A stretch of 64,000 nucleotides of DNA. Source: an uncultured Lachnospiraceae bacterium (GTDB taxonomy: Bacteria > Bacillota > Clostridia > Lachnospirales > Lachnospiraceae). The notes below the pieces were generated by a model, which saw nothing but the letters and a program-made list of their open reading frames with translations, was not told the DNA's origin and ran no database searches. A program made the translations under genes and the position numbers. This document shows, one piece after another, positions 1-64,000 of the stretch (the first letter of the stretch is position 1; each line of letters starts with the position of its first letter). The stretch covers positions 1 through 64,000 of the forward strand of contig CANSPM010000005.1 in assembly GCA_947648875.1 (NCBI GenBank), read 5' to 3'.

Positions 1-270
1 TTCCAGCCTCTCCACATAGGCATCCTTCGGCTTCTTCCCTGCCACATAATCAAGGTAATTACATCCGCTATCTGTAACTCTATTAATGTAGATACCATAG
101 CTACTATCCCTTTCTGAATTCCTTTCTCCTCCACACCCTTATTTAAATTACACAATAAGTCAACTCCCTTTTCGGAAGATTGCTTCCACGTTGAAAGTTT
201 GAGTATATTGCATATCCTTACCTTTGATTACTGTATTGGCACTCACCTGACAATTCTTTAAACGGGAAAT

Positions 271-762
271 CTATAATAAATCTCTACATTTATCCCAATG
301 CATACCAGAACAATTATCTTCACGAGCTATGACACTATCTACCTCATGCATTTTATACCATTTAATGTCATCCACTTCAACAGAGTTTGAAAATTGGGAT
401 TTCTTTACATAAGCAATAAATCCAATCATAATAAGCTGCTTGGGAGCAAAATAATAGCTGGATATATATTTACAGTTTATAACATTCTGCCCGGTTTCTT
501 CCTTTACTTCACGTGTAACAGCATCCTCAATCGTTTCCCCGTTTTTCATATAGCCAGATACGACTGTCCATTTAGTTTTCGATATGTAATTCTGCTTTAA
601 AAGAAGTATTTCATTAAACTCATTGACTACCAACACCTCTACAACGGGCAAGGGAGCATCGCCATATAATTTCTTGCACAAGGGACAAATCTTACAATCA
701 TCATCACCACATTTAATATCCTCTAATTTATGACCGCATCCCGCACAATACTTAAAAATCAT
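271..762 (-). CDS. NUDIX hydrolase with N-terminal zinc ribbon
   Basis: CxxC...CPLC ribbon followed by Nudix box GETIEDAVTREVKEETG. Confidence 0.85.
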   Translation of the reverse strand: MIFKYCAGCGHKLEDIKCGDDDCKICPLCKKLYGDAPLPVVEVLVVNEFNEILLLKQNYISKTKWTVVSGYMKNGETIEDAVTREVKEETGQNVINCKYISSYYFAPKQLIMIGFIAYVKKSQFSNSVEVDDIKWYKMHEVDSVIAREDNCSGMHWDKCRDLL

Positions 763-804
763 TTATTACATCCTCCCTAAATCCGCATTTATACAATACA
801 CTGC

Positions 805-1293
805 CTAACAGCAATTCTCAATCCCTTTCCATATTCTTTCACAAAAATCCTCAGGCGCCGTCATATTCATACAGAATGGAACATGCAGAAAGAGCATTTT
901 TGTTTCTAATATCTTATCGCAAATATATTCCAACACATTCCGGTATAAAGTATTACAAAAAGATGTCCCGACATTATCCGAAATCCGAACCGATATTTTT
1001 TCCACTTCAAGTGCCTCCTGCAATTTATCGTATGCAAAATCCGTATAGAAGCCCCTGCTCCCGTTTCTTGCAGTAGTTTCAATATATACCTTATCTTTGA
1101 TATTAGGCTTCTGTCCAAAACTGAAAATATACCTATAATCATGCCGACCTAACTGTACCAAAAGAATCTGAGAATCCAATACTTTATCATTGGGAAGCAC
1201 CGGGGACTTACATGCTGCCTTATTTACGATCAATTCGGATGATGTACCACAAAATCCCGTCAAAAGAATCTCCTTCATAAATTTTGCTCCCAT
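805..1293 (-). CDS. Divergent pyroglutamyl-peptidase I (C15)-like protein
   Basis: LLTGF start, SDNVGTSFCNTLYR resembling the Pcp active-site Cys motif, FLHVPF resembling the His motif. Confidence 0.55.
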   Translation of the reverse strand: MGAKFMKEILLTGFCGTSSELIVNKAACKSPVLPNDKVLDSQILLVQLGRHDYRYIFSFGQKPNIKDKVYIETTARNGSRGFYTDFAYDKLQEALEVEKISVRISDNVGTSFCNTLYRNVLEYICDKILETKMLFLHVPFCMNMTAPEDFCERIWKGIENCC

Positions 1294-1325
1294 TCTGCCT
1301 CCTGCAACTGTCTATCCTTCCGCCC

Positions 1326-1805
1326 TTACTTGTGATATGGTTCTCCGTGAATAATCCGATACGAACGATAAATCTGTTCACACAGAATTACACGCATCAG
1401 CTGATGCGGAAAAGTCATATCGGAGAAACTGATGGCCAGATCGCTGCGGGTCAGTATTTTTTCGTGAAGTCCCAGGGAGCCGCCAATCACAAAGACTATA
1501 TGACTCTGGCCTTCCAGCGCCGCCCGCCGGATAACCTCCGCAAAACCCTCGGAAGTATAACGCTTGCCCTGGATCGCCAGGGCGCAGACAAAAGCCCTCT
1601 CTTCCAGGCGGGACAGCAGTCGCTGGGCCTCCCGCTCCCGGATCTGTTCTTCCGTGGCGGCAGAAGCCTTATCTGGAGTTTTTTCGTCTGCCACCTCCGC
1701 AATCTCCAGCCTACAATATTTGCCAAGCCGCTTGATATACTCACCGATGGCTTCCCGATAAAAACGCTCCTTGATTTTCCCCACGCAAAGTATTGTAATT
1801 CTCAA
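1326..1805 (-). CDS. rlmH: 23S rRNA (pseudouridine1915-N3)-methyltransferase RlmH; probable TTG start
   Basis: (L/M)RITILCVGKIKERFYREAIGEYIKRLGKY ... FVIGGSLGLHEKIL ... SFSDMTFPHQLMRVILCEQIYRSYRI. Confidence 0.93.
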   Translation of the reverse strand: MRITILCVGKIKERFYREAIGEYIKRLGKYCRLEIAEVADEKTPDKASAATEEQIREREAQRLLSRLEERAFVCALAIQGKRYTSEGFAEVIRRAALEGQSHIVFVIGGSLGLHEKILTRSDLAISFSDMTFPHQLMRVILCEQIYRSYRIIHGEPYHK

Positions 1806-1886
1806 TGCTTCCCTCTTCCCCCATAACGCTGACCAACGCCCGTAATACTTCCCGTCCGGTATAAGGAACATTTTTATGGATTTTCC

Positions 1887-2795
1887 CTATCCCTCGGGGA
1901 AAATGGTATCATACATGTCATCTACAAAATGATCCAGAAAATCCTGATCCAAATTCACAAACTGGCGGTTTAGCAGGACCTTGAGCAGGGCTACCCGGCG
2001 GAAATACCATTCTTCCTCGGGCACAGCAGACAGCTGTAGGCTGGCATCCACTTTGGCTCCATCCAAATTCTCTCTGCACCACTTTTCCATGGTGCCCTTA
2101 AGGGAGTTTTCAGAGTCGGCCTCTTTGGCATACTGCCTGGAATTTTTCAGAGAGACAAAACCCATAACAATAAAAATCACAAACAGAACTCCCATGATAC
2201 CGCCGATCATGAAACGGTTACTTCCCTGCAACCGCAGGGGCAACACACCGACAAGCAGCAGTGTCAGCGCCACCAGTCCCACCCCCCCCACAATCAACAG
2301 CGTCCAGGCGGAAGACCTGTTCTCCGCCGCCTGCTCTGCCTTATTCTGGTAACCGTGCGAGGACCTGCGCCCAGGCGCAGCACCCGCCTGGGCTTTTTTC
2401 TGTTCATCGGATTCCCCGGTATCCATACCGAACCATTGAGGCTGGGGTTTCTCCGCCTCCCGGCGCGCCTGCTCCTCCTGCATCCTGGCAGCCTCCTGGG
2501 CCTGTCGCGCCTGTTCCTGCTGCATGTACACGGCTCCCAGCTTAATCGCCTTCTGCTTATCCTTTTCATTGATCAGAAGCTCATATACCGCCTCCTTCTC
2601 GTCAAAGGCAATCTCCAACTCCTTAAGACCATTGTATTCCAGGTAATCCTTCAGTCGGGTCAACTCTTCCTCGGTCCCAAAGATCAGTGAAATCCTGTTA
2701 ATGATCTCTTTCTCTGAAACCAGTTTGCAGCCGCAATCCGCACATTCCGTTATTCCGTCTCTGTACTCATTTCTGCATTTGGGACAAATAAGCAT
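1887..2795 (-). CDS. Zinc-ribbon, TM-containing hypothetical protein
   Basis: N-terminal CPKCRNEYRDGITECADCGC, coiled region, two TM segments. Confidence 0.7.
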   Translation of the reverse strand: MLICPKCRNEYRDGITECADCGCKLVSEKEIINRISLIFGTEEELTRLKDYLEYNGLKELEIAFDEKEAVYELLINEKDKQKAIKLGAVYMQQEQARQAQEAARMQEEQARREAEKPQPQWFGMDTGESDEQKKAQAGAAPGRRSSHGYQNKAEQAAENRSSAWTLLIVGGVGLVALTLLLVGVLPLRLQGSNRFMIGGIMGVLFVIFIVMGFVSLKNSRQYAKEADSENSLKGTMEKWCRENLDGAKVDASLQLSAVPEEEWYFRRVALLKVLLNRQFVNLDQDFLDHFVDDMYDTIFPEG

Positions 2796-2935
2796 ACTCT
2801 AACCCCTTTCCCGCATAGCATAGTCTGCGTTCTCGCACCCATTGCCCTGCCCTAATCCTTTGATTCCTGCCTGTCATTTCCTCAGTCAAACTTTTTTCCG
2901 TGTTTACCCGAAAAACGTGCTGCTCCGCATTCTTC

Positions 2936-4330
2936 TCAATCCATGTGGGACAAATATTCGTCAATCCCTTTGGCCGCCGCTTTTCCGGCTCCCATTGCCA
3001 AGATTACCGTCGCCGCGCCCGTCACGGCATCGCCTCCGGCATATACTCCTTCTTTGGTGGTTCTGCCGTTCTCTTCCTCCGCCACAATGCATTTCCACCT
3101 GTTGATCTCCAGCCCCTCTGTGGTGGAAGAGATCAGTGGATTCGGAGAAGTTCCCAGAGACATGATCACCGTATCCACTTGCAGCACGAACTCGGAATCC
3201 GGCACCTCCACCGGCCTTCTCCTGCCGGACTCGTCAGGCTCCCCAAGTTCCATTCTGATACATTTCATGCCGACTACCCAGCCTCTTTCATCCGCCAGAA
3301 TCTCTGTGGGATTGGTCAGCAGGTCAAAGATAATACCTTCCTCCTTCGCGTGATGTACTTCTTCCACACGGGCAGGCAATTCCTCCTCGCTGCGCCGGTA
3401 CACGATATGAACCTCCGCTCCCAGCCGCAGGGCGGTGCGGGCCGCATCCATAGCCACATTGCCTCCCCCCACCACAGCTACTTTTTTCCCTCTCATAATG
3501 GGTGTGTTGCTGTTTTCATCAAAAGCCTTCATCAGATTGCTTCTGGTCAGATACTCATTGGCGGAAAATACGCCGTTACTGTTCTCGCCGGGGATACCCA
3601 TAAACTTGGGGAGTCCCGCTCCGGAACCGATAAACACGGCGGAAAATCCCTCTTCTGACAGCAACTGGTTGATGGTCACAGACTTGCCAACCACTACATT
3701 GGTCTCAATCTTTACGCCCAGAGATTTCACATTTTCAATCTCTTTGGCGACTACAGCCTCCTTGGGCAGACGGAACTCCGGAATACCGTATACCAACACG
3801 CCGCCGGGCTCGTGCAGCGCCTCGAAAATCGTCACCTCGTACCCCAGTCGGGCCAGATCGCCGGCACAGGTAAGTCCTGCGGGGCCAGAGCCGATCACCG
3901 CTACCTTTTTATCCTTCTTTTCCTTCGCCCCGTCGGGTTTTATACCCTGCTCCCGGGCATAGTCCGCCACAAAGCGTTCCAGCTTGCCGATGGAAACCGG
4001 CTCGCCTTTGATGCCTCGGATACATTTGCCTTCGCACTGACTCTCCTGGGGGCATACGCGCCCACACACAGCAGGCAGCGCGCTGGACTGGCTGATCGTC
4101 TGATAAGCCCCTTCCACATCCCCGTTTTTCACCTGCTCAATAAAGCCCGGAATATTGATTGCCACCGGACAGCCCTTAATACATTGCGCATTCTTACAGT
4201 TGATGCAGCGGCTGGCCTCCTCCATGGCCTCCTCCATATTATATCCCAGACACACCTCTTCAAAATTTCCAGCCCGCTCCTGTGCGTCCTGTTCTCTGAC
4301 AGGCACCTTCTTTAACACATCCATCTCCAT
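2936..4330 (-). CDS. NADPH-dependent glutamate synthase small-subunit-like / NfnB-like flavoprotein
   Basis: Fe-S motifs CINCKNAQCIKGCPV, GxGxxG FAD site VIGSGPAGLTCAGDLA, VVGGGNVAMDAARTALRLGA. Confidence 0.85.
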   Translation of the reverse strand: MEMDVLKKVPVREQDAQERAGNFEEVCLGYNMEEAMEEASRCINCKNAQCIKGCPVAINIPGFIEQVKNGDVEGAYQTISQSSALPAVCGRVCPQESQCEGKCIRGIKGEPVSIGKLERFVADYAREQGIKPDGAKEKKDKKVAVIGSGPAGLTCAGDLARLGYEVTIFEALHEPGGVLVYGIPEFRLPKEAVVAKEIENVKSLGVKIETNVVVGKSVTINQLLSEEGFSAVFIGSGAGLPKFMGIPGENSNGVFSANEYLTRSNLMKAFDENSNTPIMRGKKVAVVGGGNVAMDAARTALRLGAEVHIVYRRSEEELPARVEEVHHAKEEGIIFDLLTNPTEILADERGWVVGMKCIRMELGEPDESGRRRPVEVPDSEFVLQVDTVIMSLGTSPNPLISSTTEGLEINRWKCIVAEEENGRTTKEGVYAGGDAVTGAATVILAMGAGKAAAKGIDEYLSHMD

Positions 4331-4503
4331 TCTCCTCTATTTCAAGTTCCCCGTAATCCCTTCGAACACCTCCATACGATTCCTGTCCATGCTGCGGACC
4401 GCAATCACTTTAGCTGCGCTGTACGGGCTTACATGTTTCAAGTTTTCTCTTATAGTAAACCACATTAAAAATTGCAATGCTGTTTACTGTAAATGATCTG
4501 CCT

Positions 4504-5385
4504 TCAGCTGTCACAATTGCCGCAACCGCCATGATGAGTTGTCCCCTCTTTGGCTTTCAGGAAGGCTCTGCCCTCCTCCGTCTTATAAATCTGCTGACGG
4601 CTCATAGCCTCGTCAAAATTCACCTGGTGTCCGTCGAACTCCGGCCCGTCCACACATGCGAACTTCACCTTACCGCCCACAGTCACACGGCAGGCGCCGC
4701 ACATTCCCGTGCCGTCCACCATAATAGGATTGAGACTGACAATCGTGGGAATCTGCAATTCCTTTGTCAGCAGACATACGAATTTCATCATGATCATGGG
4801 GCCGATGGCTACGCACCGGTCATACTGCTTTCCCTCTGCCACCAGATCCTTGATGGTCTGGGTAACCATGCCGCTTCTGCCATAGGAACCGTCGTCCGTG
4901 GTCACATACAGATTGCCTGCCACAGCCTCCATCTCTTTCTCCAAAATCAGCAGATCCCTGGTCTTGCTGCCCACGATTACATCTACGGAGATGCCATGCT
5001 CATGGAGCCATTTCACCTGGGGATACACCGGCGCGGCACCCACACCCCCGGCCACAAACAGGATTCTTTTACTTTTCAGGCTCTCCGGGTCCTCTTCCAC
5101 AAACTCGGAGGCACAGCCCAAAGGTCCCACAAAATCATGAAAGCTGTCCCCTTCTTTCAAAACGGACATCATCTGGGTAGCCGCGCCCACAATCTGAAAC
5201 ACAATGGTTACCGTTCCCTTTTCTCTGTCATAGTCACAGATCGTCAGGGGAATCCGCTCTCCTGCCTCATCTGTCCGAACAATTACGAACTGTCCGGGCT
5301 GGCAGTACTTCGCCACTCTCTCCGCCTCCACCTCCATCAGATAAATGTTGGTGGTAAGTTCCTCTGCTCTCACAATTCTGTACAT
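4504..5385 (-). CDS. Sulfide/dihydroorotate dehydrogenase-like FAD/NAD-binding protein (NfnA-like)
   Basis: FNR-like fold motifs, C-terminal MCGACRVTVGGKVKFACVDGPEFDGHQVNFDEAMSRQ; directly upstream of the NfnB-like gene. Confidence 0.85.
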   Translation of the reverse strand: MYRIVRAEELTTNIYLMEVEAERVAKYCQPGQFVIVRTDEAGERIPLTICDYDREKGTVTIVFQIVGAATQMMSVLKEGDSFHDFVGPLGCASEFVEEDPESLKSKRILFVAGGVGAAPVYPQVKWLHEHGISVDVIVGSKTRDLLILEKEMEAVAGNLYVTTDDGSYGRSGMVTQTIKDLVAEGKQYDRCVAIGPMIMMKFVCLLTKELQIPTIVSLNPIMVDGTGMCGACRVTVGGKVKFACVDGPEFDGHQVNFDEAMSRQQIYKTEEGRAFLKAKEGTTHHGGCGNCDS

Positions 5386-5475
5386 ACAATCCTCCTAAAT
5401 AAAATCGCCACACAGTCGCAACGCGACAACTCTAACGGGTAAAGCGCCTTCACAACTTTACCAATCCTCTTAAAA

Positions 5476-6891
5476 TTAAAAAATCTCAGCTATGCTGTAA
5501 TTTCCCGTCTCATCTACCAGTAGCTTATAACAAATGCCGTTATACGCATGTACCGCATAATAACTGCCCGTCCGAATGCTGCCTCCCCCTTCGTCCACAT
5601 GCAATTCGGCAAATATATAGAAATCCTCTCCACCGACTGTCAGCGGATATTGAAACTGATACTGATATATACCGTTTTCTCCGGCATATCCCTCATAGTT
5701 TACAATTCTGCCCGTCCGCAGCATTTCATTATACACGGTTATTGTGGCGAGGTCCACAGTGATCTCCGTGTTTAACCGCAGACTGTACGAGCGCTGGGCC
5801 ACTTCCCCCACAATACCGTCCTCCTCTATAATCGCAAAGCAGTATACAGAATCACCCAGAGGCATGGGGATAGGTCCCGTGTATCTGGTGGAATTATCCG
5901 TGGGAGTCGTGCCGTCCGTGGTATAGTAAATCATGTCCTCTTCTTCACAATTTATTTTGATCATGGTGGGACTGCTGTATTCGCCACTGGCCGTCGTCAC
6001 ATCGGGCGCTACAGGGATCTGTATTTCAATCTGATAACGCTTGGTAACCACATCGCTGACCAGACCATATTGGTTCACAAACACAGCCTTGATGGTATGC
6101 TCTCCGTTGTCCAGAAAAATAGGCGCCGTATAAACCAGACTATTCTCATCCGGTTCCGAGCCGTCCATGGTGTAGTAAATGGTTCCCGCCGTGTTGGAAC
6201 TGAGCTTTAAGGGCAGAATCTCCTGATAATAGCCCTCCTCAAAACCGAACTCCGGCGCCCGGGCCTGGAGATTCTGATAAGTACTTCTGATAACATCATT
6301 ATCACAGCTATTGAGCAGGCTGTCAATCGTCTGGTAATCATTTCTCCCCCGATATGACTGGATCAGCTGGGAATAGGCTCTTTCCAGCTGCTTCTGATCC
6401 AGCAGCCCGCCATCAATCATACTGAGCAGCTGGCTCTCGTAACCGCCCACATTGTCCATGGCATAATAACAGTCCGCCAGGGCAAAACCCAGTTCCTGAT
6501 CCGTACTGCCCAGTTCCAGAGCGCGCAGATAGTAATCCACCGCCCGCTGATAATCCTGTTTCGCGGCACATTCCGCCGCACGGGCCATCTGATATTCCAC
6601 AGAATGTTCCATATGATACAGCGCGCCAATGATCACGCCTGCCAGGATAATGATAACCAGAAAAAAAGCACCGATCAACCATCCCATATAACCCTTTTTC
6701 CTCTGTGGTTTTTTCTCCGGCGTATCAGCCTTTGGAGAGTCCTGCAATTCTTCCGCAATATGCTCCAATGTGTCCTGCATGCTCTGTTCCACTTCGGATT
6801 CAAAATCGGGCACAATATGAATATCTTCCCCACAGGCCGTACAGTAGAGCGAACCCTCTTCTATTTTTGTTCCGCATTTCGGACAATTCAT
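5476..6891 (-). CDS. Zinc-ribbon membrane protein with TPR-like and chitobiase C-terminal-like (CHB_HEX_C) repeats
   Basis: MNCPKCGTKIEEGSLYCTACG; one TM; repeated IYYTMDGSEPDENSLVYTAPI / IYYTTDGTTPTDNSTRYTGPI. Confidence 0.75.
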   Translation of the reverse strand: MNCPKCGTKIEEGSLYCTACGEDIHIVPDFESEVEQSMQDTLEHIAEELQDSPKADTPEKKPQRKKGYMGWLIGAFFLVIIILAGVIIGALYHMEHSVEYQMARAAECAAKQDYQRAVDYYLRALELGSTDQELGFALADCYYAMDNVGGYESQLLSMIDGGLLDQKQLERAYSQLIQSYRGRNDYQTIDSLLNSCDNDVIRSTYQNLQARAPEFGFEEGYYQEILPLKLSSNTAGTIYYTMDGSEPDENSLVYTAPIFLDNGEHTIKAVFVNQYGLVSDVVTKRYQIEIQIPVAPDVTTASGEYSSPTMIKINCEEEDMIYYTTDGTTPTDNSTRYTGPIPMPLGDSVYCFAIIEEDGIVGEVAQRSYSLRLNTEITVDLATITVYNEMLRTGRIVNYEGYAGENGIYQYQFQYPLTVGGEDFYIFAELHVDEGGGSIRTGSYYAVHAYNGICYKLLVDETGNYSIAEIF

Positions 6892-6997
6892 AAGAATTAC
6901 TCTGCCCTTTCAAAATAAGACTCACGAGTCATTTGCCTTTTCCTTCCGCACAGTTCCCAATGTCCAACAATCGCTTTTCGCGCTGTGCGTTTCCATA

Positions 6998-7846
6998 TCA
7001 GATTTCCTGTAGCAGTATACTTTCCACACAGTTTTTCATCAACATAGCTATGGTCATAGGGCCTACGCCGCCGGGAACGGGGGTGATGGCACTGCAATGG
7101 GGAGCTACAGAAACATAGTCCACATCTCCGCATAGTTTATTATTTTCATCCCTGTGGATACCCACGTCAACAACCACGGCCCCTTCCTTGACATAGTCCG
7201 CTGTGATCATCAGGGGCTTACCCACCGCCACCACCAAAATATCCGCCCGACGCGTAACTTCCCTTAAATCTGCCGTCCTACTGTGAGCCACCGTCACAGT
7301 ACCGTTTTCCCGCAGAAGCAACAACGCCATAGGCTTACCCACTATATTGCTACGGCCCACCACCACGCACTCTTTTCCGCTTATAGAGATACCGGAGCGC
7401 TTAAGCAGCTGAATCACCCCGGCGGGCGTGCAGGACACAAATCCCTTTTTTCCAATGCACAGCGCCCCCACGTTCATGGGATGAAAACCGTCCACATCCT
7501 TAAGCGGGCTGATGGCGTTTAATACCTTCTCCTCATTGATCTGCTTGGGCAGAGGAAGCTGTACCAGAATCCCGTTTACATCTGCTCTGCCATTCAATTC
7601 CTCCACCAGTGACAGAAGCTCTGTCTCCGTGGTTTCGCCGGGCAGTTCGTAGGACAGAGATTTGATGCCGATATATTCACATGCTTTCTTTTTGTTCCGC
7701 ACATACACACAGGAAGCCGGGTCCTGCCCCACCTGTATCACGGCAAGACAGATCTCCCTGCCCCGGGCCTTGTAAGCCTCCACCTGCTCCTTCAGCTCAT
7801 CCTTAATCTCCGCACTGATTTTCTTACCGTCAATAATTTGTGTCAT
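6998..7846 (-). CDS. folD: Methylenetetrahydrofolate dehydrogenase/cyclohydrolase
   Basis: VQVGQDPASCVYVRNKKKACE, GILVQLPLP, PCTPAGV-like CTPAGVIQLL, VVVGRSNIVGKP. Confidence 0.95.
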   Translation of the reverse strand: MTQIIDGKKISAEIKDELKEQVEAYKARGREICLAVIQVGQDPASCVYVRNKKKACEYIGIKSLSYELPGETTETELLSLVEELNGRADVNGILVQLPLPKQINEEKVLNAISPLKDVDGFHPMNVGALCIGKKGFVSCTPAGVIQLLKRSGISISGKECVVVGRSNIVGKPMALLLLRENGTVTVAHSRTADLREVTRRADILVVAVGKPLMITADYVKEGAVVVDVGIHRDENNKLCGDVDYVSVAPHCSAITPVPGGVGPMTIAMLMKNCVESILLQEI

Positions 7847-7897
7847 ACATTCTCCTTATTAAATCGCTGCGCGATGGATCCTAAAGGGGAAAATCCC

Positions 7898-9568
7898 TTA
7901 AAATAATCCGGTGATCATTCCTTCTTCGTTTACATCTATACCATAGGCGGCAGGTTTTTTGGACAGTCCCGGCATGGTAACCACCGCTCCAGTCAACACC
8001 ACCACAAAACCGGCGCCCGCGGACACATAGACCTCCCGGATATTCATCTCAAAGTTCTCCGGCCTGCCCAGAAGGGTCGGGTCATCTGACAGGGAATACT
8101 GATTCTTGGCCATGCAGACAGGCATTTCCCCGAAGCCCAATTCTTCGAGACGCCCCAGTTGTTTCAGAGCCGCCGGGGCAAAATGTACCTTTCCCGCCCC
8201 ATAAATCTCTTTGGCCACTTTGACAATCTTTTCTCTCAGAGACAGACTATCCTCATAGAGCAATGTAAAATGACTCTCTTTCTGTTCCAGAGTACGCAGA
8301 ACCTTCTCTGCCAGTTCTATGCCGCCTTTGCCACCCTGCTCCCACACTCTCGCCAGAGCAAATTCACAGCCCCTCGCCTCACAAAAACGCTTTACATAGG
8401 CAGTCTCCGCCTCCGTATCCGCCGTGAAGGCATTCAATGCCACCACCACGGGCACACCGTACTTCTGTAGATTCTCAATATGCTTCTCCAGATTGACAAT
8501 CCCCTTTTCCAGAGCCGCCAGATTCTCCGTGGAAAGGTCTGCCTTGGGGACACCGCCATTATATTTTAAAGCTCTTATGGTCGCCACCAGCACCACTGCG
8601 TCCGGTGCAAACCCGGCCTTGCGGCATTTAATGTCGAAAAACTTTTCCGCACCCAGATCCGCGCCGAATCCCGCCTCGGTAATACAGTAATCAGCCATCT
8701 TCAATGCTGCTCTCGTGGCAATAACAGAGTTACAGCCGTGGGCAATATTTGCGAACGGCCCGCCATGCACCAGGGCCGGCGTGTGTTCCAGAGTCTGGAT
8801 CAGATTGGGTTTCAGGGCATCTTTAAGCAGTGCGGCCATGGCTCCCACGGCCTGTAGCTGCCCTGCCGTCACAGGCTCTCCGTCATAGTTATAAGCCACC
8901 ACAATTCTGGACAATCTTTCCTTCAAATCCCTCATATCTACAGCCAGACATAGAATAGCCATGATCTCGGAGGCCACCGTGATCACAAAATGATCTTCCC
9001 TGACCACACCGTCCGCCTTGCTTCCCATTCCCACCACGATATTGCGCAACACACGGTCATTCATATCCAGACAGCGCTTCCACACCACCTGACGGGTGTC
9101 AATCCGCAACTCGTTGCCCTGCTGTATATGATTATCCAGCAATGCCGCAAGCAGATTGTTTGCGCTGGTGATCGCATGAAAATCCCCCGTGAAATGCAGG
9201 TTCAGATCCTCCATGGGCACCACCTGGGCATATCCGCCTCCTGCCGCTCCGCCCTTGACTCCAAAACAGGGACCCAGAGAAGGCTCCCGCAGGGCAATCA
9301 CTGCCTTTTTCCCCAGCTGCCCAAAAGCCTCTCCCAGCCCCACGGTAACCGTGGTCTTTCCTTCCCCGGCCGGAGTGGGATTGATGGCCGTCACCAAAAT
9401 CAACTTTCCGTCCGGGCGGCCCTGAATCTCTCTTAAATAGATATCGGAAATTTTTGCCTTGTACCTGCCATACAGTTCCAGTTCCTCCTGGGGAATCCCT
9501 GCCTGCTCCGCCACCTCAGTCACAGGCAGGAGCGCTGCCTCCTGCGCAATCTGAATGTCTGTTTTCAT
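7898..9568 (-). CDS. fhs: Formate-tetrahydrofolate ligase
   Basis: [58 protein letters not shown]; start chosen at [11 protein letters not shown]. Confidence 0.95.
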
Positions 9569-9726
9569 GATTACCTCTTTCTGCTTATATAGAGTTCGCA
9601 TATTTCCCGCTATCCCACATCCCTGGCGAATCATAGCAGACCGCTTTGCAGCGTCCTGACATGATTCAGTGCGTTTTCCGGGGGTATGCTGTTTTCAGAG
9701 TTCTACCCGTTCCACAATCTCATTAC

Positions 9727-12654
9727 CTAAATCTCTTCCAGCAACTGTTCAAATTCTTCGGTACTCATCAAAATCTTGCGGGGTTTGGTTCCCTCTTCCT
9801 CGCCCACCACGCCATAGTCGTGAAGCTGCTCCATAATTCTCGCCGCACGGTTAAAGCCGATTTTAAAGGCTCGCTGCAACATGCCGATGGAGGCTTTGTC
9901 CTTGTCTATAATAAAGCGCCCGGCCTCCTCGAAATATTCGTCTCTCTCGTCCCCGCCTCCGGGACCTCCGGAACTGCCAATACTCTTTAACTGCTCCTCC
10001 ACATCGGTGGCATATGTATTGCCCAGCACCTGATTTTTCAGAAAATCTACTACATCGGACACTTCCTTGTCCGACACAAAGGCACCCTGCACCCGGGCCG
10101 GTTTGGAATACCCCTGGGGATAGAACAGCATATCGCCCTTTCCCAGCAATTTCTCAGCCCCGTTCATGTCCAGAATGGTACGGGAATCCACGCCGCTGGA
10201 TACGGAAAAAGCTACACGGCTGGGCATATTTGCCTTAATCAGTCCGGTTATGACATCCACACTGGGTCGCTGGGTCGCGATGATCAGATGGATACCCGCC
10301 GCTCTGGCCAGCTGGGCCAGACGACAGATGGACTCCTCCACCTCTCCGGGCGCTACCATCATCAGATCCGCCAACTCGTCCACGATAATAACAATCTGCG
10401 GCAACTTGGCCGGAGCCTCGGGATCACTCTCCCGCATGGCCTCCACCTTCTTGTTGTACCCCTTCATATCACGCACATTGAAATCCGCAAATTTCTTGTA
10501 TCGGTCTGTCATCTCCGCCACTCCCCAGTGCAGGGCGGCAGATGCCTTCTTGGGGTCTGTCACCACCGGAATCAACAGATGAGGAATCCCGTTATACACG
10601 CTGAGTTCCACTACCTTGGGATCCACCATAATCAGCTTTACATCATCCGGGTGAGCCTTGTACAGAATGCTCATTATCAATGTGTTAATACACACGGACT
10701 TACCTGAACCGGTGGCGCCGGCAATCAGCATATGCGGCATTTTGGCAATATCCGACACCACCGTCTGTCCCCCGATATCCTTGCCCACGGCAAAAGCCAG
10801 ATTGGAGGGAAATTCTTTGAACTCTCTGCTTTCCAGCAACTCCCGCAGAGCCACCATCATGTTTTCCTTGTTGGGCACCTCGATGCCAATCGCCGCTTTA
10901 CCCGGTATGGGCGCCTCGATTCGGATATCCGTGGCCGCCAGATTCAGCTTGATATCGTCAGTCAGACTCACAATCTTACTGACCTTGACTCCCTGTTCCG
11001 GTTGCAATTCATACCGGGTAACGCTGGGCCCCTGGCTGATGTCGGTGATGGTAACTCTGACGCCAAAGTTCTCCAGTGTCTGCTGTAAACGCATGGCCGT
11101 AGCTTTCAGTTCCTGCGTGGTATCCTTGCCGCCGCCCTTCCCCTTCTGTAGCAGAGTGACAGGCGGAAACATGTACGGTTTGGGCGATACGACCGCCTGG
11201 CCTTCCCCCGTAACCCGAGCATCCTTATTGACCTGTTCAGTCACCGCATCATGATTTGAAGCCGACTCATCGAGGCGCGCCACAGGTTTGGCATGCTGGG
11301 CGGGCGGCTCCACACGATCTTCCCGATGGATTCGGATATCCTGTCCCGCCTCCCGTATATCCCCAAAGTTTCCGCATTCCCCCATATCACTCTCCGCCTG
11401 ATTTTCAGGCAGGGACGCGAAGGGAGGATTGACTGCTTCGGACAAGGCACTGCGCGGAGAATTTTCCGGCATGGGGGATTCCATATCCGGCGTGGAATAA
11501 ACGGGGTCCGGCCCTTCCTCCTCCGCCTCGTCTATCGTAAGCTGGTGCACGCTGCGTATCCGTATATTATCAAAATCAAATATACTTCCGGAAGTTCCAT
11601 TGTCTGTAGGCTCCGACTGCTCCATCCCACCGATCTCTTCTTCCTGGACACCATATTCCTCCATGTTCTCATTCCACATGATCTCATGGATATCATCACG
11701 TCTGCGCTCCTCGTTTTCCCGGGTAATGGCCGTGTCCAGGATTACGCCGGACACCTTTCTGTCCATGCGCAGAATCCGCTCCGTCTCCTTCTCTTCCCGG
11801 CGCTGCTGCCTGCCGCTTCCCCTCTCCGCTGTCTTTAGACGACGTTCCTCCTCCCGCCTGACTCTGGCCTGTTCCTGCTCCTCCCTCCGAAGTCTGTCCG
11901 CCTCCTGGCGCTGTTCTCTCCGAAGCCTGTCCGCCTCCTCACGCGCTTCCCGCCGGCTGAGATACTCCTCCTCCTGCTCTTCCCGGCGCTGTCTGGCATA
12001 CTCTTTCCGCCTCTGAGAATCCTCCCGGGTTCGTTGAAGCATCCGAGTTCCCCCGCTCTTCACTCCGCTGATCAGGGAACGCTCCGTCATCAGGATAAAG
12101 CTGATGGCTCCACAGAGAAGAACCACCAGCACCGTACCTATGGTCCCCAGATAATGATGCAGCAGATAAGCCAGGCTGCCTCCCAGTACACCGCCGCCGG
12201 TTCTCTCCGTCCTGGCCGTCTCAAAGATCTGTCCGATATCATATTTCTCCAGAGCGAGACTGCTTCCCACAAACAGTTCACACACCACGCCAATCATCAA
12301 AAACAGCACGCCTCCGGAAATCAGCTTGCGCAGCGCGTTGGGATTGCCGGAGTTGGCATACCAGAAAGACACCGCCACAAATAAAAGCACCGGCACCGCA
12401 TAGGATGTCAGGCCAAAAAGTCCAAACAGGATACCGCTGATCCCGTTGCCTACCGGACCTATTATTCCGAAATTGCACAAAAACAAGATCACCATAAGGA
12501 TGAAAAAAATTATCAAACCGATCTCGTGAAACAATTCGCTTTCTTTTTCATAGTCATATGTAGGGGCACTGCCCTTCCTGCCGGAGCCGGACGGCTTCCT
12601 GCCGCCGCGCTTGCCCGCCGAGGCGGATGCCCTTTTGCCTGATGAATTTGCCAT
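9727..12654 (-). CDS. ftsK: DNA translocase FtsK/SpoIIIE
   Basis: N-terminal TM region, charged linker, Walker A IAGATGSGKSVC, IIVDELADLMM, C-terminal gamma domain. Confidence 0.95.
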   Translation of the reverse strand: MANSSGKRASASAGKRGGRKPSGSGRKGSAPTYDYEKESELFHEIGLIIFFILMVILFLCNFGIIGPVGNGISGILFGLFGLTSYAVPVLLFVAVSFWYANSGNPNALRKLISGGVLFLMIGVVCELFVGSSLALEKYDIGQIFETARTERTGGGVLGGSLAYLLHHYLGTIGTVLVVLLCGAISFILMTERSLISGVKSGGTRMLQRTREDSQRRKEYARQRREEQEEEYLSRREAREEADRLRREQRQEADRLRREEQEQARVRREEERRLKTAERGSGRQQRREEKETERILRMDRKVSGVILDTAITRENEERRRDDIHEIMWNENMEEYGVQEEEIGGMEQSEPTDNGTSGSIFDFDNIRIRSVHQLTIDEAEEEGPDPVYSTPDMESPMPENSPRSALSEAVNPPFASLPENQAESDMGECGNFGDIREAGQDIRIHREDRVEPPAQHAKPVARLDESASNHDAVTEQVNKDARVTGEGQAVVSPKPYMFPPVTLLQKGKGGGKDTTQELKATAMRLQQTLENFGVRVTITDISQGPSVTRYELQPEQGVKVSKIVSLTDDIKLNLAATDIRIEAPIPGKAAIGIEVPNKENMMVALRELLESREFKEFPSNLAFAVGKDIGGQTVVSDIAKMPHMLIAGATGSGKSVCINTLIMSILYKAHPDDVKLIMVDPKVVELSVYNGIPHLLIPVVTDPKKASAALHWGVAEMTDRYKKFADFNVRDMKGYNKKVEAMRESDPEAPAKLPQIVIIVDELADLMMVAPGEVEESICRLAQLARAAGIHLIIATQRPSVDVITGLIKANMPSRVAFSVSSGVDSRTILDMNGAEKLLGKGDMLFYPQGYSKPARVQGAFVSDKEVSDVVDFLKNQVLGNTYATDVEEQLKSIGSSGGPGGGDERDEYFEEAGRFIIDKDKASIGMLQRAFKIGFNRAARIMEQLHDYGVVGEEEGTKPRKILMSTEEFEQLLEEI

Positions 12655-12789
12655 CTCATCATACTCCTATTGTGTTTTACTTCTCAGGAGTCCAGAACCT
12701 TTATGAATTATTCTGAACAAACAAATACTATTATAGCATTTCCTTTGCCTCTTGTCATCCTCAAATTTGCCACAGACTGCCCATGCTAT

Positions 12790-13491
12790 TCAGCTGCCGC
12801 TTTCCCGCATCAGTTCATGAAGTTTGCTTACGGCTCTGTCTATGCCGCCCACTTCGTTGATAATCCCCATTTTAACTGCCTCCTGCCCCACCAGTATAGT
12901 GCCCACATCCTTGGTGAGCATTCCTGTCTCCATCATCAGATTCTCCAGACGCTCCTGTCCGATGCTGCAATGGCTACAGACAAATCCCGTGATCCGGTCC
13001 TGTATCTGTTTAAAGTAATCGAAGGTCTGGGGCACACCGATAACGGTGCCGCTCATACGCACGGGATGAATCACCATCGTTCCCGTCGGTACTATAAAGG
13101 AATACCGGGTACTGACGGCAATGGGCACGCCGATGGAATGGCTGCCCCCCAGCACCAGGGATACCGTGGGCTTGCTCAGGGAGGCCAGCATCTCCGCTAT
13201 GGCCAGCCCCGCTTCCACGTCTCCACCCATGGTATTTAAGATTACCAGCACGCCGTCTATCTCCCGACTGTCCTCTATGGCCGCCAGCTGAGGCAGAATA
13301 TGTTCGTATTTTGTAGTCTTTGAATTGCCTGACAGATTGTCATGTCCCTCAATCTCACCGATAATCGAAAGCAAATGGATATTTTTGTGTTCCGCGTTCT
13401 GGTTCAGGGTCACCTGCCCGATCTTCTCGATGCGCTCATCCTGATGCTCTTCTTCCTCAATGCGTTTGCTTTTATCGCCTCTGTCACTCAT
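12790..13491 (-). CDS. ClpP-family serine peptidase, TepA-like
   Basis: NTMGGDVEAGLAIAEMLASLSKPTVSLVLGGSHSIGVPIAV. Confidence 0.8.
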   Translation of the reverse strand: MSDRGDKSKRIEEEEHQDERIEKIGQVTLNQNAEHKNIHLLSIIGEIEGHDNLSGNSKTTKYEHILPQLAAIEDSREIDGVLVILNTMGGDVEAGLAIAEMLASLSKPTVSLVLGGSHSIGVPIAVSTRYSFIVPTGTMVIHPVRMSGTVIGVPQTFDYFKQIQDRITGFVCSHCSIGQERLENLMMETGMLTKDVGTILVGQEAVKMGIINEVGGIDRAVSKLHELMRESGS

Positions 13492-13803
13492 ATTGATCCC
13501 CCAATCTCTGGAAAACTGCAGTCAGATGCCTACAGTATTTTATAGTAAAACCGACCATAGCCCCGTCTGAAAACGGTCGGATGACCAATAAGCCATTCGC
13601 CATAATTCTGACAAAGGATGACCAATGGTCAGCTATGACATAAGAAAAGAACCTGTACGGTTCTTCTCTTATAGTAACCAGATATACTGTTTTCATTCTT
13701 CCGGGGGGATGTCTGTCAAACGTTAAAATATTCCAGTTCCCACACTGTATGGATCGCGTAATCGAAAGCCCCTGCCATACCGAAAAACCTCAACCCTCGC
13801 TGA

Positions 13804-15339
13804 TTAAAAGTCAAAATTATCGCTGGGGTCCACCTCGATGTCATAATGCATCTGGGACGCGTCGGGCGTAATGGGATAATCCATCACCTTTTTCACATGC
13901 TTTTTGGGCAGAGGCAGAGGATTTTCAATCAACTGCACCTGCTTGGTTTCATCCTGCTTCTTCTCAGTCATACCTTTCTTTTCCTCCGCTGTAAGTACCG
14001 AAGATCCCACCGTACCGTTCTCTGCTTTGTCCTCCCGGGGCCTGGGCTCTTCCGACGCCGCATCTTCCTGTTTGTTTAACTCCTCTGCCGCCGTCTCCCC
14101 GGCGTCCACACTCTCCCGGACTGCACCGCCATCCCTGACAAACAATTCACAAAACGCAACTCCAGCCAGCCCCGTCATGGCAAAAAACATCTGAAAACTG
14201 CCGTTCATATTGGGTGTCACCACCCCCAGCACCCGCATCAGGGCGATGGACAACACCATCATCACCCAGGAAGAAAATTTCTCCTCATTCTTCCTGCGCA
14301 TAAAGGTAAAAATCCCCAGCGCCATCATCAGCAGCAACAGAATGGTCTCATAGCCGCCCTCCTGAAAAAAGAAGCTGTAATCTGCCCCTTTAGGCCCGTA
14401 TGTGACTCCCCAGGCCCCCAGCACCCGTTCAAAGGTACTGCCGCTCATGGAACTGTCAAGCAGCACCAACGCGCAGAACATACCTGCCATAGCCAACATG
14501 GAAAGCGCGAACTGTGCCATCCACAGCAGTGTATCCCGCCGCTCCCGTTTCAATACCAGCAGGCCAAGCAGCGGAATTGCCAGCGTGAAACCCACAATAT
14601 CCATATACCCCGCAAAGGCAATGAGCGCGCCGCACACCGGAGACAGCATCCAGGTAAGGGCTTTGCCTTCGGGTCTGTCGCTTTGCCTCAGATACAGAGC
14701 AATAGCCAGCAGGATCAGCACATATATACAGAAATACAGCATTTTGGGGGAATATGTTATCCCTTCTTTGACGGAGCCCGGCGCCAATGTGAGAAAAGAC
14801 AGGGACACCAGTGCCGGCCCTCTGCCAGTCAGACATCTCACAGCAAAATAGGCGGTCACGATCCCCAGCGTCTGTAATATGATCTGTAGCACAATACCTG
14901 CGGTCCACTTGTTGCCCACCAGATGAAAAAGCAGATTCAGCAGGCAGAGATAATAGTATACGCTGCCCTGTACCAGCCGGACGCGCATTCCCCCTTCCGT
15001 GACCTTGGCAACCTCATAATAGGCTGCCTCCTCCCCGGCTCCCTTCATCATAGCCAGGCGCAGAACCATTCCCACCGCCAGAAATGCGGCCACCGCAATT
15101 CCTTCTGTCAAAACGGCCCTGCCAGAGACCGACTTACCAAGCCGCGAACCGCATTTTTTAATCAGGTAATACACCAGAAAAAGCGCTCCGGCGGCAAGCA
15201 ACAGAATCGTGAGTGCCGTATAGGGAATGCCCTCATTCTGATGCCCCACCACCATACCCATAAAAGAAAACACAATGCCCATGCTCATCAGATACAGTGC
15301 CCATATTCCATAGCTTACGGCATTCTTCCTATAACTCAT
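13804..15339 (-). CDS. Multi-TM membrane protein, probable glycosyltransferase-39-like
   Basis: About 10 hydrophobic segments; adjacent to a GtrB-type glycosyltransferase; hydrophilic C-terminal tail. Confidence 0.55.
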   Translation of the reverse strand: MSYRKNAVSYGIWALYLMSMGIVFSFMGMVVGHQNEGIPYTALTILLLAAGALFLVYYLIKKCGSRLGKSVSGRAVLTEGIAVAAFLAVGMVLRLAMMKGAGEEAAYYEVAKVTEGGMRVRLVQGSVYYYLCLLNLLFHLVGNKWTAGIVLQIILQTLGIVTAYFAVRCLTGRGPALVSLSFLTLAPGSVKEGITYSPKMLYFCIYVLILLAIALYLRQSDRPEGKALTWMLSPVCGALIAFAGYMDIVGFTLAIPLLGLLVLKRERRDTLLWMAQFALSMLAMAGMFCALVLLDSSMSGSTFERVLGAWGVTYGPKGADYSFFFQEGGYETILLLLMMALGIFTFMRRKNEEKFSSWVMMVLSIALMRVLGVVTPNMNGSFQMFFAMTGLAGVAFCELFVRDGGAVRESVDAGETAAEELNKQEDAASEEPRPREDKAENGTVGSSVLTAEEKKGMTEKKQDETKQVQLIENPLPLPKKHVKKVMDYPITPDASQMHYDIEVDPSDNFDF

Positions 15340-16315
15340 CCTGTGTTTCCTGCTCTTTCACCAGGCTGTCACACTCCAGTATCTTCTCGATATTATATCT
15401 GGGGCGCTGCTTTACCTCCATGTAGATCTTTCCAATATACTGGCCCACCATGCCTATAGCCATGAGCTGTAGTCCTCCCAGAAACCAGATGGACAGAATC
15501 AGAGAAGTCCAGCCCGGCACTACACTGCCTGTAAAATAGGAAATGAGCGCGTATATCGCCGCCAGCATGGAGCAGATAATTATAAACAGTCCCATCCCCA
15601 GAATCATGCTGATCGGCTTTACACTGAAAGAAGAAATGCCGTTGAAAGCCAGCGCCAACATCTTTTTCAGCGGGTACTTGGACTCTCCTGCAACCCGCTC
15701 CTTTCTATCATAATAGACGCTGTCCGTCTGATAACCAATCAATGGCATCATGCCGCGCAGAAAAAGATTGGTCTCCTTGAACCTGGAAAAATGTTCCACC
15801 GCCCGCTTTGACATCAGCCGGAAATCGGCATGGTTATACACCGTTCTGACACCCATCAGCGCCATCAGTTTATAGAATGCCTGTGCCGTTGTCCGCTTGA
15901 AGAAAGTGTCGCTCTTTCTCTCCTTGCGAACACCGTAAACAATATCGCTGCCCTGATGAAATTTGTCAATCATCTCCTCGATCACAGCCACATCGTCCTG
16001 CAAATCCGCATCTATGGAAACCGTCACATCACTGCGCTCCATGGCTGTCAAAAGTCCCGCCGTCAAAGCGAGCTGATGCCCTACATTACCAGCCAGCTTC
16101 ACACCGCGTACCTGCTCCGGATACAATCTGTGTTCTTCCTCGATCAGCTCCCAGGTTCTGTCCCTGCTGCCGTCATTGACAAACAGAATAAAGCTGTCCG
16201 GGGCAATTTTGTTCTTGGCCGCAAGATCACAGAGCACCTCCCGCAGAGCCTTGGAGGCAATCTTCAGCACCTCCTCCTCATTATAGCAGGGAACTACAAT
16301 TGCCAGTCTGTCCAT
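15329..16315 (-). CDS. GT2 polyprenyl-phosphate glycosyltransferase (GtrB/DPM1-like)
   Basis: VVPCYNEEEVL, SIDADLQDD, two C-terminal TM segments, GQYIGKIYMEVKQRPRYNIEKIL. Confidence 0.9.
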   Translation of the reverse strand: MDRLAIVVPCYNEEEVLKIASKALREVLCDLAAKNKIAPDSFILFVNDGSRDRTWELIEEEHRLYPEQVRGVKLAGNVGHQLALTAGLLTAMERSDVTVSIDADLQDDVAVIEEMIDKFHQGSDIVYGVRKERKSDTFFKRTTAQAFYKLMALMGVRTVYNHADFRLMSKRAVEHFSRFKETNLFLRGMMPLIGYQTDSVYYDRKERVAGESKYPLKKMLALAFNGISSFSVKPISMILGMGLFIIICSMLAAIYALISYFTGSVVPGWTSLILSIWFLGGLQLMAIGMVGQYIGKIYMEVKQRPRYNIEKILECDSLVKEQETQDEL

Positions 16316-16438
16316 TGCTCATTCCTCCGAATTAGAGTTCCGCATAAAATGTCGCCTGTGATCCATGACCGGACGCATGCGTTCATACGGTCATGGATTC
16401 GTGTGCTTCCTGGAAACATGCCGTTTCAGAACCCGGCC

Positions 16439-17167
16439 TCACTCGTCCCAATTGTGATATACATTCTGTACATCATCATCGTCCTCCAGAATATCCAAAA
16501 TCCGGGTAAGATTCTTGATGGCCGTCTCGTCCGTCAATGTCACATAATTCTGGGGCAGCATGGTAACTTCCGCGCTGACCATGGGTACTCCTGCCTCTTC
16601 CAGTCCCTTCCGTACCGTCTCCAGGGCGTCCGGGGCGGTGAGTACCTCAAAGCTGTCTTCCTCCTCCGATATATCATCCGCGCCCGCGTCAAGCGCAGTC
16701 ATCATCAGATCGTCATACTCCATGTCACACTCTTCCCGATCAATGATGATCTGGCCCTTTTTGTCAAACATAAAGGACACACAGCCGGGAGTTCCGACAT
16801 TTCCCTGTCCTTTGGTGAACGCGCTTCTCACATTGGCGGCAGTGCGGTTTTTATTGTCCGTAAGGGTATCCACTATAATTGCCGTTCCGCCCGGCCCATA
16901 GCCCTCATAGGTGATATACTCGTAATTCACATTGCCCACATCCCCGGCCGCCTTCTTGATTCCCCGCTCAATCGTATCGTTAGGCATATTGTTGGCCTTG
17001 GCCTTGGCGATCACCGTCGCCAGCTTGAAGTTGTTATTCGGGTCCGGCCCGCCCTCTTTTACCGCCACGGCAATCTCACGCCCAAGTATGGTAAATATCT
17101 TACCCTTTGCCGCGTCGTTCTTCTCCTTTTTATGTTTTATATTCGCAAATTTAGAATGTCCTGACAT
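16439..17167 (-). CDS. yebC: YebC/PmpR family protein
   Basis: MSGHSKFANIKHKKEKNDAAKGKIFTILGREIAVAVKEGG. Confidence 0.95.
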   Translation of the reverse strand: MSGHSKFANIKHKKEKNDAAKGKIFTILGREIAVAVKEGGPDPNNNFKLATVIAKAKANNMPNDTIERGIKKAAGDVGNVNYEYITYEGYGPGGTAIIVDTLTDNKNRTAANVRSAFTKGQGNVGTPGCVSFMFDKKGQIIIDREECDMEYDDLMMTALDAGADDISEEEDSFEVLTAPDALETVRKGLEEAGVPMVSAEVTMLPQNYVTLTDETAIKNLTRILDILEDDDDVQNVYHNWDE

Positions 17168-17203
17168 CTTTCTTCTCCTTTTTAGATCATCGTTATATTC
17201 CGT

Positions 17204-18619
17204 TTATAACTGCGCCGCTCCCTCTGGGACCTTCCCTGTCAAAAGTGCCGAATCCCCCTGTTCTTCGGTGGTATTTTCCGGCATTTTCGTCACCAGCACA
17301 CTGTGAATCATTTTGTTTTCCACGGACAGGACTTTAAAATGATAGCTGTCCACAGAGATTTCAAACTCTTCGTCCTCGTCGGGAATCTTGTCCATCCTGG
17401 AGATCAGAAAGCCGTTGAGCGTCTCGAAATCCTCCTCGTGAAACGATATATGAAACCGCTCTTCCAAATCCTCCAGGGGCGTTTTCCCTTCTATGACATA
17501 TTCATCATTCCCTTTTTCCTCGATGAATTCCTCTTCCTCATCATATTCATCCAGGATATTGCCCACAATTTCCTCCAGAATATCCTCCATAGTCACCAGC
17601 CCCGCCGTCTGCCCGTATTCGTCCACTACTATCACCATCTGTAGTTTGCCCGACTGCATCTGACGGAACAGCTCGTCTATATTCCTGGTCTGGGGGATAT
17701 ACACCGGCTCCCGCAGCAGATCATCCAACTGTCCGATGCTGCAATACTGCTTGTCCTGGGTGTGATGATACCGCAGAGCATCTTTCAGATAAAGGATACC
17801 CACAATATGGTCCATGTTTTCCTCATATACCGGATAACGGCTGTTCTTTCCCTCCGCCAGGAAGTCCAGCGCATCCTGCAAAGGCATGGAACCGTCCAGC
17901 GCCACGATATTGTTCCGATGGGTCATGATGTCCTGGGCTTCCTTGTCTCCGAACTCAAATATATTGGAAATCATCTCCGCCTCACTGGCCTGTATGATGC
18001 CCTGCTCATGTCCCTCATTGACCATGTTGATGATCTCTTCCTCTGTGACATCAGCCCCGTCGCCCACATTTTTTGCGCCGAAAATCCGCAGGATCAGATT
18101 GGCGGACAACGTCACCAGCCCGGTGAACGGAGTCAGCAGCTTCATCACCACATATACGATGCCTATGCTGGCGTAGGCCCATTTCTCCGGCAGACGCCTA
18201 GCGATTTTTTTGGGAAGAAGCACGCCGAAAGTGAGCAATATGTACAGCAGAAAGACCATAGTGACGAACGCGGAAAACGCGGTGATAAGCACCAGTGGAA
18301 TCGCAACCGTCTCCTCCAAATTGCGCTTGGCGAATCCTTCCAGAAAACTTTGCACCCTCTGTAGCCAGATTCCCAGGTACACACCGCCTATGAGCACATT
18401 GTTCAGGGTGATAATAAGCTGCATGGAATTAACATACCGGGTAGGGTCCTGCAATATTTTCAAAAGCCTCTGTGAGCGGCGATCCTTCTCCTCCACAGCT
18501 CTTTTCTCCACATCCTTGATCCCCAGCTGTTCTACCGCCTCGCCAAAACCATGGAAAAACATATCAATCAATACAAGAACCACAAAAAATATACTGGCAG
18601 TGGGCCCACTGTCGTCCAT
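17204..18619 (-). CDS. CNNM/CorC (hemolysin-like) domain protein with CBS pair
   Basis: Multi-TM, EEEIINMVNEGHEQGIIQASEAEMISNIFEFGD, VIVVDEYGQTAGLVTMEDILEEIVG. Confidence 0.9.
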   Translation of the reverse strand: MDDSGPTASIFFVVLVLIDMFFHGFGEAVEQLGIKDVEKRAVEEKDRRSQRLLKILQDPTRYVNSMQLIITLNNVLIGGVYLGIWLQRVQSFLEGFAKRNLEETVAIPLVLITAFSAFVTMVFLLYILLTFGVLLPKKIARRLPEKWAYASIGIVYVVMKLLTPFTGLVTLSANLILRIFGAKNVGDGADVTEEEIINMVNEGHEQGIIQASEAEMISNIFEFGDKEAQDIMTHRNNIVALDGSMPLQDALDFLAEGKNSRYPVYEENMDHIVGILYLKDALRYHHTQDKQYCSIGQLDDLLREPVYIPQTRNIDELFRQMQSGKLQMVIVVDEYGQTAGLVTMEDILEEIVGNILDEYDEEEEFIEEKGNDEYVIEGKTPLEDLEERFHISFHEEDFETLNGFLISRMDKIPDEDEEFEISVDSYHFKVLSVENKMIHSVLVTKMPENTTEEQGDSALLTGKVPEGAAQL

Positions 18620-18708
18620 TTCCCAATCACTCCTTTATTATATAATTGCATATCAGATGCTGTTAATCATACCATTATTCACTCTATTCGTCAAGGAACA
18701 GTCGCTTT

Positions 18709-19095
18709 TTATGTATCCAGTTCCAGACTGATCATCAGCGCCCTGTTGACTTTCCGCATGATATCCCCCTCCAGGTGGCAGACTTTTGTCTTGAGACGCT
18801 TCTTGTCTATGGTGCGCAGCTGCTCCAACAGAATCACGGAATCTTTATCCATATCAAAGTCCTGCGCGCTCAGTTCAATATGGGTGGGAAGCTTTGCCTT
18901 GTTCATCTTGGAGGTGATGGCCGCGCAGATCACGGTGGGACTGTGCCGATTGCCCACGTCGTTCTGTATGATCAGCACCGGTCTGATCCCCCCCTGTTCA
19001 GAACCTATCACAGGCCGCAGATCCGCATAAAAAATATCTCCTCTTTTCATTTCCTGATACCTCTCGAATTTTTCATTTATTTTGAGTATTTCCAT
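18709..19095 (-). CDS. ndoA: MazF/EndoA type II toxin, mRNA interferase
   Basis: [48 protein letters not shown]; start may be at 19050. Confidence 0.92.
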
Positions 19096-19174
19096 TTCTT
19101 CTCAAGGTATACAGACGCGGCAAAAACTTTGCCGGACTTGTGACCATGCATTCCGCCTCGCGAGGAATTTATGG

Positions 19175-20353
19175 TCATGAACGCGTATGTTTCAGAAGCT
19201 GCCCCTCCCTCAGATAGACCCGGGGAACGCGGGGACTCAAATCGCACATGAGTTCATAATTGAAACGCCCTGACAGGGTTCCCAGTTCCTGCGCAGTGAT
19301 CTCTTCCTCACCGTCCCGGCCCAGCAACACCACGGGATCTCCTTCTGTCGCCTCCGGCAGAGCTGAGAGATCCACCATCAGCTGATCCATGCAAACCCTG
19401 CCCAAAATGGCAGCTCGCCTTCCCCGAATCAATACACTGCCTTTTCCCGAGAGACTTCGGGGATAGCCGTCCCCATATCCAACGGGTACGGTGCCCACCC
19501 GCATCCGCTCCTTTGTGATGAAAGTGCCGCCGTAGCTGATGCTCTGCCCCGGCTCCACCTCCTTCACATAGACCAGGTGACTGTGCAACGACAGGGCAGG
19601 CCGCAGCCATTGCGCTTCCCCGGCCATCTCCTCCGAAGGATAAAGACCGTAAAGAATGATCCCCGCCCGAACCAGATCCAGATGGGCCTCCTGTATCCGG
19701 ACGATACCCGCGCTGTTGGCGGCATGACGGCAGGGAATACGCCTTTTCAGCCGGGCCTCCGCCATAGTCACAAACTGCCCGAAGCGCTCCATCTGCTCCA
19801 GGGTATATCTCATATCCCTCTCATCCGCCTTGGCAAAATGGGTAAAGATCCCTTCCAGTTCCAGATAATCGGAGCTTGCGATCCGCCGCAGAAAAGCCAG
19901 GTTCTCTTCTTTGGGCTGAATACCCACTCTTCCCATTCCCGTATCCACCTTCACATGGACAAAGGCTTTTTCCCCGACGTGCTTTGCCGCTCTCTCCAGC
20001 TGCTCCAGGGTATCCTCCCGAAACACCGTCATACGCACATCCCGGCGAATCAGTTCTTCATAGGCATAGGGAAAAGTATAACCCAGAATAAGTATGGGCT
20101 TTCGAATGCCCGCCTGGCGCAGTTCTATGGCCTCCTCCGCCGTGGCGGTGGCATATCCTCCCACCGTCTCCATATTCTCTATGGCTCTGGCAATAGGCAC
20201 ACTGCCGTGGCCATAGCCATCACACTTCACCACTGCCAGAACTTTTGCCCCAGGCCCTGTCCGCAGACCAATCTGCTCCAGATTGGCTGTAACGGCGTCC
20301 AGGTCGACCTGCGCATACACTCTGCTGTATTCCCACTCTCTGCTATCCATCAT
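19175..20353 (-). CDS. alr: Alanine racemase
   Basis: AVVKCDGYGHGSVPIA PLP motif, HAANSAGI, GRVCMDQLMVD. Confidence 0.95.
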   Translation of the reverse strand: MMDSREWEYSRVYAQVDLDAVTANLEQIGLRTGPGAKVLAVVKCDGYGHGSVPIARAIENMETVGGYATATAEEAIELRQAGIRKPILILGYTFPYAYEELIRRDVRMTVFREDTLEQLERAAKHVGEKAFVHVKVDTGMGRVGIQPKEENLAFLRRIASSDYLELEGIFTHFAKADERDMRYTLEQMERFGQFVTMAEARLKRRIPCRHAANSAGIVRIQEAHLDLVRAGIILYGLYPSEEMAGEAQWLRPALSLHSHLVYVKEVEPGQSISYGGTFITKERMRVGTVPVGYGDGYPRSLSGKGSVLIRGRRAAILGRVCMDQLMVDLSALPEATEGDPVVLLGRDGEEEITAQELGTLSGRFNYELMCDLSPRVPRVYLREGQLLKHTRS

Positions 20354-20404
20354 TTCTACCTCTTCACGAATTTAGAGTTCCGCGTCTTTCAGGAAACATG
20401 CTGT

Positions 20405-21934
20405 CTAAAGCTCCCCATATGCAGCTCCCCCGGCAATAACCTCCCCTGCGGCATCCGCCAGTTCTCCTGCGGTCAGACCATAGCTGCTATAACGCCGCGC
20501 CGCCCTCTCCCCCGCCAGACCGTGCAGATATACGCCCACGCTGGCCGCAGAGAAAGCATCCGCCCCCTGCGCCAACAGGGCCGCTATGATGCCAGTGAGC
20601 ACGTCGCCGCTGCCGGCAGTCCCCATGCCGCTGTCCCCGGTCAGATTCACACAGTTCTCCCCCTGCTCTCTGCACACCAACGTTCTCGCCCCCTTGCAGA
20701 CCAGAACACAATGGAGATCTCTGGAAAGTATCCTGGCCGCGTGTTCCCTGTCCTCCGTTACCTGTTCCAGTGCCTTGCCGCTAAGTCTGGACAGTTCTCC
20801 CTCATGGGGTGTGAGCACCAATGCTCTCCCCGCCTTTCCCTGATCGGCAGTCAGAATCTGTAAACGCATGTCGCCGGCAATCAGATTGAGTGCGTCTGCG
20901 TCCAATACTATCGGAAGATTGCTCTCCGTCAACACTCCCGTCAAAATCTCCTTTACCCGGCTATTTTTTCCCAGCCCTGGCCCAATGGCAATCACATCGG
21001 CCCACTCGCAGCCCGCCCGCCAGTCCTGGGGCGCTGTCCAGAGGACTTCCGGTGCTGCCATCTGCAAGATACCTCTGTTTTCATCCGGGCACACCGCCTT
21101 CACCATGCCGGCCCCGGCGCGGTACGCCGCCCTGGCCGAGAGCACCGCCGCCCCCGGCATCTGATCAAACCCGGCGATCAGTAGCACTTTGCCAAAAGTC
21201 CCCTTGTGCCCGTCGGCACGTCTGGGCGGCAGAAGTTTTCCTAATGGCTCATCATAGTAAAACATGCCCGGCGTTTCCTTCGCCGCCTCAAAGCAGACTC
21301 TGTCAATACCGATCTCTCTGACAGCCAACCGTCCGGTATACTCCGCGCCCGGATAAAAGAGCAGCCCCTTTTTGGCCCAGCCAAATGTCACAGTCAGGTC
21401 CGCCCTTACGGCCTCCCCCATAACCCTGCCCGTAGACGCATGTATGCCACTGGGCACATCCACGGACAGCTTAAAACCCTTCCTGCGGTTCATCTCCTTA
21501 ATAATATCCGCGTATTCACCCTGTACCGGCCGAGACAAACCTATGCCGAAAAGAGCATCCACCATTACAGTATATTCTTCATGGGGCCAGTTACTGACCA
21601 TCCGCACTGGATAATATCCCATAATTTTATGCTGTCTTTCCCATTCCCGGGTGCAGTGTCCGGCAGCGCCGGCCTGATAGACAGTCACATACCATCCCTC
21701 AGAAGCCAGTATCCTGGCTATGGCCAGGCCATCCGCTCCATTGTTACCACTTCCGGCCACCACCAGAAGACGCTTTTCCTCCGCACGAAGCAACTTTGTC
21801 CCGGCATAGGCACGAATCTCCGCAGCAACAGCCAAAGCCGCTCTCTCCATCAGTACCAGGGACGGCATCCCCATCGTTTCTATAGCGGTCTCCTCAAAAA
21901 GTTTCATCTCCCTGGCATCTACCACATATTTCAC
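20405..21934 (-). CDS. nnrDE: Bifunctional NAD(P)H-hydrate epimerase/dehydratase; probable GTG start
   Basis: VKYVVDAREMKLFEETAIETMGMPSLVLMERAA, VVAGSGNNGADGL, LTPHEGELSRLSG, GDSGMGTAGSGDVLTGIIAALLAQG. Confidence 0.93.
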   Translation of the reverse strand: MKYVVDAREMKLFEETAIETMGMPSLVLMERAALAVAAEIRAYAGTKLLRAEEKRLLVVAGSGNNGADGLAIARILASEGWYVTVYQAGAAGHCTREWERQHKIMGYYPVRMVSNWPHEEYTVMVDALFGIGLSRPVQGEYADIIKEMNRRKGFKLSVDVPSGIHASTGRVMGEAVRADLTVTFGWAKKGLLFYPGAEYTGRLAVREIGIDRVCFEAAKETPGMFYYDEPLGKLLPPRRADGHKGTFGKVLLIAGFDQMPGAAVLSARAAYRAGAGMVKAVCPDENRGILQMAAPEVLWTAPQDWRAGCEWADVIAIGPGLGKNSRVKEILTGVLTESNLPIVLDADALNLIAGDMRLQILTADQGKAGRALVLTPHEGELSRLSGKALEQVTEDREHAARILSRDLHCVLVCKGARTLVCREQGENCVNLTGDSGMGTAGSGDVLTGIIAALLAQGADAFSAASVGVYLHGLAGERAARRYSSYGLTAGELADAAGEVIAGGAAYGEL

Positions 21935-22185
21935 AGTTTTTGTATTCCTTTCCAATATACAGATATACATTAAGTTATAAAAGCGTTTTGCTTCCAACTT
22001 TTGTCATACCTCCCGTGACGGTACGGCAATCCCATATACTTAGAACTTCTGAGCCGTCATTCTTTGACCGCCCAGAAGTTCTTTTGCGCTTTCCCCGCCC
22101 CCTCACAGGTTCGGGTTTTCCCTCTAAAACGAACAGGGAGGACCGTCACGGCGCGACAGTTCCTCCCCGATGGCTCTCCCAGCCC

Positions 22186-22842
22186 CTATTTCTTCCCTGC
22201 CCCGGCTCCGTTTTCTGCCTTCCCCTGCCCGGCTGTCAGAGGATCGTACTGCATGTCAAACAGGTCGATAACCTCCGCCCCAAACAGGTCGTGCATATAG
22301 GAATAAATCTGCCGGTTCTGGTATTCCATCTCCTGTTTGCGGACCAGATTCTTCTTAAGTTCAACCCGGATATATTTTACCCACTGCGCAATCTCCACAA
22401 TCTGCTGTGTGTTCTCCTGCATACTCTCATAGCAATATTTCATAGTGGACAACATAAGGGCGTGGTTGGCTTTCTCTATCTGCTGGGGCAGTTCCAGCAG
22501 TTCATCCTGATATTCCTTCAGCTTTTCATTGCACTCTTCAATAAGCCGTTTGTTTTCATCCAGCTTTTTTTCCAGCGGCTTACTGTACTTCTGTTCCAGT
22601 TCGTTCGCCATGGGTACAATCTCATCCATCAGCTTCTTTTTCAGCTTCCTGACGTTCTTGGCATCCACATTAAGCTGTCCCTGACGCTGCACCAATTCAT
22701 TAAGCTTCTTCTCCTGTGCCTGGATCTTAGGCAGCTCGGCCAGATCCGTAAACAGCTTATACCATTTGTTATCCAGCGTCAACACCGGCACTTTCTTCCC
22801 TGCCAGAGCCTGCTCATATACCTCTGACTTGTCTCCCACCAC
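22186..22842 (-). CDS. Coiled-coil hypothetical protein
   Basis: Long charged helical sequence with heptad-like pattern; no family recognised. Confidence 0.6.
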   Translation of the reverse strand: MVGDKSEVYEQALAGKKVPVLTLDNKWYKLFTDLAELPKIQAQEKKLNELVQRQGQLNVDAKNVRKLKKKLMDEIVPMANELEQKYSKPLEKKLDENKRLIEECNEKLKEYQDELLELPQQIEKANHALMLSTMKYCYESMQENTQQIVEIAQWVKYIRVELKKNLVRKQEMEYQNRQIYSYMHDLFGAEVIDLFDMQYDPLTAGQGKAENGAGAGKK

Positions 22843-22915
22843 GCATCCATCCCTTCTTAAACATGGAATCCACGCTCTGCCAGGATTCCATTATTATAAT
22901 AAAATTACACAGATT

Positions 22916-23572
22916 TTAACGCCCGTTTTCCTGAAGATATCTGTTTATATTGTAGGACAGTTTCATCAGACTGTCGGACAAATGTACATTCTCCACCTGT
23001 ATCCCCTCCGGCACGTTCAGATCCACATGGGCAAAATTCCAGATGGCCTTGATGCCATTCTGTACCAGACGCTCCGCCACCTCCACGGCACTGGCCTTGG
23101 GGATCGCAAGCACCGCTATATCCACATCATTATCCCGAATAAACTGCTCCATCTCCTCCATGGGTTGCACACAGATTCCACGCACCAGCTTTCCGGTAAG
23201 TTCCGGATTCTTGTCAAATATCCCGCTAAAAAGAAACCCCCTGCGCTCGAAGTTCAGATAGCCCCCCAGCGCCTGTCCCAGATTGCCCGCGCCGATAATG
23301 ATAAACCGATGCGTCCGGTCCAGCCCCAGTATCCTGCTGATCTCCTGATACAGGTAATCCACATTGTATCCGTAGCCCTGCTGCCCAAAGCCGCCAAAGT
23401 TGTTTAAGTCCTGCCGGATCTGCGAGGCCGTCACCTTCATTCTCTCACTGAGTTCCTGGGAAGAAACCCTCTCCATCCCCTCATCCCTCAGGTCCCCAAG
23501 GTATCGCAGATACCTTGGCAGCCGTCCGATCACCGCCTGGGAAATCTCTTTTTCTTCCATCGTATCCTCCAA
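22916..23572 (-). CDS. rex: Redox-sensing transcriptional repressor Rex
   Basis: GRLPRYLRYLGDL, QIRQDLNNFGGFGQQGYGYNV, IIIGAGNLGQALGGY. Confidence 0.95.
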   Translation of the reverse strand: MEDTMEEKEISQAVIGRLPRYLRYLGDLRDEGMERVSSQELSERMKVTASQIRQDLNNFGGFGQQGYGYNVDYLYQEISRILGLDRTHRFIIIGAGNLGQALGGYLNFERRGFLFSGIFDKNPELTGKLVRGICVQPMEEMEQFIRDNDVDIAVLAIPKASAVEVAERLVQNGIKAIWNFAHVDLNVPEGIQVENVHLSDSLMKLSYNINRYLQENGR

Positions 23573-23650
23573 AATATCAAACTAACTGTACTTATTATAT
23601 CTAACTGTTAAAAATATGTCAATGAAATGGAGGAAATCGGGACACAAAAC

Positions 23651-24859
23651 TCACAGCAGCCCATCCAGCGTCTCCCGGATTGCCTTGATGAAGTCCAGGC
23701 TGTTTAATACCACCGGGTTCTCGCAGGTAGAAATGGAGGCCAGGGACCTGGTCATCCTACCGCTCTCTACCGTCTTGACACAGGCCTGCTCCAGCTTCTC
23801 GCCAAAAGCTGTCAGTTCCGGAATGTTGTCCAGTTCGCCTCTCTTTTTCAGGGCGCCTGTCCAGGCAAAAATAGTGGCGATGCCGTTGGTGGAAGTCTCC
23901 TCCCCTTTCAGGTGTTTGTAGTAATGCCTCTGCACTGTGCCGTGAGCCGCCTCGTACTCATAGACGCCGTCGGGAGACACCAGTACTGAGGTCATCATGG
24001 ACAGATCGCCGTAAGCCGTGGCCACCATGTCCGACATGACATCCCCATCGTAATTCTTACAGGCCCAGATAAAACCGCCCTCCGAGCGAATTACCCTGGC
24101 CACCGCATCATCAATCAACGTATAAAAGTAATCGATTCCCAGTTCCTTAAATTTCTCCACATACTCCCGATCATAGATCTCCTGAAAAATATCTTTAAAA
24201 GTATGATCATACTTTTTAGAGATGGTATCCTTGGTGGCAAACCACAGGTCCTGCCTGGTATCCAGAGCATAGTTAAAGCAGGAACGGGCGAAACTGGAGA
24301 TGGATTTTTCCGTATTGTGAATGCCCTGTAGGATGCCTGCTCCGGTAAAGTTGTGAATGGTTTCCCGGATCTGGGTGCCGTCTTCCCCGGTGAATACCAA
24401 CTCCGCCTTACCGGGACCAGGCACCCGGATTTCCGTATTTTTGTACACATCCCCGTAAGCATGTCTGGCAATGGTGATGGGCTTACTCCACTTGCTCACA
24501 TAGGGTACAATGCCTTTGATCAGAATCGGCGCCCGGAACACTGTGCCGTCCAAAATAGCACGAATGGTTCCGTTGGGACTTTTCCACATCTCCTTCAAGT
24601 TATATTCTGTCATTCTGGCCGCATTGGGCGTAATAGTGGCACATTTCACCGCCACGCCGTACTTCAGAGTGGCGTTGGCGGAATCTACTGTCACCTGATC
24701 GTCCGTCTCATTGCGGTGCTCCAGGCCCAGATCGTAGTATTCCGTCTTCAGGTCCACATAGGGCAGAAGCAGTTCGTCTTTGATCATCTGCCACAGAATG
24801 CGGGTCATCTCATCTCCATCCATCTCCACCAACGGGGTTGTCATTCTGATTTTTTCCAT
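23651..24859 (-). CDS. icd: NADP-type isocitrate dehydrogenase
   Basis: [61 protein letters not shown]. Confidence 0.93.
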
Positions 24860-25008
24860 ATTGCAACATCTCCTTCATACTTTTTCCATACTCTCCTTTT
24901 CCGCGTCACTGCCCGGCGGAAAAAACCGTTTCGCTTATTCCAACATATCGCAGGCACTGCCTGCGATATTTGTAACCATGACAAACACTTTCGCCGTCCC
25001 GGGACCAG

Positions 25009-25743
25009 TCATCCCTGCTCTCTGTCGTGGTATGCCTCTCGCAGACCATTCTTCACCATATTGTTATAGGCATTGATCATATGTCGATTGGCCAGCTGCT
25101 CTGCCCTGTCCCCATCCCCGGCTTTAATAGCCTGTAGGATTTCCTCATGTTCTTCATTGGACTTGGGACCGCGGTTCTTGTTTGCAAGCGTTTTCTTCCG
25201 AACCCGCAGCACATACTGGTGAAAATCTTTCAATTGATGCTCCAGCATCTTGCTGTTGCATGCCTCATACATGATATCGTGAAAACGGTTGTCCAACTCC
25301 GCCAGCTGCTCCAGATGCCCCTTCTGGGCGTGGAACTTGGACAGATAGACATTTTCCTCCATCTCCTCCATCTGCTCCCGGGTAATATGTTCCGTGGCCC
25401 AGCGGGCACACAGACCCTCCAGCAGGGAACGAATCATATAAATATCCTTCACATCCTTCTCGGTAATGCCTGTCACATAGGCTCCCTTATTGGGAATAAT
25501 CTGAATCAGCCCCTCCAGTTCCAGCTGCCGAAACGCCTCCCGGACCGGCGTGCGGCTGACCCCCAACTCCTCGCCAATGGCCACCTCCTTCAATTCCTCA
25601 TTTTCCTCATATTTTCCACTCAGAATATCGTCCCTGAGTTTATGGAATACTCTGCCCCGCAGGGAATACTTGTCCGTAACCTCCTGCTTTACATCATATT
25701 TACCGCTCATCTCCGCCTCCAATGGTATAACCTTTTTCTGCAC
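25009..25743 (-). CDS. GntR/FadR-family transcriptional regulator
   Basis: LRDDILSGKYEENEELKEVAIGEELGVSRTPVREAFRQLELEGLIQIIPNKGAYV and FCD domain. Confidence 0.9.
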   Translation of the reverse strand: MQKKVIPLEAEMSGKYDVKQEVTDKYSLRGRVFHKLRDDILSGKYEENEELKEVAIGEELGVSRTPVREAFRQLELEGLIQIIPNKGAYVTGITEKDVKDIYMIRSLLEGLCARWATEHITREQMEEMEENVYLSKFHAQKGHLEQLAELDNRFHDIMYEACNSKMLEHQLKDFHQYVLRVRKKTLANKNRGPKSNEEHEEILQAIKAGDGDRAEQLANRHMINAYNNMVKNGLREAYHDREQG

Positions 25744-27124
25744 AGATCCGCTTAATGGCCTCCACTATCTCCTCGTCCGTCAGCACTGTCACACGGCCCT
25801 GCGCATATTCCCCATCCACCCAGACTTTGATATCCTTCACCAGCGGGGAAGTCTTCTCCACCTGCGCGTCTGCTTTTAGCTTATAATATGTATTGATCCA
25901 GTGGGCAATGCCCGCCAGACCGGAAGTGTTGGAGATGGCACACAGCACTGGACGGTTTAAAAATTTTTCCGTATCAAAAATATTGTAAATCTCCTCGTTT
26001 TTAAGCAGACCATCCGCATGAATGCCCGCTCTGGTTACATTGAAATTTTTACCTACAAAGGGTGTTCTGGGAGGAATCTGGTAACCAATCTCCTTCTCAT
26101 AGTACTCTGCCAGTTCCGTGATCACTGTGGTGTCCATTCCGTTTAAATCACCCTTTAGCTGCGCATATTCAAACACCATGGCCTCAAGGGGCGTATTACC
26201 TGTTCTCTCACCGATTCCAAACAGGGAGGTGTTGATGCCGGAACAGCCGTAAAGCCATGCCGTGGTAGAATTGGACACCGCTTTGTAGAAATCATTATGC
26301 CCATGCCACTCGATCAGTTCATGGGGCACACCCGCATGAGTATGTATGGCATAGATAATTCCCTGCACGCTTCGGGGAATTACAGCTCCGGGATAATTGA
26401 CGCCATAACCCATGGTGTCACAGGCTCTCACTTTAATGGGAATCTGATATTCCCGCATAAGTTTCATGAGTTCCAGGCAAAAGGGCACCACATAGCCATA
26501 GATATCCGCTCTGGTAATGTCCTCCAGATGACATCTGGGACTGATTCCCTCCTCCAGACAGTCCCGGATCACGCTCAGATAGTGCTCCATGGCCTGCCGT
26601 CTGGTCATCTTCAATTTCAAAAAAATATGATAATCCGAACAGGACACCAGTATGCCCGTCTCCTTCATGCCGATCTCCTTCACCAGCTTGAAATCCTCCT
26701 TGCTGGCCCGAATCCAGCTGGTGACCTCCGGAAACTGATAGCCTCTCTCCATACATTTATAGACTGCGTCTCTGTCCTTCTTGCTGTACAGAAAGAACTC
26801 GCTGGCACGGATCAAGCCATTAGGTCCGCCCAGCTTGTGCAGATAATCGTAGATTGTCACGATCTGCTCCGTGGTATAAGGAGCTCTGGACTGCTGTCCG
26901 TCCCGGAAAGTGGTGTCTGTGATCCAGATTTCTCTGGGCATATTATGTGGCACGATTCTGTCGTTAAATGGTATCTTGGGTATCTCCGAATAAGGAAACA
27001 TATTGCGAAATACATTGGGCTTCTCCACATCGTCCAATATATACATATGCTCCTCGATCTCCAGCAGATTGTTGTGCTGGTTCATGGTCACCGGTCGATT
27101 CTGGAAGGCTTCATTATCTCTCAT
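25700..27124 (-). CDS. DRE-TIM acyltransferase; probable Re-citrate synthase (homocitrate/isopropylmalate synthase family)
   Basis: ITDTTFRDGQQSRAPYT, HGHNDFYKAVSNSTTAW, GIGERTGNTPLE; co-located with icd. Start chosen at MRDNEAF. Confidence 0.7.
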   Translation of the reverse strand: MRDNEAFQNRPVTMNQHNNLLEIEEHMYILDDVEKPNVFRNMFPYSEIPKIPFNDRIVPHNMPREIWITDTTFRDGQQSRAPYTTEQIVTIYDYLHKLGGPNGLIRASEFFLYSKKDRDAVYKCMERGYQFPEVTSWIRASKEDFKLVKEIGMKETGILVSCSDYHIFLKLKMTRRQAMEHYLSVIRDCLEEGISPRCHLEDITRADIYGYVVPFCLELMKLMREYQIPIKVRACDTMGYGVNYPGAVIPRSVQGIIYAIHTHAGVPHELIEWHGHNDFYKAVSNSTTAWLYGCSGINTSLFGIGERTGNTPLEAMVFEYAQLKGDLNGMDTTVITELAEYYEKEIGYQIPPRTPFVGKNFNVTRAGIHADGLLKNEEIYNIFDTEKFLNRPVLCAISNTSGLAGIAHWINTYYKLKADAQVEKTSPLVKDIKVWVDGEYAQGRVTVLTDEEIVEAIKRICAEKGYTIGGGDER

Positions 27125-27317
27125 GCTCTCTCCTCCTGATTTAAAGTTCCGCCTATTCCCTGGGGGTGCCCAGAACCATTGAACCACGCAGGTTATCCCT
27201 GTGTGGTTCAATGCCCTGTCCGGGAATGGTAACTTTCAATTACTCTATCTGTATAAGTGTATACAATTATACCGACCATGTCAATGCTTTTTTTCCGATC
27301 TCCTGCCCTTTACCGGA

Positions 27318-28232
27318 TTATCTCAGCAAACCACCCAGGTTCACCATTCCCCAGCCCTGTTGATTCCATGGAGCGCCCAGATCCCTCGCGGAGTAAATCA
27401 GCCGTTCTCGAACCTGGTCATTTGTCAGATAAGGTTCTCTCTGCAACAGTATGGCCGCACAACCTGTCACTATGGGAGTCGCCATGGAGGTTCCGCTTTT
27501 GACCACATAATATTCCGGACGCCTCCCCCTTTTCCAAAAGGCATTGCAGGACATGATATCCGTGCCCGGCGCTACAAGATCCGGCTTGCGGACACGGCTC
27601 CCCTCCTGTCCCCTGCCAGAGTACAGACTACAACTGCCGGGATCTCCCCTGCGATAGCTGCCGTCATGGCATCCCACCATAATCACCTTCTCCCCGGTGC
27701 CTATGGCAGAAATTGTATTCTCTCCCGGTCCCTTATTGCCTGCCGCGCAGACCACCACCAGTCCCAACTTCCACAACCGCTGTACGGCCTCCGCCAAAGC
27801 CGAAACTTTCTCCCGGTCTCTGAGCTGCCCGATTCCCACAGAGATATTGACTGCCCTTATATCATATCGCTTATAATTCCTCTCCACAAAAAGCAGACCT
27901 TCCAGCATATGTTCCATGCTACCGTCACCCTGATGATCCAGCACCTTACAAATCACAAGACGACTGTCAGGCGCAATGCCCCTGTACCTACCGTCAGACA
28001 TCCTGCCATTGCCGCACAGAATGCCGCACACATGTGTTCCATGACCATTGTCATCATAGCAGGCTGTCTCCCGGCCCTTCCCTCGCACGAAATCAAAAAA
28101 GGCTACCTGACGTTCCTCCAAATCCGGATGCACGGATATGCCTGTATCCAGAACCGCTACCGTAATACCATTTCTTTGCCAGGAATTTAACTCTATTCTT
28201 TCCGCCCCTATCTCCTTTCTGACCCGCTGCAT
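27318..28232 (-). CDS. S8 subtilisin-family serine peptidase
   Basis: VAVLDTGI (Asp), DNGHGTHVCGI (His), SGTSMATPIVTG (Ser). Confidence 0.92.
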   Translation of the reverse strand: MQRVRKEIGAERIELNSWQRNGITVAVLDTGISVHPDLEERQVAFFDFVRGKGRETACYDDNGHGTHVCGILCGNGRMSDGRYRGIAPDSRLVICKVLDHQGDGSMEHMLEGLLFVERNYKRYDIRAVNISVGIGQLRDREKVSALAEAVQRLWKLGLVVVCAAGNKGPGENTISAIGTGEKVIMVGCHDGSYRRGDPGSCSLYSGRGQEGSRVRKPDLVAPGTDIMSCNAFWKRGRRPEYYVVKSGTSMATPIVTGCAAILLQREPYLTNDQVRERLIYSARDLGAPWNQQGWGMVNLGGLLR

Positions 28233-28388
28233 TTCTGCCCTTCCCCCGATCCCGTCTCTCTGCCGGGCAAATGCATGTTAACTGTATGCTTTTGCCCATC
28301 CATATAAGATATGCCGACAGAGGGCAAGTTGCGATATCTGAGAGAGAACCCTCCGCATTGTCAGCGAAATATGGATTTGCTGTGCGCA

Positions 28389-28432
28389 AAAACAGGAAGA
28401 AATCTGCCGACAAAAAGATTTCTTCCTGTTTT
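28389..28432 (-). terminator. Intrinsic terminator downstream of the 28439-30868 gene
   Basis: 16-bp perfect stem AAAACAGGAAGAAATC/GATTTCTTCCTGTTTT followed by T-run on the minus strand. Confidence 0.85.
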
Positions 28433-28438
28433 CTCCGG

Positions 28439-30868
28439 TTATAATGAGGACATTCCTCTCTTTTTACGCTGAAACAATAGAATCGCCAGACCAGAAGCCA
28501 AAAGCCCTGTGCCAAGTACCCACTTGGGATGAATATAGTCACCGGTATCCGGAGAATCATCCCTTCTTCCATAACCGGTGATTACAACCTGACCGTCAAC
28601 TATATTCCCCTGAGCAAACAGAGTACCACTCCCGTAGATTCCATACACAGACAAATAGTCTGTAGAAAACTGAATTTGTTGTCCGTCATTTACAAAATCC
28701 AGAAATTCCAGCTGCCCATTGCGGTCCAGCGTCACCAATCGCAGATCCTGATTTTGGAACTGTTGCGGCAGAGGCATAGTTACTTCCATCGCCTGTCTGC
28801 CCAGGCGTACAATGCTCCCACCGCTCTCTCCCTCATAGAGTCTAAGGGTAAAACAAAGTGTATCCATGGGCATATCCTGCTGATAAACTCTCCTGTAAGC
28901 ATCGCCCAGTTCCGGTGCTTCCCCTATGCCAGCCAGCATCTGCGCCTGCAATAGATCGCCCTCACTCTGAGGAGATACCTGGGCCTGTAACATATCTATA
29001 TCCCCAGTCACTGTCAGACCCTCTCCCTGAGAAACCTGCCACTTGGGAATCAGATAATTCATCTGCCCCAATCCCTGCACAGTGTAACTTTGTCCGTCTA
29101 TCCGCACTGATTCTCTCCAGGATCTGCCCTGCACATCCGCCACCGTCAGGTAAGTGGCATCTGCCAGAAGAGTATTCGACTCCAGATGCCCCATGATCCC
29201 CCTGTACACGGTCTGCCTGCTGTCCAGCACCGTATTTTCCATCTCCTGACCGCTTAATTTATTATATGCGATCAAAAACTCCACTCCGTCAAAAGCGTTC
29301 ACTCGGTATCCCTCATTTGAACGCCTGCCTGCGGATAGTTCCTGCCCTCTTTTAGGGATCTGTCCCTGTAGCAGTACCACGCCGCCCACATTCTTCCGTG
29401 CAAAGGCTCCCAGGCCCACACTTTCCACCGTATCCGGCAATACTACCCACTCCAGGGGACAATGATAAAAAGCCCTGTCCCGAATAATACGCACTCGGGA
29501 CATACCCGATAACTGAACTAAATGATCACAACCCTCAAAAGCGCCTTCCCCGATTATCTCCAGAGAATCAGGTAAAGATACGGATGTAATCTCCGTATGT
29601 CCCATAAAAACCTCCGGGCCAATCTGTCGTATTCCCTCGGGAACCTGAACCTGCGCACCGTTTCCCCTGTAGGCAATCAGAATGCCATCTCCCGCCACCA
29701 GAAAGTCACCCGTTCCCTGCTCATAAAACTGCTCTACCCATCCTGTATGATCAAAAGCCTTGGGGGCAATATGTGTAACAGTGGCCGGCAGCTGCACCTG
29801 AGTAAGCCTGTCACAGTGATAAAACGCGCCATACCCGATACTGCGCACCCCCTCAGGAATAACAATCCCCTGTAAACTGCTTCTGGCGAAAGCAAACTCT
29901 CCTATTTCCTCCACGCCCTCCGGCAGACTGAGACTTTCCAGATTCTGGGCACCATAATAAGCCCTGTCCGCCAACAGTTTCCCTTCAATCAACGTGTATT
30001 TTACGGTTCCCTTACCCTTTTCCGTAGTATACTCCTGCATGGACCGTGTTGCCAAAGCCTCCTGACCGCCGGGAGAACTATTATCCTTTCCGTCCGCTAC
30101 ATTCGGTTGGGTATTGTCCATAAATACCACCGCCATATTGCCCACCACAGTGGTGGAACCTAATTGTTTGCCGGGAATATTTGACTCGTATACCTGAAAA
30201 TCCGGCTGTGGCGTGGGAACAGAACTCTCCTGAGGAATCGGAGTGGGTGTTGCCATTGTCTCTCCGTACTCGTCTATATCCTCGTACTCAGGCATTTCCT
30301 TCCTTTTTTCCGCGAAATAAAGAGCAAACCGCTCTCCTTCCGTACTCGGCTCATAATCTATCACCAGCCGATAACAGCCGTCAAAGGCCGTATCATGCAC
30401 CGAGCGCACAGTATTGGGTATTTTAACATTGCTGAGTGAAACACAGTCTGCAAAAGCCATAATTCCAATACGGGTAATGTTGTCAGGAAAAGAAACCATC
30501 TTTAGTTCCGGACAATTGGCAAACGCATAGTCACCCACCTCATACAGCCCGCCTCCCAGACTTACCTGCTCCAAATGATCGCAGCCCCAGAAAGCATATG
30601 GCCCTATCCCCTCCACACTCTCTGGGATGGTAACCTTGGTGATCGTTGTATTGTTCTGAAAAGCACCCTCACCAATTGTTTTTACAGTAGACGGAACAGA
30701 CACGTCAGATGCCGTGCCTGTATAGCCGATCAGCGTATTTCCGTCCATTTTAAAATCGGAAGCGGATAATGCATCCGCCTCCGGTACAGGAATCTGCATA
30801 ATCAGGACCGCTGTAATAATGAGCACTATCCCTATCACATTCCACTTAATTTTCATAATAATCCCCAT
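28439..30868 (-). CDS. BspA-like leucine-rich-repeat surface protein with C-terminal SPDTG sorting signal
   Basis: Repeated IGEGAFQNNTTITKVTIPESV-type units; C-terminus SPDTGDYIHPKW + TM + RKKRG. Confidence 0.88.
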   Translation of the reverse strand: MGIIMKIKWNVIGIVLIITAVLIMQIPVPEADALSASDFKMDGNTLIGYTGTASDVSVPSTVKTIGEGAFQNNTTITKVTIPESVEGIGPYAFWGCDHLEQVSLGGGLYEVGDYAFANCPELKMVSFPDNITRIGIMAFADCVSLSNVKIPNTVRSVHDTAFDGCYRLVIDYEPSTEGERFALYFAEKRKEMPEYEDIDEYGETMATPTPIPQESSVPTPQPDFQVYESNIPGKQLGSTTVVGNMAVVFMDNTQPNVADGKDNSSPGGQEALATRSMQEYTTEKGKGTVKYTLIEGKLLADRAYYGAQNLESLSLPEGVEEIGEFAFARSSLQGIVIPEGVRSIGYGAFYHCDRLTQVQLPATVTHIAPKAFDHTGWVEQFYEQGTGDFLVAGDGILIAYRGNGAQVQVPEGIRQIGPEVFMGHTEITSVSLPDSLEIIGEGAFEGCDHLVQLSGMSRVRIIRDRAFYHCPLEWVVLPDTVESVGLGAFARKNVGGVVLLQGQIPKRGQELSAGRRSNEGYRVNAFDGVEFLIAYNKLSGQEMENTVLDSRQTVYRGIMGHLESNTLLADATYLTVADVQGRSWRESVRIDGQSYTVQGLGQMNYLIPKWQVSQGEGLTVTGDIDMLQAQVSPQSEGDLLQAQMLAGIGEAPELGDAYRRVYQQDMPMDTLCFTLRLYEGESGGSIVRLGRQAMEVTMPLPQQFQNQDLRLVTLDRNGQLEFLDFVNDGQQIQFSTDYLSVYGIYGSGTLFAQGNIVDGQVVITGYGRRDDSPDTGDYIHPKWVLGTGLLASGLAILLFQRKKRGMSSL

Positions 30869-30924
30869 ATATATCGCAGGCGCCGATTAACCACGCCTGC
30901 GATAATATCCAAATAAAATGCTTT

Positions 30925-33900
30925 TTATCTTGCCGCTGCAGCTTTTACCGGCACAACCCTTTTATCCTTCTTTATGAAAAGTATAAAGGAAATGCAGGCC
31001 AAGCCCATAGCCAGGAACCACTTGGGATGTATTCCGTCACCTGTCTTAGGCGTGCTATCCTGAATCGTTCCTGCGGACAGATCCGTTGTATCCACATAGA
31101 TCACATAGGGTGAAAAATGTGTAGCCGTAAAGCTAATGCAGGGTACTCCGTTTATTGTGGTAAATCTGGGTGTCAGTTTATCCAATCTGTTGTTTATCAC
31201 ACCGGCAACCTTGTTATTACCCGCATAAGGAATCAAAGAGTCCGGAATGGGCAAGGTAATATCCACTGCCAGGCCGGTGGTATCCGTTATCTTGGTTGTC
31301 CCGGTGGAATCATAGAGACTGATATCCATGGGGAAATAGGAGACCTTTGTCAGATCACCGTATTCATTCATAAGAGCCTGTAACGCGGCTTCTGTCGCAT
31401 TGGCGTCCTCCGAAATCTTCACCACAAAATTATCCGAAGATCCGTTGACCGTCACAGAGGCCTGCCCTGTGTTGGACAACCCGTTCTTGGTGATCACAAG
31501 TGTCGTACTGCCGTTGTTTGTGGAAGTCCCTGTACTATTATTATTGTTGTTATTGCTGCCCCCCGTGCTACCGCCAGGCCGCGTTACAGTACTACTGTTG
31601 GTCTTCGACCTGTAATTCGCAGTCATGACGACATTGGATGCCGGCATAATCAGCACGGTTCCCATCGCGTCCTTGCTGGCCACCAGCGCCGTGGCAGGTT
31701 CCACCGTCCACCCGCTGAACTCCGAATTGTTGCTGGGGTTATCCGCAATTACTATAACCTGTGCACCTTCTATATAGCTACCGGAACCGGAACCGTTCCT
31801 TACTGTCAGTGTAAAGATTCCCGGTGCAGGGCTGGGAGAGGGTGTCGGTGAGGCGGCCGGAGGCTGATTAGGTCCCGGCGTAGCCGTAGGTCCCGGTGTC
31901 GCTGTAGGTCCCGGTGTCGCAGTGGGGCCAGGTGTTGCCGTAGGTACGGGGGTCTGATTCGGATCCGGTGTCCTGTTCGGATCAGGTGTCTGGTTCGGAT
32001 TAGGTGTCTGGTTCGGATCCGGTGTTGCATTAGGATCAGGCGTAGGAGTAGGCAGTAATCCCGTATACTCATACTGCGCATAAGTATCCATATCCCTGTC
32101 AATCACCGAGATATCCGGCAGCCAACCTGTAAAAGTGTAGCCAGGTCGTTCAGGTATCTTAATATCCGGAATCATATCACCAGGCGCCACACGAACCGAG
32201 TAAAACAGATTATCGTTCTTGCCGGTCTCTTCGTTCCAGGCATAGAAATTGATCGTAAATTTACCCTCGTCAGAATCAATTTTCTCATATTTCGCATATA
32301 CAGTTATGTCACTCTGAATATTTGTAATAGGAGGAGCCCATCCTATGAATCGATAACCTTCTTTGGAAGGCGTCAATCCCTTTGCATCCTCTCCGGGAAA
32401 AACACGTTCCGTACCCAATACAGTCAGGCCGTCATCATCCATAAAAGTAACCGTAAACTTGGATTCCTCCAAATCGTCCGCTTTGTACCGGGCTTCAATG
32501 ATAGTGTCCTTACCAATATCCTCATAGCTGGGATACCAACCCTGGAATGTATAGCCTTCGAATACCGGCAGCTTATCATCAGGCGGAACCGCATCTTCTC
32601 CGGCAACTACCTTCTGAATATCCAGCGTGTCATAATCTCCCACCAGATCTGCGGGATTCTTAGGTGCGACAAAAGTAACCTCAAATTCAATTACCAGCGG
32701 CTTATCAATGGGATTAATATTTTCGTTGCTGGGGCTGGTGGCATACATATATGCAGTGCTGGGATTTTCACAGGAAAATTCAATAGTGTGATAATTATCC
32801 CTGTAAATCCCGTCATGCTCTTTGCTCGTGTCATTCGGAGGCGTAGTGTCGTCCGCTACATCTTTAGGACTGTTGCCTGTTGTATTGAATGCCTCTGGAT
32901 CAATATAGGAGACGCTGGCCGGAATATCTACCATACTGATCTTACTGTTTTTAAATGCGTTTACCTTTATCTGCTGACAGGTTTTCGGCAGATATACGGC
33001 AAACAGATTGTTTGTCGCAGGACTGTTCTTATCAACACTGTCCCCGGCAAAAGCATATTCGGGCACCTCTGTGATGGAGGACTGGCTCAGATCCACTATA
33101 CCTACATTTGTATTGTAGAATGCCTCTCTGGCAATTCCTGTAACCCCTGCCATCTCATCGGCTTTAATATAGGTGGAACCATTGCTCTTTCCTCTGGCTT
33201 CCAGACATTCCACCACCGTACTCTTCTGGTCACCGTTCATGCCATAAATGATTGAGTCTATGCAGGCGAAATTGGGACCGCCCTGGAAACTCACATCCTT
33301 TACATAGGTACAACCGGCAAAAGGTCTCACACCCATGGCGTTCACATTGGAGGAAATCTCAACCGTCTCCAGTTTTTCACAGCCCATAAAAGCATGATCT
33401 CCTATAGACGAAGTCTCTCCCAATATATATACGCTCTTTAAACTCTTGCAATCCTTGAAGGTCTCTGCCGGAATCTCAGCTATACCTCTGGTAGTAATGG
33501 ACTTATCCGGTTCACTTTTACCTACTTCTTTCTTTGCAAACAAACCATTTTGTACCGCCTCAATTCCTTGGGGCAGTTCAATGCTGAGGGCCGCGTTTAT
33601 AATTGCCCTTTCATTTTCCGTCATGGGACTGGTATCAGTACCCTCATACTTTCCTATTGCCTTTTTCGCCGCCTCCTCATATTCCTGCGTTATATAAGGA
33701 TAGTTCGCCGCTGTAAATACTGGTGTGGTAGCCTTTAAATCAGCAAATGTAGGGTAATTCGTCAACTCATTCTTATCCGTGTCAGGATTATACTGCACCG
33801 TCAGATTGGTGGGCCAGCCACTATAATAGGTGATATATGTGCGCTCCTGACTTCCCACATTGATATTGTTAGCCGGATTCATAGCGTAATCAAAGGGACC

Positions 33901-36069
33901 GCTGGCATAAGATATATCTCCTGTAAATGTCAGTTTTACATCGCTTCCTATCGCCTGATCCGGACATGTACTTTGATGAAGCGTCACATCCTGTGTCTTA
34001 AACGCGTTAGCGCCTATCTTACATTGCACCGGGCTCTCAAAAATCACATGTTCCAGGTGATGACATCCCTTAAATGCTTCATCCGCAATCGTCAATACGG
34101 AGGAAGGAATTGTGATCTTTTTCAATGCACAGTTATTCCTGAAACTGCTTGAATTGATGGCCGTGATCCGGTAAGGTCCAATGGTAGAAGGCATTACTAC
34201 AGTGGACATTCCGTCATCCAGATGACAGTATATTAATTCGTTTTTGGAGTTAACCCTGTAAATCGCCTGTTTTTGGCCTGTAGGATCATCAGGGTCTTTT
34301 ATCACGATCTCATAGACATCCTCCTTTAAATATTTAAAAGCAATACTGTTGTCATTGGCTGTCTTATGAAGTCCGCCTGACGGCTTATCACCTGTCAGCG
34401 CCCTGTTCACTCCCTCAAAATAGAACGTCGAGGGCACCATCTTCTTAAAATCTTCAAAAGTAAAATCCTTGCTGCTGTCATCCGGAACTTTACCTGGTAC
34501 AAAATTGGCATTTTCATTGATTACTGTTAGGGACTGTAGCGAAGTACAGCCATATACCATGCTGAGTTCCAGCTGGTCGCTGGATACATTGCTGGGAATT
34601 GTCAGGCTGGTAAGGCTTCTACAGTTCATAAAGACATGGTCACCGATTGTGTTCAGTGCTTTTATCTCATCTTCACTGTGCAGACCAATCTCCGCCAGAG
34701 CATAACAATTCTCAAACGCACCATCCCCTATTTTTGCCACTGACACAGGCATATTAAAAGAACGCAGACTCTGACAATTATAGAAAGCATGGTCCCCAAT
34801 CCCGGCAAGGTTGCTGTGTAAATCCGTATTAATCTCTTTAATATTTATACAGCCATCAAAAGCATGGTTCCCGATTGCCCGCAGACCATTGCCCAACGTA
34901 ATGCTCTGTAAGGAACTACAATCAGCAAAAGCATAGTTGCCAATACCAATCAGATTATTTCCAACCTTCAAGTTGACTACGTTTCCACTTTTTCCTTGGA
35001 AAACGCCCTTGATACTGGAAGTGTTTTCAGGTGTGATCCAATCGCTGATCGTTGTCTTATTATCTGCGCTGATGGATACCGACTGGCTGGCTATATGCGC
35101 CACCGCAACATTTATGATCCACTGCTTACTGGAATCATCACCCACTTGTTCAAACTGTTGGGAATCCTTACTGTCATAACTCTTATAACTGTCCGTATTA
35201 ATTGTACCGTCAGGATTATGGGCCGCCTTAAGTGTATAAAAATCTTTCAGTTCATACTTGCCCCAGCCCTTTTCGGTTTTATCACTATAATAACAGGGCA
35301 GATACTCCGATGTGACTATGGGCTTTGTGAGATCATCCGTCTTAATCGTAACATCTCTCTCAACCGTTTCCCACACAGGATTTCCGTCTTTATCTACCTT
35401 CTGCTGTTCCTTCGGCGTGCCATCATCATTATACACCGGCTTTCCATCAGCGCCAAGTACCGCCTCCATCTGAGGTTTCCTGTCGCCCATGGCGGAACTC
35501 CATTTGTCCACTTCAACCTCTTTGTTATCTTTCAATACATAAAACAAATGCTTTTCCGTAACTTCCTGCTGCTCATAGGTAGGCTCACCTGTCACCGGAT
35601 CCAACACCGGTGTATCCTTCCTCCAAAACAGGAAATTACCTGCTCTTCCCACGGCTACATATCCTCTGCCGCCGGACCCCAGATTGGATGTAAACAAATC
35701 GTACACTTCCACCTCATTGGGAATTTCCAGTGTATTGCCCTCCAGGCTGTTGGGAGGATTATATCCCACGATCACTGCGTTTCTTGTGCCTGCATGAGGA
35801 TTGCTGCTGTCATTTGACACATACGCAAACTGGAAGACACCGTCACCCGTGGCATATACTTTCTCATCCGCCCTTAATTTGGGAATACCGCTTTCCGCCT
35901 CGCTCACAGTCACCTTCAGATCAGCCGTTGCCTCTCCCGATGCCTGCAAACCGTCTACCGGAATTGCCGCTACCGCAATGGCAGACGCCAGGAACAGAGC
36001 TCCCAAAGTCTTCCTTACTCTCTTTCTTAATCTTCTGCTTTTCATAGTCTTCGCCATCTTAACAACCAT
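30925..36069 (-). CDS. Large BspA-like LRR surface protein with InlB-B-like repeats, PT-rich linker and TPKTG sorting signal
   Basis: IGNYAFADCSSLQSITLGNGLRAIG units; TFQGWYPSYEDIGKDT units; (PDPNQTP)n; TPKTGDGIHPKW + TM + KKDKR. Confidence 0.88.
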   Translation of the reverse strand: MVVKMAKTMKSRRLRKRVRKTLGALFLASAIAVAAIPVDGLQASGEATADLKVTVSEAESGIPKLRADEKVYATGDGVFQFAYVSNDSSNPHAGTRNAVIVGYNPPNSLEGNTLEIPNEVEVYDLFTSNLGSGGRGYVAVGRAGNFLFWRKDTPVLDPVTGEPTYEQQEVTEKHLFYVLKDNKEVEVDKWSSAMGDRKPQMEAVLGADGKPVYNDDGTPKEQQKVDKDGNPVWETVERDVTIKTDDLTKPIVTSEYLPCYYSDKTEKGWGKYELKDFYTLKAAHNPDGTINTDSYKSYDSKDSQQFEQVGDDSSKQWIINVAVAHIASQSVSISADNKTTISDWITPENTSSIKGVFQGKSGNVVNLKVGNNLIGIGNYAFADCSSLQSITLGNGLRAIGNHAFDGCINIKEINTDLHSNLAGIGDHAFYNCQSLRSFNMPVSVAKIGDGAFENCYALAEIGLHSEDEIKALNTIGDHVFMNCRSLTSLTIPSNVSSDQLELSMVYGCTSLQSLTVINENANFVPGKVPDDSSKDFTFEDFKKMVPSTFYFEGVNRALTGDKPSGGLHKTANDNSIAFKYLKEDVYEIVIKDPDDPTGQKQAIYRVNSKNELIYCHLDDGMSTVVMPSTIGPYRITAINSSSFRNNCALKKITIPSSVLTIADEAFKGCHHLEHVIFESPVQCKIGANAFKTQDVTLHQSTCPDQAIGSDVKLTFTGDISYASGPFDYAMNPANNINVGSQERTYITYYSGWPTNLTVQYNPDTDKNELTNYPTFADLKATTPVFTAANYPYITQEYEEAAKKAIGKYEGTDTSPMTENERAIINAALSIELPQGIEAVQNGLFAKKEVGKSEPDKSITTRGIAEIPAETFKDCKSLKSVYILGETSSIGDHAFMGCEKLETVEISSNVNAMGVRPFAGCTYVKDVSFQGGPNFACIDSIIYGMNGDQKSTVVECLEARGKSNGSTYIKADEMAGVTGIAREAFYNTNVGIVDLSQSSITEVPEYAFAGDSVDKNSPATNNLFAVYLPKTCQQIKVNAFKNSKISMVDIPASVSYIDPEAFNTTGNSPKDVADDTTPPNDTSKEHDGIYRDNYHTIEFSCENPSTAYMYATSPSNENINPIDKPLVIEFEVTFVAPKNPADLVGDYDTLDIQKVVAGEDAVPPDDKLPVFEGYTFQGWYPSYEDIGKDTIIEARYKADDLEESKFTVTFMDDDGLTVLGTERVFPGEDAKGLTPSKEGYRFIGWAPPITNIQSDITVYAKYEKIDSDEGKFTINFYAWNEETGKNDNLFYSVRVAPGDMIPDIKIPERPGYTFTGWLPDISVIDRDMDTYAQYEYTGLLPTPTPDPNATPDPNQTPNPNQTPDPNRTPDPNQTPVPTATPGPTATPGPTATPGPTATPGPNQPPAASPTPSPSPAPGIFTLTVRNGSGSGSYIEGAQVIVIADNPSNNSEFSGWTVEPATALVASKDAMGTVLIMPASNVVMTANYRSKTNSSTVTRPGGSTGGSNNNNNNSTGTSTNNGSTTLVITKNGLSNTGQASVTVNGSSDNFVVKISEDANATEAALQALMNEYGDLTKVSYFPMDISLYDSTGTTKITDTTGLAVDITLPIPDSLIPYAGNNKVAGVINNRLDKLTPRFTTINGVPCISFTATHFSPYVIYVDTTDLSAGTIQDSTPKTGDGIHPKWFLAMGLACISFILFIKKDKRVVPVKAAAAR

Positions 36070-36142
36070 TTCCTTTCCAATGACTGTCCAGTCAAATCTT
36101 TATATTGTCTGCCCTATAGGCGCTACACATTGTCTGTTTCAG

Positions 36143-37330
36143 TCAGCTTTCCACCCGTTTGGCTACCACCACGAATCTCCCGTCACTCACATAGTAGTCG
36201 CAGGTGGACAGGGTCAGCAGATGATCTCCATAGCTGGCCGTCACCCCTGTGTCATACAGAGACATGGCCGCCATCTCCTGCATATTGGAGTCGAACTCCT
36301 GCTGGCTCCCGGCGTCTATAAACTGGTAATACTTGAAAATCACGTCCTCTTCACTGTAAATCTTCGAGCGAAACACATACATGACTTCATATGTACCCTT
36401 CTCATAGATTGAGTCAAACTGAATCACCGGATGTTCTTTATAATATTCTTCAGAACTGTATTTGTCCAGCGTACCGAACATATTGCCGCTCTTCATATGG
36501 TGCCCGTAAATAATCAGGTTGGTACTGGGCTCCAGCACATCACAGTCCTTGTCAAGAAAAAGCGCCCCGTTTCTGTCTGTCTGCTGGTCAAAATTGTGAT
36601 TCAGATAGTACTCATTGTTCGTTGTCTGCATAACAGGGTAATCTATCTTTGTATCGTCAATTTTCAGCCATCCGATTAGCCTTTTGTTGCTATTATATAA
36701 ATTTTTATATTCGTCTAGGATTTCCGGGATCACCCGCTCCCCCTCTTCCGTGTAATGAATCAGGGGACCACCGGTCACTTCCTGAATGGGCAGATCCTGT
36801 GCCCTCTCCCGAAAAGCCGCCAGGCGGGCAAATTCCCGCTCCGTTCTGGACGCCTCATAGGTATATATGCCAAAATATCCCAGACATCCCACCGCAACCA
36901 CGCTACACAGAAGAGCCAGTCTTTTTCGGATTTTCTCCCTGCGCTGAAGTTCCTCCTGCACAAACCTTTCCATCTGAGCGTCCTGTCCCGGTTTTTCCGG
37001 CGGCGACTGCGCCGCTTTCCTTTTGCCCGGAGACTGCCCTGAAGACTTCTTTGCCGCCTGCCTTCCCTTCCGCTTACCTGCGGCAGACGACGAATTTGTG
37101 AGCTGCTGCAATGCCTCCTCCGCTTCCTCCATGAAATCCTGTCCAAGCAAAGTGAGGAAAGGATATTTTTTCTGTTGTAAAGCCTTGACCAGCTGGGAAA
37201 GCTGACTGCGGTTCTGAAAGTCTATCTGCTCCCGCAGCTGGTCGATCACCTTTTTGTCTCGGAGAGCTCTTCGGTAATCCGCCTCTGTGCGAAACTGTCT
37301 CCCCTCCACAATATAAACCTTCTGTGCCAT
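36143..37330 (-). CDS. Class B sortase
   Basis: One TM, IIYGHHMKSGNMFGTLDKYS, catalytic LTLSTCDYYVSDGRFVVVAKRV. Confidence 0.9.
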   Translation of the reverse strand: MAQKVYIVEGRQFRTEADYRRALRDKKVIDQLREQIDFQNRSQLSQLVKALQQKKYPFLTLLGQDFMEEAEEALQQLTNSSSAAGKRKGRQAAKKSSGQSPGKRKAAQSPPEKPGQDAQMERFVQEELQRREKIRKRLALLCSVVAVGCLGYFGIYTYEASRTEREFARLAAFRERAQDLPIQEVTGGPLIHYTEEGERVIPEILDEYKNLYNSNKRLIGWLKIDDTKIDYPVMQTTNNEYYLNHNFDQQTDRNGALFLDKDCDVLEPSTNLIIYGHHMKSGNMFGTLDKYSSEEYYKEHPVIQFDSIYEKGTYEVMYVFRSKIYSEEDVIFKYYQFIDAGSQQEFDSNMQEMAAMSLYDTGVTASYGDHLLTLSTCDYYVSDGRFVVVAKRVES

Positions 37331-37520
37331 AATCTGCCTGCTCTGCTCCTGTCCCTGTCAGAAACATATGTATCCACATTTATTTCATATCACTTCTATT
37401 TTACTATATGTTCAGATTTATGCAAGTGTTTTTCGCAATATCTTGTTAATAATTGCAGATGGCCTTCCATATATAGGAAAATCACGAGACATTCGCCTCG
37501 TGACCCTCTTTCCGCCCGGC

Positions 37521-37850
37521 TTATTCCGTTGCTTTCTCCACACGGCTGATTGCCGACTTCTCCATAGGGATACGACAATTCTTGTTGCTGCCAAACTCCA
37601 CGATCACAGTGTCGTCATCAATGTCAATTACCACTCCATAGAACCCTGCCGTGGTCAGCACGCTGTCTCCGATCTCCAGCGCCGCCAGCATTGCCTGAAC
37701 TTTCTTTTGCTCCTTCTTCTGCGGCCTGAACATAAAGAACCAGATGGCCAGAAAAAACAGGCCATACACGACCACCATAGCCAGTATACTTCCCGTACCG
37801 CCGCCAGCAGGCATGGCCTCCGCGCCCTCACCTGTCAATAAAATACCCAT
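37521..37850 (-). CDS. yajC: Preprotein translocase subunit YajC
   Basis: One TM then FMFRPQKKEQKKVQAMLAALEIGDSVLTTAGFYGVV; next to tgt. Confidence 0.92.
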   Translation of the reverse strand: MGILLTGEGAEAMPAGGGTGSILAMVVVYGLFFLAIWFFMFRPQKKEQKKVQAMLAALEIGDSVLTTAGFYGVVIDIDDDTVIVEFGSNKNCRIPMEKSAISRVEKATE

Positions 37851-38059
37851 ATCCGTTTTCCTCCTGATTTAGAGTTCCGCATATCTTGTCTTTGCACTCA
37901 TTGTATTACTATACACAATAATCTGTTCCGGGACAAGTGCTTTGATAAAAAATTAAGAAAAAGTTTATGATACCCACAAACAGGCAGATGCCGTCCCTGC
38001 CCGGCGTATTTGCCCGATTACGCCACATGTCCCGGGTGGAAATTGCATGACTGAAACAT

Positions 38060-39214
38060 TCATCCTGAGATCTCCGACTCTGGCACAGCCATCCCCGCCA
38101 GCTTCTCCCGCTTGTAGGCAGCAAACCGTCCCTGGTCCAGTGCGTCCCTGATCTCCGCCATCATTGTATTGTAAAAATACAGATTGTGCAGCACGCAAAG
38201 ACGCATACCCAGCATCTCCTTTGCCTTCAACAGATGCCGAATATATGCCCGGGAGTACCGCCTACAGGCCGGACAGCCACAGCCCTCCTCAATAGGCCGC
38301 CCGTCCAGTTCATATTTGGCATTGAACAGATTGATCTTCCCATGTCCCGTATACAGATGCCCATGTCTGCCGTTCCTGCTGGGGTACACACAGTCAAAAA
38401 AATCCACGCCCCGTTCCACGCTCTCCAGTATATTGGCCGGAGTTCCTACTCCCATGAGATAGGTTGGTTTATCCGTTGGCAAATACGGCACCACTTCCTC
38501 CAGAATATGATACATCTCCTGATGCGTTTCCCCGACGGCCAGTCCTCCTACGGCATAGCCGTCCAGTTCCATCTCCCGGATGCGCCTGGCATGCTCGATG
38601 CGAATGTCATCATAGACGGCCCCCTGATTGATTCCAAAGAGCAGCTGCTCCCGATTGATGGTGTCCTCCAGCTCGTTCAGCCGCCGCATCTCCCGCTTGC
38701 AGCGCTCCAGCCAACGGGTGGTGCGTTCTACAGACGCCTGGACATAGGACTTCTCCGCCTTGCTGGGAGCACACTCGTCAAAGGCCATGGCAATCGTGGA
38801 AGCCAGGTTAGACTGAATCCGCATGCTCTCCTCCGGTCCCATAAAAATCCTGCGCCCATCTATATGGGAGTTAAAATACACCCCCTCCTCCTTAATCTTG
38901 CGCAGTCCCGCCAGAGAAAAAACCTGGAAACCACCTGAATCCGTGAGTATAGGCTTATTCCAAGACATAAAACGATGCAGACCTCCCATCTGCTTTACCA
39001 CGATATCCCCCGGTCGCACATGCAGATGATATGTATTGGACAATTCCACCTGCGTCCCTATCTCCTCCAAATCCTCCGTGGATACAGCTCCCTTGATGGC
39101 GGCCACCGTTCCCACATTCATAAATACCGGAGTCTCAACATTCCCGTGCACAGTGGACAGACGCCCCCTCTTGGCCCTGCCCTCCATTTTTAAAATCTGA
39201 TACATATATCTCAA
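38060..39214 (-). CDS. tgt: tRNA-guanine transglycosylase
   Basis: ILTDSGGFQVFSLAGLRKI, VKQMGGLHRFM, GCGCPACRRYSRAYIRHL. Confidence 0.95.
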   Translation of the reverse strand: MRYMYQILKMEGRAKRGRLSTVHGNVETPVFMNVGTVAAIKGAVSTEDLEEIGTQVELSNTYHLHVRPGDIVVKQMGGLHRFMSWNKPILTDSGGFQVFSLAGLRKIKEEGVYFNSHIDGRRIFMGPEESMRIQSNLASTIAMAFDECAPSKAEKSYVQASVERTTRWLERCKREMRRLNELEDTINREQLLFGINQGAVYDDIRIEHARRIREMELDGYAVGGLAVGETHQEMYHILEEVVPYLPTDKPTYLMGVGTPANILESVERGVDFFDCVYPSRNGRHGHLYTGHGKINLFNAKYELDGRPIEEGCGCPACRRYSRAYIRHLLKAKEMLGMRLCVLHNLYFYNTMMAEIRDALDQGRFAAYKREKLAGMAVPESEISG

Positions 39215-39300
39215 ATCCTCCGCAAACTCTCCCCTTTCGGGGAACCGTGTGTTTATCTTAACACAGCTATTTCAAATCCGCATCCTTTTTTTACGAAAAG

Positions 39301-39329
39301 TTGCTATTTTTTTTTAAATTCGCTATAAT
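39301..39329 (+). promoter_or_regulatory. Putative sigma-A promoter for aroC
   Basis: TTGCTA-N17-TATAAT about 150 bp upstream of the aroC ATG. Confidence 0.7.
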
Positions 39330-39478
39330 CTATAGGAAAATATGGATATGTTAAAACAGATGCCTCGCCGCCATCGCTTGCAACAATAAAAACAGACTTA
39401 GCCTGTTTCCCACATGGCTATTATTCCGTAAGTCTTGCGGGGCAGCGGACATAAAGACTCAGATAAGGAGAAAACATC

Positions 39479-40579
39479 ATGGCTGGATCAACTTTTGGCA
39501 ATTTATTCCGTATTACCACCTGGGGAGAATCCCATGGGGCCGCTCTGGGAGTGGTCATTGACGGCTGTCCCGCAGGACTGGCTTTGACGGAGGCGGATAT
39601 CCAACGCTATCTGGACCGACGCAAACCCGGTCAAAGTAAAATCACCACCTCCCGAAACGAGGCGGATCAGGTGGAAATCCTCTCCGGCGTGTTTGATGGC
39701 CGCGCCACAGGCACTCCCATCTCCCTGCTGGTGCGCAACACCTCTCAGATTTCCAGAGATTACAGTGAGATCGCCTCCTGCTATCGTCCCGGCCATGCGG
39801 ATTACACTTTTGACCGTAAATATGGTTTCCGGGATTACCGGGGAGGCGGACGTTCCTCTGGCAGAGAGACCCTCGGCAGAGTAGCGGCAGGAGCCATTGC
39901 ATGCAAAGTCTTGAAACAGCTGGGTATAGAGGTCTGTGCCTACACCCGCTCAATCGGCCCTGTATCCATAGACCCTGCACGTTTTGAAGCCGATGCCATC
40001 TCTTCAACCCGCACCGCCATGCCTGACCGCGCGGCGGATGCCCGGGCAGTGGCTTACCTGGAGGAAGCCATAAAACGTCTGGATTCCGTAGGCGGTGTCA
40101 TGGAGTGCCGCGTGTCAGGAGTTCCCGCCGGAATCGGTGATCCCGTATTCCGCAAACTGGATGCCCTTCTGGCCCAGGCCGTCATGTCCATAGGCGCGGT
40201 AAAAGCAGTGGAGATTGGCGATGGTGTTGCTGTGTCCACCCGCTACGGCAGCGAGAACAACGACGCCTTCCGCATGGAACAGAACAGAGTGACAAAGGCC
40301 ACCAATCACGCGGGCGGCATTCTGGGAGGTATCAGCGACGGCAGCGACATACTGATCCGCGCCCATGTGAAACCCACCCCCTCCATCTATGCCCCCCAAC
40401 AGACTGTGGACAACTCCGGTCAGGAAATTGACATACAGATCAAAGGCCGTCACGATCCCATTATCGTCCCAAGAGCCATAGTCGTGCTGGAATGCATGAC
40501 TGCAATTACCCTCCTGGACGCCATGATGGCCAATCTGTGCTGCCGCATGGACAGCCTGGAGTCTTTCTACAGACACTAA
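39479..40579 (+). CDS. aroC: Chorismate synthase
   Basis: [53 protein letters not shown]. Confidence 0.95.
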
Positions 40580-40737
40580 AATTGATGTTCTGCGTGTGTT
40601 TTGTCGTTATTAACCATAGAATCCACACTCTGTCAGGATTCTATGGTTATGCATAACTGACTTCACACCCTGAGAGCATTCATTTCATGTAAAATAGACT
40701 TCACGCTCAGACAGGGGGTTATTGTCATGTACACAAA

Positions 40738-40784
40738 ACGGCCTTGCCATGACGCCGGGAGGCGGTCTGATATGGCTAGGCCGT
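40738..40784 (-). terminator. Putative terminator hairpin downstream of the lactonase gene
   Basis: Near-perfect long stem ACGGCCT..AGGCCGT with inner stem, followed by TTTTGTG on the minus strand. Confidence 0.6.
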
Positions 40785-40833
40785 ATATATCTTAATACTT
40801 TGAACCCGGATGGCCAGGACAGCTCCTGTTCTC

Positions 40834-41886
40834 TTACACCAGCTTATGGAAAATAATAGAGTTGGGAGCTGCCAGCTTCATCGGTGCGCCGTTCATTGTC
40901 ATCGTCCCGTTTTTTACATCAATTTTAAAGAAGGTCAATGTTCCCGACTCATGGTTCAAAGAAACAATAAACTTGTTGTTGGGGAAAATATCCGCGTCCT
41001 TAGGGAACTCTCCACTGATAGGCAGACAGAAATTCTTGGTCAGCAGACCATCCTCTTTGTTCACATTATATAAAATCACGGAATTATCTCCCGCATTGGA
41101 ACTGAGCAGATAATTGTAATCCATGGAAAAACTCAGCGCGCTGGCCGCGCTTCCCTGCGTTGCATCCTCATTCACCGTAGGAATGCTCTGAACCTTGCTA
41201 AAATACGGAACGCCCTCCCTGTCCTCGTAGGAATACACATCCACACAACACTTCCACTCGTGCACAATATAGACAAAACGACCGTCCTGAGAAATTTTAA
41301 TATGCCGGGGCGCCGCCTCCATCTCACTGCGGATCACGTCGGCAATCCGCAAGGTACCGCCGCGGGGATTAAAAGCATATACATTCACGTGGTCCATACC
41401 CTGGTCTGCCACCAGCAGGTACTTGTTATCATGTGTCATCCGGGCACAGTTGATATGAGGACGGAAATTCCGCTCCGACAGACTCCCCATACCCTTGTGA
41501 TATATTTCATCGGTGATGGAACCCACAGATCCGTCTTCCTCCACTCGCAGCACAGTCAGTTTGCCGTCATGATATCCTGCCACAAAAAGATACTTGTCCG
41601 TATAGTCCGTGGACAGGTAACATCCCCTCATCCCATTGATCGGAGCAAAATTAAGCAATTCCAGACTGCCGTCCTTCATAATCGTATATGCCTCCACTCC
41701 AAAATCCGTTATAGAATACAGGCATTTGCCGTTGTGGGAGATCGTCACATAGGATGAATTAGTGATCTCTACCTTGTCCTTTTCTGTGAAACGTCCCTTC
41801 TCCATATCTACATCATACACTCTGATACCATGGCTGTCCCCCATTGTATAGGTAGATACATACGCAACATATTTCTCTTTCGCCAT
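40834..41886 (-). CDS. Lactonase-family beta-propeller protein (6-phosphogluconolactonase-like)
   Basis: YVSTYTMGDSHGIRVYDVD ... DQGMDHVNVYAFNPRGGTL ... PRHIKISQDGRFVYIVHEW; start chosen by RBS spacing. Confidence 0.85.
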   Translation of the reverse strand: MAKEKYVAYVSTYTMGDSHGIRVYDVDMEKGRFTEKDKVEITNSSYVTISHNGKCLYSITDFGVEAYTIMKDGSLELLNFAPINGMRGCYLSTDYTDKYLFVAGYHDGKLTVLRVEEDGSVGSITDEIYHKGMGSLSERNFRPHINCARMTHDNKYLLVADQGMDHVNVYAFNPRGGTLRIADVIRSEMEAAPRHIKISQDGRFVYIVHEWKCCVDVYSYEDREGVPYFSKVQSIPTVNEDATQGSAASALSFSMDYNYLLSSNAGDNSVILYNVNKEDGLLTKNFCLPISGEFPKDADIFPNNKFIVSLNHESGTLTFFKIDVKNGTMTMNGAPMKLAAPNSIIFHKLV

Positions 41887-42083
41887 AGTCATATACCTCC
41901 TCCAAGTCGTTTCTTTACCGCGTTTCATCCGAATTATAGCACAAACCCTCCGAAAAAACAATAGAATACACACTCTGCCAGAAGTCTATTGTCATGAACA
42001 ACACAAAAGCCCAACCGGTCAAGGCGGGCTTTCGCTGGAACAACAAAGTCTATTTCTCGTCAGTATAACATGTTTCCGGAATG

Positions 42084-42404
42084 CTAATCCGCATCACAAC
42101 CGCAGGTCTCACCGCTGGAAATGCTGGGGAAATTGTTCCACGCGGAGGGTCCGCCCTGCCTACAGTCATGGTCGTGATCATCATGGTGGTCATGATGATC
42201 ATGATGGTCATGGCAGTCGTGGTCATCATGCATGGCCGGACATCTCACAGGACCACGATTTTCCCTCATACAGGGGCAATCGTTGTCACAATGCCGATCT
42301 CTCCGGCAGCAATTATTGCAGCTTCCACCGCATCCACAGCTACCTCCCCAACTGTTTTGGCAGCCGCCGCAGGTCAGCAGCAAAAGGATAATCAGACAAT
42401 TCAT
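42084..42404 (-). CDS. Small Cys/His/Asp-rich protein, putative metal binding
   Basis: CGGCQNSWGGSCGCGGSCNNCC and HDDHDCHDHHDHHDHHDDHDHDC; AGGAAG RBS 8 nt before ATG. Confidence 0.65.
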   Translation of the reverse strand: MNCLIILLLLTCGGCQNSWGGSCGCGGSCNNCCRRDRHCDNDCPCMRENRGPVRCPAMHDDHDCHDHHDHHDHHDDHDHDCRQGGPSAWNNFPSISSGETCGCDAD

Positions 42405-42455
42405 ATGCTATGCTTCCTATCCGTCTTTGTTACTTTATCCTATGCCACAAATACA

Positions 42456-44567
42456 TTAATGTTCCTGATCCGCCTGTCTGTTTCCGCTATAATAAACAGT
42501 AATACTCCTGGGACCGGTCCGCAGTACCTGCCCTTCCGCAGTCGCCTGCCCCTTCTCCTGATCTGCCTGCGTCTTTGCCGCATCCGCTCTACCTGCCTGT
42601 CCTGCCTCTGTGCAAAGCACCTTTCTCCATATTTGTCCTCTGGGAAGCCTGGGCAACGCAAAATCGTGGCTTTCCCAATGCATGTTTACCGCGATATACC
42701 AGCAACCCTCATCCTTTTCCTTGCCATAAACGCCATTCAGCAGAATGCCGATGTGACGGTTATAGGCATCCCAGACAGGTCTCCAGGCCTCCGAGCCATG
42801 ATAGGACAGATCCGGACTCCCACAGGAGATGTAATCCATCAGGCGACACTCCCGCTCCAAATGAAAAATACTGTGCTGTCTGCGCAGACAGATCAACTCC
42901 CGCACAAAAGCATACAGATCGCCATGCCTCTCCCGTTCATTCCAATTTACCCAAGTCACTGCGTTATCCTGACAGTAAGGATTATTATTGCCCCTCTGGG
43001 TCCGCCCAAACTCATCCCCCATGAAAAAATAGGGAGTCCCCTGAGATAACATAAGCAGGGTGAACGCATTGCGCAGCTGCTTCATCCGCAGGATCTGTAT
43101 CTGTTTTTTGCGGGAAGCCCCTTCCGCGCCGCAATTCCAGCTGTAATTGGAGTCGCTGCCATCCCTGTTGTTCTCTCCATTGTCCTCATTGTGTTTCCTG
43201 TCATAAGAAACCATATCCATCATGGTAAAGCCTGCATAATCCGCAAAATAGTTAATCACGCCCTTTTGGCGGGGATTGCACCGCATTCTCTGCATAGCCG
43301 CATACAGCATACCCTCATCCCCCTTCAAAAAGCGTCTCATCTCCTGCTGGAAACCCTCATTATAGACAGCCAGATTTCGATACCTTGGTGTTTTTTCATA
43401 GCCATAAATCTGCTCTGTAGGGAAATCATAATACCAAATCTTTCTGTCACAGAGAGCCGGGTCCGACGCTATCGCATGACTCTGTAACGCTCCCCCCATC
43501 AGATGAAAACCATCCACATGGTAAGTCCAACTCCAGTAGCGCAGTATGTTCAGGATTTCATCCGTGGGGATATGATCCGGAAAATAGAACTGTAAAATAA
43601 TCTCCATCCCTCTGGCATGCAACGCCTTCACCAAATCCTTAAGTTCCGTGGCAACATCATCTGTAGCGGCATAACCTCGTTTGGGCGCGTAATAGTACCC
43701 CTCCTGGTATCCCCAGTAGTTCAGCCTGGCCTGGCCACAGGCCTCCTGTTTCTCCTTGTGGGGACGTTTTCTGCCTCCCACAGCCTGTCCATCTTCTCCC
43801 TGGGATTCGGACTGACTACGAGATTGGATTTGTCCCTGTGCTCTGACTCGGTCCTGTGAACCAAATTGCCCCTGTGCGTCAATTTGCTCCTTGGGTTCGA
43901 ACCGTTCCTGCGATTTGGCAGGCTCCGGCATTCCGGTCTGCATCTGCGCCTCACATGCCACATGTTTCATCCACGGCGCATCAGCGATCCCCGTCTCCAG
44001 CCGCTCCGATTCTATCTGTTCATAGATGGGTTGCAATTCTATTGTGGTAATTCCAAGCTGTTGTAGGTAATTCAATTTTTCTCCGATTCCCGCAAAAGTC
44101 CCTCTGTTCTTTACACCTGATGAACTATGCATGGTAAAACCCCTGACATGCATGCCATAGCAGATCACATCTTCGTAGGAGATTCTGGGACAGGCATCCC
44201 CCTCCCAGTCATAGGGGGTATCGTTAATTACCGCCCGATAATCTCTGGGACTGTGAGGCGCGCCATATTTCCCCTTGATTTCAAAAGCACGGGCCCAACG
44301 GTCAGGAAACACCTTGTTTCCACTATAAAACAGATAACTGATCCGCTCCGCAGGAACTCCCGTGAGTACACCATACCGAACATTACCCAGTCTGTCCTGA
44401 GGCCTAAATGCATACTTTTTAAGTAGTCTGCCGCTCTCTCTCTGGTAGACCAACACGCCGCAGTCTTCCTCCTTGGAGGGAAAAGAAACCCTGATGCCGT
44501 TCATTTCCCGCCCAAATGAATACGCCCCGTAAGGGAATGGAAAATTCAAATATGTCATTTCGCCCAT
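42456..44567 (-). CDS. GH13 glycogen-debranching/alpha-amylase family protein (GlgX-like)
   Basis: ITTIELQPIYE, YWGYQEGYYYAPKRGYA, VDGFHLMGG, QGTPYFFMGDEFGRTQRGNNNPYCQDN; start chosen at MGEMTYLNFP. Confidence 0.85.
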   Translation of the reverse strand: MGEMTYLNFPFPYGAYSFGREMNGIRVSFPSKEEDCGVLVYQRESGRLLKKYAFRPQDRLGNVRYGVLTGVPAERISYLFYSGNKVFPDRWARAFEIKGKYGAPHSPRDYRAVINDTPYDWEGDACPRISYEDVICYGMHVRGFTMHSSSGVKNRGTFAGIGEKLNYLQQLGITTIELQPIYEQIESERLETGIADAPWMKHVACEAQMQTGMPEPAKSQERFEPKEQIDAQGQFGSQDRVRAQGQIQSRSQSESQGEDGQAVGGRKRPHKEKQEACGQARLNYWGYQEGYYYAPKRGYAATDDVATELKDLVKALHARGMEIILQFYFPDHIPTDEILNILRYWSWTYHVDGFHLMGGALQSHAIASDPALCDRKIWYYDFPTEQIYGYEKTPRYRNLAVYNEGFQQEMRRFLKGDEGMLYAAMQRMRCNPRQKGVINYFADYAGFTMMDMVSYDRKHNEDNGENNRDGSDSNYSWNCGAEGASRKKQIQILRMKQLRNAFTLLMLSQGTPYFFMGDEFGRTQRGNNNPYCQDNAVTWVNWNERERHGDLYAFVRELICLRRQHSIFHLERECRLMDYISCGSPDLSYHGSEAWRPVWDAYNRHIGILLNGVYGKEKDEGCWYIAVNMHWESHDFALPRLPRGQIWRKVLCTEAGQAGRADAAKTQADQEKGQATAEGQVLRTGPRSITVYYSGNRQADQEH

Positions 44568-44687
44568 GTTTTCCTCTCCTGTTTTTCGTCCCACAGATTG
44601 CCCTACTGCGCTTTTGCCTCGGAATCTGCTGAATTTCATTCTTATATATACTGATTATAGCCTATTTCTTGTAATATGTAAATCTTG

Positions 44688-44716
44688 TTGCAATAAAAAA
44701 AACAATATTGTACAAT
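44688..44716 (+). promoter_or_regulatory. Putative promoter for the DUF1292 gene
   Basis: TTGCAA-N17-TACAAT, 47 bp upstream of ATG. Confidence 0.65.
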
Positions 44717-44762
44717 AAACCTATAACCTGCTATATGTCATTACAGAAAGAGAGGATATTAT

Positions 44763-45083
44763 ATGGCAAAAAACGAAGAACCCCTTGAGGAAATGACTGT
44801 GGAGCTGTCTCTGGATAATGGTCAGGATGTAACCTGCGCCGTCATCACAATCCTGGAAGTGGAGGGACAAGATTATATCGTCCTGCTGCCCCTGGATGAA
44901 AAGGGAGAGAACCAGGATGGTGAGGTGTGGTTCTACCGCTATAGCGAAAATCCTGACGATCCCAATGAGGAGCCGGAGTTGGACTATATCGACAGCGACG
45001 ATGAGTATGAGAAAGTTGCCGATGCCTTTGACGAATTTCTGGACAATCAGGAGTTTGACGAGATCCTGCCGGATGAGGAGTAA
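44763..45083 (+). CDS. DUF1292-type acidic protein
   Basis: MTVELSLDNGQDVTCAVITILEVEGQDYIVLLPLDEKGENQDGEVWFYRY. Confidence 0.88.
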   Translation: MAKNEEPLEEMTVELSLDNGQDVTCAVITILEVEGQDYIVLLPLDEKGENQDGEVWFYRYSENPDDPNEEPELDYIDSDDEYEKVADAFDEFLDNQEFDEILPDEE

Positions 45084-47167
45084 TCTTTTCCTTTCTGGCC
45101 GTCCATCAGGGCGTGCAGAAAGGTCGAGGGCAGCCTGGGGCGTTCCTTCGTCCCGGTCTGGTACAGAAGTTCCAGGCTGTCCCTTGCGCGAGTCATCCCT
45201 ACATAGAACAGCCTTCTCTCCTCTTCCAGGAGCGTCTCTGTAACAGCTTCCCCTGTTCTGAACTTTGGTATATTTCCCTCGTTGACGTCCATTATAAATA
45301 CCCGGTCATATTCCAGGCCCTTAGCGGCATGCATTGTCAATATATGTAGACCTTCTCTTTTCGCAGCCGCATGGTTTTGGATGTTTTTACTGTTTTGCGC
45401 ATTTCCAGAATTATCTGCCCCCGTGAACCGGGCGGTTGCCTGTTCCTGACTCTGTTCCCAGTTTTTGAAGTTATCATACCCCCTACAGTCTTCCTCCAGC
45501 CAGTCCAACACCTCCAGCCAGTTTTCCAACAGTTCTCTGTTACCCCCTGCTCTCTGGCGCAAATAGTCCTCATATCCAAACCCCCTGCGTATGAAGGTAA
45601 TACCCAGTTCCAGGGAAAAGCGCCCCAGTTGTTCCAGCTTTCTCTCAAACTGTTCCACATCTCTTACAGCCGCCGGATTCTCGTATGGCGCTCCACTGTA
45701 AAACTGTATGATTCGAGCGAAATCCACAACCGGACTACCCATCGCTTCCCTGCCAACCCGAAGCCTGGGACGATTCCAGATTCTCAAAAAGAGCTGTCTC
45801 TCCCTGCATCCGTATGCCGCCCGGAAGTAATCTGTCACATCCCTTGCCACAAAGTGTTCATATACACTGCTGATCTTCTCCCTGGTCACATAGGGGATTC
45901 CTGCCTGCGTAAGCTGCGCCGCAAAAACTCCCATCAGACTGTTGGTACGAAACAGCACAGCGAAACGATCCAATTCCCGGGACGTCTTGCCCTCACATTG
46001 CTCCAGCACGTAAAGCCGCTCCTCCCTGCTCCCCTGAAATCCCTTCACCAGCACGCTGCCGCCCCTCTCCCTTCCTGATGTCAACTTTTTATCCACTCGT
46101 TGTTGATTGCAGGAAATCACTTTGGCCGAGGCATCCACAATCTCCGGGGCACAGCGATAGTTCCTGCCCAGTATCACCTGGGACAGGGCACAGATGGAAA
46201 AATCCGTATTGGCATGGTTTTCTCCCATTTCTCTGCCTTTACCCTCTTTGTCCCCCCATGAGCAGGCATCGGTGCTAATGGAAGCTGTATACTCTTCCCG
46301 AAAGCGCCGCATAATATCTGGATCTGCTCCCCGGAAGCCATAGATGGCCTGGTCATCATCCCCCACCACAAACAGATTTCCTTTGGAAGTACAGAGCTTC
46401 TTTAGAATCTCATACTGCATCGGATTGCAGTCCTGAAATTCATCCACCATAATATAACTATACCGCCTGCGCCAATACCGCAAAAGTTCCGTATCATGCC
46501 CAAGTTCCCAATCTGTCAGTGTTAGCAGATCATCCAGATCCATCTGCCTGCGCTGTTCTTTCTGCCGTTCATAGCCTTGGCGAATCTCCTCATAATACTC
46601 TCTCCAAAGTTCTGGCAGCCGCTCCCTGCTCTCATAGGGCCGCCCCGTATTTTTTCCATAACTGATAACCGCCAGTATGCGGCTGATTTCCTCCCGACTC
46701 ACCGGATCAAAATATTGGCTGATCTCTTGCCGCCTTATCTTAATCTCCCGGAGCAGCGGATAGAGGATTCTTTGTTTGTCAGTCTCTCCTATTATGCGAT
46801 AATGGGTATACCTCTCAGAACTTCTGAGAATTTGATAAAAGAAAGAATGAAAAGTCCCGAAACTCACCTGCCCGGCCCGAACATGCACGTCTGCATCTGC
46901 ACAGGCAGGGCATTTCTCTGCCATTTCCATATATCTAATCTGCATGGATCTGGCAGCCTCTCTAGTAAAAGTGATGACCAGAATCTGGTCAGGAGATATC
47001 TGCCGATTCTGTATCAGATGCAGGATGCGGCTGGTCAACACATGCGTTTTGCCGGAGCCGGGGCCTGCTGTCACCAGCATGGGTCCCTCTCCGTGCATCA
47101 CCGCCGTGCGCTGTCTATCACTGAGGCGATTGTACAAATTCGCATCTCCATTCTCCTGATTATGCAT
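45047..47167 (-). CDS. UvrD/PcrA-like superfamily 1 DNA helicase
   Basis: LVTAGPGSGKTHVLTSRI, VDEFQDCNPMQYEIL, VGDDDQAIYGFRGADPDIM, LTMHAAKGLEYDRVFI. Confidence 0.95.
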   Translation of the reverse strand: MHNQENGDANLYNRLSDRQRTAVMHGEGPMLVTAGPGSGKTHVLTSRILHLIQNRQISPDQILVITFTREAARSMQIRYMEMAEKCPACADADVHVRAGQVSFGTFHSFFYQILRSSERYTHYRIIGETDKQRILYPLLREIKIRRQEISQYFDPVSREEISRILAVISYGKNTGRPYESRERLPELWREYYEEIRQGYERQKEQRRQMDLDDLLTLTDWELGHDTELLRYWRRRYSYIMVDEFQDCNPMQYEILKKLCTSKGNLFVVGDDDQAIYGFRGADPDIMRRFREEYTASISTDACSWGDKEGKGREMGENHANTDFSICALSQVILGRNYRCAPEIVDASAKVISCNQQRVDKKLTSGRERGGSVLVKGFQGSREERLYVLEQCEGKTSRELDRFAVLFRTNSLMGVFAAQLTQAGIPYVTREKISSVYEHFVARDVTDYFRAAYGCRERQLFLRIWNRPRLRVGREAMGSPVVDFARIIQFYSGAPYENPAAVRDVEQFERKLEQLGRFSLELGITFIRRGFGYEDYLRQRAGGNRELLENWLEVLDWLEEDCRGYDNFKNWEQSQEQATARFTGADNSGNAQNSKNIQNHAAAKREGLHILTMHAAKGLEYDRVFIMDVNEGNIPKFRTGEAVTETLLEEERRLFYVGMTRARDSLELLYQTGTKERPRLPSTFLHALMDGQKGKDYSSSGRISSNS

Positions 47168-48617
47168 TCTGTAGCATTTCTATGCCCTTGCGGATGCGCC
47201 GCAGGGACTCCTCCTTGCCCAGAATCTCCATGATTTCAGTGGCCCCGGCGGGAGTCATCTGCTTGCCGGACACAGCGGTACGAACCGGCCACATCACAAA
47301 GCCATTCTTGCAGCCCTTCCGCTCCACATACCCGCTCAACACCTGGTACAGAGCGTCATTGCTGTAATTCTCCTGGACCTCCAGGATAGGCAACACCTCC
47401 CTGAGAACCTCCAGCGAAGAAACCGTATCCGTCTTCATCTTTTTATGGTTGTACATGGCCACGTCATACACGGGCATCTCCCTGAAAAAGTCCACCATAT
47501 CAGCAATGTCCGTAAATACTTCCACACGGGTCTTGACCATGGCGGCAATCTTTTTCAGGTCAAAATTCCCGGGCAGCGCCAACCGCAGATAGGGCTCTGC
47601 CATCTCATAGAACACATCAAAATCCATGGCCTTGATATACTCACCGTTCATCCAGCGGAGCTTTACGATATCAAATACAGCAGGAGACTTACTGATGCGA
47701 CGGTAATCAAAATTCTCAATCAGCTCCCGCAAACTGAAAATTTCCCTGTTGTCCTCCGGACTCCACCCCAGGAGCGCAATATAGTTTATAATGGCTTCCG
47801 TCACGAACCCCTGCTCCAAGAGATCCTCAAAAGAAGCATGACCACTTCTCTTAGCTAGCTTCTTATGATTTTCATCGGTGATCAAGGGCAGGTGGATGTA
47901 TACAGGCACCTGCCATCCAAAGGCTTCATACAGACGCACATATTTGGGGGAGGAAGACAGATACTCGTTGCCCCGCACCACATGGGTGATATTCATTGTG
48001 TGATCGTCCACCACATTGGCAAAATTATAAGTGGGGAAGCCATCGGACTTGATCAGAATCATATCATCCAGCTCACTGTTCTCCACCGTGATATCGCCGT
48101 AGAGTTCGTCATGGAAAGTGGTGCTTCCCTCATTGGGAATATTTTGGCGAATCACAAAGGGCCTGCCCGCATTCAGATAATCTTGCACCTCTTCTATGGA
48201 AAGCCCCAGGCAGTGCTTGTCATAAATACGGATCTCCTTGCCTTCCACTACCTCTGTCTTCAGGGAAGCCAGCCTCTCCCTGTCGCAGAAACAGTAATAG
48301 GCCTCTCCCTTGTCGATGAGTTCCTTGGCATATTTCATATAGATGCCTGTTTTCATGCGCTCGCTCTGCACATAAGGACCATATCCGCCGTCCTTATCCG
48401 GCCCTTCGTCATGAACCAGCCCTGTCTTAGCCATGGTGCGGTAGATAATCTCTATGGCTCCGTCCACAAAACGCTCCTGGTCTGTGTCCTCAATGCGAAG
48501 CATAAAATCCCCTCCCGCATGCTTCGCGATCAAAAACTCATATAATGCCGACCGCAGGTTTCCCACATGCATTTTTCCCGTGGGACTGGGGGCATATCTT
48601 GTCCTTATCTTCTCCAT
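47160..48617 (-). CDS. gltX: Glutamyl-tRNA synthetase
   Basis: RYAPSPTGKMHVGNLRSALYEFLIA, FMLRIEDTDQER, KLAKRSGHASF. Confidence 0.95.
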   Translation of the reverse strand: MEKIRTRYAPSPTGKMHVGNLRSALYEFLIAKHAGGDFMLRIEDTDQERFVDGAIEIIYRTMAKTGLVHDEGPDKDGGYGPYVQSERMKTGIYMKYAKELIDKGEAYYCFCDRERLASLKTEVVEGKEIRIYDKHCLGLSIEEVQDYLNAGRPFVIRQNIPNEGSTTFHDELYGDITVENSELDDMILIKSDGFPTYNFANVVDDHTMNITHVVRGNEYLSSSPKYVRLYEAFGWQVPVYIHLPLITDENHKKLAKRSGHASFEDLLEQGFVTEAIINYIALLGWSPEDNREIFSLRELIENFDYRRISKSPAVFDIVKLRWMNGEYIKAMDFDVFYEMAEPYLRLALPGNFDLKKIAAMVKTRVEVFTDIADMVDFFREMPVYDVAMYNHKKMKTDTVSSLEVLREVLPILEVQENYSNDALYQVLSGYVERKGCKNGFVMWPVRTAVSGKQMTPAGATEIMEILGKEESLRRIRKGIEMLQNA

Positions 48618-48787
48618 CTCTCTTTTTCCTTTCTATTATCTATATATGGCGATTAAATCTAACTTACAGACCCTATAAACAGCCATGCTCCTCCATTTCA
48701 GGCCGTTCTTAATTTTTCACGGGAAAGCACACTGTCTGAACCATACTGTTTGATATTTCCTCCTGCTTCTTCGCTGACTATTGAGGA

Positions 48788-50317
48788 TTATTTGATCTCT
48801 GGCTCTGCCTCATCTCTCTTTTGCGGAGGAACCTTATAACGGGCGGATTCTTTAAATTTATTAAGTTCTTTTGCGGCCTGATTCAGCGCAATGTTCGTTC
48901 CAGCTCCCGCAATACAACCGCCCGGACAGGCCATACCCTCTATCAGACATCCGTTTTTCTTGCCTGCCTTGGCCAGCAGCAACACTTTTCGGCACTCCGT
49001 AAGACTCTCGGCGTGCTCTATGTGTACCGCAGTTCCGGGATAGTAGGTTTTGATACACTCCTCAATGGCAGACGACACACCGCCCGCCACTCCATATCCC
49101 CGCCCTGCGGCAGTGGCGTCCTCCATGCGGTCCATGGCCCGGATCTCCTTTACCAAAATGCCCCTGGCCTCGAACATGCCTGCCAATTCCTCAAATGTAA
49201 TGACAAAGTCCACATCGGACCGAACCGAAGCACGCATGGCCTCCAATTTCTTGGACGCACAGGGCCCAATAAACACCACCAGGGCGTCTGCATGCTCCTC
49301 CTTAATCCTTCTGGCTGTGGCCACCATGGGAGTCAGTTCCGGGCTGATTTTGTCGATAGTCTCCGGAAAAAGGCGTTCCGCCATCATAATCCAGGAAGGG
49401 CAGCAGGAAGTCAGGCTGAAAGCCTGTTTACCTGTGGCAACTTCCTGTACATAGTGCTCTGCCTCAGCCATACAGCCCGCATCCGCACCAATGGCTGTCT
49501 CATACACATCCGCAAAGCCCAATTCCTTTAAAGCCGTTTTAAACATATCCGGCGTCACCTCTGATCCAAACTGTCCCACAAAGGCAGGGGCCACCTGGGC
49601 AATCACGCTCCTTCCGGACTGCATGGCCCGAATCAGCTGAAAAATCTGAGATTTGTCCGCCACGGCGCCAAAAGGACAGCTGACCATGCACTGGCCACAG
49701 GATACACACATATCATTGTCAATTACCGCCCTGCCGCGTGCATCGCTCTTGATGGCACCCAGGCCGCATGCCGCCTTACAGGGACGTTCTCTGTGCGTGA
49801 TGGCATCATAAGGGCAAATCTCTTTACATTTACCGCACTTAATGCACTTGTCCTGCTCTATAACAGACTTTCCCTTTACAAAATGAATAGCGCCCTTGGG
49901 GCATACCAACTGACAGGGATGCGCTACACAGCCCATGCAGGTATTGGTGACTTCATACATATTTTCCGGACAGGCGTTACAGGCCGACGGAATCACCTGC
50001 ATCAAAGGAGGCTCGTAGTATTTTTCGGCCACATTGCTCTCCTCCATGCCCTCGGTCAGATGGCCGGGACGTCCTCTGTTCTCCGGTCTCAGGCTCATCC
50101 CCATGGCCAAGCGGATTCTTTCCCGGATAATTGCCCGATCTCTGTATACACTTTCCCAGTATTCAGATTCTTCGTAATCCACCAGCTTGTAGGGCAGGGC
50201 TTCCATATCGTCTTTCAGATTTATGGAGGTATAGGCTAGATTTGCCACCTCCCGAAACACCATGCGCCTGCGCTGCCGAATAGGTGTATCAATTCCTCTC
50301 ATGCTGCTCATAAACAA
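48788..50317 (-). CDS. Monomeric [FeFe]-hydrogenase-like ferredoxin protein (probable group B)
   Basis: 2x[4Fe-4S] ferredoxin motifs; H-cluster motifs TSCCPSW, IGPCASKKLEA, EGMACPGGCIAGAG. Confidence 0.82.
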   Translation of the reverse strand: MFMSSMRGIDTPIRQRRRMVFREVANLAYTSINLKDDMEALPYKLVDYEESEYWESVYRDRAIIRERIRLAMGMSLRPENRGRPGHLTEGMEESNVAEKYYEPPLMQVIPSACNACPENMYEVTNTCMGCVAHPCQLVCPKGAIHFVKGKSVIEQDKCIKCGKCKEICPYDAITHRERPCKAACGLGAIKSDARGRAVIDNDMCVSCGQCMVSCPFGAVADKSQIFQLIRAMQSGRSVIAQVAPAFVGQFGSEVTPDMFKTALKELGFADVYETAIGADAGCMAEAEHYVQEVATGKQAFSLTSCCPSWIMMAERLFPETIDKISPELTPMVATARRIKEEHADALVVFIGPCASKKLEAMRASVRSDVDFVITFEELAGMFEARGILVKEIRAMDRMEDATAAGRGYGVAGGVSSAIEECIKTYYPGTAVHIEHAESLTECRKVLLLAKAGKKNGCLIEGMACPGGCIAGAGTNIALNQAAKELNKFKESARYKVPPQKRDEAEPEIK

Positions 50318-50346
50318 TTCTCCCGCTTCAAAAGATTATCCGGAAA

Positions 50347-50991
50347 CTATGCGATCTGCCCAAGCTGCTCTTTAATGGTACGCAGTTCCGTCTCCAGAAT
50401 ACTGACACGTATTGCTATCATTTCCTTTTCATCATCTGTCTTTGTCGCTTCCCGCAGCCTCCGATATAAATCCTGATGGCCCTCCGCAACGCGCATTATA
50501 CTCGAACGGATCTCATTTTCCAGAGTCAACTTGACAGCTGTAACATCACATTCCAGCTGGTCCTGTTTTTCTTTGAGTTCACCAATTTCATTTTCCAGCC
50601 CTTCAAGCTTTTCCTTAAACCCTCTGAATTCGCTCTCCAGCCTGTCAAGCCTTTCCTTAAATTCTCTGAACTCGCTCTCCAGCCTGTCAAGTCTTTCCTT
50701 AAATTCTCTGAATTCGCTCTCCAACCTGTCAAGTCTTTCCTTAAATTCTCTGAACTCACTCCCCAGCCTGTCAAGCCTTTCCTTAAATTCTCTGAACTCG
50801 CTCTCCAGCCTGTCAAGTCTTCCATTAAATTCCACAAACATGCTCTCCAGCCTGTCAAGTCTTCCATTAAATTCCACAAACATGCTCTCCAGCCTGTCAA
50901 GTCTTCCATTAAATTCCACAAACATACTCTCCAGCTTGTCGATCTTGTCCAGTTTGGCAAGAATCAAATCCAGTTTTTCACTTTCTGTCAT
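50347..50991 (-). CDS. Coiled-coil tandem-repeat protein
   Basis: Repeats LDRLESEFREFKER / LDRLESMFVEFNGR; RBS GGAGGG before MTESEKLD. Confidence 0.8.
   Translation of the reverse strand: MTESEKLDLILAKLDKIDKLESMFVEFNGRLDRLESMFVEFNGRLDRLESMFVEFNGRLDRLESEFREFKERLDRLGSEFREFKERLDRLESEFREFKERLDRLESEFREFKERLDRLESEFRGFKEKLEGLENEIGELKEKQDQLECDVTAVKLTLENEIRSSIMRVAEGHQDLYRRLREATKTDDEKEMIAIRVSILETELRTIKEQLGQIA
50599..50934 (-). repeat. 42-bp tandem repeat array, about 8 copies in two subtypes
   Basis: cctgtcaagYctttccttaaattctctgaactcgctctccag units then cctgtcaagtcttccattaaattccacaaacatgctctccag units. Confidence 0.93.
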
Positions 50992-51283
50992 AACATACCC
51001 TCCATACCTTGTCTGTTGTACAGGAAAAATTCCAGTATTATCCGCATTCCAGATATCTGTCCTGAAAATCTCCTGCCTGTATTCAGTTGCGTTCGGTTTG
51101 AATTTCAAGCATAGATTTCCTGATCTTCTGAAATGAGAAAAGTCCTAGTGAAAAAGAATATATGCTTTGAAAGTATAGTAGCATATGCAAACTGGAATTG
51201 CAAGCGAAATTTTCTCTCCTTAAAGCAATTTCTGCCAGATATTCTGCTTATGGACTTGAAAAATCGCTTTGCAACCCCAATTT

Positions 51284-53299
51284 TCATGGCAACAGGCTTC
51301 CGATCTGGTATACCAGTGTAGTTACACCCCAAGCCAACGCCAGTTCAAAGGCAATCATTTTCAGGGTAAATATCCAGGAACCGCTCTCTTTTTTTACGGT
51401 GGCCACCGTAGCCACACAGGGCACATACAACAGACAGAACAGCATCAAGCAGTAGGCGTTCAAAGGTCCGAAGCCGGGATAAGCCGCCTGCACATTAGCG
51501 ATAATGGTCTCCATGCCCGCCGCTGAATTGGCATTGGATACACCAAAGAGCACCGCAAAACTGGACACCACCACTTCCTTGGCGGAAATTCCGGACAAGA
51601 GTGCCACACCGATCTGCCACATGCCCAGTCCCGCCGGAGATAACACCGGCGCCAAAAATCGCCCGATCACCGCGCCAAAGCTGTCTGCGGGATTGTCCAC
51701 CATGCCTTCCATGCCAAAGTTCAGCACAAACCAGATTACTATAGAAGCCAGGAAAATAGTGGTTCCTGCCTTTGAGAGATAATCCCTCACCTTGTTGAAC
51801 ACATAAATTCGGATCGTACGGGCGTTTGGTCTCTTATACTCCGGCAGCTCAATCAACAGGGAGTCATTGGTCTTCCCCTTCTCCAGTCGGTTAATCACCC
51901 TGGCGGATAAAATGGCGATTACCATGCCCACCACATACAGAGAGAATGCCACGATCCCTGCGCATTTCGGGAAAAACATACCGGAAAATAACACATAGAT
52001 AGGCAGTCTGGCCGAACAGGACATAAAGGGCGTCACCAACATGGTCTTACGCCGGTCGCGCTCCGTCTCCAGCGCCCTGGTGGCCATGATGGCGGGCACG
52101 GTACAGCCAAACCCCAGGATCATGGGCAGGAATGCCTTTCCCGACAGGCCCACCTTCCCCATGACAGAATCCATCACATAGGCAACTCTGGACATATAGC
52201 CGCTGTCCTCCAGCACTGCCAGAGCCAGAAAAAGGATAAAGATATTGGGCAGAAAAGTCAGGATTCCCCCCACTCCGGCGATAATGCCGTCCACCACCAG
52301 AGACTGGAGCCAGCCCGCCACATGCATGGCCGCAAACAGTCCGTTCACGGAATGAGAAAAAAGTTCCAGCCCCTGTTCGAACACTCCTTTTAGCAGATCT
52401 CCCACGGTAAAAGTCAAAAAGAACACCAGACACATAATCAGCAAAAATATGGGTACCCCCAACACCGGATGGGTCAGCAGCCGGTCCGCCCTGTCCGTGG
52501 TGGCCGCCTTTTTATCCCTGTGGAACAGAGTATCCGCCACCACATGCTCAATGTAGGCATATTTGCACTGTATAATATCTTTTTCATAGCTTCGGTCCAC
52601 CACGTTGACGGTCTGGATGGGATGCTCTTTCCTTACCTCCTCGTCATCCTCCAGCAGCTTGATAGCATGCCATCTGACGGAAGAATGGGTGGGATAATGC
52701 GCCTGCATCATCACGGACAGCTTGGCAATCCTGTCCTCAATCTCTTGAGGATAGTCCAATATGTATTCCTCCGCACCCTCTTCATAATGATGAATCACAG
52801 CATGGAGCAGGATATCCAGCCCCGTGCGTCTGGCGGCGGATACCGGCACCACCGGGATACCGCCCAAAAGTTCCGGCAGACGGTGCAGATCAATCTCCAT
52901 CCCCCTCTCTTTTACAATGTCCATCATATTCAGAGCCAATACCACCGGTTTCCCCAGTTCCAGCAGCTGTAGTGTCAGATAGAGATTGCGCTCCAGAGCG
53001 GAGGCGTCCACAATATTGACAATCACGTCAATATCGTCATCCATAACACAACTACGGGTTACTTTCTCTTCTATAGTATAGCAGGTCAGGGAATAGATGC
53101 CCGGCGTGTCCACCAGTTTGATTCCCATGCCCTCATACGCCGTCTCTCCCTCCACTTTTTCCACCGTAACCCCGGGCCAGTTGGCCACCTTCAGCCGGGA
53201 GCCTGTAAGGGCATTGAACAGGGTGGTCTTGCCACAGTTGGGATTGCCCACGCAGGCCACATGAATGTATTTTTTGTCAGGTGTATTTTGTTTCTCCAT
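51284..53299 (-). CDS. feoB: Ferrous iron transport protein B
   Basis: VACVGNPNCGKTTLFNALTGS, DTPGIYSL, multi-TM core with GFGCTVPAIMATRALE. Confidence 0.95.
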   Translation of the reverse strand: MEKQNTPDKKYIHVACVGNPNCGKTTLFNALTGSRLKVANWPGVTVEKVEGETAYEGMGIKLVDTPGIYSLTCYTIEEKVTRSCVMDDDIDVIVNIVDASALERNLYLTLQLLELGKPVVLALNMMDIVKERGMEIDLHRLPELLGGIPVVPVSAARRTGLDILLHAVIHHYEEGAEEYILDYPQEIEDRIAKLSVMMQAHYPTHSSVRWHAIKLLEDDEEVRKEHPIQTVNVVDRSYEKDIIQCKYAYIEHVVADTLFHRDKKAATTDRADRLLTHPVLGVPIFLLIMCLVFFLTFTVGDLLKGVFEQGLELFSHSVNGLFAAMHVAGWLQSLVVDGIIAGVGGILTFLPNIFILFLALAVLEDSGYMSRVAYVMDSVMGKVGLSGKAFLPMILGFGCTVPAIMATRALETERDRRKTMLVTPFMSCSARLPIYVLFSGMFFPKCAGIVAFSLYVVGMVIAILSARVINRLEKGKTNDSLLIELPEYKRPNARTIRIYVFNKVRDYLSKAGTTIFLASIVIWFVLNFGMEGMVDNPADSFGAVIGRFLAPVLSPAGLGMWQIGVALLSGISAKEVVVSSFAVLFGVSNANSAAGMETIIANVQAAYPGFGPLNAYCLMLFCLLYVPCVATVATVKKESGSWIFTLKMIAFELALAWGVTTLVYQIGSLLP

Positions 53300-53366
53300 T
53301 ATATCCTCTTTTCGTCGTATCAGATGCTTTTTCAGGGTCTGGCACAAGCCGGTTTTCATCTATCCA

Positions 53367-54218
53367 TCATGGAAATGTGTCGGTGGAATGAACTCCCGGA
53401 ACATCCGTGTCATATTCCTCGTAACCGATCATTTCAAAGTCTCCATTCCGGTATTTATATTCGTAAGTTGCGGACGAACTTACGCTGTCGACCGCCCAGC
53501 CACGGATCACCTGTTCCTCCTCATCAGCCGCATAGTTGGGAATCTTTTCAAATCCCGACTTATAGTGATAGAAACCATTTTCATACACATAGACGCCGTA
53601 TATATAATCCCCCCTGCTTCCATTCTGTCCCAGACTGATAACCAGATCTTCCCTGCCATCAAAAGTAACGTCCTCAAAATACGCCTCAAAGTCGCAGGCA
53701 TCCCATACATAACGGTCTTTTGAATGGTTCTCCCAATCCTTGGATGGATAATCCACATGCAGCACCCGGATGTCCTCTCCCTCCAGGAAGAAAAACCAGT
53801 CCTCTTTATGCCGGTAATTGTCTGGCGGATATTCCCTGTACTGTACCCGTACCCGCAGACAGCTTTTCATTTCGTTCACCCACTCAAAAGCTTCTATCTC
53901 CGTGTCATCGCATGAAATCATGTTTTCTTTTATATTATCCGTTACGCTTTCAACCAGCTTGACCCCCTGCTCATTTTCCCCTATGCCCGGAGGTATCTGA
54001 TCTCGCAGGCCTGCAATATCTGCCGGAGGCCCTTTTTCCGCATGGGCAGAAGACGTCATGGCATCCACAGGCTCTTGTCCGCCGCAAGCTGTCATGGACA
54101 TGAATATCTGCCACGCCATAATCATACCGAACAGTCTGTAACACACTGGCTTTCCCCGTCTTGCGACAGTATTTCTGCGCAGTTTCCACCACATATAAAT
54201 CAGCCTTCCGCCAGACAT
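53367..54218 (-). CDS. Hypothetical lipoprotein between feoA and feoB
   Basis: N-terminal hydrophobic segment with lipobox-like SMTACGG; start uncertain. Confidence 0.65.
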   Translation of the reverse strand: MSGGRLIYMWWKLRRNTVARRGKPVCYRLFGMIMAWQIFMSMTACGGQEPVDAMTSSAHAEKGPPADIAGLRDQIPPGIGENEQGVKLVESVTDNIKENMISCDDTEIEAFEWVNEMKSCLRVRVQYREYPPDNYRHKEDWFFFLEGEDIRVLHVDYPSKDWENHSKDRYVWDACDFEAYFEDVTFDGREDLVISLGQNGSRGDYIYGVYVYENGFYHYKSGFEKIPNYAADEEEQVIRGWAVDSVSSSATYEYKYRNGDFEMIGYEEYDTDVPGVHSTDTFP

Positions 54219-54460
54219 TCTCTGACTTCTATGTTGGCAGACAAATGCCTGCCCAGAGCCAGCCGCGTCCCTCTTACCTGGATGATCAGCGCCCCCTGTT
54301 TTTTTCGATTGAGCACCCTGATCCTGGTGCCGTCATTGAGTCCCAGAGCCTGTAGCCGCCGAGTCACGGCCTCCTCCACATACAGGCCCTCCACCAGATA
54401 TTCCTGTTCTTTCCTCGCTTCGTACAATGTCATACTTTCCATCCCCATACTACAGGCCAA
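54200..54460 (-). CDS. feoA: FeoA-domain protein
   Basis: MTLYEARKEQEYLVEGLYVEEAVTRRLQALGLNDGTRIRVLNRKKQGALIIQVRGTRLALGRHLSANIEV. Confidence 0.85.
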   Translation of the reverse strand: MACSMGMESMTLYEARKEQEYLVEGLYVEEAVTRRLQALGLNDGTRIRVLNRKKQGALIIQVRGTRLALGRHLSANIEVRECLAEG

Positions 54461-54565
54461 TCCAGCCAGACTATGCCGCCACTATTCATGCACTGCCTTT
54501 TAACATACTAATTATAGTCCTCCGCAGCTAACTCGTCAATAAGAAAGCATTTCTCAGACAATAAA

Positions 54566-54600
54566 ACAGGCTTTCCCTTCTGTTACACCGGAAAGCCTGT
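54566..54600 (-). terminator. Intrinsic terminator downstream of ppa
   Basis: 11-bp perfect stem ACAGGCTTTCC/GGAAAGCCTGT followed by TTTTATTG. Confidence 0.8.
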
Positions 54601-54609
54601 CCCCACTTT

Positions 54610-55170
54610 TTACCAACCCTTTACAAAGGTATCAATATAATTGTTCAGGCATTTCTCAATGACCTGTATAGCCTCTTCCCGATTCCCTTTCTCGTTTACG
54701 GCTGTAGTCTTGTTTTCCAGTGCCTTGTACACTGTAAAGAAATGTTCCATCTCCTGCACCAGATGGGGCGGCAATTCGGAAATATCGTGGTAAATATTAT
54801 AATTGGGATCATTAAATGGCACAGCAATGATCTTCTCATCGTTCTTGCCATTATCCAACATGGAGATCACACCGATGGGATAAGCACGAACCAGCGTCAG
54901 GGGCTGCACTGGCTCCGAACACAGAAGAAGCACATCCAGAGGATCGCCGTCATCGCCGTAAGTACGGGGAATAAAACCGTAATTGGCCGGATAGTGAGTG
55001 GACGTATGCAGTATCCTGTCGAGAATCAAAAAGCCTGTCTCCTTGTCCAACTCGTATTTATTCTTGCTGCCCTTGGAAATCTCAATCACGCAGATAAAGT
55101 CCGTGGGCTTGATCCGGCTGGTGCTGATACTGTGCCAGATACTGCCGTTCACCTGTTTTGTCTCACTCAT
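54610..55170 (-). CDS. ppa: Inorganic pyrophosphatase
   Basis: HYPANYGFIPRTYGDDGDPLDVLLLC; start chosen at MSETKQ. Confidence 0.93.
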   Translation of the reverse strand: MSETKQVNGSIWHSISTSRIKPTDFICVIEISKGSKNKYELDKETGFLILDRILHTSTHYPANYGFIPRTYGDDGDPLDVLLLCSEPVQPLTLVRAYPIGVISMLDNGKNDEKIIAVPFNDPNYNIYHDISELPPHLVQEMEHFFTVYKALENKTTAVNEKGNREEAIQVIEKCLNNYIDTFVKGW

Positions 55171-55350
55171 TTTTGCATCCTCCTCGTATATGGAACATAT
55201 CAAACAATTCTCTTCGATTTTGAACCTAATTATATACTTCCCGATTGTTACGGTCAATAGCTTTGCGCCACTTTTCAAAAGCATTTCACAAATACTTCTC
55301 TTCATCATACTATAATACTAACTAATCCCGCAAATTATGAAAGGAGCAGC

Positions 55351-55524
55351 ATGAAAGACTTCGGTTTTGACGGCAACTGTGATAAATTTCCAGTGGGCAT
55401 GGCCTATGTGCCCTGGCAGCAGTTTGACAAAATCTGTGATAATCTGGAAGAAGGCTTCCGCATCGGAACCATCTTTCCTGAACTAAATAAACCCTTTACA
55501 GGAAGGAGATGCGTGAAATGTTAA
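55351..55524 (+). CDS. cotJA: Spore coat-associated protein CotJA (57 aa, below the ORF-track cutoff)
   Basis: MKDFGFDGNCDKFPVGMAYVPWQQFDKICDNLEEGFRIGTIFPELNKPFTGRRCVKC*; RBS AAGGAG. Confidence 0.88.
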   Translation: MKDFGFDGNCDKFPVGMAYVPWQQFDKICDNLEEGFRIGTIFPELNKPFTGRRCVKC

Positions 55525-55775
55525 GTCAGGAAGGAATGCGTATGCTGAATGATATCAGCATTGTGGACTTTGTGCTGGTGGATTTGTCCCTGTATCTGGA
55601 CACCCACCCGTTTGATCAGGAAGCCATGGAATACTTTAACCACTATGTGAGAATCAAAAACAAGATGAGCCGTGATTTCTCCATGCGGTTTTTCCCCCTC
55701 ACAACGGACCAGGCAGAATCTAAAAAAGAATGGAGATGGGGCGCCGCTCCTCTTCCATGGGAAGGAGAGTGTTAA
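55509..55775 (+). CDS. cotJB: Spore coat protein CotJB
   Basis: MLNDISIVDFVLVDLSLYLDTHPFDQEAMEYFNHYVRIKNKM. Confidence 0.88.
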   Translation: MREMLSQEGMRMLNDISIVDFVLVDLSLYLDTHPFDQEAMEYFNHYVRIKNKMSRDFSMRFFPLTTDQAESKKEWRWGAAPLPWEGEC

Positions 55776-55778
55776 TCT

Positions 55779-56447
55779 ATGTGGAGTTATGAACGCAGAC
55801 TGCAATTTCCCGTTAACATCAAAGAGCCCAACGCCCAGCTGGCTCAGGTCATCATCTCCCAGTTCGGCGGACCCGACGGCGAACTGGCCGCCAGCATGCG
55901 TTACCTGTCCCAGAAATTCGCCACTCCTTATAAAGAAGTGGCCGGGCTGCTCAACGACATCGGCACGGAGGAGTTGGGACATCTGGAGATTATCGGCGCC
56001 ATCGTCTTTCAGCTCACCCGCAACCTTTGCATGGAAGAAATCGAAAAGAGCGGCTTCGATAAGTACTATGTAGATCACACGCTGGGGATCTGGCCCCAGG
56101 CGGCCGGCGGCATCCCCTTCAACGCCTGCGAATTTCAGTCCAAGGGGGATATTATCACGGACCTGTTCGAGGATATGGCTGCGGAACAGAAAGCCCGCAG
56201 CACCTATGACAATATCCTGCGTCTGGTAGATGACCCGGATGTATGCGCTCCCATCCAATTCCTGCGGGAGCGGGAAATCGTCCACTTTCAGAGATTCGGT
56301 GAAGCCCTGCGCCTCACCCAGGATAAATTGGACAGCAGAAACTTCTACGCTTTCAACCCTGGCTTTGACCGTTGCAAGGATTGTGACGACACACCTTCAC
56401 CCACGCCGGGATGTGACTGTGGATGCGACTGCGGATGTGACAACTAG
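55779..56447 (+). CDS. cotJC: CotJC, manganese-catalase family spore coat protein
   Basis: MWSYERRLQFPVNIKEPNAQLAQVIISQFGGPDGELAASMRYLSQ ... EELGHLEIIGAIVFQL. Confidence 0.93.
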   Translation: MWSYERRLQFPVNIKEPNAQLAQVIISQFGGPDGELAASMRYLSQKFATPYKEVAGLLNDIGTEELGHLEIIGAIVFQLTRNLCMEEIEKSGFDKYYVDHTLGIWPQAAGGIPFNACEFQSKGDIITDLFEDMAAEQKARSTYDNILRLVDDPDVCAPIQFLREREIVHFQRFGEALRLTQDKLDSRNFYAFNPGFDRCKDCDDTPSPTPGCDCGCDCGCDN

Positions 56448-56524
56448 CACAGGAAGAGCTTCCGAAAACGGCCCACAAAAAGTGGGCCGCAGGGAAGTTC
56501 CAACTTAGGATGCAATGCCGCTTC

Positions 56525-57133
56525 CTATTGTTCCGCCTCTTTTCCTTTTCTCAAAATAAATTTTTCCCCCACATAGGTGCGCACCGGGTTTCCTCTTACA
56601 ATGCGGCTATGCTCCCGCCAGGCAGCGTTTATCTGTTCCTCCTGCTGCTCCCGTTGTAACTTGGCCAGCTTCTTCCGCAATATCTCCATAGCTTTTTGCC
56701 TGTTTTGATATTGACTTCTCTCCTGGGTGGATTGGGCCGTAAGAGCGGTGGGAACATGAATGATCCGCACCCCGCTCTCCACCTTGTTCACGTTCTGCCC
56801 GCCTTTCCCGCCACAGTGAAACTTCTCAATACGATACTCCTCTTCTGCCCCGATCTCCGCCTGATCCGGAAGAACGCTCACATCCACATACCAGTTCTTT
56901 CTCTTGTGATTTTTTCGAAACGGACTTGGACAGATCCATAATACCGTTCCCTCCAGGTTGCTCAGATCCTGTTTTGTCCGAAAACGAATAGAATCAAAAC
57001 AATTCTTTTCAGCCCCTCTGGTCTCCGACAGAATCTCCAGGTCTCCGTACTCTTCCTGCAATGCCTCATACAGCTTTGCCACCGCCAGCTGACATTCGGA
57101 AGGTCCCTGCCCGGAACTGATCTGAATAATCAT
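56525..57133 (-). CDS. prfH: Peptide chain release factor H-like protein
   Basis: FHCGGKGGQNVNKVESGVRIIHVPTALTAQSTQERSQYQNRQKA; short, single-domain RF with GGQ; adjacent to rtcB. Confidence 0.9.
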   Translation of the reverse strand: MIIQISSGQGPSECQLAVAKLYEALQEEYGDLEILSETRGAEKNCFDSIRFRTKQDLSNLEGTVLWICPSPFRKNHKRKNWYVDVSVLPDQAEIGAEEEYRIEKFHCGGKGGQNVNKVESGVRIIHVPTALTAQSTQERSQYQNRQKAMEILRKKLAKLQREQQEEQINAAWREHSRIVRGNPVRTYVGEKFILRKGKEAEQ

Positions 57134-57167
57134 ATATTTCCTCCACATTCACATTTAAATATGCCTG

Positions 57168-58277
57168 TTACAACTTGCTTCCCGCCTTAAAATTATATAC
57201 CGGCCTTAAAATATCCGTAATGGCAACCGTATCCCCGATCCGCTCCGCAATGTCCGCAAGAGAGCGGTAAGCAAAAGGGGCTTCATCCAATGTCTCCACT
57301 CCCACGCAACTGCTGTAGATACCTTTCATCTCTTTCTTGAAAGACGACACTGTATATTGTCTCTTTACGTCCTCCCGTTTAAGCCTCCTGCCGGAGCCGT
57401 GGGGAGCGCTGCAATTCCAATCCGGATTGCCCTTTCCGGTCCCCATAATAATTCCCTCTTTCATATTGACGGGAATGAGCACCCTCTCACCGCTCCCGGC
57501 AGAAATGGATCCCTTGTGCAGGATGCCAGCGTCATCCAGATAATTGTGCGCCACCGAAAACTGCTCCGCGACTTTCCATTTCATACCCTTAACGATCTCC
57601 CGCACTATAATATGCCTGTTCCACTCGGCATACTGCTGGATCAGCCGTACATCCTCCACGTAGGCCTTTCTGTCTTCTCCCTCCAGATAACTCATATAGT
57701 AGGGGACTTCCCTGCCCTGTTCCTTCAGGCGGCTGTTTGCCAGTTTCGTATAGTATTCCGCCACTTCCTCTCCAAGATGCCTGCTGCCTGTATGCACCAC
57801 AAGATACATACCGCCATCCTTGTCTCTGTCCAATTCTATAAAATGGTTGCCGCCTCCCAATGTGCCCAGGCTTCTCTGTGCCCTTTCCCTGGAGATATGC
57901 CTGATACAGTGAAGCTCCTCACAGGAAAACTCCTCCGCCAGCCAGTGAGCCCTGTCGCGTATGGCAAAACCCGACGGCACGTTCTCCCGTATGACTCTGT
58001 CCAGCTTCTGAAACTCCGCATTCCCCCTGTTCAACTTCACACAGGTCATCCCGCAGCCGATATCTACCCCCAAAAGCTGGGGAATCACCCTGTCGGTCAC
58101 CGTCATTGTAAGTCCGATGGGCCCCACCTTACCGGGATGAATATCCGGCATCACACAGATTCTGCTCCCCCGGGCCACCTCGTTGTCACATATCATCTTA
58201 ACCTGCGCCTCCGCGTAGGGCTCCACATCCTCTGTGAATATCTTCGCCTCGGCATATATCCCTTTTACTGTTTTCAT
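57168..58277 (-). CDS. rtcB: RtcB-family RNA ligase
   Basis: GVDIGCGMTCVKL, LGTLGGGNHFIEL, VVHTGSRHLGEEVA, VAHNYLD, SAPHGSGRRLKR. Confidence 0.93.
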   Translation of the reverse strand: MKTVKGIYAEAKIFTEDVEPYAEAQVKMICDNEVARGSRICVMPDIHPGKVGPIGLTMTVTDRVIPQLLGVDIGCGMTCVKLNRGNAEFQKLDRVIRENVPSGFAIRDRAHWLAEEFSCEELHCIRHISRERAQRSLGTLGGGNHFIELDRDKDGGMYLVVHTGSRHLGEEVAEYYTKLANSRLKEQGREVPYYMSYLEGEDRKAYVEDVRLIQQYAEWNRHIIVREIVKGMKWKVAEQFSVAHNYLDDAGILHKGSISAGSGERVLIPVNMKEGIIMGTGKGNPDWNCSAPHGSGRRLKREDVKRQYTVSSFKKEMKGIYSSCVGVETLDEAPFAYRSLADIAERIGDTVAITDILRPVYNFKAGSKL

Positions 58278-58299
58278 ATTATTATGTCTCCTCAGATTT

Positions 58300-58401
58300 T
58301 CAAAAAAGGCATAAAAAAAACACCATCAAAGGTGTTGTGAGAGTTGCCATGCCTTTGATTACCGTTCTTGCTGTTCTGTTTTTCAAACTTCCCTTACACA
58401 T
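58300..58401 (-). CDS. Putative 33-aa leader ORF upstream of rtcB
   Basis: MCKGSLKNRTARTVIKGMATLTTPLMVFFLCLF*; GGAGGG 6 nt before the ATG; overlaps the leader terminator. Confidence 0.5.
   Translation of the reverse strand: MCKGSLKNRTARTVIKGMATLTTPLMVFFLCLF
58313..58336 (-). terminator. Short intrinsic terminator/attenuator in the rtcB leader
   Basis: AACACC-TTTGAT-GGTGTT stem-loop followed by T-run on the minus strand. Confidence 0.6.
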
Positions 58402-58448
58402 GGCAATCCCTCCTTTTCGTCAGTATACTCCCTTTTGTCAACGAATAA

Positions 58449-58477
58449 ATCATAACATAAATAAATAAGGTTGGCAA
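58449..58477 (-). promoter_or_regulatory. Putative sigma-A promoter for the rtcB-prfH leader
   Basis: TTGCCA-N17-TATGAT on the minus strand. Confidence 0.65.
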
Positions 58478-58507
58478 GAGGCAGGATAAATATAATTTTA
58501 CATTCTG

Positions 58508-60055
58508 TCAGGGCTTTTCATAGATCGCTTCCAGGCCATACCAGAGCGCCACATGCCCATCAATTCTTCCCGAGTCATTCTCAGGAACCTCCGTAATTTC
58601 TGTCACCCAAAGGGGGTATGCGCGCACAATATAAGGCGGTACATACACGGTCTCAAAGCTCCAGCTATTTTCTCTGTATATGTTCAGCCTTTGAAGATAC
58701 TCATGCCAGTACTGTATCCCTTCCCCCTCCACAGTCATCCGAAAAGCGCCATAGCTGACAAAAGTGGCTTTTCTGGATACTTCGTCCATTTTCAAAAAGC
58801 AGCCGAAGCCCAGCAACAACAAAGCCAGTTGTACTGCCGTCCAGTGAAAAACATTTCTTCCATGAAAGGGAATTATTTTTTCACACACCCGAACTCTGTG
58901 TGTAATCCAACCGCAAAGATAGGTTTCCAGCAACAGAAGCCCAATCATCAAAAACATTTTACAGATATTCTGATTTCTGGATATGGGCCAATAGCCAAGG
59001 GCATAAAAGCCCGGGGCAAACATGGAGGCGTACAGACAATACAGCCCTGCGGCCACCGCCAGCGGACAGCGAAACGAAAAATTTTTCACACGGCTTGTTG
59101 CCTTCAAAAGAACCGGCAACAACAAAATCAATAGAACACATACATATACATCCACCCACGACAGCATCTGAGAAAAAGAATAGGAAAAGCACTCGCCTAT
59201 TGTCCACAGAACCCCTTTTTGCACATAGTTTGCCTGCCGCACCGCATTTCCCGGTGCCAGTATATTGACCAGAAATCCCGTCTCTCCCACCAGAAAAGGA
59301 ATTGTGAACCACAGATTACGCCTGTCCTTGCGCATCCTCCACAAAACAAAGGCAACCATCTCCAGCAAGAACAAAATCTCCGCAGTCAGCAATGCCGTCG
59401 AGAAGTTGGCGCCCGCCGCCATGAAAGCGCCTCCCGCGCATGCGCACAGCGCCGAAATCCATCCCGCCCTTTTACCTTTGCGGCGGTATAATCTCTCAAA
59501 AAACAGCACAGCAAAGCCCACTGTCAGATTAAAAAAACCCTGCATGAACACATAGTGAACCGCCGCGTTATAATAATACATCCCCGATGCAGGGGTATAC
59601 ATAAACACACACTGCATCACTGTAGCCACCATGACAACGGACACGCAGGTATACATATCCAGTCCAAATAAACGACCCGCTATGGCGTACAACAGCACAG
59701 CCGTGGAAATACCGGTCATACCAATCATCATATAGGGAACCACATGGACATACTGTTCCCCGAACGCCATGGGGGAGATGGCAAAGAAAAAAACAGAGCT
59801 GTAAGTCCCCTGCCACTTCATGTAGGTATCCGCCACCGTGGAAAAAGCTGTTTTCAGCACCTCGAACAGATTATGGGTATTCAACCAGGTGCAGTGGACA
59901 TGAAAGGGAAAACGCAGATCATCCCCCAGCCCATGGTTATAGCGCCCAATGTACAGGAGAGGCGCGATGAAGAGCAAACATCCCAGTATTGTAAAACAGC
60001 AGAACGCCTTCCGGGTTAAAAACTCCCGCTCCAGTTTTCCAAGTATTTCTCTCAT
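58508..60055 (-). CDS. Multi-TM membrane protein (DUF6056-like)
   Basis: Many TM segments; GLGDDLRFPFHVH after TM1; start chosen at MREILGKLEREF. Confidence 0.65.
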   Translation of the reverse strand: MREILGKLEREFLTRKAFCCFTILGCLLFIAPLLYIGRYNHGLGDDLRFPFHVHCTWLNTHNLFEVLKTAFSTVADTYMKWQGTYSSVFFFAISPMAFGEQYVHVVPYMMIGMTGISTAVLLYAIAGRLFGLDMYTCVSVVMVATVMQCVFMYTPASGMYYYNAAVHYVFMQGFFNLTVGFAVLFFERLYRRKGKRAGWISALCACAGGAFMAAGANFSTALLTAEILFLLEMVAFVLWRMRKDRRNLWFTIPFLVGETGFLVNILAPGNAVRQANYVQKGVLWTIGECFSYSFSQMLSWVDVYVCVLLILLLPVLLKATSRVKNFSFRCPLAVAAGLYCLYASMFAPGFYALGYWPISRNQNICKMFLMIGLLLLETYLCGWITHRVRVCEKIIPFHGRNVFHWTAVQLALLLLGFGCFLKMDEVSRKATFVSYGAFRMTVEGEGIQYWHEYLQRLNIYRENSWSFETVYVPPYIVRAYPLWVTEITEVPENDSGRIDGHVALWYGLEAIYEKP

Positions 60056-60312
60056 TCCGTATTCTCCTTTTGTTTCGGCAAATTCCAAATCCCACGTGGG
60101 AATCATAAGCGCTATCCGGCCTCCGGACTCCTTTGTCCCAGTCACCCACTGGAGAATGACTCTTACTGAGCCGCCCTTACATGCCATCATGTAACTAGAT
60201 TATATACGGTTTTTGTCCCTTTCGGGTCTGCCGCAGGCAGACATCCCCCCTTTCTCTCTAGATTATTCAGAACTTCTGTTCCGTACCTGCCAATCGGTAT
60301 CCCCTCCTCAAA

Positions 60313-60456
60313 TTACGCGCGTATGGGAATGCCAATCAAGTAGGGGAGATTTTTTCTCCCCTCATCTACACCGCCTGAGCCTTTATTCGCACAAACCCTT
60401 TTATATGCGGCATTCACGTTGTCATTGGATAGTATCTTTTCTAACAGCTCTGACAT
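60313..60456 (-). pseudogene. Truncated group II intron-encoded protein (N-terminal stub)
   Basis: MSELLEKILSNDNVNAAYKRVCANKGSGGVD matches the N-terminus typical of LtrA-like intron RTs; homology stops after GVD, ORF ends 16 codons later. Confidence 0.75.
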
Positions 60457-60958
60457 TGCTTTGGGGGCTTTCTCCTTTCCGTTCCTTCGGATTCGCCCTA
60501 AGTTGCGCAGTACCTGCTCATCTACGTTTTGCCTTTCCCGCTGTCAGGTATTCCATGAGGCATACATTTGACTACATGGTTACATTGTTCAGCCCTTCGC
60601 CAATACCTATTTCAGGGCTTTGTCTACTACGGCTTCTGCTGACTTCTCACAATTCGTCGTTACTATGGCCAATATCTCCGCCCGTGAGACCTCACGGGAT
60701 AAGCCTGCCAGTCTTTCCTCATCTACCTGCCTGATTTATGCAAATGGGTTACGGTTGCCTTTAGGACTTCGCTGTCTTGTGCCAGCTTATCCACATGTAC
60801 GCCTTATATCAGATTTCTGTTCGTCAAGCTACGATTTCACTATCCCTTCTTCTCGCCTGTACCTCACGATACAAACCTTGGGAGTCGCTCTGGGGTTCGC
60901 CGGCTACTACGCCCCTTGTAGACTTTCACCACAGACTGACGGCATGCCCGTCATACAC
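60313..60958 (-). mobile_element. Group II intron remnant: 5' domains plus start of the RT, 3' part missing
   Basis: Non-coding GTGTATGACGGG... leader of about 500 nt with ATCTGATATAAGGCGTA as in LtrB-type introns, leading into the RT N-terminus. Confidence 0.65.
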
Positions 60959-60960
60959 AA

Positions 60961-60990
60961 AAAATCCCGCAGGAAGATATGCGGGATTTT
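60961..60990 (-). terminator. Intrinsic terminator after the Ser/Thr kinase gene
   Basis: 10-bp perfect stem AAAATCCCGC/GCGGGATTTT with T-run, directly 5' of the intron remnant. Confidence 0.8.
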
Positions 60991-61030
60991 CGCTTGTTCA
61001 TAACAATGGAATCCCAGCGGAGCATAGATT

Positions 61031-62527
61031 CTATTGTTTGTCGCTCTGAGCCCCATAGATCAGCCATGGGCTATAATATTCTTCCGTCGGAGGGTCCGGC
61101 ATGGGGCTTGACCTGTACTCGTTGGGCCGCGAGGAATAAACCTGCACGGTAAAGCGATACGCCTGATCCACCCCGCTCACCAAAAAATGAGCGTTTACCT
61201 TGATTCCGCCATATCCCTGCTCCCTGATTATCTCCTTGGACCAGGTATTGTTCATCACATAGGCGCCCGTCTGATCATAGAGCGTCACGTTAAAAGTATC
61301 CTTATCCTCATATTCATCCAGATTGCTCCACACGGCAAAATACTGCCTGGTGTCGTCAATCTCAAACTCTTTCCACATCAGGCCCACAGGTGTGGGAAGC
61401 GGCGGGGCAAATTCGCCTGTATATTCAAAGACATCCGAAATCACATAAGAACTGTCCGCATATTGAAAGCCGTCTCCAACAGCGGCTATGGAAAAGTAGT
61501 AGAAACCATTCTCTTCAAACACGGATGCTAAATTCCAACTATGCGTCTCCATTTCCCTTACGACAGGACCGCCTATTCTCACCTTTTCCTCATGATACCA
61601 GTCATCGTCCTCCGGACTGGGCGGAACGGGACTGTCTCTTCTGTACAGCCTGCACCAGAACTGTACCTCACCTCCGATACCCGACTCTGGCACATTGCCC
61701 CATGTGGCAGTGCCTGTCTCCCCGTCCCAGTGAGGATTTTCCGGAGAGGGAAGAACAGCGAGCGTACTCTCCTGCTCCCCACTGCCGGTCTGCCCTTCCT
61801 CCCATCGGACGGATAGCAGCATACCACCCATTACAGAACCAATGCAAAAAAGAATTCCCAGAACATACAATACATCCTGTTTTGTGTGAAAAAAAGCCTG
61901 CCTTACCTGCCTCACGGACTGATAGCGCCTGTCCGGGTCCAGATTCATGCATTTGCGGATAATCTTCCTATAACGCCTTTTATGAGCCTTTTCTCCCAAG
62001 ATCTGACGCAAAGTTGCTCCCAGGGCATAGATATCCGTCCTCTCATCTGTCTGGGAAAAACCGTACTGCTCCGGCGGAGCAAACCCTCTGGTGCCCAACA
62101 GCCTGGTATCCTGCTCCTGCTCCTCCTTAAGTATGCGCGCGGCGTCAAAGTCAGTCAGGTATAGCCGCCCCTCCTCCGTCAGAAGTATATTGGATGGCTT
62201 GACATCGCGGTGAATAATTCCCTTTCCATGTAAAAATATAAGCACCGAGCACAATTGCCTTACGACACTGGAAAGTTGTTTGCCGGACAATTCAGCGCTG
62301 CCACAGGTTTGCCCCTTGATATATTCCTCTAACACCGTAGTGGTATCTTCTCCCACAGTGACTTGATACAGTTTCGGCAGGCAGGGATGGGGGCTATCCT
62401 GTAACAGATGATAAATCTGATGCCTGCCCTTCAAAATCTTTCGCACGTATATACCTTCCCTGTCCCGCACCAGATGCACCGTACTTTTCTCACTTTGCTT
62501 AATCAGTTCGATCTCTTCGTACTCCAT
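61031..62527 (-). CDS. Membrane-anchored Ser/Thr protein kinase with extracellular domain
   Basis: IIHRDVKPSNILLTEEGRLYLTDFDAARIL; TM VLYVLGILFCIGSVMGGMLL; extracellular beta-rich region. Confidence 0.88.
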   Translation of the reverse strand: MEYEEIELIKQSEKSTVHLVRDREGIYVRKILKGRHQIYHLLQDSPHPCLPKLYQVTVGEDTTTVLEEYIKGQTCGSAELSGKQLSSVVRQLCSVLIFLHGKGIIHRDVKPSNILLTEEGRLYLTDFDAARILKEEQEQDTRLLGTRGFAPPEQYGFSQTDERTDIYALGATLRQILGEKAHKRRYRKIIRKCMNLDPDRRYQSVRQVRQAFFHTKQDVLYVLGILFCIGSVMGGMLLSVRWEEGQTGSGEQESTLAVLPSPENPHWDGETGTATWGNVPESGIGGEVQFWCRLYRRDSPVPPSPEDDDWYHEEKVRIGGPVVREMETHSWNLASVFEENGFYYFSIAAVGDGFQYADSSYVISDVFEYTGEFAPPLPTPVGLMWKEFEIDDTRQYFAVWSNLDEYEDKDTFNVTLYDQTGAYVMNNTWSKEIIREQGYGGIKVNAHFLVSGVDQAYRFTVQVYSSRPNEYRSSPMPDPPTEEYYSPWLIYGAQSDKQ

Positions 62528-62633
62528 AGTATATGATTTACTCCCTCGGATGTATTTACGCCAATCGGGCCTTTTCTGTCATCAGTAGTCCCTTTTATTA
62601 TGCCAGTACATCTCATCAAAGGCAATACTGCTT

Positions 62634-64000
62634 TTACTTTAACTCCACCAAAATATAATTCTCTCCTCCCCTGATTCTATGGTACATTCCATCTTTCAGA
62701 ACTGGCAGGTCCAAAGCCGTAAGGTCCAGAGCCGGGTCCCTCACCACATTTTTAAGCCCATAAAACTGATAGAATCCCGCCTGCCCCCACCACCACTGTT
62801 CCCGGAACGTGATGGGCACCAGCCGGTTTAAAATATTATAATTCTGGGGCATACCCGCCAGCACCGGGGACTGTCCGATGGTGCCTGAGATCTGGACCAC
62901 CACCGGCTCCTCCCCCAGAAATACCTCCATGTCGTTCAAATCACCGATAACCGCCTGAATCCTGAAATCGGTATACTCTTTCTGCACATACAATGCGTTG
63001 CCGTATGTCAGTGAAAAAGTGAAAAACGCCAGACTCAACGCACAGGAAGAGAGCTTAAACAGATAGTCTCCGGAGATCTCCACGGCACATAGCGCCAGCA
63101 AGGCAAGCAAAACCCCGAACCCATACATCGCTCTGGGCGCAAACAGCGCTTTGGCCAACAGAGGGTACACGCCGAAACACAAAAGCCCCATCAGCACAAG
63201 ACTCGCCGCCGCAAAGGCCGCCGCCCACCTGCCACGTCTGGAGGAACCCGCCGCCGCCCAAACATATCCCACCGCCAGCACAGACGCCAGCACAAGCCAG
63301 AAAGTCTTAAAGTCTTCTCTGATGATCAGCGTGTAATATCTCTTCATATTGAAATAAGCAATCTGTAAAAGATCTCCCAGGCCTTTTAAAGAAAAATCCA
63401 ACTGTGCGGAAACATATGTATCCACCGGAATCATAATCACAAAATAGAAAGCAGCCAGTCCCAGCACAAATCCCGCTGCCGAATGCAGGCAGAATCGCCC
63501 GGTGTTTCGCAGAGAATCCCCGCTATTCCACATTTGAAAGGCCAGCAGCACAACCATCATCGGAAAGATTCCCGTAGCGGCCTGGTAGGTGGTGCACACC
63601 GCGATTGTACCCAGTGCGGATATAAACATATAGACCGCCGGTTTCCTTTTCCTGAAAAGGAACGGCACCACAGCCACCAGAATGGACAGCGCCATATAGG
63701 GAGCGTCATATTTATAGGAGAGACACTCCAGAAAATAGGGATTAAGCCCCAAGGGCACAAGAGCCAGAATTTCCCATACCGAAAAGGATGTTCTCTCATG
63801 GACAACATAGAGTAAAAGGCTCCCTGTGAGAGCCAGCAAAGCCGCCGCGATCAGCTGCGGCAGCGGAGATACATCCGTCAGATACTGATCCATATGAATG
63901 ACACTGGACAGCGCCTCAGAGATAAACCGACTGTAATTTGCCCAGTTCTTATAGCCCTGCGCCACACGGTCCATATCGTCAATATAATTGAAATTCGCCC
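62634..64000 (-). CDS. Multi-TM GtrII-like glucosyltransferase, 5' end beyond the window
   Basis: NYSRFISEALSSVIHM..DVSPLPQLIAAALLA; frame open to the window edge upstream of the Met at 63974. Confidence 0.65.
   Translation of the reverse strand, partial: ANFNYIDDMDRVAQGYKNWANYSRFISEALSSVIHMDQYLTDVSPLPQLIAAALLALTGSLLLYVVHERTSFSVWEILALVPLGLNPYFLECLSYKYDAPYMALSILVAVVPFLFRKRKPAVYMFISALGTIAVCTTYQAATGIFPMMVVLLAFQMWNSGDSLRNTGRFCLHSAAGFVLGLAAFYFVIMIPVDTYVSAQLDFSLKGLGDLLQIAYFNMKRYYTLIIREDFKTFWLVLASVLAVGYVWAAAGSSRRGRWAAAFAAASLVLMGLLCFGVYPLLAKALFAPRAMYGFGVLLALLALCAVEISGDYLFKLSSCALSLAFFTFSLTYGNALYVQKEYTDFRIQAVIGDLNDMEVFLGEEPVVVQISGTIGQSPVLAGMPQNYNILNRLVPITFREQWWWGQAGFYQFYGLKNVVRDPALDLTALDLPVLKDGMYHRIRGGENYILVELK

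Follow-up and report, generated by a model that had tools for sequence, protein, structure and literature searches.

A conserved leader, probably a ribosome-mediated transcription attenuator, ahead of an rtcB-prfH RNA-repair operon in an uncultured Lachnospiraceae bacterium

The rtcB-prfH locus and its leader

The window, that is, the whole 64,000-nucleotide stretch of DNA analysed here, carries an RNA ligase gene, rtcB, and a release factor gene, prfH, behind a leader with an upstream open reading frame (uORF), three segments (S1, S2 and S3) that can pair in alternative ways, and an intrinsic terminator. Every element that a preliminary description of this DNA had named was found where it had been placed, reading the minus strand. 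The features are as follows.

56525-57148, minus strand: prfH, release factor H, 207 aa (TIGR03072, 8.4e-53, above cut-off)
57168-58277, minus strand: rtcB, RNA ligase, 369 aa (Pfam PF01139, 1.7e-53)
58300-58401, minus strand: predicted uORF of 33 codons, from ATG at 58401 to TGA at 58300
58311-58336, minus strand: predicted intrinsic terminator, AACACC-TTTGAT-GGTGTT plus T run (from sequence and folding)
58325-58332, minus strand: S3, CCTTTGAT, 3' strand of the antiterminator, overlapping the 5' arm and loop of the terminator (from base pairing)
58338-58359, minus strand: S2, in which ATCAAAGG (58359-58352) pairs with S3 and GCATGGCAACTCTC (58352-58339) with S1 (from base pairing)
58399-58413, minus strand: S1, Shine-Dalgarno sequence and start codon of the uORF, 5' strand of the anti-antiterminator (from pairing energy and covariation)
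58449-58477, minus strand: predicted sigma70-type promoter, TTGCCA-N17-TATGAT (p=0.015 against shuffles)

Since PrfH, which exceeds the TIGR03072 cut-off, adjoins a ligase of the RtcB fold, the two genes were classified as an rtcB-prfH operon. The window RtcB scored 104 bits with TIGR03073, the model of the canonical PrfH-partner ligase, and thus fell short of its cut-off of 271.8. Phage relatives of this RtcB were numerous, with identities of up to about 45% (fecal phages, Bacillus phage Grass and others). Given that the protein lies under the cut-offs for the usual partner and has many phage relatives, it was assigned to a different RtcB subfamily, and a phage ancestry is possible from the sequence comparison. 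PADLOC assigned no defence family to RtcB or PrfH. A DUF6056-like gene (58508-60190) precedes the leader, and group II intron domain matches (RF02001 and RF01998) occur near this gene, at 60592-60873 on the minus strand.

The promoter hexamers of the window leader, TTGCCA (58477-58472) and TATGAT (58454-58449), are separated by a spacer of 17 nt. The uORF has the sequence MCKGSLKNRTARTVIKGMATLTTPLMVFFLCLF and the Shine-Dalgarno sequence AAAAGGAGGG. The preliminary description had proposed two incompatible 8-bp pairings. The first, TTGCCATG (58406-58399) with CATGGCAA (58351-58344), is present and proved to be part of a longer helix, S1:S2, in which GGAGGGATTGCCATG (58413-58399) pairs with GCATGGCAACTCTCA (58352-58338) over 13 bp with an energy of -19.0 kcal/mol. 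The second, S2:S3, formed by ATCAAAGG (58359-58352) and CCTTTGAT (58332-58325), does span only 8 bp in the window. A further repeat, ATGCCTTT (58312-58305) complementary to AAAGGCAT (58356-58349), is also there as described; however, its position is past the point of termination, behind the T run, and it does not belong to the conserved design, so that it was dropped.

On the window sequence alone, the S1:S2 helix reached z = -2.4 against shuffles and the fold of the entire leader z = -2.1. S2:S3 gave -9.6 kcal/mol, where shuffled sequences averaged -5.3, and 13 of 200 shuffles were equally good. Considering that these statistics are modest, the comparison with relatives had to decide.

Conservation and targets of the leader family

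Loci were collected from PrfH and RtcB searches of 397 genomes of the family, from a sample of the class and from one scan of a genome collection, and the upstream regions were read. In the genome-collection scan with PrfH, the loci past the first ten were mostly ordinary release factors. Thirty-two leaders of shared design were found in about 30 related genomes. Twenty-six precede rtcB, with an adjacent prfH in 19 and without one in seven, and PrfH is therefore not obligatory. Another four (L195, L197, L200 and L199) precede a moxR/metallopeptidase (DUF2201_N) pair, moxR-vwa, and the remaining two precede damaged rtcB copies. At L199, the leader, the moxR pair and then rtcB-prfH all form one operon, and at least one rtcB without a leader of its own, L123, sits inside this operon.

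The leader was kept although rtcB was internally deleted (L196, where moxR-vwa follows) or truncated (L198). Pairs of a moxR AAA ATPase and a DUF2201_N metallopeptidase share the leader at L195, L196, L197, L199 and L200, which suggests, as far as gene context can tell, a joint role of this pair with rtcB-prfH in RNA repair.

The uORFs of the 26 rtcB leaders have 24-42 codons and a strong Shine-Dalgarno sequence of the GAAAGGAGG type; across the 31 leaders other than that of the window, the uORF has 21-42 codons and stops ahead of the terminator. S2 lies within the uORF, some 45-65 nt from its start; in the 26 rtcB leaders, the stretch able to pair with S1 begins at roughly 45-60 nt. An intrinsic terminator stands directly ahead of rtcB in the window and in most relatives. 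S1:S2 and the alternative S2:S3 are present in nearly all 32 leaders, S3 being located immediately ahead of the terminator's 5' arm or within it.

The pairings were compared in a MAFFT alignment of 24 non-redundant leaders. In the S1:S2 helix, 77.5% of the cells were paired (45-54% in slid controls), the covariation score was 0.354 against 0.233 in shuffled alignments (reached in 0 of 500), and 9 of 11 pairs had changed on both sides, as in GGACAATC with GGTTGTCC, GGATACCATG with GCGTGGATATCC and GATGATTACTA with GGGTAATCATC. The mean energy of S1:S2 was -15.9 kcal/mol for cognate and -12.0 kcal/mol for non-cognate strands, and that of S2:S3 was -22.5 and -14.9 kcal/mol, respectively; in both cases, none of 50,000 permutations was as good. 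Long S2:S3 helices were frequent, such as TATAGAGAACTGGTTGTCCTG with GGCAGGATAACTGGTATCTCTAT in L133. At six loci that had played no part in model building, S2:S3 outperformed 296 or more of 300 shuffles at every locus and S1:S2 was supported in five, the exception being L199, which has no S1:S2. The frame of the uORF relative to S2 was identical in 19 of the 24 leaders, which points to coding as well as pairing. Judged from these sequences, S1:S2 and S2:S3 are mutually exclusive, co-evolving helices ahead of the terminator, and the antiterminator S2:S3 is incompatible with the terminator stem as well.

The alignment of leaders across relatives, a check proposed in the preliminary description, accordingly found the pairings kept and covarying. 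The 1:2, 2:3 and 3:4 attenuation logic put forward there is borne out in the relatives by the conserved uORF, its constant frame and the co-evolution of S1:S2 and S2:S3. Most leaders have promoter-like sites upstream of the uORF (combined p about 6e-22), which argues against a transcription start downstream of it; TTGACA-N17-TATACT recurs in many leaders, and the hexamers of L121 are identical to those of the window.

A covariance model built from S1-S2 only was run over the 397 family genomes. It gave 25 matches at E<=0.001, all of them preceding rtcB, its remnants or moxR-vwa: 19 were the known rtcB leaders and six were new (L195-L200). A further moxR locus, L227, was matched in a smaller search (E = 1.5e-4). 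On 157 class-wide genomes, matches were confined to family f45 and the window itself. Neither the window leader nor any of 20 related loci reached the gathering score of a family in Rfam release 15, and the commonest S1/S2 sequence, used as an exact pattern, did not occur in the viral contigs scanned. The leader did not behave as a single clustered trait on the RtcB tree, where 8 changes were counted against a shuffled mean of 8.1, and this idea was rejected.

Two other arrangements were seen elsewhere in the class. At L166 and L167, from another family, a hairpin over the rtcB Shine-Dalgarno sequence replaces the terminator, which suggests from sequence a shift from transcription to translation attenuation. 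L161-L165 (families f25, f29 and f55) have a different short-uORF leader with apparent terminators before a more canonical rtcB-prfH, the uORF peptides being MTTIIYYEVFNL, MTVKNINEVRCL, MLVTNYEVNDN and similar; by its sequence, this leader looks like an independent attenuator of rtcB-prfH.

Proposed mechanism and competing explanations

Leaders of comparable architecture have been characterised in other bacteria. The vmlR leader of Bacillus subtilis has a uORF in an anti-antiterminator helix, an antiterminator and an intrinsic terminator, and it has been proven experimentally that stalling of a ribosome on the uORF keeps the anti-antiterminator from forming (PMC9226507). The likeness noted is one of architecture; the vmlR uORF encodes a tripeptide and its target is an ABC-F resistance gene, whereas the uORFs described here have 21-42 codons and the targets are those of RNA repair. 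In Listeria, the hflXr (lmo0762/rli80) leader has a 14-aa ORF encompassing the anti-antiterminator, followed by an antiterminator and a terminator; this attenuator has also been proven experimentally, and its target acts on stalled ribosomes (PMC6310831). It differs in that it carries an RLR macrolide motif and serves ribosome recycling, whereas RLR is absent from the present leader peptides examined, and the role here would be rRNA repair. The toiL uORF of E. coli topAI-yjhQ is likewise a general sensor of ribosome stalling, the start codon included, but works through translation and Rho-dependent termination, without an intrinsic-terminator switch (PMC12121999).

Considering the covariation, the fold model and these analogies, we regard it as probable that a ribosome-mediated transcription attenuator of the vmlR/hflXr kind controls the rtcB-prfH RNA-repair operon. 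In a ribosome-free leader, S1:S2 would pair, S3 would stay free, the terminator would fold and transcription would end. During normal translation, the ribosome would pass S2 and finish just beyond it while S3 is being made, and the terminator would fold again. A ribosome that initiates at the strong Shine-Dalgarno sequence without elongating would cover S1, so that S2:S3 could form, the terminator would be blocked and rtcB-prfH would be transcribed. Likely inducers would be whatever holds ribosomes at the first codons, namely cleavage of ribosomes in the decoding centre, which is the damage that RtcB-PrfH answers, or antibiotics acting there.

Plain equilibrium folding, with the ribosome footprint modelled as masking of the start or of S2, gave a median terminator probability of 0.95 in free RNA, 0.24 with the start masked and 0.99 with S2 masked; for the window leader, the values were 0.99, 0.01 (S1/start masked) and 0.97, respectively. 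When S2 was exchanged for that of another leader, the mean drop in terminator probability fell from 0.32 to 0.08. Only 12 of the 29 leaders showed a drop of more than 0.3, and in several the antiterminator was already favoured in free RNA. The fold model therefore supports the mechanism and is no proof for each leader.

As to the signal, RtcB2-PrfH has been reported to protect E. coli from colicin E3, which cuts 16S rRNA (PMC9223846), and the simplest reading is that non-elongating ribosomes would induce their own repair. By this analogy, a ribosome damaged in its decoding centre and stuck at the uORF start might thus switch on its own rescuers, the ligase and the release factor. We hold this closed loop to be a tentative idea, somewhat short of an even chance.

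It is less likely, though a serious contender, that the same switch answers a start-stalling drug, as in vmlR/cplR, and that the induction of RtcB, PrfH and MoxR-vWA belongs to a drug response and is not due to RNA damage. The architecture is like that of vmlR, and several attenuator uORFs of this type respond to antibiotics that hold the ribosome on the start codon; in addition, E. coli Rtc has been linked with a transient resistance against drugs that target the ribosome (PMC12606134). However, every target found is a gene of RNA repair or associated with it, none being a known resistance gene, and the RLR macrolide stalling motif was absent from the leader peptides examined.

The window copy is itself atypical. 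It is the shortest of the 32 leaders (83 nt from start to T run, against a median of 160) and the only one in which the uORF runs through the terminator, its stop falling 16 nt after the T run begins; in the other leaders, the uORF ends 50-214 nt ahead of that point. In comparison with L040, L120 and L121, the nearest relatives of the window RtcB, it lacks the segment that leads from S2 to the terminator and contains the uORF stop. Because of the short leader and the uORF that reads through the terminator, the exact switch logic of this copy is less certain, and its working logic may differ from that of its relatives; with the uORF ending where it does, a closely trailing ribosome could itself block the terminator. 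We consider it unlikely that the copy is rewired or decaying, with the spacer lost and a coupled ribosome blocking termination, so that the genes would be on whenever translation is brisk, given that S1:S2, S2:S3, the promoter and the terminator are all kept, that rtcB and prfH are open, and that the fold model retains a sharp switch (0.99 to 0.01).

Stalling at particular codons is a still less probable explanation. Ribosomes might pause at Asn or N-L-[IT] codons when the tRNA is cleaved or uncharged, and RtcB would then repair tRNA. Over codons 2-15 of the uORFs of about 30 leaders, Asn made up 19.0%, where the base composition would give 12.4%, and many uORFs share an N-L-[IT] triplet before S2, ahead of its R/K-G codons. 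Nevertheless, the window uORF contains one Asn and no trp-type run of a single amino acid, and the Asn enrichment in the set is only moderate.

A plain intergenic terminator of the upstream DUF6056-like gene, with a spurious small ORF and coincidental pairings, is very improbable: the terminator does lie about 170 nt past the upstream ORF stop and the single-sequence significance is modest, but promoter-like sites stand between that gene and the uORF, the pairings covary, and the design is common to leaders whose upstream genes are unrelated (one near-identical pair excepted), so that the idea of a terminator belonging to the upstream gene or serving it was rejected.

Relation to known RNA-repair systems and significance

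The order of the genes, rtcB then prfH, is that of the known rtcB2-prfH operon (PMC1586002, PMC9223846), from which the present operon differs in its RtcB, a ligase that falls short of the models built for the customary partner of PrfH. We found no leader described for rtcB2-prfH in these two papers. In the open-access literature searched, there was no report of a leader for rtcB-prfH or moxR-vwa, and no description of the inducing signal of rtcB-prfH was found there. Attenuation of this kind is an established form of control; neither the leader family itself nor such control of rtcB-prfH and moxR-vwa was found in that literature. RtcR-controlled rtcBA also has the RNA ligase RtcB as its output and is induced by RNA damage; there, a protein activator answers damaged tRNAs, whereas here a cis-acting RNA is predicted to read ribosomes (PMC7790460). 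The sigma54 promoter that goes with RtcR regulation has a sigma70-type promoter in its place here.

The sharing of one leader by rtcB, prfH and moxR-vwa links the moxR/metallopeptidase pair to the repair of ribosomes or RNA. Start-stall attenuation would in this way extend from antibiotic resistance to the repair of the ribosome itself, and a leader predicted to read stalling would offer a simple reporter for finding natural damaging agents. If the closed loop is true, the leader would act in cis as a sensor dedicated to ribosome damage, would govern an RNA-repair regulon of rtcB, prfH and moxR-vwa, and would take the part of RtcR-type protein sensors.
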